Shown here piece by piece: positions 1 through 32,123 of a stretch of DNA of 32,123 bases. This stretch comes from Thermofilaceae archaeon (GTDB lineage Archaea > Thermoproteota > Thermoprotei > Thermofilales > Thermofilaceae). Each line of letters opens with the position of its first letter. The stretch's first letter is position 1. Where the stretch lies: assembly GCA_026986905.1 (NCBI GenBank), contig JALSNQ010000017.1, forward strand, positions 1-32,123, given 5' to 3'. The position numbers were made by a program, and so were the translations under genes. The notes under the pieces are model-generated. The model saw only the letters and a list, made by a program, of their open reading frames with translations, did no database searches and was not told where the DNA came from.

Positions 1-325
1 TCGCCAGCTTCTTTGCAGCTTTTTTGTCTCCACCAAGTTTCTCTACGTCCTCCCTCCCTAGAACCGCGTCAGCGCCCGCCTCCTTGGCCCTAAGAGCCAA
101 GTCCCCTGTGGCGAATACCGCCACCTTAGCCTCCTTTCCGGGCGGCGGGTGCGGAAGAGGGACGGCAACGTTAAGCCTGTTCTGGGGCTGCTTCACGTCC
201 ACGTCCTTCAAAACTACTATCATCTCCACGCTCTGACGGAACCTCCTCTTTTTCGCCTTCTTCTTGGCCTCCTCTATTGCATGCGCGAGATTGCTTTCCT
301 GAAGAATATATGACGAGACGCTCAC
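1..325 (-). CDS. rpl1: Large subunit ribosomal protein L1 (uL1), N-terminal part, cut by window edge
   Basis: The first 108 residues of archaeal L1, which forms the mobile L1 stalk and binds 23S rRNA at the E site. It can also repress its own mRNA in many prokaryotes. The conserved N-terminal pattern is visible: an [12 protein letters not shown] helix, then RRFRQSVEM, then a strand of the type [16 protein letters not shown] with a following PLPHPP turn. The start is a GTG at 323-325 whose bases overlap the TGA stop of L11 (GTGA), so the two genes are translationally coupled. No ATG is available in frame. The 3' end lies outside the window. Identification is firm from family knowledge. Confidence 0.95.
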
Positions 326-831
326 TGGGAACTCACCTCTTCATACCCCGAAAGTATATCGTCATACACGCCTGCGTCGATCTCCTTTTGAACCTCCTTG
401 GGGCTCTTCCCCTCCACGGTAACGCCCATGCTCAACGCGGTTCCCAGGACAGTCTTAACAGCTGCCTTAAAACTCTTAGTACGCATGTCCGCCATTTTCA
501 CCTGGGCAATCTTAGCCACCTGGTCTATACTCAGGTTACCTATCGTCTCGTGGCCGGGCTGCTGGGCCCCCTTTTGCACGCCAAGCTCCTTCACTATAAG
601 CGCCGCTGTGGTGGGCGTCCCCACCTCCACTTCAAACGTCTTCTTCTCTACATCGACGGTTACCTTTACAGGCACCCTCATGCCCGCGAAGTCCTTTGTC
701 AGCTGGTTAATCCTCTGGACAACCTGCATGACGTTTAGCCCTAGGGGTCCAAGTGCGGGGCCTATCGGCGGCCCAGCAGTAGCCTTCCCTCCCTCCACCA
801 GAAAGGTGAACGTCTTCGTCTTTTCAGGCAT
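322..831 (-). CDS. rpl11: Large subunit ribosomal protein L11 (uL11)
   Basis: L11 forms the base of the GTPase-associated stalk with 23S rRNA. The N-terminal domain carries the diagnostic [13 protein letters not shown] proline/glycine motif, followed by the rRNA-binding C-terminal domain with a [12 protein letters not shown] segment; 169 residues is normal for archaea. An open frame extends three codons upstream to a GTG at 840. I prefer the ATG at 831 because GGTGA lies five bases before it, the spacing used throughout this cluster. The gene starts 12 bases after the S19 stop and overlaps the L1 start, giving a three-gene S19-L11-L1 transcription unit. S19 in front of L11 is not the usual archaeal neighbour. 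Confidence 0.96.
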
Positions 832-843
832 GCGTCTCACCTA

Positions 844-1260
844 CTACTTGAGGGCTACGAACATCGATGAACGCGTAGCCTTCAGCCCTGGCTCGCCGTG
901 CTCCACCTTCTTCGTGGTTAACGAGAACTCGCCTAGATAGTGGCCGAGTTTCTCGGGTGTCAGTTCTACGGGCACAAACTCCTTACCGTTATACACGTGA
1001 ACCGTGACTCCGAGCATCTCGGGTATTATGACAAGGTCTCTCACATGCGTCTTTATGATCGGCGGCTTTTTACCCTCCGCGATCATTTTCTTAGCTTTAC
1101 GGATTTTTTCTAAAAGCTTTCTCTGCTCCTCGGTGAATCCTCTCTTTAGGCTTCTCCTCTGCCGCGAAGGTACAAGCTCGATGAATTTCTCCAGGGGCAT
1201 TTTTTCCAACTCCTCGACGCTATAGCCCCTGTACTGGAACTTGGCTATGGCAGCTTCCAC
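844..1260 (-). CDS. rps19: Small subunit ribosomal protein S19 (uS19)
   Basis: S19 sits in the head of the 30S subunit next to S13. The archaeal/eukaryal S15e form is clear: [19 protein letters not shown] at the N-terminus, [13 protein letters not shown], then the RNA-binding core with [19 protein letters not shown] and a [10 protein letters not shown] motif. The frame is open to a TTG at 1281, but that codon is only about 15-20 bases from the TATA box at 1294-1300 and would lie before the expected transcription start. The GTG at 1260, with GGTGGG at 1270-1275, fits better and gives 138 residues. In most archaea S19 follows L2 and precedes L22; here it is cut off from L2 by a plus-strand flavoprotein gene and leads the L11-L1 operon. 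Confidence 0.94.
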
Positions 1261-1293
1261 AGAGTAGCACCCACCATTCAATCAGGGATGCAC

Positions 1294-1300
1294 ATATAAA
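1294..1300 (-). promoter_or_regulatory. TATA box for the S19-L11-L1 unit
   Basis: The minus strand reads TTTATAT here, about 37 bases before the chosen S19 GTG. With archaeal TATA-to-start-site spacing, transcription would begin near 1271-1275, just before or within the GGTGGG ribosome binding site. Confidence 0.55.
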
Positions 1301-1432
1301 TTCTACGTGGGGCGTCAGCCTGACTGCGTGACGCCATTTTAGTAGCGCCTCCGCCGTAGTCTTCATCGCCCCGAGAGGGAAATGGGGTTGAACTATATAT
1401 TGATAGTTTATTAACTACATATATTCAAAAGA

Positions 1433-1441
1433 GTATATATG
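1433..1441 (+). promoter_or_regulatory. TATA box for the flavoprotein gene
   Basis: An AT-rich run (GTATATATG) is centred about 30 bases before the ATG at 1467. That spacing predicts a leaderless or almost leaderless mRNA, in line with the absence of any GGTGA-type site. Other TATA-like runs occur at 1393-1400 and 1407-1422, so the exact box is uncertain. Confidence 0.45.
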
Positions 1442-1466
1442 ATTATAAAATGCCATCGCACATGAG

Positions 1467-2636
1467 ATGGCTAGAATAGTCGTAGTGGGGGGCGGTTTTG
1501 CCGGTTATAGTGCGCTGAAAACCTTTCGAGAAAAACGCCTCACAGACTCTCACGAGATAGTACTTATAGACCCTTCCCCCCGCTTCGTGTATCTCCCCTC
1601 ACTCCCCTACCTCCTCTCCGGGAAGAAAAGTATAGACGATATATCGGAGCCGTTTTCCACTATAGCAAGGCGCCTGGGATTTAACTATGTAAGAGGCGCT
1701 GTTTATAGAGTAGTTACTGCCGATAAGAAGGTACACCTAGAAGACGGCAGCACTATAGCGTACGACTACCTCCTAATAACAGCTGGGGCGAGGCCGGAAT
1801 TCTACAACATACCTGGAGCTGATAAAACGTACGCCGCGTGGAGGCTCGGCCACTACATAAAGTTGGCGGAAGCGCTTAGGGAGGCTAACAGCGCGGCAGT
1901 TATCGGCGGAGGCCTCACGGGGGTAGAAGTGGCAGGAGAACTAGCTGAAAAACTGGGCCCCGGCAACATAACTATTATAGAGAAAATGGAGAGACTAGTC
2001 CCCTTCCTAAACAATAGAAGAGCCTCGGAAAAAGCCAGGCTCTTCCTGGAGGAAAAGGGGCTCAACGTCGTTACGGGTAAAGGCGTGACAATGGTAGAAG
2101 GGGGCAAAAAGGTCGTACTTGAGGGCGGTGAAAGATTGGAGGCAGACCTCGTCGTATGGACTGTAGGTATTAGAGCTGTTAGAATAGAATTCGATAAAGA
2201 GCCTGAAAGGGCTGGTAGGGGGTGGCTAAAGGTTGACGGCCAGATGAGAGTTATAGGTCTAAGAGACGTATACGCCGCCGGCGATATAACCGCCTATAAA
2301 TACAACAACGGCTTTTCGTCAAAAATGGCCGAAGAAGCCATTCTGCAAGGACGCGTAGCAGCCCTAAACATAGCTTCAAAAATCCTAGGCAAAGGAGGGG
2401 GTACAGAACACAAGCCCATATTTACGACGGAACGCCCGAAAACGCTTTTCTCGCTAGGCTTTAACAGGGGGCTTCTCGTGTGGAACCGCATAGTACACTT
2501 TGGCCGCTTCCCCTACACCGCCAAGATGACTATAGAACACATAGTTATGAGCGATGTGAAAGGCCGTCCACTGGGAAGCCTACTTGCGAGACTCGAGGTG
2601 GCAACTATAAAACTCCTTAACCGTGTTCTCGGCTAA
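1467..2636 (+). CDS. NADH dehydrogenase type II-like FAD/NAD(P)-dependent oxidoreductase
   Basis: A 389-residue two-dinucleotide-binding-domain flavoprotein. The FAD Rossmann motif VVGGGFAG is at residues 6-13, the NAD(P)H motif VIGGGLTGVEVAGEL at about 145-159, and the second FAD contact DVYAAGD near 267-273. No redox CxxC pair is visible, which argues against a thioredoxin-reductase or dihydrolipoamide type and favours the NDH-2/sulfide:quinone reductase branch. The amphipathic basic C-terminus could dock on the membrane, where such enzymes reduce quinone. The cysteine pattern needed for sulfide oxidation is absent, so NADH:quinone reductase is the better guess. It is the only plus-strand gene in the ribosomal region and sits exactly at the S19/L2 break. 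Its 3' end converges on L2 with an 11-base gap. Confidence 0.85.
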   Translation: MARIVVVGGGFAGYSALKTFREKRLTDSHEIVLIDPSPRFVYLPSLPYLLSGKKSIDDISEPFSTIARRLGFNYVRGAVYRVVTADKKVHLEDGSTIAYDYLLITAGARPEFYNIPGADKTYAAWRLGHYIKLAEALREANSAAVIGGGLTGVEVAGELAEKLGPGNITIIEKMERLVPFLNNRRASEKARLFLEEKGLNVVTGKGVTMVEGGKKVVLEGGERLEADLVVWTVGIRAVRIEFDKEPERAGRGWLKVDGQMRVIGLRDVYAAGDITAYKYNNGFSSKMAEEAILQGRVAALNIASKILGKGGGTEHKPIFTTERPKTLFSLGFNRGLLVWNRIVHFGRFPYTAKMTIEHIVMSDVKGRPLGSLLARLEVATIKLLNRVLG

Positions 2637-2646
2637 AAATGGAAAA
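2636..2646 (-). terminator. T-rich terminator after L2
   Basis: On the minus strand the bases just after the L2 stop read two runs of five T separated by CCA. Archaeal transcription usually stops at such T-tracts. It overlaps the end of the convergent flavoprotein gene. Confidence 0.35.
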
Positions 2647-2647
2647 A

Positions 2648-3373
2648 TTAACCCTTTCTCCTACCGGTACGCCTAGCCGCTATGTGGCCGACTTTACGGC
2701 CCGGAGGCGCGTTCCGCGGAGCAGGTGTTAAGCCCTTCGGATGGTGCCCGCCGCCTGCCGGGTGCGCATACGGCGACATAGCCTTTCCACGCACCGTGGG
2801 GTACTTGAACGACTTCGCCTTGGACCAGTGGTGCATCTTACCGGCTTTAAGGAAGGGTTTCTCCGTTCTACCGCCGCCGGCAGCGATGCCTATAGTTACA
2901 CGCGAGTCCCTACTAACTTCCTTCACCTTCTTTGAGGGGAGCTGTATGAGAGTCTTGCCGCCGCTGTGCGCCAGCACTGTGACGTATGCCCCGTTGCTAC
3001 GGGCCAGCTTGCCCCCATCCCCAGGCCTTATTTCTACGTTGAAGACCATGCTCCCCTCAGGGACGTTTCCAATCGCCACTATACTGCCTAGATTCTGCGG
3101 GGCATTAGCTCCGTAGTATATCTTCTGCCCCACAGCGAGGCCCTCCGGAGGTATCATCAGCATCTCGCTTCCATCCTCAAACACTACCCGGGCCAGCGGT
3201 AGGCCTCTACCCGGCTCATGCATAAGCTCTTTTACAACGCCTACCTTTACCTTCTTCTTGAACTCCTCCGGGTTGTACGGGGGATAACGGGCAGGCCCTA
3301 TACGCTTCCACCCAGGGTTGCGGAAGACAGAGCCGCCGCGCCCCCTACGCTGGACGAGTAGCCGCTTACCCAT
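2648..3373 (-). CDS. rpl2: Large subunit ribosomal protein L2 (uL2)
   Basis: L2 binds 23S rRNA at the peptidyl-transferase region and helps join the subunits. Seen here: N-terminal basic RRGRGGSVFR, an OB-fold/SH3-like RNA-binding core, the GGGRTEKPFLKAG segment, and the highly conserved loop VRGKAMSPYAHPAGGGHH with the histidine that lies near the peptidyl-transferase centre. The tail is PPGRKVGHIAARRTGRRKG. The length of 241 residues is typical of archaea. ATG start; it follows L23 by 14 bases and ends the L3-L4-L23-L2 unit. In the usual order S19 would follow; here the cluster ends. Confidence 0.97.
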   Translation of the reverse strand: MGKRLLVQRRGRGGSVFRNPGWKRIGPARYPPYNPEEFKKKVKVGVVKELMHEPGRGLPLARVVFEDGSEMLMIPPEGLAVGQKIYYGANAPQNLGSIVAIGNVPEGSMVFNVEIRPGDGGKLARSNGAYVTVLAHSGGKTLIQLPSKKVKEVSRDSRVTIGIAAGGGRTEKPFLKAGKMHHWSKAKSFKYPTVRGKAMSPYAHPAGGGHHPKGLTPAPRNAPPGRKVGHIAARRTGRRKG

Positions 3374-3387
3374 CTCAATTCACACCT

Positions 3388-3654
3388 CTACAGTATGCCC
3401 ATCCGGGACGCTATATCGACAGCCGAGTATTCAGGCGCAAGCTTCACATAAGCTTTTTTCTCGCCCCTAGGCGTTATCAGCGTGTTCACCTTCGAAACCT
3501 TTACTCCAAGCATGCTCTCAACAGCCTTCTTTATCTGACTCTTTGTAGCATTCCTTTCGACAATGAATACTAGAACATTGTTCTCCTCCATGAGCATTAG
3601 CGTCTTCTCGGTGACATGGGGCTTCCTAATCACATGTACATACTCCTCACTCAC
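3388..3654 (-). CDS. rpl23: Large subunit ribosomal protein L23 (uL23)
   Basis: L23 lines the peptide exit tunnel opening and is the docking site for SRP and the Sec translocon. At 88 residues this is the short archaeal form. Visible are the [17 protein letters not shown] start typical of the family, the [16 protein letters not shown] helix and the [17 protein letters not shown] strand pair. The ATG start overlaps the L4 stop (ATGA) and is preceded by GGTGGTGA, so L4 and L23 are translationally coupled. Confidence 0.96.
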
Positions 3655-4421
3655 ATTTCACCACCCATCTTCTCCTCAATCATCTTTAAAGCCGAGACCG
3701 TGTACAGGGTTAGCCGTCCAGGCTCGCCGCCCGGAGCCAGATGTTCAACGTTTAGAACATCCACGGAGGCTACATCCACGCCCGGAAGGTTCCTAGCGGC
3801 CCTAACTATTCCCTGATCCTCCCCTACAACTATCAAAACGCTTTTAGGAACCTTATAGCGGCGCCCACGCATCTTGCCCCTACCGGCTCTTACACGCTTC
3901 CCCTCCTTGGCTCTCTCCACGTCATCCCAGAGCCCCAGCTTCTCCAATACCTCCTTCACCTTCCTCGTCTTCTTTAAAGCCTGGAACTCGTCGACCACCA
4001 CAACAGGCAACTCCCTTTCTCCAACCCTATGGCCACGCGCAGCCACCAAGTCCCGTAGGGCCGTGGCCGCAAGAGCCGATGCAACCGCCAGCCTCTTCTC
4101 CTTCCTGTTAATCCTCTCCCGAATAACTTTCTCCACCTTCGGCGGATGCGCCCTACGGCCACCCACCGCCTGGACGACCCTAGCCGCCCTCGAGCCACCC
4201 TTTATCCTAGCCACCCTGGCCACGCCGTGGCCTACACCCCAGCTCTCAGCCGTTGTCCTTAGCCCCGCTAGGGGGTCGGTGCCCTTCGGCTGTAGCCTCG
4301 ACGTCCTAATCGCCAACACGGCTCTCCGTATAAGATCCCTCCTAACAGGGGTGGCGAAGACCGCTGGCAGCTCTACCTCATCAACCTTCTCCCCGTCCAA
4401 ACCGTAGACCGGAACCTTCAT
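3651..4421 (-). CDS. rpl4: Large subunit ribosomal protein L4 (uL4)
   Basis: L4 extends a loop into the exit tunnel. Archaeal L4 features are visible: the short [18 protein letters not shown] start, RRDLIRRAV and the tunnel-loop region with RVARIKGGS, followed by an Arg/Lys-rich part with [15 protein letters not shown]. The annotated start is the ATG at 4421, preceded by GGTGA at the standard five-base spacing; an in-frame GTG lies three codons upstream at 4430. This gives 256 residues, normal for archaea. It lies downstream of L3 and overlaps L23. Confidence 0.96.
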
Positions 4422-4432
4422 GGCCTTCACCC

Positions 4433-5455
4433 TTATGCCTGTGGCCAGGGCAGCGTGCTGATATAAGTTATCCTAGGAGGCTCCCTCTCGACGTCGGGGG
4501 GCCTCACGGGGAACCTCATCTTTACCAGCCGCTTAGCGGGGCCGGGCACGCTACCCTCTAGCAACACGTACATGGACCTTATCAACCCGTAGTGGGGCCA
4601 GCCGCCCTTCGGGTTTATGTCATCCGTTTTCCTCTTCTCCTCGTCCATCAGGTTCCCTATCTTCAGTATACGTTTATTATAATCCGTCCTCTGATGATAC
4701 CCCATCTGTCCGGGGAAGGGGGTATAGAACATTATAGACGCCGACGTAGGCCCCACGCTACCTATTCTACGGCTACCCTTTCTATGCTTATGCCAGCGCG
4801 GCATTTCACGTACACCATAACGCTTTATGACGCCCTGGTAACCCTTACCCTTAGTTACCGCCAACACGTCAATATACTGCCCCTCCTCGAACACCTGGTC
4901 AACCGTGATCTGCTTGCCAAGATTCTCCTCGAGGAATTTAAGCGCCGCCTCGACATCACCCCCCACTCCTATCTCAAACACTTCCGGCTTCTTCCTGTGA
5001 ATCCCCGCTAGCCTCGGCTGCATGGCAACTATTGCGCGCAGCTCCTTTATCTCGCCCTTTACCTCCTCAAGCTTTTTCCTCTGCTCCTCACTATACCCCT
5101 CCTTCTTAGGCGTGGTAAAAACCCTGCTCAGGTCGGCCGGCAGGCCGTCCATCCATACCTCAGCGACCGCGCGGAGACCATAAAAGCTCCCACTATACGC
5201 CCTGTACCCTACTATAAGTATCGGCGGAGTCTCGATGACGGTTGCTGGCCGTATAACCTCCTGGCCGTAGAAGGGGCTGTTCTTGTTGTCCTCTATTTTA
5301 ACAACATGCAACATGCCGACTTTGTAGCCGGCGAAGCCTAGTAGACCCTCACGTCCGGGGTCAACCCACTTCCTCACCCTAGCTATAGGGCTCCTCGCCC
5401 TCTTCCTAGGGTAATAGGCCATTGAACCGTGGCGAGACGTATGACCCTTAGCCAT
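4433..5455 (-). CDS. rpl3: Large subunit ribosomal protein L3 (uL3)
   Basis: L3 reaches the peptidyl-transferase centre and binds the sarcin-ricin region. The 340-residue archaeal/eukaryal form shows the N-terminal GSMAYYPRKRARSPIARVRKW tail and the core with VTKGKGYQGVIKRYGV and PRWHKHRKGSRRIGS. The later GQMGYHQRTDYNKRI stretch is the conserved W-finger/histidine area. ATG start with GGTG eight bases before it. It is first in the L3-L4-L23-L2 unit and probably has its own promoter in the 62-base gap behind the SPOUT gene. Confidence 0.97.
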   Translation of the reverse strand: MAKGHTSRHGSMAYYPRKRARSPIARVRKWVDPGREGLLGFAGYKVGMLHVVKIEDNKNSPFYGQEVIRPATVIETPPILIVGYRAYSGSFYGLRAVAEVWMDGLPADLSRVFTTPKKEGYSEEQRKKLEEVKGEIKELRAIVAMQPRLAGIHRKKPEVFEIGVGGDVEAALKFLEENLGKQITVDQVFEEGQYIDVLAVTKGKGYQGVIKRYGVREMPRWHKHRKGSRRIGSVGPTSASIMFYTPFPGQMGYHQRTDYNKRILKIGNLMDEEKRKTDDINPKGGWPHYGLIRSMYVLLEGSVPGPAKRLVKMRFPVRPPDVEREPPRITYISTLPWPQA

Positions 5456-5493
5456 CCGCTAGCACCTCGAACCCGCATCAAGTTTTACTGCAG

Positions 5494-5504
5494 CCTTAAA
5501 AATT
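5494..5504 (-). promoter_or_regulatory. TATA-like box for L3 operon
   Basis: The minus strand reads AATTTTTAAGG in the 62-base gap between the SPOUT gene and L3, about 40-50 bases before the L3 ATG. This leaves room for a short leader with a GGTG site. Internal promoter; read-through from the SPOUT gene is equally possible. Confidence 0.4.
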
Positions 5505-5517
5505 ACTCGGTGCCCGC

Positions 5518-6342
5518 TCAGTCGACGAGCACGTTAACAATAGCCAAAGAGGCGTGAACGGCCTCCAGTGTACGAACCGTACGCGCACCCTGTCCTGGAA
5601 TAAAATTAACAACGGCATCGACTCGTTCCTCAAGAGAAAAGCCCTCATCATCGGCGACCTCGTATAGCCCCCTAGCCCAAAGCCCGAAGAGCAAGGCCAC
5701 GCCTTTCCCGAGGGGTATACTGCGGAAAAAGTCGAATACTCCTCTTACATCTCTGCCTTTACGAGAGGTCGCTACGATGACGGCTCCCCTTCCCCTAAAA
5801 GTTTTTATAGCATCGCCGAGGCCTTCCGCCACGCTCACGGTGTACCTCCAATAAAAGGGGGGTCTACCATTCTCCAACACCCATTTCCCGCCTCGCTTCT
5901 TAATTAATACAAGATCGCCAACCCTGGCGCCGCCCTTAACACGTATAGGCGAACCTAGGCCTGCATCCACATACACGTAGCCCTTCTCCTTCTCCACAAC
6001 AAGCCCTTCCCTATACTCCGCCTCATCGCCCTTCCTGGGATGGGAGGGCGCGGCTATCGGCGGTGCCACGCCTACATATTTTAGGCTCTTTTTCCGGGGA
6101 AAAATCTTCTTGCGAAGATACTGGGGTACAGAGAGATAACTCATCACGTCCACTAAATATCGAGGGGAGACGCCTCCTTCCTTGTACACAACTATCTCCT
6201 CCACCCTATAGACCACGAGCGCCCTCGCTAAAAGCGCCGCATAAAAAGTGCGTAGCGGCTCGTCAACCTCCCTGAAGAGCGAGGAGGGCACCGCTAAGTA
6301 ACGCGGATGCCTCGGCCAAGGCGGAGTACTGCTACCCGCCAA
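5518..6342 (-). CDS. SPOUT-family RNA/protein methyltransferase next to L3 (PF02598-type)
   Basis: A 274-residue protein of the archaeal SPOUT superfamily related to human SPOUT1/C9orf114 and yeast Sfm1, whose genes commonly sit in front of rpl3 in archaea. Visible: an N-terminal LAVPSSLF strand and VYRVEEIVVY, then an inserted OB-like part (about residues 105-160, KGYVYVDAGLGSPIRV), and the C-terminal SAM-knot region with a VIVATSRKGRD strand and the late VVNFIPGQGARTVRTLEA knot with its G-Q-G. Likely SAM-dependent modification of a ribosomal component; target unknown. The start is a TTG at 6342, since the LAVPSSL strand begins close to it and no ATG or GTG is available upstream. It begins two bases after the mini-protein stop. 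Confidence 0.82.
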   Translation of the reverse strand: MAGSSTPPWPRHPRYLAVPSSLFREVDEPLRTFYAALLARALVVYRVEEIVVYKEGGVSPRYLVDVMSYLSVPQYLRKKIFPRKKSLKYVGVAPPIAAPSHPRKGDEAEYREGLVVEKEKGYVYVDAGLGSPIRVKGGARVGDLVLIKKRGGKWVLENGRPPFYWRYTVSVAEGLGDAIKTFRGRGAVIVATSRKGRDVRGVFDFFRSIPLGKGVALLFGLWARGLYEVADDEGFSLEERVDAVVNFIPGQGARTVRTLEAVHASLAIVNVLVD

Positions 6343-6344
6343 GA

Positions 6345-6434
6345 CTACTTGCCCTTCTTACCCTTCTCGCGTTTCTGGCTCCTAGCCTTCTTCTCGACAT
6401 CGAAGAATATCGACGTCCTCTGACGGCCGCCCAT
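6345..6434 (-). CDS. 29-residue highly basic mini-protein, unknown
   Basis: A short ORF of 29 residues with ATG start: M-G-G-R-Q-R-T-S-I-F-F-D-V-E-K-K-A-R-S-Q-K-R-E-K-G-K-K-G-K. Twelve residues are Arg or Lys, concentrated in the C-terminal half, which looks like an rRNA-binding tail after a short TSIFFDVEK segment. It has its own promoter-like TATA at 6471-6478, a GGTGA site eight bases before the ATG, and a stop two bases before the SPOUT gene. This arrangement supports a real gene. It could be a small ribosomal protein of the sort found only by archaeal ribosome structures, or a leader peptide for the SPOUT gene. I do not recognise the family. Confidence 0.6.
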   Translation of the reverse strand: MGGRQRTSIFFDVEKKARSQKREKGKKGK

Positions 6435-6470
6435 CTAGCCTTTCACCCAGAATCGCTATATCAGCTTCGG

Positions 6471-6478
6471 TTATAATT
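6471..6478 (-). promoter_or_regulatory. TATA box for mini-protein/SPOUT unit
   Basis: The minus strand reads AATTATAA right at the end of the winged-helix gene, about 40 bases before the mini-protein ATG. The expected transcription start near 6449 would leave a leader of about 15 bases that just includes GGTGA. Confidence 0.45.
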
Positions 6479-6480
6479 GT

Positions 6481-6693
6481 TTACTCAACCGCCGCCCAGT
6501 AGGCCATCTTGCCTCTACGCTCCTCCTTGACCTTTCCCTCCTTTAGAAGTATCCTAAGCACGTAGAATACTTGACTGTGGGAAAGACCTAGGTCTCGGAC
6601 TATCTCGATAGTGGGGACGGGGCCGTGTTTTCTCAGGTAGTCGTATATTAGCTTCTTTCTTTCAACTATTTTCTCAGTTACTTTTCTCGGCAT
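6481..6693 (-). CDS. Small winged-helix DNA-binding protein
   Basis: A 70-residue protein consisting almost wholly of a winged helix-turn-helix: helix 1 KKLIYDYLRKHG, helix 2 TIEIVRDLG, recognition helix LSHSQVFYVLRILLKEG, then a wing with VKEERRGKMAYWAAVE. It resembles MarR/ArsR/Lrp-like small crenarchaeal regulators. The start is an ATG with GGTGA six bases ahead. It lies between secY and the SPOUT-L3 unit, in a ribosomal-protein region. A 15-bp imperfect palindrome at 6707-6721, just before its ribosome binding site, could be an autoregulatory operator. Whether it controls neighbouring ribosomal genes is unknown. Confidence 0.75.
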   Translation of the reverse strand: MPRKVTEKIVERKKLIYDYLRKHGPVPTIEIVRDLGLSHSQVFYVLRILLKEGKVKEERRGKMAYWAAVE

Positions 6694-6706
6694 AATATTT
6701 CACCTG

Positions 6707-6721
6707 ATTACATGTAGTAAT
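6707..6721. promoter_or_regulatory. Inverted repeat before the winged-helix gene, candidate operator
   Basis: ATTAC-ATGTA-GTAAT: five-base arms around a five-base centre, located between the AT-rich promoter area and the GGTGA of the regulator gene. Position and symmetry fit a dimeric repressor site for autoregulation; this is inference. Confidence 0.4.
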
Positions 6722-6796
6722 GATATTCACTAATAAGAATTGTTCTTCGCGAAAGCGCATCTACGGAAAACTCTTCGCAAAATATACTGGCAGTGT

Positions 6797-6803
6797 CAAA
6801 AAA
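6797..6803 (-). terminator. T-tract after secY
   Basis: The minus strand has a run of six T (TATTTTTTGAC) about 12-18 bases after the secY stop, consistent with an archaeal U-tract terminator closing the S8-to-SecY unit. Confidence 0.4.
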
Positions 6804-6813
6804 TATACCTGGC

Positions 6814-8259
6814 TTATTCTCCCAGCAGCCTGGCGAGAGCCGGGTACATTTCAAGAGCTCTCTCACTAGCGAGCAACTCGTAGTACTGAACCAGTATATC
6901 CACCATGAGTAGTATACCTATACCTCCCCCCAATGCGCCCATAATGTCGCTTACAACCGCGATCACGCCTACTAGGAAGCCGCTGAAAAGCGTTAGAGCC
7001 CACACATAGCGTCTGAGAAGGTTTGCAATAACCTTCTCGGACTTCCTGAACCCCGGTACCTGGAGCTGCGACTTCACTAGCTGCTCCGCCTGAGCCTCTG
7101 GGTCCATGCCTGAGGTCATGACCCAGGCTACGGCGAACACTATGTTTAGTACAATAAATATGATGGAGTACACCACCACTCGTAGCGGGTCATGTAGCAC
7201 CGACCATATAGTTCTAGGCGGCGTCATGTAGTATACAAGGCTTCCGGGGAGCGGTATGGGGCCCCGCTGCGTATAGTTGTACATTGCGATCATATTCAAG
7301 AAGGGGTTGGTGTTGCCCGGGTTGAGCCTCGGCCACAGAGCCTGGGTAAACATCATCATGTCGGCGTAGAGCGCCCCCACCAGTATTACGGGGATGTTGG
7401 ACACGTACATCAGTTTAAGCGGAATCCTTGTCCTCATCCCGCCGAACCTTATACTCGCCACAGGTATCAGTATCTTCGTGCTTTCAAGGAACGTCAACAC
7501 TAAGAGGAATAGCAGCATGGCCAGGAAGCCTATAAGGTCGGGATACCCTGTGGGCCTTACGAGTGCGTGGAGGAGCAAAGTAGAGTTGCCCGTGGAGGCG
7601 AGGTATCCTATACCGTAGAAGAGGGAGGGGAAGAAGCCGTAGAGAAGCCCGTCCTGAAGGGGGCCTACCGGGGCGAACATTTCCCAGAAGATCTGCTGTG
7701 CCACGCCGGCCGCGATGAAGAGGCTAACGGCGCTTCCTATACCCCACCCCTTCTGCAAGAGCTCGTCCATGAGGAGTACGAGGATGCTTACGAAGAATAG
7801 CTGCGAGAAAACAAGGATCTGCTGAGTCTGGTTTAGCGGCCCATACATCCCGCCGACGACGTAGGCTAGGGCCTCGAACGCGGCAAATATTATTGCAAAG
7901 AGTTTTTGAACCCCTGCGAAGAGCTTGCGCCCCTCCTTCGTCGTGAGGTCTATCTGGACGATCTTGCTGCCCACCAGCAGCTCCCACACTATACCGGCTG
8001 TCACGATGGGGCCTATGCCGAGTTCCATGAGCGTTCCACGCTTGGATGCCAGTACTACCTGCAGAAAGAGGAGGGCGCCCACGGCCTGCTGTGACTGCAG
8101 AGGTATACCGTAGAGGGGTATCTGGCTTAGAAGGAAGTAGGCTAGTAGCACTAGTGCTGTCCAGAAAAGCCTCACCCTTAGGCTAGGCCTACGGGCGGGC
8201 TTTTCTATCTCGGGGAGTATCCTAAATACTGGCTCGAGGATGTCATAGGCCTTCGACAA
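6814..8259 (-). CDS. secY: Protein translocase subunit SecY
   Basis: The channel-forming subunit of the Sec translocon in the cytoplasmic membrane. At 481 residues it shows the expected ten hydrophobic segments, the cytosolic N-terminal basic stretch before TM1 (PARRPSLRVRLFWTALVLL), a plug region with PLYGIP, and a basic loop RFGGMRTRIPLKLMYVSNIP typical of the C5 ribosome-binding region. The start is a TTG at 8259; its GGTGA site lies in the last codons of L15, giving spacing of six bases and tight coupling. SecY closing the spc-type cluster is standard. In many archaea adenylate kinase follows; here it is a winged-helix gene. Confidence 0.96.
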   Translation of the reverse strand: MSKAYDILEPVFRILPEIEKPARRPSLRVRLFWTALVLLAYFLLSQIPLYGIPLQSQQAVGALLFLQVVLASKRGTLMELGIGPIVTAGIVWELLVGSKIVQIDLTTKEGRKLFAGVQKLFAIIFAAFEALAYVVGGMYGPLNQTQQILVFSQLFFVSILVLLMDELLQKGWGIGSAVSLFIAAGVAQQIFWEMFAPVGPLQDGLLYGFFPSLFYGIGYLASTGNSTLLLHALVRPTGYPDLIGFLAMLLFLLVLTFLESTKILIPVASIRFGGMRTRIPLKLMYVSNIPVILVGALYADMMMFTQALWPRLNPGNTNPFLNMIAMYNYTQRGPIPLPGSLVYYMTPPRTIWSVLHDPLRVVVYSIIFIVLNIVFAVAWVMTSGMDPEAQAEQLVKSQLQVPGFRKSEKVIANLLRRYVWALTLFSGFLVGVIAVVSDIMGALGGGIGILLMVDILVQYYELLASERALEMYPALARLLGE

Positions 8260-8261
8260 GT

Positions 8262-8708
8262 TTATTCACCAGCTATGATAACTTTGCCCCCAGCCTCCTC
8301 TATCTTTTTCACGGCTTTCTCGGTAGCCTTTGCAACGGTAACTATAAGCTTCTTCTTGACTTTACCTGCGCCTGTCAGCTTGTTGTAGCCAAGCGACGCC
8401 AGGTCTATCTTAACGGCGTCCCCCTCCTTTGAAGCGACGCCCGCCTCAACAAGCCTCTCAGCAACTTCGTCGAGGAACCCCACATTTAGGTTCCTCCACG
8501 TAGGTACTATGGAGGGGTGCCGCGTGAACCCGTGTTTGCCATACCAGTCTGGCGCATACTTAACGGTCCAGGTCCACTTGTGCTTGTGGAACCCTACAAG
8601 GCCCCTTCCACCCTTGCGGCCGCTGCGCCTGTGCTGAGCTACACGGCCCCAGCCATATGTCCTGCTACCTCTGAAATACTTCCGCTTCTTCTCCCTCCTT
8701 ACAACCAT
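8262..8708 (-). CDS. rpl15: Large subunit ribosomal protein L15 (uL15)
   Basis: An early-assembly 50S protein. The diagnostic archaeal N-terminus VVRREKKRKYFRGSRTYGWG is followed by the Gly/Arg-rich extension RRSGRKGGRGLVGFHKHKW that threads into 23S rRNA, then the globular C-terminal domain. The frame is open to a GTG at 8717, but the ATG at 8708 matches the family's normal start and has GGTGG six bases before it; 148 residues. It lies between L30 and secY, as expected. Confidence 0.95.
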   Translation of the reverse strand: MVVRREKKRKYFRGSRTYGWGRVAQHRRSGRKGGRGLVGFHKHKWTWTVKYAPDWYGKHGFTRHPSIVPTWRNLNVGFLDEVAERLVEAGVASKEGDAVKIDLASLGYNKLTGAGKVKKKLIVTVAKATEKAVKKIEEAGGKVIIAGE

Positions 8709-8778
8709 CGTGGCCACCGGGAACAGTCTACCGTCATCAATGAGTTCGGGAGAATTTAAACTTTAACCGCAAAAACTG

Positions 8779-9249
8779 TTAAATCATCTTCCTGAGTAGC
8801 TCGTTTATAGCAGAACCACGGTAACCGAGCTCGCCGCCTTCTTTGAAGTGCTTCTTCACTGTGCCCTTAAACCCCTTGCTAGGGGGAGAAAGCCTGAAAA
8901 CGGGCTTCACACCTGGCAGTTCGTCCCATTTAACTCTGCCTTCAATTAAAGCCTGCGCGAGCTCGCCGTAGCTGTTGAAGCCGATTTTTTTAAGATACTC
9001 CTCTGTGATCCTGCCTCCCCCGACCAGCCTTCCCCTACGCTCTATTAACTGTGCCAACGTGTCAGCGTCTATCTCGCCGTACGTGACAACGTACTCCAAA
9101 GTCTCCTTCAACATGCCCTTTATTGAAGGCTTATCCTCCACTAGAACCGCGTGGTTAGTCTTATGGAGCCTCAGCAGTTCCAGCGCCTTCCTTTCCTCAG
9201 GCTTACGATCAGCCTCCCCTCTTATCCTAACTACAGCCAATAACGCCAT
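8779..9249 (-). CDS. rpl30: Large subunit ribosomal protein L30 (uL30)
   Basis: The long archaeal/eukaryal L7-type L30 of 156 residues, much longer than bacterial L30. The N-terminal LLAVVRIRGEADRKPEERKALELLRLHK and the NHAVLVEDKPSIKGMLK stretch are family hallmarks; the C-terminal SPPSKGFKGTVKKHF tail packs on 23S/5S rRNA. ATG start, six bases downstream of the S5 stop. Gap to L15 about 70 bases. Confidence 0.95.
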   Translation of the reverse strand: MALLAVVRIRGEADRKPEERKALELLRLHKTNHAVLVEDKPSIKGMLKETLEYVVTYGEIDADTLAQLIERRGRLVGGGRITEEYLKKIGFNSYGELAQALIEGRVKWDELPGVKPVFRLSPPSKGFKGTVKKHFKEGGELGYRGSAINELLRKMI

Positions 9250-9255
9250 CCATCA

Positions 9256-9870
9256 TCACCACATGTCAGGAGACTTGAACTTGTAGGTCTGCTTTAACGC
9301 GTTGTAAACAGCCTTAGCCATGTTGTGCGTAGTACGTGTCTCACCGTAGCTACGCGTCCACACATCTTTTATGCCGGCAAGCCTGAGAACAGCCTTAGCG
9401 ACGTCGGAGGCCACGAGGCCCACGCCCTTAGGCGCGGGCAGTAGCTCTATCCTGACGCTACCGCTCTTACCCTCCACCTTGAAGGGCAGGCTGTGCGGCT
9501 CCCCGCAGAGACACTCCCAGCTGCCGCACCCCCTCCTCACAGGGATTATGTGAAGCTTAGCGTTCCTCACTGCCTTCTCTATGGCGACCCTAATGTGCTT
9601 AGACTTGCCCATACCCACGCCGACGTATCCATCCTTATTCCCGACAGCAACGGTCACCTGGAATTGGCTGACCTCTCCGGCGTCCGTCTGCCTCTGGACA
9701 AAGTTTACGTTGAGAACCTCAAACTCCAAGTTAGGTAGGAGCGCGTCAACTATCTCTACCTCTTTTATGGGTAGGTTCTGTTCAAATATTTGGTCTATAC
9801 TGGTGATCTTACCTTCTTTTACCAGCCTCCCGACGGTTGTCTTAGGCACCCATGTTTCAAGAGTAGACAC
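9256..9870 (-). CDS. rps5: Small subunit ribosomal protein S5 (uS5)
   Basis: S5 lies at the mRNA entry channel and affects decoding accuracy. The archaeal form has the [23 protein letters not shown] leader, the double-stranded-RNA-binding-like domain with [20 protein letters not shown], and the C-terminal domain with [21 protein letters not shown] CxxxxxCxC-like set ([16 protein letters not shown]) is seen in the middle, common in archaeal S5. The GTG at 9870 with GGGGTGG just upstream is preferred over the TTG at 9885, giving 204 residues. Confidence 0.95.
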
Positions 9871-9923
9871 TAAACCACCCCTCAATCACACAGGCGGTGT
9901 GTAAATAAAAGTTTCCCGACCCT

Positions 9924-10517
9924 TTACGATGAAAACTCGCCCAGTATCCTCTCCTTGACCTCTTCAAAGTGGCTGGGCAGCTCCCGCGGGTCAAGCCCCG
10001 CTTCGAGGTACTTGGAGAACCTCCTCCTGTATTCTTCCTCATCGCGCTCGAAGAGCAGGGACGCATACGCGGCTATATGCTCACCCCTGATCCTCTCATC
10101 ATCCGGAACAACGCTCTCACCTAGGGGGACGTGGAGCCCCGCATCCACCGCTCCCTTAGCGGCGGCAAAGACCCTTGCGCCCCTAGTAGGGGCGTGTAGA
10201 CCTATGTCAAGTATCGCCTCCTCGACACCTTCCTTCTTAGCCTTTAGGGCTGCCAGCATCCCTGTAAGGTATGCCGCTGGGAGGTTCTTACCACCGCCCT
10301 TCCACCCGTAGCGTGCCAGCTCCTTTGAAACAGCCGACGCCACTGTAACATCGCCCCCGGGCCTCGCCTTTATAACCTGTGCGATAATGCTTCTAGAAAG
10401 TACCCGAACTACGAGTCTGGGCTTGCCAGATAGGATCATTTTCCTACGTTTATAGTAGTTTGTTTTACCCTCTCTGCGTCTCTTTAGAGGAAGTTTATAC
10501 CTGCCTCCCCTCGCCAT
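9924..10517 (-). CDS. rpl18: Large subunit ribosomal protein L18 (uL18)
   Basis: L18 binds 5S rRNA in the central protuberance. The archaeal L5e-like form has the basic start [23 protein letters not shown], then [15 protein letters not shown], and the conserved [20 protein letters not shown] and [26 protein letters not shown] segments. The frame opens one codon earlier with GTG at 10520, but ATG at 10517 gives the usual MARG start. The start overlaps the L19e stop. 197 residues, normal. Confidence 0.96.
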
Positions 10518-10963
10518 CACTGCTCACCCTTCACCAAGCCTCTCTCCTTTAGGTAGAGCTTCAGGTGCGACAGGTTCCTGAACGCCCCTCCCTTAATCAA
10601 CCTGTACAGCTTCCTATAGGTGGACCTGTCTATAAGCCCCTTGTCTCTCAGGTACCTTATGAAGCGCCTCTGAGCCCTCACATGTGCGATCCATATGCGC
10701 TTCTCGTCAAACCTCGGCCCCTTACGGCTACCAGGCCCCCTTCCACGCCCCTTCTTCCGCTTCAACCGCCTTATCCTAGCCCTTCCACGAGACGGGGTAG
10801 AGGGAAAATGCTTCTGGATCGTCCCGTCCTTTATAAGCGCCCTAATCTCCTGCCGCGAGATAGCCATTGCAACCTCGTCCAAGTGGTCAGGGTCTATCCA
10901 CACCCTGCTCTCTCCGACGCCCATCAGATCCGCAGCCAGTCTTCTAGCAAGCCTCGCGTCCAC
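10517..10963 (-). CDS. rpl19e: Large subunit ribosomal protein L19e (eL19)
   Basis: A protein found only in archaea and eukaryotes; it bridges 50S and 30S. The first part, [22 protein letters not shown], is diagnostic. A central Arg/Lys/Gly-rich segment ([19 protein letters not shown]) is followed by a C-terminal helix. GTG start with GGTGA six bases ahead. 148 residues, typical. It lies between L32e and L18, the standard archaeal order. Confidence 0.96.
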
Positions 10964-10965
10964 AA

Positions 10966-11394
10966 CTATTCACCCCCTATGTTTAACACGCGTATACCCA
11001 ACTCCTCGGCCCTCTTTATAATCTCAACCCTCTTTCTCCTACCCACAGTAGAGGCTATACGCGCAGCCTGGCGCTTGGGGTCGAGGGCCTCTAGCTCCTC
11101 CACGTTATGCACTATCACCTCCTCGAAGCCCGAGGGATGAAGCCCCCTAACAGCCCTAGGGCCTCGGTATCCCACCTTGACAAGGGCGGGGAACCCCTTT
11201 CTCTGGAGTCTTATCTTGTTGTCGAGGCTTCTACGAGGACTCCTCCAAGAGTCGCCGAGCCTCTTAATGTACCAACTGTTCATGCGGATAAACCTGGGCC
11301 TCTTCTTTGAGGCGACTTCCCTTATCTTCAGCAGCCTGGCCTTCTCAGCCTCGAGCGCGGCCCTCTTCGGGACTTTTTTCTCGGCTTCTGTCAT
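10966..11394 (-). CDS. rpl32e: Large subunit ribosomal protein L32e (eL32)
   Basis: An archaeal/eukaryal 50S protein. After a charged N-terminal extension the core shows [20 protein letters not shown] and the [15 protein letters not shown] family signature, followed by [20 protein letters not shown]. The ATG at 11394 has GGTGG five bases before it and is preferred over the GTG at 11403; 142 residues. It follows S8 directly, only about 12 bases after the S8 stop, so the L6 gene normally found between them is absent. Confidence 0.95.
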
Positions 11395-11406
11395 CAATAC
11401 CACCCC

Positions 11407-11799
11407 TTAGTACACGTACGCTACCAATATGCCCCCTACCCCCTTCTCCTTAGCAGTAACATGGTCCATGATGCCCTGAGACGTCGACACTATGAGGAGA
11501 CCTATCTCCCTAGAGGGGAGGAACTTCTCTTCCCATTTTTCATACTCGTCTTTTTTGACCGGGAAACGAGGCTTTATTACGCCGCACTTGTTTATTCTCC
11601 CATTAAGTTTTACAACGAATTTTCCTCCACGTCCATCTTCCACGTACTCGAAGCCGTCAATGTACCCCTTCTCCTTCAAGACGCTTAGAACACCTGCTAT
11701 CAGCTTAGAGGCGGGGTATATCACGGCCTCCCTTTTGCCCCGCACCTCGTTGTTGAGTATAGTAGCCATAGCGTTGGCGAGCGTATCCATCATCACCAT
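11407..11799 (-). CDS. rps8: Small subunit ribosomal protein S8 (uS8)
   Basis: S8 organises the central domain of 16S rRNA. Archaeal signature is clear: [18 protein letters not shown] at the start, [37 protein letters not shown], and the STSQGIMDH segment with the GGILVAYVY end. The frame is open back to a TTG at 11829, which adds ten residues unlike any S8; the family start matches the ATG at 11799. The first three codons and the 55 bases upstream belong to a perfect 64-bp repeat also found in front of L24. A promoter in the repeat would make S8 the head of a separate unit running to SecY. Confidence 0.95.
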
Positions 11800-11853
11800 A
11801 GCGTTGAACCCCAGCGCTAAGAATAACAAGAATATATTAACACTACGGTCGCC
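11790..11853 (-). repeat. 64-bp perfect direct repeat, copy 1 (S8 promoter and start)
   Basis: Bases 11790-11853 are identical to 13720-13783, on the same strand. On the minus strand the unit contains, in order, GCGACCGTAG, a TATA box TTAATATATT (11831-11840), TTGTTATTCTTAGCG, GGGGTTCAACGCT, and the start codons ATG GTG ATG of S8. Flanks diverge at once apart from a CAGAA match one base beyond the repeat. Confidence 0.95.
11831..11840 (-). promoter_or_regulatory. TATA box for S8-to-SecY unit
   Basis: TTAATATATT on the minus strand, centred about 36 bases before the S8 ATG, in a 72-base gap after S14. It predicts a leader of roughly ten bases. Confidence 0.6.
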
Positions 11854-11871
11854 GCAGAACAGGGGGAGGGT

Positions 11872-12036
11872 TTAGCTATACTTCTTAAACCCTATCTGCT
11901 CAGCAACCTCGCGGAAACAACGCCTACATAGGTTTAACCCGTAGACTCGGATAACGGCTTCATGCGTGCCGCAGCGCATACACATCAACGCTCCCTTCCC
12001 ATACTTCCTCTTCTTCGGAGGCCTTAGTTTCGCCAT
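11872..12036 (-). CDS. rps14: Small subunit ribosomal protein S14 (uS14), zinc-binding type
   Basis: A 54-residue protein. It begins [15 protein letters not shown], has C19-M-R-C22 and C37-R-R-C40 as the zinc ribbon, and ends with GFKKYS, the classical archaeal S14 C-terminus. It binds 16S rRNA in the 30S head. The ATG at 12036 is preceded by GGAGGT at good spacing and lies two bases after the L5 stop. The neighbours L5 and S8 agree with the family's usual position. Confidence 0.95.
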
Positions 12037-12038
12037 AG

Positions 12039-12584
12039 CTACCTCCTCCCCCTAATAACCTCGACACCTAAAACTTTTTCGAGAAACTCTATGGTCTCCT
12101 CCTTGGTTACCCTGTGCCTATTCGGCACCCTACTTTTCTTACGCCTCCTCCTAGCAACCCTATAACCCGGCCTCTCCATGGCGACGATCACGTCGAAGCC
12201 GTAGATACCAACTTCGGGGTCGTACTTCACCCCCGGTAAAAGTATGTGCTCCCGCACGCCGAAGGCGAAATTCCCGTGCTTATCTATGCTGCGTTCACTT
12301 ATCTTATTGTCCACGGCCGCAAAAGCTCTTTTAAGGAAGTCGATGGCCTTCTCGCCGCGTAGAGTCACCATAGCAGCTATGTTCTCCCCCTTCCTTATAC
12401 CGAAGTCCTTTACGCTCCTCTTCGCCTTGCGCAGTGAAGGCTTCTGCCCCGTGAGTTCTTCAAGCAGCTTAGCCGCCTTAGCAAGCCTCTCGCCGCTTTC
12501 GCCAACCCCTATGTTCACAACAACTTTTCCTATGAAAACCCTCCTCATGGGATGATCTGTCTCTAAAACATATTTACCGGCCAT
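12039..12584 (-). CDS. rpl5: Large subunit ribosomal protein L5 (uL5)
   Basis: L5 anchors 5S rRNA in the central protuberance. Seen are [41 protein letters not shown] and the [25 protein letters not shown] block, all conserved in archaeal L5. ATG start with GGTGA six bases before it; 181 residues is normal. Follows S4e by six bases. Confidence 0.96.
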
Positions 12585-12590
12585 TCACAT

Positions 12591-13346
12591 TCACCCCTCC
12601 CAAAGCTTTATCATAGGCTCTTCCCTACCTATGGGGAAGACGTACTCAAGTATAGTCCTAACAATTTTACCGTCGCCTTCAAGCTCTACAAGCGCATTCC
12701 GCCTCTTGAATATCCTGTTGACAGCCTTAATCCTGCCAACAAATCCCACGTTCGCGCCGTCCACTACAACAGCCAGCACGCCCGGCTCGAAGGGCACGTG
12801 ATCAAGTATCTCCTCCCTAGGTATAGCGAGCTTAATAGTGTCGTAAACCCTATACGGTGCCTCAACAGGCTTTCTCGGATCCTTCACCCTTACGAGGTAG
12901 TTCCTGCCGTCGTGGAATGTAAGCTGTATGTGGCCGCCCTTTACGGTAGTTTTCCGCTTAATCCTCACAGGCTTAAACCCGGCCTCCCCCTTATCGATCT
13001 CTACCAGCGTCATAACCTTCACGGGATGGGGGACAACCCTCAACACGGTTTCTTCAGGTATCAGCTCCACCACGTCCATGAGACCTACCGGAAACTTGTA
13101 GTCGGTCACTATGCGCCCGTCGACAGCAATCTTTCTTTCAGCTATTATTTTACGGGCCTCCGAGAGAGAAGAAGCCTTGCCTAAAAGATCCCTCACGACA
13201 ACCGCTAACGGAATAGAGGAAGCCAGAGAGTGGGGACCGGGCCTGGGCTTTACCGCCCACACGTAGCCTTTGCGTTTTATGGGCCAGAAGGGCGGCGTAG
13301 CTGCACGTCTTATATGGCGTAGTGAACCGTGGATTTTTCTCACCAT
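12591..13346 (-). CDS. rps4e: Small subunit ribosomal protein S4e (eS4)
   Basis: An archaeal/eukaryal 30S protein with an S4-like RNA-binding domain in the N-terminal half (SLSEARKIIAERKIAVDGRI) and a C-terminal KOW-like part (VVVDGANVGFVGRIKAVNRI). The N-terminus GSLRHIRRAATPPFWPIKRK and the WAVKPRPGPHSL motif are diagnostic. 251 residues, normal. ATG start; 11 bases after L24. Confidence 0.96.
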   Translation of the reverse strand: MVRKIHGSLRHIRRAATPPFWPIKRKGYVWAVKPRPGPHSLASSIPLAVVVRDLLGKASSLSEARKIIAERKIAVDGRIVTDYKFPVGLMDVVELIPEETVLRVVPHPVKVMTLVEIDKGEAGFKPVRIKRKTTVKGGHIQLTFHDGRNYLVRVKDPRKPVEAPYRVYDTIKLAIPREEILDHVPFEPGVLAVVVDGANVGFVGRIKAVNRIFKRRNALVELEGDGKIVRTILEYVFPIGREEPMIKLWEG

Positions 13347-13357
13347 ACGCTACACCC

Positions 13358-13729
13358 TTAACTACTCTCTACCGCGAATTTATCCTTACGCCTTGGGTCG
13401 CTTAGATCGAGTTCCGTTATAACAACCTTGGAGGGATGTATTGGCAGAGGAACCTCCGTACCGTCAGCCTTCTTCAGGTTGACTCCTTCAACAAATATCC
13501 TCATATTGTCAACGTCTACTCCCACAACCTTGCCTTCATGGCCCTTATACGATCCACGGACTATGAGAACCCTGTCTCCCTTACGTACGCGCGCCCTACG
13601 TACACCATACTTTTCCCTAAGCTCGCTGGAGAGCGGCGCTACAAGCTGCTTCGCCTTCACGTGTAGAGCAGCCTGGTATATCATCCTCTTCCGCATCTTC
13701 CTGGGCTGCGACGATGCCTTCATCACCAT
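13358..13729 (-). CDS. rpl24: Large subunit ribosomal protein L24 (uL24)
   Basis: A KOW-domain protein near the exit tunnel that starts 50S assembly. Visible are [44 protein letters not shown] (the KOW motif) and [25 protein letters not shown]. The frame is open to a TTG at 13759, but those upstream codons are the repeat shared with S8, not coding. The start may be the ATG at 13729 (123 residues, MVMKASS) or the ATG at 13723 (MKASS), which looks more native to L24. The extra M-V probably came with the copied S8 start. L14 and S17, which usually precede L24, are absent. Confidence 0.94.
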
Positions 13730-13783
13730 AGCGTTGAACCCCAGCGCTAAGAATAACAAGAATATATTAACACTACGGTCGCC
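13720..13783 (-). repeat. 64-bp perfect direct repeat, copy 2 (L24 promoter and start)
   Basis: Identical in all 64 bases to 11790-11853, 1930 bp away and in the same orientation. It gives L24 the same TATA box (13761-13770), leader and ATG GTG ATG start as S8. Confidence 0.95.
13761..13770 (-). promoter_or_regulatory. TATA box for L24-S4e-L5-S14 unit
   Basis: TTAATATATT on the minus strand, centred about 36 bases before the L24 ATG. It lies within the second copy of the 64-bp repeat, between the 134-residue gene and L24. Confidence 0.6.
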
Positions 13784-13798
13784 TCAGAAGACCACGGT

Positions 13799-14203
13799 CT
13801 ACTTAGACTTACCGGACCTCCCTAGCACCACCGCAAACGCGCTCTGCCCGTTTTTACCGCTTTCACGCTCCTTCCTATCGCCCTCATAGAATATCTTCTC
13901 CTGGAATAGGTTATGCTTCTCGACCTCTACTATCGGCACAACCATTACGCGCGTGTCGGAGGTGACATAATCCGACACCGTGACGTCGCCGGTATAGGTA
14001 TTGTAGTAGACGAAGCGCCCCGAGAGGGGATAGTTGCTCTCAACATAATACACTATCTCGACGCCCCCCAAGACGCCTATCGGGACAAAGTACACGTGCT
14101 TGGAATTTACCTTAACGTGGTGGAGTAAGGGTATCTGGGCTACACTAAGCACGTGTATAAGGTCTTCGAGGGACTTCAGTTTAACAGTTTTAGGCCGCGC
14201 CAT
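13799..14203 (-). CDS. Conserved-looking hypothetical protein, 134 residues
   Basis: I do not recognise this family. It starts ARPKTVKLKSLEDLIHVL (helix), then has a run of alternating hydrophobic strands: LLHHVKVNSKHVYFVPIG, GGVEIVYYVESNYPL, GRFVYYNTYTGDVTVSDYV and TRVMVVPIVEVEKHNLF. The C-terminal tail is charged (GDRKERESGKNGQ). The pattern suggests a small all-beta or alpha/beta cytosolic protein with no membrane segment and no cysteine. It sits where L14 and S17 would normally be, 73 bases after mtnA. A 13-bp inverted repeat overlaps its start codon, suggesting specific regulation. ATG start; a TATA box at 14251-14257 fits a leader of about 25 bases. Confidence 0.7.
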   Translation of the reverse strand: MARPKTVKLKSLEDLIHVLSVAQIPLLHHVKVNSKHVYFVPIGVLGGVEIVYYVESNYPLSGRFVYYNTYTGDVTVSDYVTSDTRVMVVPIVEVEKHNLFQEKIFYEGDRKERESGKNGQSAFAVVLGRSGKSK

Positions 14204-14239
14204 GCCTTCTCGCTCCGTACAGTTTTAGCGAGAAGGCAT
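14202..14239. repeat. 13-bp perfect inverted repeat over a gene start, candidate operator or hairpin
   Basis: Arms 14202-14214 (ATGCCTTCTCGCT) and 14227-14239 (AGCGAGAAGGCAT) are exact reverse complements, with a 12-base centre. On the minus strand the distal arm ends in the ATG of the 134-residue gene, and the proximal arm lies between its TATA box and predicted transcription start near 14228. Confidence 0.85.
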
Positions 14240-14250
14240 CTCCTACGCGG

Positions 14251-14257
14251 TATAAAT
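14251..14257 (-). promoter_or_regulatory. TATA box for the 134-residue gene
   Basis: The minus strand reads ATTTATA, centred about 51 bases before the ATG. It predicts a transcription start near 14228, inside the inverted repeat. Confidence 0.5.
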
Positions 14258-14276
14258 GATAAACGTGTTCTAATGT

Positions 14277-15317
14277 TTAAAACGATTTTATCCTCACAAG
14301 GTTTTTTTCGTAAGGCGGATATGCTACACCATTTTCCGTTATAATACCGGTGACAAGCTGTGGCGGCGTTATATCGAAGGCGTAATACAGTGCCGACACG
14401 CCCTCCGGCGCTATCCTCTTTCCTCTACAGTACAGTACCTCCTCCGGGTTTCTCTTCTCTATTTCAAAGTCTTCGGGGCCGGCCGCCTCGAGGTCTATGC
14501 TACTTGTCGGCGCTGCAACATAGAAGGGTATATTGTGGACCCTCGCAACGAGTGAGAGGGGATAGGTGCCTATCTTATTTGCAACATATCCTAGCCTTGT
14601 AACCCTGTCGGCGCCGACAATAGCAAGGTCTATGCGCTCCTTTTCTGCAAGGATACCGATGCTATTATCAGTGACCACATACACCTCGACGCCAGCTCTA
14701 CTAAGCTCCCACGCGGTAAGCCTTGCCCCTTGAAGATATGGACGCGTCTCCAATGCAAATACCCGTACCCTTTTCCCCTTCTCCAAGGCGGTGTATATGG
14801 GGGCGGTAGCAGTACCCCAGTAGCTCGTAGCCAAGCTCCCCGCGTTACATACTGTAATCAGCGTGTCTCCATCCTCTATCAGCTTCTCCCCATACTCGCC
14901 TATCTTCCTGTTAGCCTCCTCGTCCTCCCTCTGAACCGCAAGGGCTTCATCGATCACCGCCCTCCTAGCCTCGTCTAGGCCTCCGGCCTTCTCCGCGGCC
15001 GACAGCACCCTCCTAATAGCCCAGAAAAGGTTCACCGCAGTCGGCCTCGTAGAAGCTAATACCTCCCCAGCCCTTTTTAAACCCTCCAAGAACCCCTCAA
15101 AACTTGGTGAAGAATCGTGGTACGCGTAGAGGGCTAGTGCAAAGGCTGCGGCCACGCCTATAGCCGGCGCGCCCCGTATCTCCATGTCTTTAATCGCCTT
15201 CGCGATTCTCCTCCAATCTTCGGTCTCAATGTATTCAAGTCTCTCTGGTAGAAGGAGTTGATTTATGAGGCGGACTTTGCCGTCGACCCACTCAATTGTC
15301 CTGGGAAGGTTTATCAT
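14277..15317 (-). CDS. mtnA: S-methyl-5-thioribose-1-phosphate isomerase / eIF2B-like family (MtnA)
   Basis: A 346-residue aldose-ketose isomerase converting methylthioribose-1-phosphate to methylthioribulose-1-phosphate in methionine salvage. Motifs in order: MEIRGAPAIGVAAAFA (45-60), TRPTAVNLFWA (90-100), TVCNAGSLATSYWGTA with catalytic Cys157, FALETRPYLQGARLTAWEL (187-205), and GADRVTRLGYVANKIGTY with catalytic Asp237. The usual wording of the last motif is GADRIxxNGDVANKIGTY, so LGY is a small departure. The related archaeal ribose-1,5-bisphosphate isomerase is an alternative, but the length and motifs favour MtnA. ATG start with a GAGGGGAG site close by. It follows the DUF99 gene by about 40 bases, likely one unit. 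Confidence 0.88.
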   Translation of the reverse strand: MINLPRTIEWVDGKVRLINQLLLPERLEYIETEDWRRIAKAIKDMEIRGAPAIGVAAAFALALYAYHDSSPSFEGFLEGLKRAGEVLASTRPTAVNLFWAIRRVLSAAEKAGGLDEARRAVIDEALAVQREDEEANRKIGEYGEKLIEDGDTLITVCNAGSLATSYWGTATAPIYTALEKGKRVRVFALETRPYLQGARLTAWELSRAGVEVYVVTDNSIGILAEKERIDLAIVGADRVTRLGYVANKIGTYPLSLVARVHNIPFYVAAPTSSIDLEAAGPEDFEIEKRNPEEVLYCRGKRIAPEGVSALYYAFDITPPQLVTGIITENGVAYPPYEKNLVRIKSF

Positions 15318-15360
15318 CTCCCCTCACTTCACCTAGATCACCGCAGCCCTCTACAAAAAA

Positions 15361-15966
15361 CTATGTCGATGCCCCGAGAAAACCTGGCTCCTCCTCAACA
15401 AGGAAGGAATGTACACTACGGGCTATCATACGGGCTACACGTATAGGCTCCGGCACACCGCCGGTGACCGCGAACGCCTCCAGCACGCTCCTGGCCTCTT
15501 CCTCGCCAATACCCGCTACACGGACGTAGAGGTATCTGCGCGCTTTTCGGATAAAGATGCGGCGTCTCTTTCCAAGCCTTTTGTAGGCCCTGAGCCTCTC
15601 CTCGTCGCCCGGGAAGTACTCCCGGATGTACTGCTCCAAGCCTTCTGACTCTTCATATGTTACACATACCACAGGTATACCTGTCTCGGAAAACACTAGG
15701 TTGGGGTCAACTATGTTGAACCACGAGATAACGCAGCCATTCAATAATACAACGTTTATGTCCTTCCTACCGCTTTTGAGTATCATCCCGACGATTCTCT
15801 CAGTAGCGTCAAGTCCGCCCACCCTCACCCTAGCCACATACACTCCATCTACTAGGAGATCACGCCTAACCACTACACCCGCGACAACCGACCACGCGTG
15901 GCGCTTCTTAAAACACTCCGCTACGCCTAAGGCTCTAAAGCCCCTCTTATACGGTTTTACCGGCAT
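15361..15966 (-). CDS. DUF99 (UPF0215) family protein, endonuclease V-like fold
   Basis: A 201-residue protein matching DUF99, a family with an RNase H/endonuclease V-like fold and no settled function. Visible: GFRALGVAECFKK, VVAGVVVRRDLLVDGVYVA, GGLDATERIVGMI (hallmark GLDATE), VVLLNGCVISWFNIVD (hallmark GFNxxD-like) and ETGIPVVCVTYEE. The usual LGIDDG aspartate pair at the start is replaced by GVAEC, so any catalytic metal site may be altered. The frame is open to an ATG at 16023, but that would leave only eight bases to the divergent gene; the ATG at 15966 matches the family start and leaves room for promoters. Confidence 0.8.
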   Translation of the reverse strand: MPVKPYKRGFRALGVAECFKKRHAWSVVAGVVVRRDLLVDGVYVARVRVGGLDATERIVGMILKSGRKDINVVLLNGCVISWFNIVDPNLVFSETGIPVVCVTYEESEGLEQYIREYFPGDEERLRAYKRLGKRRRIFIRKARRYLYVRVAGIGEEEARSVLEAFAVTGGVPEPIRVARMIARSVHSFLVEEEPGFLGAST

Positions 15967-15998
15967 TATAGCATCCAGGATAAAGCTGGTGGGTGAAA

Positions 15999-16009
15999 GA
16001 TAATATCTG
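15999..16009. promoter_or_regulatory. Near-palindromic TATA region shared by two divergent genes
   Basis: AGATAATATCT reads nearly the same on both strands. It is centred about 28 bases before the plus-strand ATG at 16032 (predicting a leaderless mRNA) and about 38 bases before the minus-strand DUF99 ATG at 15966. Confidence 0.45.
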
Positions 16010-16031
16010 TTAATCGGAGACATTTTTACTG

Positions 16032-16619
16032 ATGAAGATTACCCCCTTGACCACAATATTGCTGGTCGCCCTGTTAGTAGCGGCAACAGCGATAACAGCA
16101 ATCTACTATTATACCCAGACAGCTGCCAACAAGGCCGCAAAACCCCCCAATAATTCATCCCTAGAGAAAAACGTTGGAAAAATTAACTGCACCCTCAAAG
16201 TAATGGCTGTAAACAAAACCGCGGTCTACGAGGTAAACGGCTGCACAATAAAGCTCTACAGTAACGACACATTCACAGTCCTCTGGGTAGCTCTACCCTA
16301 TAAAATAGAGGACGGCAGCATAGTACTAAGCATACACACGGAGAACCCTGTAAGCGCAATATTCGAATACGCACCCACGGGAGAAAAAGTCAACGGAACA
16401 CGGATAGCCGTGCCGCTAAGCGGTGACTCCGAGGTCACACTCTCAATATCTAGCGGCGCCATAAGCGAGGTATACATGAATGATAAACCAGTCGGCCGCG
16501 CGATAAGCCCGTATATTCTAAAAGGCTTTGAGAACTCCAGCCTCCTCAAAATAACCATGTGGGGGCCGTGGAACGTAAACGCGACGATAACACTAGTAGG
16601 CTTGTCCACTGCACCCTAG
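16032..16619 (+). CDS. Membrane-anchored extracytoplasmic protein with many glycosylation sequons, unknown
   Basis: A 195-residue protein with an uncleaved-looking signal anchor at residues 7-28 (TTILLVALLVAATAITAIYY). It is followed by a Thr/Asn/Pro-rich linker and a beta-rich outer domain. Eight N-x-S/T sequons are present (N40, N41, N52, N61, N78, N121, N168, N183), dense for its size and typical of thermoacidophile or crenarchaeal surface proteins. Two cysteines (C53, C71) could form a disulfide. No catalytic motif is visible. Leaderless start at ATG 16032. Its TAG stop shares bases with the TAG stop of the convergent GTPase gene (CTAG at 16616-16619). A role as outer partner of the GTPase module is only a neighbourhood guess. 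Confidence 0.72.
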   Translation: MKITPLTTILLVALLVAATAITAIYYYTQTAANKAAKPPNNSSLEKNVGKINCTLKVMAVNKTAVYEVNGCTIKLYSNDTFTVLWVALPYKIEDGSIVLSIHTENPVSAIFEYAPTGEKVNGTRIAVPLSGDSEVTLSISSGAISEVYMNDKPVGRAISPYILKGFENSSLLKITMWGPWNVNATITLVGLSTAP

Positions 16620-17185
16620 TCACTCGCTTTTAAAGCCTGTTTTTCAAGCTCGGCCTCCTGGCTACGCTTTATAATCTTCACGGCGTATTTCAGGACGCTA
16701 GCCGCGGAGTCCTTCCTCAACGCGATTAGGGGAACAACGTAGTGGGGCGGGACGTTGAAGAGCCGCGCAACAGTCTGCGGTGGAACTGCATGCTCAATAT
16801 CCTGCTTGTTGGCAGCTATAATGTGCGGGTAATCACCTATACTTTTCATGTAACTGTAAAGAGCCCTAGCCCTTAGAACCTCCTGAACAGAGCTCGTATC
16901 AACCATGTAAATATAGCCGTGTATGCCGTAAGCTAGGATCTTCCACATAAACTGGAACCTCGTTTGCCCAGGCGTGCCGAAGAGATACACCGGTACCCCG
17001 TCGACACTCGTCTTACCGTAGTCAAAGGCCACCGTAGTGGTTTTCTTTATCTTTGCCTCACCCGGCGTCGAGACGCGGGCCTCCGTAGTCAGTATTTTCC
17101 CGCACAGAGTCTTCACAAATGTGGTTTTACCGCTCGCATAGGGGCCGCTAACCAAGATCTTTAGATACTTCTTTCGGGTTAACAT
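16616..17185 (-). CDS. Ras-like small GTPase, MglA/Arf-related, with atypical G3 motif
   Basis: A 189-residue single-domain P-loop GTPase. G1 is GPYASGKT (14-21), a G2 threonine lies in the KKTTTVAFDYG region (48-57), G3 is LFGTPGQTRF (68-77), G4 is ANKQD (125-129), and G5 is probably PLIALRKD (152-159). The G3 aspartate of DxxGQ is replaced by Gly70 (GTPGQ), as in bacterial MglA where this position is also not Asp. The glutamine after it is retained. No lipid-anchor or membrane segment. Its 5' end overlaps the roadblock gene by 38 bases, so the two are probably co-translated and their products likely interact, as MglA/MglB do. ATG start at 17185. Confidence 0.88.
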   Translation of the reverse strand: MLTRKKYLKILVSGPYASGKTTFVKTLCGKILTTEARVSTPGEAKIKKTTTVAFDYGKTSVDGVPVYLFGTPGQTRFQFMWKILAYGIHGYIYMVDTSSVQEVLRARALYSYMKSIGDYPHIIAANKQDIEHAVPPQTVARLFNVPPHYVVPLIALRKDSAASVLKYAVKIIKRSQEAELEKQALKASD

Positions 17186-17555
17186 GCCCTACACCGGAGA
17201 TCTTCTTGATTAAATGTTCATACTTTCTGAGTATTAAATGTATTAGTCCGAGATTTGGCCTAGGAGTTGTATGAACAGCTATAAAAGACCCGTTGAGAAC
17301 GGATATCACTACATGCTCCCCATTCTCAAACTCTACGTCTATACGCTTGAGCTTACTACCTATAACGTCGCTAAGCGAGTCGAGCGAGCCTAAAGCGGCG
17401 GCCGAGGCCACTGTCATAAATTCTGCCTCGGCGGGGGAGGGGGCCTGGAAGGCCACTGGTATTCCGTCACGCCACGCGAAGGTTATGATGTTTATCATAC
17501 CCATGGAGTCGTTTACTATCTTACTCAGTATTTCCTCAACGTTTTTCTCCGCCAT
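17148..17555 (-). CDS. Roadblock/LC7 domain protein, probable GTPase partner
   Basis: A 135-residue protein with the roadblock/LC7 fold pattern: helix VEEILSKIVNDSM, strand NIITFAWRDGIPVAF, a long helix PAEAEFMTVASAAALGSLDSL, then strands KRIDVEFENGEHVVISVLNG and SFIAVHTTPRPNLGLIHLILRK, and a C-terminal helix. Such proteins dimerise and bind Ras-like GTPases as activators or scaffolds (MglB, Ragulator, TRAPP-like). It overlaps the GTPase gene by 38 bases. The C-terminal 20 residues (after HLIKKI) extend beyond the domain. ATG start preceded by GGGGGTGA. Confidence 0.82.
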   Translation of the reverse strand: MAEKNVEEILSKIVNDSMGMINIITFAWRDGIPVAFQAPSPAEAEFMTVASAAALGSLDSLSDVIGSKLKRIDVEFENGEHVVISVLNGSFIAVHTTPRPNLGLIHLILRKYEHLIKKISGVGHVNPKEVSKDLG

Positions 17556-17601
17556 AAATCACCCCCATGTTCCCCCCGAAAAGGTTCTTCATATAGGTAT
17601 T

Positions 17602-17644
17602 TGTGGAATCCGTGGAGAAAAAAACATTTCCACATGGTAGAGCT
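17602..17644 (-). terminator. Inverted repeat with T7 tract between coiled-coil and roadblock genes
   Basis: TGTGGAA (17602-17608) and TTCCACA (17638-17644) are perfect complements. On the minus strand a run of seven T lies between the arms. It could be a terminator or attenuator after the coiled-coil gene, or a leader element of the roadblock-GTPase pair. A TATA-like TTATATTAT at about 17650-17658 would start transcription just inside it. Confidence 0.4.
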
Positions 17645-17660
17645 CTCAAGATAATATAAT

Positions 17661-18476
17661 TTACAGGGAATATTTCCTATTATAGTACGCTGTGAGAGCC
17701 TCTTCAACAGATTTTATGACGTCCTCTGAGACATCGCTCGGGAACGCTATAATCCCATACACGTCGAGATCCTCGCTCTTGCCTACGTGGAAAACCGCTA
17801 TCCGCGCATCGCTTCTCAAAATGTTTATCTCCCTAGAATTAGTAAACTTCTCACTGATCTTCGCCACTTCCAGTAGTTTAGGCAAATCATCACTTATGCT
17901 ACCATACTTCTCCACGATATATCCCTGAGAGGTCATGAGCGCGGCATACCGTATATTAGGCACGTAGAGCTTCAAGTCCTCCAAGCTCTTTAACTCCCTT
18001 ATCTGCGGCGCCTCTTTCCTCTTAGGCGGCTGAAAGAGCGGCTGCTGCACAGGTACGGCTTTACCCGTCCTAATGACATAGTTTACCCGGGTCTCCAGGG
18101 TTTTAACCCTCTTCTCCAGATCAGAGATGGAGGCTACGATTTTTGAAGCCTGTGCAGAGAGGCCCCCGTACCTTGTTTCAAGAGCTGAAAGCTTTTTCTC
18201 GAGATCTCCGAGTCTTTCTTCAACAGCCGAGAGGCCCGCGTTGCTCTTTCCCTCCTCCTCGATGCGGGTTTGCAGCTGTTTAACGGCGTCCTCTAGTTCC
18301 TTCAACTTAGGCCCTACTGTAAGAAGCACTGCTTCCTCCCTCTTCGGGCCGCCCGTCTGAAGCATCTGTCCCCTAGTAAGCAGGTATATTAGAGCCACGA
18401 AAAGGCCGACCGAGAACGCGAGAGCAATTATGCTCATTATGAAGAGTATTTGCACGGTTTCTAAACTCGCCGCCAT
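17661..18476 (-). CDS. Membrane-anchored coiled-coil protein with roadblock-like C-terminal domain
   Basis: A 271-residue protein in three parts. An N-terminal transmembrane helix (about 8-34, VQILFIMSIIALAFSVGLF then VALIYLL) comes first. A long coiled coil follows at about 50-140, with heptads such as LKELEDAVKQLQTRIEEE and LGDLEKKLSALETRYGGL. After a proline-rich linker (VPVQQPLFQPPKRKE) comes a C-terminal alpha/beta domain (about 160-271) with YAALMTSQGYIVEKYGSI and a YGIIAFPSDVSEDVIKSVEEAL helix, a layout like roadblock/LC7. The frame is open to a GTG at 18512; the ATG at 18476 is chosen because it puts the membrane helix near the terminus and a TATA-like run lies about 27 bases before it. 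It is upstream of the roadblock and GTPase genes, so it may tether them to the membrane. Confidence 0.7.
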   Translation of the reverse strand: MAASLETVQILFIMSIIALAFSVGLFVALIYLLTRGQMLQTGGPKREEAVLLTVGPKLKELEDAVKQLQTRIEEEGKSNAGLSAVEERLGDLEKKLSALETRYGGLSAQASKIVASISDLEKRVKTLETRVNYVIRTGKAVPVQQPLFQPPKRKEAPQIRELKSLEDLKLYVPNIRYAALMTSQGYIVEKYGSISDDLPKLLEVAKISEKFTNSREINILRSDARIAVFHVGKSEDLDVYGIIAFPSDVSEDVIKSVEEALTAYYNRKYSL

Positions 18477-18560
18477 CTCCGTTAAATGGAGAGGTTGAAT
18501 TATCAACACCACACACCCGATTATGTTTAACAGCTGTCACTGCTATTAATAGTAGGCCTT

Positions 18561-19796
18561 CTATTCCTCTTCGCTACTACTCGTGACCTCTTCAACAGCC
18601 CTTTTCAACTCGATGGCCACGTCCTCGGGCGAGTAACGCGCCACCCTCACAGAGTCCAGCATCTCGATTCCCCCTATTCTTTCAAAGGGTATTATGTCGA
18701 CGAAGACGTGGAAGAAACTATCGTATCCGAAGGGGTTACTGTATATCAACACGTTCCTATCCGGGACAACGCCCACCTCGTCCAGCGCCCTAGAGAGAGT
18801 AATGAGGGCGTCAGCGAGCCCCTCTATCTCAGCCATGTCGAAATCCGTTATCCTGTCTACATGGCGTTTAGGCGAAAGCCTGAGGTGAAAATTCCTCCTA
18901 GGCGAAGATGTCGCCCACGCTATCCAGGTATTGTTTTCATAAACTACTCTCCCATCATGCCTAGAAGTACATAGGTAACAGTAACCATGCGCCCTCTTGT
19001 CTTCAAAGGCTTGAAGCAGGTTTTCCATAAAGGCCCCGTGTCCGTCCTGGTTAAGGTCTATGTAAACCTGGCTGTGAAGCCTAGGCTGGCTCCCGCCAGC
19101 CATGTAGCCAATGTTAAAGAAGGCGTAGACGGGTATCAGCTTTATACCCCGGCTCATGGCGTCTTGCACCGAGAACTCAACGGCGTTTATCATGGACCTC
19201 AGCATGCACTTCAGCCTGTCAACCTTTGCCTCGCTAAGTGTCTCGTAGAACTCGTCGACAACAAAGGATACAAGGTTGATGCCGTACGCTATCTTGGTGT
19301 GGGGATCCTCTACCTTGGACTTTATTTTTTCGAGAACGTCTGGGTCTATGTGCCTAGCCATCGCCGGAAAACGGTTTATAATGGTAACTGCCTTGACGTC
19401 TTCTAATTCAAGCATGACAGGCGTCGTGGAGAAGGCTGAATCGGCCCTCTTATCGTCTATCGCGACAAAGATGGCGTAGTCCTTTCCCTCAACTATACTC
19501 TTAAAAACGTCTCTCCGCTTTTTCTCATGAGCCTTACGTATATCCTCCGGCCTGGCAGCCCTAATCGGGCTTACATAGGAGAAGTGCCCCCTCCTCTTAC
19601 CTATGGGTATAAGTCTTCCAGTAGAAGTGTCGTAAAGTTTTATCTCGGCCGAAGATAGAGGGTCCCAGCGCTTCCTAGGAACGTATTTGATTTTATCCTC
19701 AGAAAAATTATATTTAGTGATAATTCCCCAATGCATGAAGGGTATCTGTTCATACGGGAGAATCTTGGAAGCCTGCAACGCTCTACACCCCTTCAT
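18561..19796 (-). CDS. GalT-like HIT-superfamily nucleotidyltransferase homologue
   Basis: A 411-residue protein resembling galactose-1-phosphate uridylyltransferase relatives (HIT fold duplicated). The central motif NIGYMAGGSQPRLHSQVY (228-245) matches the GalT pattern N-G-x-x-x-G-G-S-x-x-H-x-H-x-Q. The second, catalytic histidine is kept as His241, while the first is Arg239. A C273-Y-L-C276 pair may bind metal, and DSFFHVFVDIIP near the C-terminus matches the second HIT half. Likely a nucleotidyl transfer or phosphorolysis of a sugar nucleotide or NDP compound; substrate unknown. The ATG at 19796 lies at or before the predicted transcription start. A TTG at 19778 with GGGGTG upstream, or the ATG at 19736 (MHWGII), may be the true start. 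Confidence 0.72.
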   Translation of the reverse strand: MKGCRALQASKILPYEQIPFMHWGIITKYNFSEDKIKYVPRKRWDPLSSAEIKLYDTSTGRLIPIGKRRGHFSYVSPIRAARPEDIRKAHEKKRRDVFKSIVEGKDYAIFVAIDDKRADSAFSTTPVMLELEDVKAVTIINRFPAMARHIDPDVLEKIKSKVEDPHTKIAYGINLVSFVVDEFYETLSEAKVDRLKCMLRSMINAVEFSVQDAMSRGIKLIPVYAFFNIGYMAGGSQPRLHSQVYIDLNQDGHGAFMENLLQAFEDKRAHGYCYLCTSRHDGRVVYENNTWIAWATSSPRRNFHLRLSPKRHVDRITDFDMAEIEGLADALITLSRALDEVGVVPDRNVLIYSNPFGYDSFFHVFVDIIPFERIGGIEMLDSVRVARYSPEDVAIELKRAVEEVTSSSEEE

Positions 19797-19808
19797 CGAA
19801 TAATGGCG

Positions 19809-19820
19809 AGGTATTTAACG
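19809..19820 (-). promoter_or_regulatory. TATA box for the GalT-like gene
   Basis: GGCGTTAAATAC on the minus strand. The predicted transcription start near 19790 lies inside the longest reading frame, favouring the TTG at 19778 as start. Confidence 0.45.
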
Positions 19821-19945
19821 CCTGCCTCCTCTCCCACGCCTCGCCGCACCCAATTCTTTAGACAAAATGATTCCACTCATCCCACGACTCTAGCCGTCAG
19901 CATAAACGGAAACGCCTCGAAAACCGGGAAAAAGCGAGGAAACCA

Positions 19946-21361
19946 CTAGGCCTTTAACCCTATTATTGGAAGCCTCTCCTGCACCTTCTCGAACTCGATG
20001 AAGAACCTAGGTCCTATATCTGGCTGCACGTACTCTAGGGGGGCTGCGTCCCTGCATTGAGACGCGATCATCCTCTCACACAGTAATGCCAACCCGTATC
20101 TACTCACGCCACTAAGCTTCTCCCTAGCCCTTGCCAGAATTTCCGGGGCTGGCGTAAATCCTCGAAGCCTGCATGCGCCCTCCACGACATCTACAGCCTC
20201 GTCGGGGTCTAGTGGCGGGACGTAGACTACGTAGCCCTTATACTGCTCATACCAGGCGTCGCCTATACTGTGGGCCAGTAATACGTTGGGATGCGTAAGC
20301 CGCGCATATTTAACAAAGAGCTCTTCATCTTCAAGTCGCGGGCCGTAAACTATCACCCTAGCCCCTCTCCCAATAATCCTCTCCGCCGCCTCGGCGACAG
20401 ACGACATATCGTAAAATAGGAGCTCAAGGATATCCTCGCCGACCTCGGGCACTCTATGCTTAACGTACCCCACGCGTCTCGGCGCCGGAGACCCGCCGCG
20501 AGTCCTCCCACCCCTCACTGCATCCGATAAAGGTGAACGCAGAGATGACCCTACGCGCCCAGTTAACGTCTTTCCCCCTCTACTACCCACAAAATATGCT
20601 GTGAGATTCACCGCGCCCAGAGACGCTAGTAGAAAAATCACATCCCAGAGGCCCGCATCCAACCCTCCCGGGACGATGAACTTTACAACCCCCAGCACAG
20701 CCGCCGAGGCGAGCGCGGCATAGCCCGCCCCGTACCTTCTCCACGCCATGTTGCCCGCCAACGCCGCCAAGGGGATAGCCACAGCCTCCGCCAACAGCAC
20801 AGGCATCCTGCGCAGGTCTAGGAGAAGATACATTAAAAGCTCTCCCGCCTTCCCAAAGGCCGTGAAGGCTGCCAGCTTCGACGCGTAGCCGCCCGGCAGG
20901 AAAATTATGCCCCCGAGAAGTGCTGGCTGTGGCAGGACTATGGCTGAAGCAACGTAGAGGAGCACGACGAACACGAGTCCAGAGATGACCGTTCCCACCT
21001 CGTCGCCGGACGACAGCTGGGCTATCACGACGCCGAGCACTAGGGGTGTCAGCGGTGGATAGAGCAGTATAACCGGCACTGATAGCAGTATAGCCGCCGC
21101 GTCCCTCCAAGAGGAAAACACTCGTGAAAGAACCAGGAACATGGGCGCAGCTATAGCGTAGGCGGCAAAAGGGGCAGTTATATAGAGCATAAATAGGGGT
21201 ACCAGCGCCGCCGCCGCCACCCCCACGGGAGGGTATACCGCGGCTAGAATAGCTGGGATGAACGCTAGGGGGCTCTGGTTGATAGAAAATATGGAGAGAT
21301 AGGCCACGGGAACCAGGAATGCGGCAGCGGATGCGAGTAGCCTCTCAGCACGCCCCTCCAT
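19946..21361 (-). CDS. Polytopic membrane protein with cytosolic C-terminal domain, unknown
   Basis: A 471-residue protein. Roughly residues 8-270 are strongly hydrophobic, with about eight to ten membrane helices (for example LLASAAAFLVPVAYLSIF and AAILLSVPVILLYPPLTPL). An Arg/Gly/Ser-rich linker follows (about 272-310). The soluble C-terminal domain of about 160 residues has a beta strand ARVIVYGPRLEDEELF, then VLLAHSIGDAW, YVVYVPPLDPDEAVDVVE and SGVSRYGLALLCERMIAS. That latter order resembles the post-Walker-B part and lid of AAA+ ATPases, but no Walker A is present, so I do not assign it. The frame opens at a TTG (21382); the ATG at 21361 is preferred. It is divergent from the PepQ-like gene. 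Confidence 0.65.
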   Translation of the reverse strand: MEGRAERLLASAAAFLVPVAYLSIFSINQSPLAFIPAILAAVYPPVGVAAAALVPLFMLYITAPFAAYAIAAPMFLVLSRVFSSWRDAAAILLSVPVILLYPPLTPLVLGVVIAQLSSGDEVGTVISGLVFVVLLYVASAIVLPQPALLGGIIFLPGGYASKLAAFTAFGKAGELLMYLLLDLRRMPVLLAEAVAIPLAALAGNMAWRRYGAGYAALASAAVLGVVKFIVPGGLDAGLWDVIFLLASLGAVNLTAYFVGSRGGKTLTGRVGSSLRSPLSDAVRGGRTRGGSPAPRRVGYVKHRVPEVGEDILELLFYDMSSVAEAAERIIGRGARVIVYGPRLEDEELFVKYARLTHPNVLLAHSIGDAWYEQYKGYVVYVPPLDPDEAVDVVEGACRLRGFTPAPEILARAREKLSGVSRYGLALLCERMIASQCRDAAPLEYVQPDIGPRFFIEFEKVQERLPIIGLKA

Positions 21362-21440
21362 GAATGCGGTACACCATGCCAAAGCTCAACCAGGGTGATA
21401 GAAAAAGGCTGCCCCACGGGCCATTCCACGCTTAAGGAAA

Positions 21441-21447
21441 AATATAG
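21441..21447 (+). promoter_or_regulatory. TATA box for the dipeptidase gene
   Basis: AATATAG in an AAAAATATAGC run, about 30 bases before the ATG at 21474. It predicts a leader of only about five bases. Confidence 0.55.
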
Positions 21448-21473
21448 CTTACACCCACGCCATACATTATGTC

Positions 21474-22571
21474 ATGAACCCCGCTGCCCCAGAAAACCTG
21501 CAACGAGTAGAGAAGCTACTCGAAGAAAAAGGCCTTGAACGCGTAATTATCCTTGGCTCCGCCAACGTGTTTTTCGCCCTAGGGACGGATGCCGCCCCCA
21601 TGGCTATCATAGGAGACGAGCCTCTCCTCATAGTTCCAAGGCTAGAGTATCTTAGAGCACTCGAGGAACGCGTAAAAGGCAGGGTCATCAGCGTATCAAA
21701 GAACGGGGAGTTCTCAAGCTACGAGGACGGAATTAAGGGGGACTTCTACGATGCTATAGAACTATTCCTAGAAGGTATAGCTCCCGCCAAGATAGGCGTA
21801 GTAAACGCCTCCAAGGAGAACATGACGAAGCTCTCGAAGAAGCTGGGGGGCAAGCCCGTCGACGTTACGCAGGAATTCAAACTCCTTAGGCGGAAGAAGA
21901 CTCCGAAGGAAGTCGAGCTTATGGAGAAGGCCGCTAGGGTCGCCGAACAGGCTATGCAAAAAGCCGTCGACAACCTCGAAACGGGCGTTACAGAAGCCGA
22001 GGTCGCCGCCGAGATAATATCGCTAATGGTGAAGCACGGTTACACGTTCTCATTCTACCCCATAGTCGCTTTTGGAGAACACGCAGCGCACCCCCACGCA
22101 AAACCTTCCCTAAAAACCCTCAAACCTGGCGACTACGTAAAAATAGACCTTGGCGCCAAAGTCGGGGGATACTGCTCCGACATGACCCGCACCTTTGTCT
22201 ATGGAGACGCTTCTTCACGGCAAAAGAAGATATATAGGGCGGTTCTGGAGGCGCAGAGAAGCGCCGCAGAAGCCATCAGGGCGGGTGTAGACGCCGCGCA
22301 GCCCTACAGAAAAGCCTACTCCGTGTTAAAAAAGGCCGGCCTAGCCGAGTATTTCAATCATGGACTCGGACACGGGGTCGGCGTCGAGATACACGAAGAG
22401 CCGTACCTCTCCCCCACTTATAAGGGGAAACTGGTGGCAGGCGACGTTGTGACAAATGAGCCGGGCGTTTACATGGCTGGATACGGAGGTGTCAGGATAG
22501 AGGACATGTTGTACGTAGACGACGAGGGGACACGTTATATTACGTTTTTCGACACATTTTTGGAGGTGTAA
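21474..22571 (+). CDS. pepQ: Xaa-Pro dipeptidase / M24B metallopeptidase
   Basis: A 365-residue two-domain aminopeptidase-P/prolidase family enzyme. It cleaves Xaa-Pro dipeptides in the cytosol during peptide turnover. The N-terminal creatinase-like domain covers residues 1-140; the C-terminal pita-bread domain carries all five dinuclear metal ligands: D225 (KIDLGAK), D236 (CSDMTRTF), H300 (GLGHGVG), E329 (TNEPGVY) and E343 (VRIEDML). The substrate-site histidine is in FGEHAAHPH (about 201-208). Length is normal for archaeal PepQ. ATG start; no ribosome binding site, so leaderless. The neighbouring roadblock gene lies downstream with its own promoter. Confidence 0.92.
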   Translation: MNPAAPENLQRVEKLLEEKGLERVIILGSANVFFALGTDAAPMAIIGDEPLLIVPRLEYLRALEERVKGRVISVSKNGEFSSYEDGIKGDFYDAIELFLEGIAPAKIGVVNASKENMTKLSKKLGGKPVDVTQEFKLLRRKKTPKEVELMEKAARVAEQAMQKAVDNLETGVTEAEVAAEIISLMVKHGYTFSFYPIVAFGEHAAHPHAKPSLKTLKPGDYVKIDLGAKVGGYCSDMTRTFVYGDASSRQKKIYRAVLEAQRSAAEAIRAGVDAAQPYRKAYSVLKKAGLAEYFNHGLGHGVGVEIHEEPYLSPTYKGKLVAGDVVTNEPGVYMAGYGGVRIEDMLYVDDEGTRYITFFDTFLEV

Positions 22572-22659
22572 CAAATACATTTTTTATAGTAAACCTGAAT
22601 AATCTACACTATGATTTTGTCAGGCAAATGACGGCGAACAAAGAGTTCTAACAATTTAA

Positions 22660-22668
22660 CATATATAC
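22660..22668 (+). promoter_or_regulatory. TATA box for the stand-alone roadblock gene
   Basis: CATATATAC in an AT-rich block, 44 bases before the GTG at 22708. It predicts transcription from about 22690 and a leader of about 18 bases that includes the GGTGA at 22698-22702. Confidence 0.5.
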
Positions 22669-22707
22669 ACCTCCCTTCACATATTACTGGAATATTGGGT
22701 GAGCGGA

Positions 22708-23082
22708 GTGGCATTGAGCTTAGACGAAATCAAGAAGATAATAGAGCCTGTGTTCCAGGTACGCGGCGTGGAGGGCGTCGTAGTGGCTACAAGCGACGGA
22801 CTTCCACTACTCAGTAGCCTAGAGGATAGGGAGAAGGAGGAAAAAGTAGCCGCGCTCACAGCGGTCCTCTCAGAGGTTGGCAACAGGACTAGCATGGAGC
22901 TCGGCAAAGGGGAGGCCGAGTGGATAACCATACACACGCCCAGCGGCTCAGGAGTCCTGCTGTTAAAGGTAGGCGAGATAGGCTATATGGCTGTGCTCTT
23001 CGACAAGGACACTAAGCTGGGCGTGCTCCTCTACACGCTTAGGAACGTTAGGAACGAGTTTGTGAAAAAATTCGGAGGCTGA
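22708..23082 (+). CDS. Roadblock/LC7 domain protein, stand-alone
   Basis: A 124-residue protein that is almost entirely a roadblock/LC7 domain. Helix SLDEIKKIIEPVFQ is followed by strand VEGVVVATSDGLPLLS (the V-x-G-x-x-V-x-x-x-D-G pattern is diagnostic), helix KEEKVAALTAVLSEVGNRTSM, strands AEWITIHTPSGSGVLLLKVG and YMAVLFDKDTKLGVLLYTLR, and the final helix. No GTPase gene adjoins it; the closest is the MglA-like gene 5.5 kb away on the other strand. The frame opens at a GTG (22699), but the GTG at 22708 has GGTGA five bases before it. It converges on rad50 with a 12-base gap. Confidence 0.85.
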   Translation: MALSLDEIKKIIEPVFQVRGVEGVVVATSDGLPLLSSLEDREKEEKVAALTAVLSEVGNRTSMELGKGEAEWITIHTPSGSGVLLLKVGEIGYMAVLFDKDTKLGVLLYTLRNVRNEFVKKFGG

Positions 23083-23094
23083 TTAGCCGGAGCA

Positions 23095-25830
23095 TCATCC
23101 CGCCAGTTTAACCACTGACCCGTTAGGTGTTCTTTTAACCTCGTATACCAGTCCTACTGCGTCCTCCAGGTCCCTGTCATGGGTGACTATTATCATCTGC
23201 CTGGGCCCTCCACCCATTTCTGGGAGCATTTTCAACGCCTCAACGAGCCTTCTACGCCTCTCCTCGTCCAGGTTCGCTGTCGGCTCGTCAAACATGAGTA
23301 GACCTGTTCCCTCTGCGGTGCTCCTGGCTATAGCAAGCCTAAGGCTGAGCGCTACAATAGCCTGCTCGCCGCCGCTCAGCGTGGAGATTCCCCTGAGCTG
23401 GCTTCCCTCCCTGACTTCAACTGAGAAGTCGTCGCCTAGGGTAATGTCTTGAATATTGAGGTCGAATACTTGTAGGAACTCCCTCGTAAGCCTTTCAACT
23501 CTGGGGACTATCCTAGCCCTAATCTTGCTAGGAGCACCGTCTTTACTGAAAACCTCCCTTATCTTTTCCAACGTGTGTAGTACTTCCTCCGCTACGCGGT
23601 ACCTCTCCTCGACTCCTTCGAGACGCTTTAATTCTTCCTCTAGTCTCGAGAGTTCTTCTACATAGTTTGCGCGTGTAGACTTTAATTCTCTAAGGCTTCC
23701 CAGAATCTGCCCTTTCCTCTCCTTAACGCTGGTTAAAGTCTTTCTAAGAGCCTTAACCTGGTCTTCCAGGTTTTCCTTCTCTTTAACTATAGGGGCAAGC
23801 GACTCTTTTTCCTTCTTCGCCCTTAACAGGTCTTCCTTAAGTGTTTTTAGCTCTTCCCTAAGCTTTTTAATCCTGGCGGCATGAAGCCTAAGCTTTTCAG
23901 CCTCTTTGTCGAGTTGTTCATATTTCCTTGCATTCTCAAGTATAGTCTCTGGATCCTCGGCCTCGAGGCCTAGTTCTACAAGGCTTTTCCTGGCTTCATC
24001 TAAGCGGAGGTTTAGCTCCTCTAGTTTACTCTTATACTCTTCGAGGTCTTTTTCTAACCTCTCCCTCTCCTCTAACAGATATTTATAATGGTGGTAGACG
24101 CTCTCCAGCTCTGCGAGCCTGTTTTTAACTTCACTAAGACGAGAAGTATCCCTTTGGAGTCCAGCGATCTTCTCCTCTAACTCTTTAATGTTGGCCTGGA
24201 GTCTTCCCTTCTCAGCCTCTAGATTAACTAGTTCTTCGAGCATCGACTTGAGATGCTGGGGGTCTACCCGGGTTAGGCCTTCATGCTTTTTCCTAATAGC
24301 GTCTCGTCTTCTCTGGGCCTCTTCGAGGCGGCGGCCTACTTCAACTATTCTCTTTCTAACCTCTTCGTGTTCGCGCGAATAACGCTTGAGAAGCTCTCTC
24401 TTGTGCTCCTCTGTGAGCGGGCTTCCACATAGTGGGCATCTACTTTCCTTTATCTCGCTGAGCCCCTTGATCCACTTTAATAATTGTTTCTCCCGTTCTC
24501 TGAGCCTTGATAACGTGTCCTGGAGCTCTTCTATCGTTTTTTCGACCGTCCTAAGTTCGTCTTCAGTTTTTCTACGTAGTTCGTCTATCTTCGATGGAAT
24601 ATTAAAGAACTGTTCTCCCCTAAACTCTGAAAGCCTAACTCCTGCCGGCCTAATATATGAGTCAACCCTTTCTCTAAGAATCCTGATACGCTTCTCAACG
24701 TCGCTTAGTTTACTGCCTGCCTCTTTATGGGAAACCCTGTTTTTCTCTAGTTCTCTCCACTTCTTTTCCAGTTCCTCGGCCTCTCCCTGGAGAGCCTCAT
24801 ACTCTTCTGCTTCTTTCTTAAGGAGCGGTATTTGGGCGAGTGACCCTTCAAGCTCCTTTATCCTGCCTAGTATAAAGTTTAGGCTATCCTGAGCGTTTTT
24901 AATGATAAGCGCCGCCTCCCGGGCCTTATAGTACGGCTCTATCCGTTTAAGCTCTAGGCGAATCTCCTCCAGCTTGGCCTTACTCATCTCGGCGTCCTTT
25001 ATCTCGTTTTCCAGCCGGCTGGCTCTCTCCGAATAGAGACGTATTTTTTCCTCTAGAACCTTAAACCGGTTAACCGCTTCCTCAACCTCTTCTAGTCTCG
25101 CCTCTGCCTCTTCGAGCTTTCTAGAAAGCTCATCTTCGGTTTTCACCAAACCTCGGAGTCTCGCCTCGTTCTCAGATATTTTCTCCTCTAAGGCTCTGAT
25201 CTCTCCCCTATATCTATCCCTCTCCTCTAAGAGCCTCTTTTTCCGTTCAATGTCGTTTTTTAGCATGCTAACAACTTCGGCTTCAAACCCCCTGATCACG
25301 TCGTATAGCCTCTGATACGCATTCTCAAAGTAGTTTAGCCCTAAAAGCCGGGAAACCATCTCCTTCCTCTTGGCCGGCTCCATGGATAGAAGAGAAGCTA
25401 TCTCGCCTTGCCTGACATAGTAGGCGGCCGTGAATAGCGTCTTGTCAACCCCTATGATCCTACCGACCTCACGGGTAACCTCTTTTGCTCCACGCGCTAT
25501 AAGCCTAAACCCGCCGTCAGTCTCCTTGTAGAGGTATGCCTTGCTTTCATGGCGTGGCCCCTTTACGCTAACCGTGCGCCTGACCTTGTATACGCCGCTG
25601 GGCGTCTCAAAGATTAGCTCTGTCTCCATGTCCTTTTGGCCTGCACGTATTATGTCGCGTATCCCGCCTCTTAGGCTCTCACCGTAGAGGGCGTAATAGA
25701 CGGCGTCGAGTAGGCTGCTTTTCCCTGCTCCGTTTGGGCCGACAATGGCTATTGACTCGTCGCCTGGGAACTCGACCTCTACGTTAGCGTAGGAAGTGAA
25801 GTTCTTTAATGAAATCTTCCTAAGTAGCAT
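23095..25830 (-). CDS. rad50: DNA double-strand break repair ATPase Rad50
   Basis: A 911-residue SMC-like ATPase that works with Mre11 to bind and process DNA ends. The Walker A GPNGAGKSS is at 31-39. Long coiled-coil arms run from about 185 to 800, and the zinc hook CPLCG (C465, C468) lies at the middle. The signature motif LSGGEQ is at 818-823, Walker B LLMFDEPTANLD at 844-855, and the H-loop histidine is in VTHDRD near 884. All motifs are intact. ATG start with GGTGA six bases ahead, inside the mre11 end; the two genes overlap by 11 bases. Last gene of the nurA-herA-mre11-rad50 operon. Confidence 0.97.
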   Translation of the reverse strand: MLLRKISLKNFTSYANVEVEFPGDESIAIVGPNGAGKSSLLDAVYYALYGESLRGGIRDIIRAGQKDMETELIFETPSGVYKVRRTVSVKGPRHESKAYLYKETDGGFRLIARGAKEVTREVGRIIGVDKTLFTAAYYVRQGEIASLLSMEPAKRKEMVSRLLGLNYFENAYQRLYDVIRGFEAEVVSMLKNDIERKKRLLEERDRYRGEIRALEEKISENEARLRGLVKTEDELSRKLEEAEARLEEVEEAVNRFKVLEEKIRLYSERASRLENEIKDAEMSKAKLEEIRLELKRIEPYYKAREAALIIKNAQDSLNFILGRIKELEGSLAQIPLLKKEAEEYEALQGEAEELEKKWRELEKNRVSHKEAGSKLSDVEKRIRILRERVDSYIRPAGVRLSEFRGEQFFNIPSKIDELRRKTEDELRTVEKTIEELQDTLSRLREREKQLLKWIKGLSEIKESRCPLCGSPLTEEHKRELLKRYSREHEEVRKRIVEVGRRLEEAQRRRDAIRKKHEGLTRVDPQHLKSMLEELVNLEAEKGRLQANIKELEEKIAGLQRDTSRLSEVKNRLAELESVYHHYKYLLEERERLEKDLEEYKSKLEELNLRLDEARKSLVELGLEAEDPETILENARKYEQLDKEAEKLRLHAARIKKLREELKTLKEDLLRAKKEKESLAPIVKEKENLEDQVKALRKTLTSVKERKGQILGSLRELKSTRANYVEELSRLEEELKRLEGVEERYRVAEEVLHTLEKIREVFSKDGAPSKIRARIVPRVERLTREFLQVFDLNIQDITLGDDFSVEVREGSQLRGISTLSGGEQAIVALSLRLAIARSTAEGTGLLMFDEPTANLDEERRRRLVEALKMLPEMGGGPRQMIIVTHDRDLEDAVGLVYEVKRTPNGSVVKLAG

Positions 25831-26962
25831 TACGGTTCACCTCTTCGTAGTAGTACTTCTTAACGGCCTCGAGGGCTCTCTTAGTGTCACCCGCCTTTCC
25901 GAGAGTCTCTAGGAGTTCCCTCGCCAGAGAGACCACTCTGGGGTTGTTCAACATCTCCCTTAGGATCTCCTCTACATCAATGCTGCTTCCCAGATCCTCT
26001 ACTAACGTCTCCTCGGCCTTGGGGATCCTCTTGAAACGTAGAACCAGTACCTTTCCCGAAAACCTTTTTCTCAACTTCTCTTCGAGTGACCGTGGAGGCA
26101 GCTCCTCCGCCTCTACATGTACGACTGGAGCCTTGTCACCCTTGATTCTTTCTATCTCGGCCTCTATCGCGTCGACGAGAACATCGTAGTTATAGACACC
26201 CTTCACTCTGACAACAACCTGCGGCCTAATACTAGTTAGCGGCAGCTTTATCACGCTGGCGGGATCCACGGGGCCCCGATCGAGGTCGAAGAGAACAGGA
26301 CCCTTCTCGCCTCTTCTAGCGGAGGCTATTTCGGAGATATCCATTACCTCTATAGACCCTGGATAAACTAGAGCCCCTCCTCTAAACTTTTTCACAATAA
26401 ACTCGTGTATATGGCCCATCGCATAGTACGAAAACCCGGCTGGCAGTATTGACGAATCAAACTCTCCGAAGCGGAAAAAGGGCTTCAACCCCTGGTGCAG
26501 CATTAACACGCTCATCTCCCCGGGAGGCTGAAGTTTCCTAAGCGTCTCTCTAAAAGCCTTCTCGCCGCTACGCGGGAAGTTCTGTACACCACATATTGTG
26601 ACGTCGCCCTCTGCCAGGCACGGCTTCCTACTCCAAAGATACTTCACACCCATCTTCTCGAAGAGCATGAGAGGAGGTACATCCGACCTCTTCGGGGTAT
26701 CATGATCCCCTGAGATCGCATACACCTTCACGCCATCATCGAGAAGGCCCCCTATGGTTTCCTGGAAAAACTTTAGCGCCCTATTTGGGGGCCGCGATAC
26801 ATCGAATATATCGCCGCTCAGCAAGAGCATCTCAATACCCTTATCCGAGAGCTTAGTGCACGCCTCTTGAAAAGCCTCATAGATATCGCGTTCACGTTCC
26901 TCTAGGTTGTACTGCCTCCTACCCAGGTGGGCGTCGGCGACATGGCCTACAAGCATCGCCAT
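25820..26962 (-). CDS. mre11: DNA repair nuclease Mre11
   Basis: A 380-residue metallophosphoesterase with manganese-dependent exo- and endonuclease activity at DNA ends. Motifs: HVADAHLG (D10, H12), LLSGDIFD (D51), SGDHDTP (85-90), MLHQGL (H156) and MGHIHE (H184, H186). In the third motif the usual Asn of GNHD is Asp86, which may be lineage-specific or affect metal binding. The C-terminal part contains the Rad50-binding helices. The ATG at 26962 is annotated; the ATG two codons later (26956) is equally possible. It follows herA by eight bases and overlaps rad50. Confidence 0.95.
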   Translation of the reverse strand: MAMLVGHVADAHLGRRQYNLEERERDIYEAFQEACTKLSDKGIEMLLLSGDIFDVSRPPNRALKFFQETIGGLLDDGVKVYAISGDHDTPKRSDVPPLMLFEKMGVKYLWSRKPCLAEGDVTICGVQNFPRSGEKAFRETLRKLQPPGEMSVLMLHQGLKPFFRFGEFDSSILPAGFSYYAMGHIHEFIVKKFRGGALVYPGSIEVMDISEIASARRGEKGPVLFDLDRGPVDPASVIKLPLTSIRPQVVVRVKGVYNYDVLVDAIEAEIERIKGDKAPVVHVEAEELPPRSLEEKLRKRFSGKVLVLRFKRIPKAEETLVEDLGSSIDVEEILREMLNNPRVVSLARELLETLGKAGDTKRALEAVKKYYYEEVNRNAT

Positions 26963-26970
26963 CTACCTGA

Positions 26971-28563
26971 CTACTCCACCTCTATAAGGTCTTCATAGTT
27001 TGTGTCTTCGTCGCGCCTCCTCATAGACCCCCACTCGCCCAGTACGTCTATGTCCGAGCCTCCCAGCTGGCCCTGGAATTTATCGATTTTCACGAGTACG
27101 GGGAAAGGAGTCATGGGGCCTATAATGACCGCCTCCCCCACGTTGAGCGCGGGAAGCTGACGCAGGAGGTCTTCGCTTAACTGCTCGCTAGCCTGCTGAA
27201 CGTGCCGCTGGTCGCCCGGCTCAACGAGCTTTAGGATAATCATATTGTTGACTTGGCTTAGGGAGTCCACGTCGAGGCCCTTTGGCCTCTGGCTCACGAG
27301 GCATATCCCGACTCCAAACTTTCTGCCCTCCCTGGCTATCCTGCCTATCCAATACTTGGACAGCGTAGGCCTGTCTTTGGGCGCCAATATGTGCGCCTCC
27401 TCCAGCACGACGAACACTGGCGCATTCATAGACTCTACGGCCTCCCCGCCTACGCGGTGCTTCTTCCTCTCGCCAAGTATACGCCTTAGGTAATGGCTTA
27501 CAACGATGTCAGCGTCGTCCTCGTCTAGCCTGCTGAGATCCACTACGTTTACCTTTCCTCTTTCAAGCAGGCTTAAGGCATCCGGGGCGGCTGGGTCTAT
27601 TATACCGGCGAGACGCTCCTCGAAGTCCTCCAATTTTGACAGTACCCCAAAGGCAGAGTCCTTAAAGTTCCTGGTACTATAGATGTCTAAGAGCTTCTTA
27701 TAATTCTCTAGTTTTTCAAGTTCCCCCCCAACCCCGACTAATCCAGCTGGCGGCTCAAGCCCTACAACGGTGTAAAGCATGTATTTAAGCGCGTCTAGGA
27801 AGCCTTCAGGACCTAAACTCGTAGCCCCTCCGCTTATAGCCTTCCTCGCGACCTTATACGCGGCCCTAAAGATCCTTGCCTGCTTGTGCGCCGAGGGGTC
27901 TATCCTCATAAGCTTATAGAGCTCGTTAAGGCTCATATAGAAGGGATTAAGCCTCGGTTGAACCGGATTAAGATTCCCTATCCCGGAGTACACGTAGTCG
28001 GCGTGCATGTCAAAGATTACAAGCGTTGCTCCGAGCCTGCTCAGTCCGTCGGATATCACTGCGACGGTATTGCTCTTCCCAGCGCCTGTTATCGCTAGTA
28101 TGGCCAAGTGCCTCGTAACCATCTTGTTAACATCCAGGTAAACGGGGACGTCTCTCCGCGAGAGCAGTGTCCCTATTCTAAGAACCCTGTTACCGCTCTT
28201 CCCAAATATAGTCTCTAGGACGCCGCGCCCAGCCCTGACAAGCTTTGTACCTGGCGGAGGAGGTATGCGTGGAAGCGGATACCCTTCCCGGGGCCTGTTG
28301 AGATCGCCTAGAAGCCTCACAACCCCCTTCACGTACTCGTTTCTACCTCCGTCCAGGCTTCTAATCTTGTCGATTACACTTTCATCGTGAACGTCGGTGA
28401 GCGCATCATTGACCCTGAGCACGTACTCTATCATGCCGAGTACCCTAAAGCCCTCATACTCCAGTACAACGTAGTCTCCTTCACGAGGCGGAGTCTTAGA
28501 GACAAACGGAGCGACAAGAGTCGACGCCTCTCCAATGATCCTGCCAACCTCCTCCCCACTCAT
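26971..28563 (-). CDS. herA: HerA hexameric DNA helicase/translocase
   Basis: A 530-residue FtsK/HerA-type ATPase that drives NurA along DNA to make 3' overhangs. It has the N-terminal HAS barrel (about 25-130), Walker A AITGAGKSN (about 157-165) and FDMHADY after it, Walker B VFVVLEEAHIL and an arginine-finger region RIAREGRKFGVGICLVSQRP. The C-terminal brace is present. The ATG at 28563 overlaps the nurA stop (ATGA) and has AGGTGG five bases ahead, so it is chosen over the GTG at 28572. Confidence 0.96.
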   Translation of the reverse strand: MSGEEVGRIIGEASTLVAPFVSKTPPREGDYVVLEYEGFRVLGMIEYVLRVNDALTDVHDESVIDKIRSLDGGRNEYVKGVVRLLGDLNRPREGYPLPRIPPPPGTKLVRAGRGVLETIFGKSGNRVLRIGTLLSRRDVPVYLDVNKMVTRHLAILAITGAGKSNTVAVISDGLSRLGATLVIFDMHADYVYSGIGNLNPVQPRLNPFYMSLNELYKLMRIDPSAHKQARIFRAAYKVARKAISGGATSLGPEGFLDALKYMLYTVVGLEPPAGLVGVGGELEKLENYKKLLDIYSTRNFKDSAFGVLSKLEDFEERLAGIIDPAAPDALSLLERGKVNVVDLSRLDEDDADIVVSHYLRRILGERKKHRVGGEAVESMNAPVFVVLEEAHILAPKDRPTLSKYWIGRIAREGRKFGVGICLVSQRPKGLDVDSLSQVNNMIILKLVEPGDQRHVQQASEQLSEDLLRQLPALNVGEAVIIGPMTPFPVLVKIDKFQGQLGGSDIDVLGEWGSMRRRDEDTNYEDLIEVE

Positions 28564-29606
28564 AGGAACCACCTAGCGGCAGTCAATACTTCAAGCCCCA
28601 GCAAGCCCGCAATACTCTCAAGATCCCTCCTTCTAACAATGACGTCCCGATGCGCGACACGGAGAACATACGGGTACCCTGCCGGAGAGACATCCGCCAG
28701 AAGGCCGAAAAGCTTTACAGCAGTTTTCTCATCAACGCCTGGAGCCTCAACACGTAGCACGGGCCCACCCTCCGCAAGCCTCACATAATACACGTGGATA
28801 TCCGTATCCATCAGTTTTTTCGAGGCCTCAAGCCCCCTTGGAGGATCAACCCTCGCCTTGCCCACTGGAAGATAACCCCTTCCTCTCGTCAGGTGGTCAA
28901 GCACGACTATGTCGGAGACCCCACGCCTAAAGAGGGAATTGTCCGTAGAATTCTTGGCTACCCACAGTATGCGGCCGCTATACTTCTCCACAAGATATGA
29001 CAGGGATGCGGTCAACTCTGCCAGCTCCAGCGACGCGACAACGCTCTTTACGTCTTCTCCACTCTTCTCCTCTCCAGCTATGCCACGTACATACTCCCTA
29101 ACGACGGAATCGCATACCCCCCTACATCCCCCCTCTAGCCCCTCGTAGACGCGCCCCTCGTACTCGGCAGCAACCCTGCTCCGATAGTATCTACGCAAAG
29201 CCTTCGGGAACGCGTTGAGAAGACTGCCGTCCATCAGCATTATAGTGTCCCTGTTATTGGAAAGAGCCTCCGCCGCAACCCTAGCCTCAAGGATGCTCAT
29301 ATACGTCTTCGCTCTTTCCCGTGGCAGCCAGTAGGGCAAAATAAAGTCAGCAAATCCGCCTGCAGCGGCTCTACGAACACCCTGGGAGACTGTTACGGCC
29401 TCCGCGTTCACCACGGCAAAAAGGCAGCCCTTATACTCGGCATAGTTCACGCTCCCATCTACACCGGTGAACACACCTCCACGGCGAAGGGGGTAAAAAC
29501 GCCACTCTATGCTTGGCAGCTCTGCCTCATCAACTTCCCCTGTGATGGGGGAAAGTATCCTTTCCCTGTTACGTAGCACGTAGTCCACAATGACGTCTCT
29601 AAGCAT
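28560..29606 (-). CDS. nurA: NurA 5'-3' nuclease
   Basis: A 348-residue NurA-family nuclease with an RNase H-like core. It works as a dimer with the HerA hexamer. Catalytic residues are recognisable as D50 in GVDGSVNY and D126 in IMLMDGSLL, with the second half carrying ILWVAKNSTD and the late DIHVYYVRL strand. It is the first gene of the operon, with a TATA box at 29637-29644. ATG start; the stop overlaps herA. Confidence 0.93.
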   Translation of the reverse strand: MLRDVIVDYVLRNRERILSPITGEVDEAELPSIEWRFYPLRRGGVFTGVDGSVNYAEYKGCLFAVVNAEAVTVSQGVRRAAAGGFADFILPYWLPRERAKTYMSILEARVAAEALSNNRDTIMLMDGSLLNAFPKALRRYYRSRVAAEYEGRVYEGLEGGCRGVCDSVVREYVRGIAGEEKSGEDVKSVVASLELAELTASLSYLVEKYSGRILWVAKNSTDNSLFRRGVSDIVVLDHLTRGRGYLPVGKARVDPPRGLEASKKLMDTDIHVYYVRLAEGGPVLRVEAPGVDEKTAVKLFGLLADVSPAGYPYVLRVAHRDVIVRRRDLESIAGLLGLEVLTAARWFL

Positions 29607-29636
29607 CGCTATCTTGGTGTAGAGGCGCTGCGGCCG

Positions 29637-29644
29637 GTATTAAT
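29637..29644 (-). promoter_or_regulatory. TATA box for the nurA-herA-mre11-rad50 operon
   Basis: The minus strand reads ATTAATAC about 35 bases before the nurA ATG, predicting a leader of about ten bases. Confidence 0.5.
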
Positions 29645-29715
29645 GGCTCAACGATGATTGCCGAAACTATATGCAACAAAATAAAATGCATTAAATCACG
29701 CTAAATATTAAAAAT

Positions 29716-30921
29716 CTAAAAGACATAGCTCGAAACATAGGCGGCTATGCGCCTCATGCCTTCCTCGATCCTGTCTTCAGGCTCCGTGACAAAAGTCATC
29801 CTAACATGTCCCTTACCCTTATCGCCGAAATACCGTCCTGGGATAACAACCACGCTCTTACGGTAGAGAAGCCTGTTCGCAAACTCTTCGTCGTTCCTGT
29901 TCATGGCTTCCAAATATCTACGCATGTCCACGAAGAAGTAGAACGCTCCTTCGGGTAGTACAGTCCTCGCCTCCGGCAAGTACTCTTTTATGAGCTTATA
30001 CATCAGATCCCTACGCTTCCTGTAGGTGGGTATAACGACTTCCTCTAAGTATCGGTCCTTTATTCCGTCTTCGTGAAACTTTATCATAGCGTACTGGGCA
30101 GCAGCACTGGGTGCCAGCGAGATATATTGTTTAATCTTCTCCATCGCGTCTATAGCCTCCTGAGGCCCAGTAACGTACCCTATTCTAAGCCCAGGCACAG
30201 AGGCTTCTTTGCTAAAACTGTTGATGGTTATTGTTCGTTCACGAGCCTCTGGTATGGCGTCCACCCAGGGGGTTTTACGGCCAAAGCTTATGTGTTTGTA
30301 CACGGCATCAAATATTATCCAGAAATCATATTTTACCGCTAAATCCACAAGTCCTCTAACAAATTTCTCCGTCACTACTCTCCCAGTGGGATTGTCGGGG
30401 CTCAACAGTATGAAAGCCTTGGTTAGGGGGGATATTATACGTTCAAGCTCTTCAAGCGACGGCTGGTATCCAGACTCTACACTAACGGGCAGCCGCCGCA
30501 CCTTGCCTCCAAACAGTTTTATTGCCTCACTATACCCTAGGTATGTTGGATCAAGGATTATGACCTCATCCCCGGGTTCTATGGTCGCTGAGAGAGCCAC
30601 GTAGATGCCTTCCGTACCTCCATTTACAATTAAGACCTGGTTCGGGTCGTACTCCACTCCCCAGTGCTTCTTGAGATCCTGGGCTATAAGCTCCCTCAAT
30701 TCGGGTATGCCACGCGTACTCGTATACGAGACTGCCTTTGCCGGCTCTTCGCGTAACATCTTAGCTAGATACTCCACTACTTCTCTCGGCGGCGGTAGGC
30801 TGGGGGCACCTCCCCCGAAGCTTATAATGCTTTCCTTACGTTTTGCCTCCTCAAGGAGTGCCGCTATACGCCTTATAGGCGATCTCCTAATGATGGTTGG
30901 CCTGGAGGAAAGAGAGGGCAT
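29716..30921 (-). CDS. Class I/II PLP-dependent aminotransferase
   Basis: A 401-residue fold-type I aminotransferase, close in layout to archaeal LysN/aromatic or branched-chain aminotransferases. SFGGGAPSLPPP at 34-45 matches the N-terminal substrate-loop pattern. YTSTRGIPELRELIA follows, then GGTEGIYVAL, LLSPDNPTGRV with N177, DAVYKH with D205 and Y208, and the PLP lysine K238 in NSFSKEASVPGLRIGY. R246 and the C-terminal GHVRMTF arginine bind phosphate and substrate carboxylate. Substrate (2-oxoglutarate/glutamate with aromatic, 2-aminoadipate or kynurenine-type amino acid) cannot be fixed from sequence. ATG start, with a TATA box at 30951-30960 and a short leader. Confidence 0.9.
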   Translation of the reverse strand: MPSLSSRPTIIRRSPIRRIAALLEEAKRKESIISFGGGAPSLPPPREVVEYLAKMLREEPAKAVSYTSTRGIPELRELIAQDLKKHWGVEYDPNQVLIVNGGTEGIYVALSATIEPGDEVIILDPTYLGYSEAIKLFGGKVRRLPVSVESGYQPSLEELERIISPLTKAFILLSPDNPTGRVVTEKFVRGLVDLAVKYDFWIIFDAVYKHISFGRKTPWVDAIPEARERTITINSFSKEASVPGLRIGYVTGPQEAIDAMEKIKQYISLAPSAAAQYAMIKFHEDGIKDRYLEEVVIPTYRKRRDLMYKLIKEYLPEARTVLPEGAFYFFVDMRRYLEAMNRNDEEFANRLLYRKSVVVIPGRYFGDKGKGHVRMTFVTEPEDRIEEGMRRIAAYVSSYVF

Positions 30922-30950
30922 CGCGCTTCACAAGTGAAATGAGGAGGCGA

Positions 30951-30960
30951 GATTAATATG
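30951..30960 (-). promoter_or_regulatory. TATA box for the aminotransferase gene
   Basis: The minus strand reads CATATTAATC, about 35 bases before the ATG; predicts a leader of about nine bases. Confidence 0.5.
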
Positions 30961-30974
30961 CATTATTTAAATCA

Positions 30975-30988
30975 TTTTTCCGGAAAAA
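30975..30988 (-). terminator. 14-bp perfect palindrome with T-tract after the 287-residue gene
   Basis: TTTTTCCGGAAAAA is self-complementary over 14 bases and lies ten bases after the upstream gene's stop, within a T-rich run. It separates that gene from the aminotransferase promoter, so a terminator is the simplest reading; an operator is possible. Confidence 0.5.
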
Positions 30989-30997
30989 ATATATATA

Positions 30998-31861
30998 CTA
31001 GCCTTGGCCTCGAGCCTCACCCTCCCCCGCCATCAGCCCGAGACGCCTGATAACCTCCTCTATCCTCTCGGTGCTTCTACCAAGCACCTTCCAAATATCG
31101 CGTACCTCTAAAATTGCCTCGGCAACCTCCTTTTTATGTTCTTCCGGCGCTTCCCGGTAAATTTTCTCGACATCGTCAAGTCTACCATTCTCTATCAGGA
31201 ACTCCAGGAACCTTGGAAGTGTCATCGCGCTTACGCGTCCCCCCTTATTTACAACGGCAAAACCCGAGTCATAGTCCACCTCATATTGGAAAATCTTTTC
31301 ACGCTCTTCTCTACGTCTTCTCAGCTCCTCAAGCGCTTCACGTGAAACTATCCTCTCGATACCGTAGACGCTCGCAGCTTTCTCTATCTTTTCTACATAT
31401 ACCCTGCCCATGCCAGCTATCTCTTCTAGGTCGTCCATGCTGAGGGGTAAACGATATACCCGGCCTCCAACCACGATCTGGGGCTCAAGGCCCTTAACAT
31501 GCTTACTGGGGATCCTTACATCGAGGAAGCCGTCGAAGGTATACACTGTGACCATGTATTCTACTCCCTCAGGGCTGCAGACACGTACTGCCTCGTCCCA
31601 GATTTTAGCAGAAACCTCGCCTAGAATAAGGTGCTTGCCCCCCTCAAGAGAGACGCACCCCGTCGTTCTCGCAAAATAACATGCTGTGCCTTCGATGTAC
31701 CCCACCACGTCGTATACTAGGAACGGAATCCATTCTCCCTCGATCTCGAGCTCCAGCCTAAACATTTTTTCTACACGGAGGCCGTTCTCCTCTAGTATCC
31801 TCCGAGCTTCTTCTGGTTTCAGGCACCCTTCTTTAAATCCTATCCATCCCACTACCCGCAC
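30998..31861 (-). CDS. Hypothetical protein, 287 residues
   Basis: I do not recognise the family. The first 130 residues look alpha/beta, with GLRVEKMFRLELEIEGEW, FLVYDVVGYIEGTACYF and VTVYTFDGFLDVRIPS strands and three cysteines (C14, C56, C69). A hydrophobic/charged middle follows with LPLSMDDLEEIAGMGRVYVEK. The C-terminal third is strongly helical and charged (EALEELRRRREEREKIF, then DDVEKIYREAPEEHKKEV), ending in a Gly-rich tail. No membrane segment. GTG start at 31861; a GTG at 31852 is also possible. An inverted repeat with a TATA-like centre lies about 40-60 bases upstream. Likely cytosolic and lineage-specific. Confidence 0.6.
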   Translation of the reverse strand: MRVVGWIGFKEGCLKPEEARRILEENGLRVEKMFRLELEIEGEWIPFLVYDVVGYIEGTACYFARTTGCVSLEGGKHLILGEVSAKIWDEAVRVCSPEGVEYMVTVYTFDGFLDVRIPSKHVKGLEPQIVVGGRVYRLPLSMDDLEEIAGMGRVYVEKIEKAASVYGIERIVSREALEELRRRREEREKIFQYEVDYDSGFAVVNKGGRVSAMTLPRFLEFLIENGRLDDVEKIYREAPEEHKKEVAEAILEVRDIWKVLGRSTERIEEVIRRLGLMAGEGEARGQG

Positions 31862-31902
31862 CCGCCTATTAAAGCTACGAGCCGCTGGAGGCTGAGCCCG
31901 TT

Positions 31903-31922
31903 CACGTTAAACATAAAACGTG
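31903..31922. promoter_or_regulatory. Inverted repeat around a TATA-like element, candidate operator
   Basis: CACGTT (31903-31908) and AACGTG (31917-31922) flank AAACATAA. On the minus strand the element reads CACGTTTTATGTTTAACGTG, so the possible TATA box of the 287-residue gene lies inside the repeat. Confidence 0.4.
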
Positions 31923-31931
31923 CTCCTAGTC

Positions 31932-31937
31932 AAAAAA
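31932..31937 (-). terminator. T6 tract after the aldolase-family gene
   Basis: The minus strand reads GATTTTTTGAC right after the stop of the upstream gene, like the T-tract after secY. Confidence 0.4.
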
Positions 31938-31942
31938 TCTAC

Positions 31943-32123
31943 CTAGACGTTTGAAAGAAGCAGTATCTGCGCCGCTTCCTCGGCGACCTCCGTTAAACCA
32001 GCGGCCTCCCACACGTCTTGTCCCACAGCAACAAACCCGTGATCCAGTAAAACCGCCGCGTTTACTCCGCTATTCAGGGCGTTGGCTACCGCTGTTGCTA
32101 GCTCCATAGACCCCGGAGAATAC
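31943..32123 (-). CDS. Class II aldolase/adducin family protein, C-terminal end only
   Basis: The last 59 residues of a protein whose start is beyond the window. The pattern PGSMELATAVANAL, then VNAAVLLDHGFVAVGQDVWEAAGLTEVAEEAAQ, matches the C-terminal part of the L-fuculose-phosphate aldolase/ribulose-phosphate epimerase family. The histidine in LLDHGFVAVG is the expected third zinc ligand. The product ends QILLLSNV followed by TAG. The exact enzyme (fuculose-phosphate aldolase, methylthioribulose dehydratase MtnB or relative) cannot be decided; mtnA elsewhere in the window makes MtnB worth considering. Confidence 0.8.
   Translation of the reverse strand, partial: YSPGSMELATAVANALNSGVNAAVLLDHGFVAVGQDVWEAAGLTEVAEEAAQILLLSNV

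Follow-up and report, generated by a model that had tools for sequence, protein, structure and literature searches.

The locus described here raises two questions: how an archaeal cell might hold a small GTPase at its membrane, and what such a switch would act on. The locus lies in a window of 32,123 nucleotides (the whole stretch of DNA analysed) from a Thermofilaceae genome of 25 contigs that is 57% complete. The GTPase of the nearest named relative, a Thermofilaceae MAG, is 85-89% identical to that of the window. A preliminary description, made from the letters of the sequence, had proposed a membrane-tethered GTPase module formed by three consecutive minus-strand genes and a convergent gene for a surface protein. 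We find that the module is of the MglA/roadblock kind and is larger than that description had it. Our best explanation, for which we would put the chances at about even, is a membrane-recruited four-protein module built around an MglA-type GTPase, with the type IV pilus (T4P) machinery as its output; the pairing of its roadblock proteins, recruitment of the GTPase, regulation of its nucleotide state and the pilus output are all putative elements of this reading.

The first gene of the trio (17661-18512, minus strand) encodes a protein of 283 amino acids from a GTG start, or of 271 from an internal ATG, with a transmembrane (TM) segment (residues 22-42; 18387-18449), a coiled-coil region (residues ~58-149; 18066-18341) and a C-terminal domain (residues 172-283; 17664-17999). 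The other two minus-strand genes encode a protein of 135 residues (17148-17555) and the GTPase of 189 residues (16616-17185), and they overlap by 38 bases (17148-17185), as also seen in other Thermofilaceae. All coordinates given previously, including this overlap, were correct; residues 160-271 of the C-terminal domain had been counted from the internal ATG (residue 13 in the GTG-start reading) and correspond to residues 172-283 of the longer protein. The product of the convergent gene (16032-16619, plus strand) has a TM segment at its N-terminus and carries several N-x-S/T sites. The gene had been said to share its stop codon with the GTPase gene, which is nearly right: both genes end in CTAG, where two TAG stops interlock in a 4-base overlap. 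Two more genes on the strand of the trio lie upstream of it; one encodes a HIT/GalT-like protein (18561-19796, minus strand) and the other a multi-TM protein without a Pfam or NCBIfam match (19946-21382, minus strand). The multi-TM gene is kept in most Thermofilaceae loci and the HIT/GalT-like gene in several, and both may therefore belong to the same operon as the trio.

How the module could be tied to the membrane is suggested by the first protein. Hydropathy indicates its TM segment, and in 20/20 family members more positive residues follow the segment than precede it. Because of this charge bias, the N-terminus is predicted to be outside and the coiled coil and C-terminal domain should be cytoplasmic, in agreement with the membrane tether proposed before. 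The AlphaFold model of this protein (20-row alignment, mean pLDDT 80) has three long helices in the coiled-coil region, which also gives many weak coiled-coil Pfam matches. An archaellum accessory (FlaC-like) scaffold was considered and rejected: the FlaC_arch match (7e-5, below the cut-off) covers the coiled coil only, where dozens of other, unrelated coiled-coil families reach similar scores.

Residues ~171-280 were modelled at pLDDT 89-95 and show the secondary-structure order of a roadblock domain: a helix, a pair of strands, a second helix, three further strands and a final helix. The best Foldseek matches of this domain in the PDB were LAMTOR2/p14, a Streptomyces roadblock, MglC and MglB (E 5.8e-5 to 4e-4), and Asgard roadblocks were also among the fold matches. 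No Pfam roadblock match was obtained for the C-terminal domain, and a PDB sequence search with the profile of the anchored protein gave dynein-roadblock matches only, which were insignificant (0.12). A profile of the anchored domain from Thermofilaceae matched roadblock profiles weakly (27-51% probability). With distant members added, it reached 79-82% against broad roadblock profiles with a score of 32-33, and 50 column-shuffled control profiles scored at most 16. We conclude with high confidence that the C-terminal domain is predicted to have a roadblock fold, with partial support at the sequence level; the roadblock-like domain of the preliminary description was thus upheld by the model (pLDDT ~90-95) and by the fold matches to LAMTOR2, MglB and MglC. 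In addition, a model built from members outside Thermofilaceae found the Thermofilaceae ones (best E 1.6e-6), and profile-profile comparison gave 94-96%. As judged from these comparisons, the anchored domain is one family across Thermofilaceae and the other lineages that have the trio.

The matches to LAMTOR2 bring to mind the eukaryotic Ragulator/LAMTOR-Rag system, in which a roadblock platform likewise tethers small GTPases to a membrane. Descent of the tether from a common source with the Rag system would account for LAMTOR2/p14 chains ranking first in the PDB search with the anchored domain; however, roadblock folds are all alike, and MglB, Streptomyces and Asgard roadblocks score similarly. 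In Ragulator the tether is a separate protein, p18/LAMTOR1, and the GTPases form Rag heterodimers and have an additional C-terminal domain, whereas the GTPase in the window is a single MglA-type G domain of 189 residues. It lacks the C-terminal roadblock-like domain of Rag GTPases, and we regard such a relationship as very improbable.

The protein encoded at 17148-17555 had been called a roadblock/LC7 protein. Its Robl_LC7 match (0.0043) is below the Pfam cut-off, but its AlphaFold model (pLDDT 89.9) has MglB and archaeal roadblocks as best PDB matches, MglB with an E value of 4.9e-8 and TM-scores of 0.77/0.83 in the fold search. On the evidence of the model, it is a member of the roadblock/LC7 superfamily. 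A second free roadblock protein of 127 residues, absent from the preliminary description, is encoded at 22699-23082 on the plus strand and matches Robl_LC7 (PF03259) above the cut-off, at about 1e-11 to 2.6e-11. When the source genome was searched with PF03259 at 0.001, only this second protein was found, the first being missed because its sequence is divergent; with a roadblock profile, the genes of these two proteins were the only free roadblock genes detected in the available sequence of this 57%-complete genome. In six genomes of the genus Thermofilum, an orthologue of the second gene directly follows the GTPase gene on the same strand after a gap of 45-161 bases, giving the order TM-roadblock, roadblock, GTPase, roadblock; in the genus of the window this gene is displaced. 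The earlier idea that a single gene includes the tether was right, yet most Thermofilaceae encode two further, free roadblock proteins.

An alignment suggested how the roadblock proteins may differ in their roles. The free roadblocks keep an Asp-Gly pair (WRDG in the 17148-17555 protein), which is conserved in the roadblock partners of MglA groups 2-5 (PMC4316618, Wuichet and Sogaard-Andersen). In the anchored domain only the Gly of this pair is kept (TSQG), from which we infer that this domain acts as a structural partner and not as the active regulator.

The Ras-like, MglA-like GTPase proposed at 16616-17185 was supported by Pfam (ATP_bind_1, 1.5e-13; Arf, 6.8e-9) and by its motifs: GPYASGKTT in the G1/P-loop (17120-17146, minus strand), in which G, G, K, T and T are invariant in 28 aligned relatives, TTTVAFD in G2, GTPGQ in G3 (16964-16978, minus strand) and NKQD in G4. 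According to PMC4316618, GTPGQ in G3 is diagnostic of MglA groups 2-5, in which Thr replaces the group 1 Arg in G2; groups 4/5 have [NT]KxD in G4, and groups 2/3 deviate, with NxFD in group 2. The GTPase of the window has GTPGQ together with the G2 Thr, and its NKQD agrees with the G4 motif of groups 4/5. It differs from group 1 MglA (Myxococcus, Thermus), which has TVPGQ and an intrinsic Arg finger, in having GTPGQ and no Arg beside the G2 Thr. The likeness to MglA/MglB thus consists in a small GTPase with a roadblock partner; MglB is soluble, whereas an anchored roadblock is added here. In a GTPase tree with conservon, Thermus/Deinococcus, group 1 and Arf sequences among those compared, the archaeal rows were apart from conservon and Thermus/Deinococcus rows, and the branches of group 1 and Arf were long and unreliable.

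Actinobacterial conservons (CvnA-D) also combine a membrane protein, a roadblock and a GTPase in one operon, in the same general order, and the GTPase of the window is ~33-37% identical to conservon GTPases. An archaeal conservon would pass an external signal from a membrane sensor through the roadblock and the GTPase to a transcriptional response. However, neither a histidine kinase-like CvnA nor a DUF742 protein (CvnC) is encoded in the operon, the membrane protein is itself a roadblock, G4 is NKQD rather than the NxFD of group 2, and conservon GTPases form a separate clade in the tree. We therefore consider this explanation improbable.

The trio is well conserved, as expected if its members work together in the MglA-type module favoured here. 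Its order and strand are kept in ten Thermofilaceae genomes (nine besides that of the window), in a second Thermofilales family (f3, both loci), and in 13/14 loci of Wolframiiraptoraceae and 10/11 of Calditenuaceae. In a third Thermofilales family (f2), all of these parts are present, with the anchored protein at the end; in two f2 loci (L043, 7299-8683; L045, 67-1403), three consecutive free roadblock-like genes precede the GTPase and the anchored roadblock follows it. The anchored protein is missing from Vulcanisaeta and Caldivirga, where the GTPase is present and in most cases accompanied by a roadblock. The GTPase family is widespread but not universal in Thermoproteota, since a match at 1e-20 was found in 67/398 sampled genomes. 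Archaeal MglA proteins have been placed in groups 4 and 5, of which group 4 was reported to lack conserved neighbours and group 5 to have varied ones (PMC4316618); the GTPase in the window resembles these groups in G2, G3 and G4, but its neighbourhood is strongly conserved. No published account of a trio of GTPase, roadblock and anchored roadblock was found in a literature search whose coverage mostly excludes subscription journals.

Conservation did not extend to the convergent surface gene, which had been included in the proposed system: a homologue beside the trio was present in only one genome, of the same genus, again with a 4-base overlap with the GTPase gene. As a genus-specific gene it was rejected as a part of the module. 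As a separate observation, the first GTPase in genera g3 and g7 has beside it a block in which a second, more distant GTPase is combined with a roadblock of its own, a methyltransferase-like protein and a Zn-ribbon-like protein (L055, 9207-11684; L056, 1661-4102; L060; L062); in G013 and G009, T4P genes are close to this block. In Thermofilum, too, a distant GTPase is found together with the Zn-ribbon-like protein (L063, L065, L066).

What the module acts on was addressed through the neighbours of the trio in relatives. In Wolframiiraptoraceae, it is located beside genes for a FlaI-type ATPase and a FlaJ/TadC-type platform protein, often with a pilin, and Pfam confirmed T2SSE and T2SSF in a representative. 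The FlaI-type ATPase is within 3.4 kb of the trio in 13/14 loci; with about two T2SSF loci per genome, rough arithmetic gives a random gene a chance of a few per cent of being so near. Since the Wolframiiraptoraceae loci have a common origin, they represent few independent events, and the weight of the pilus linkage therefore rests on differing arrangements elsewhere. In f2, the module is divergent from FlaI/FlaJ genes in G025, with which the contig ends of G017 and G023 are consistent; in f3, pilin-type genes are directly upstream and FlaJ is at 6 kb; and pilus genes are beside the module in 2/5 genomes of genera g7 and g3 (two g7 genomes). On the GTPase tree, the T4P-linked rows require six changes. 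Among bacterial relatives, mostly Coriobacteriia-type Actinomycetota, T2SSE-like genes are often within ~3 kb of the GTPase. We observed GTPase and roadblock genes beside T2SSE genes in loci L111, L121, L126, L128, L133 and L163; one bacterial T2SSE locus was confirmed by Pfam, and in L111 and L121 a DUF4388 gene lies between the roadblock and the GTPase.

In Myxococcus, MglA is reported to stimulate T4P assembly (PMC9481161). In archaea, T4P loci encode roadblock proteins (arCOG02603), as stated in one sentence of PMC4858521, where a Ras-like GTPase and a TM-anchored roadblock are not named. The location of the trio inside T4P loci of relatives is an independent line of support for the spatial-signalling idea of the preliminary description, from which the surface gene has to be removed.

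No T4P gene was found near the trio in the genus of the window, in Thermofilum (0/9) or in Calditenuaceae (0/11), so that T4P control by the module of the window is suggested by analogy with its relatives. The T2SSF gene is missing from the source genome, which is uninformative because that genome is 57% complete. In five Calditenuaceae loci (L098, L103, L106, L108, L109), the same two opposite-strand genes (~185 and ~220 amino acids) follow the GTPase instead of T4P genes. A membrane-anchored GTPase switch might have a non-pilus output in most lineages, such as cell polarity, division or envelope synthesis, with T4P control as a lineage-specific use. In favour of this possibility, Calditenuaceae and most Thermofilaceae retain the trio with no T4P genes around it, and in Thermofilaceae it comes after the conserved multi-TM protein and, often, the HIT/GalT-like gene. 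Recurrence of the pilus linkage in several lineages, in differing arrangements and also in bacterial relatives, argues against it, and we regard it as a tentative, if substantial, alternative. An ancestral output in T4P assembly or placement is likely.

In the mechanism that we favour, the TM protein, with its N-terminus outside, would present the coiled coil and a non-canonical roadblock domain to the cytoplasm. The anchored domain would pair with the free MglB-like roadblock, which keeps its DG pair, forming a platform fixed to the membrane. This platform would bind the soluble GTPase and regulate it in a GAP- or GEF-like manner, and the second free roadblock may modulate the module. The most probable role of the anchored and free roadblocks is to hold the GTPase at the membrane and tune its nucleotide state. 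The GTP-bound switch would then act on assembly, number or position of the T4P machinery, as MglA does for bacterial T4P, and in Thermofilum and the genus of the window the module would no longer be encoded beside its target. More broadly, and with chances somewhat short of even, an ancient Thermoproteota switch with an anchor-fused roadblock may set the time and place of T4P, MglA-type pilus control being common to archaea and bacteria and later unlinked in Thermofilum-like cells.

To our knowledge, the mechanism by which archaea choose where to place their pili is essentially unknown. A compact module that brings its own membrane anchor and occurs in some archaeal T4P loci is a directly testable candidate for such a role, and its occurrence in pilus loci of relatives suggests that archaea may have a counterpart of the bacterial switch for siting pili. 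The presence of related GTPases beside bacterial T4P genes may point to an early connection between surface appendages and small GTPases. In addition, our analysis suggests that eukaryotes are not alone in tethering roadblock/GTPase complexes to membranes.
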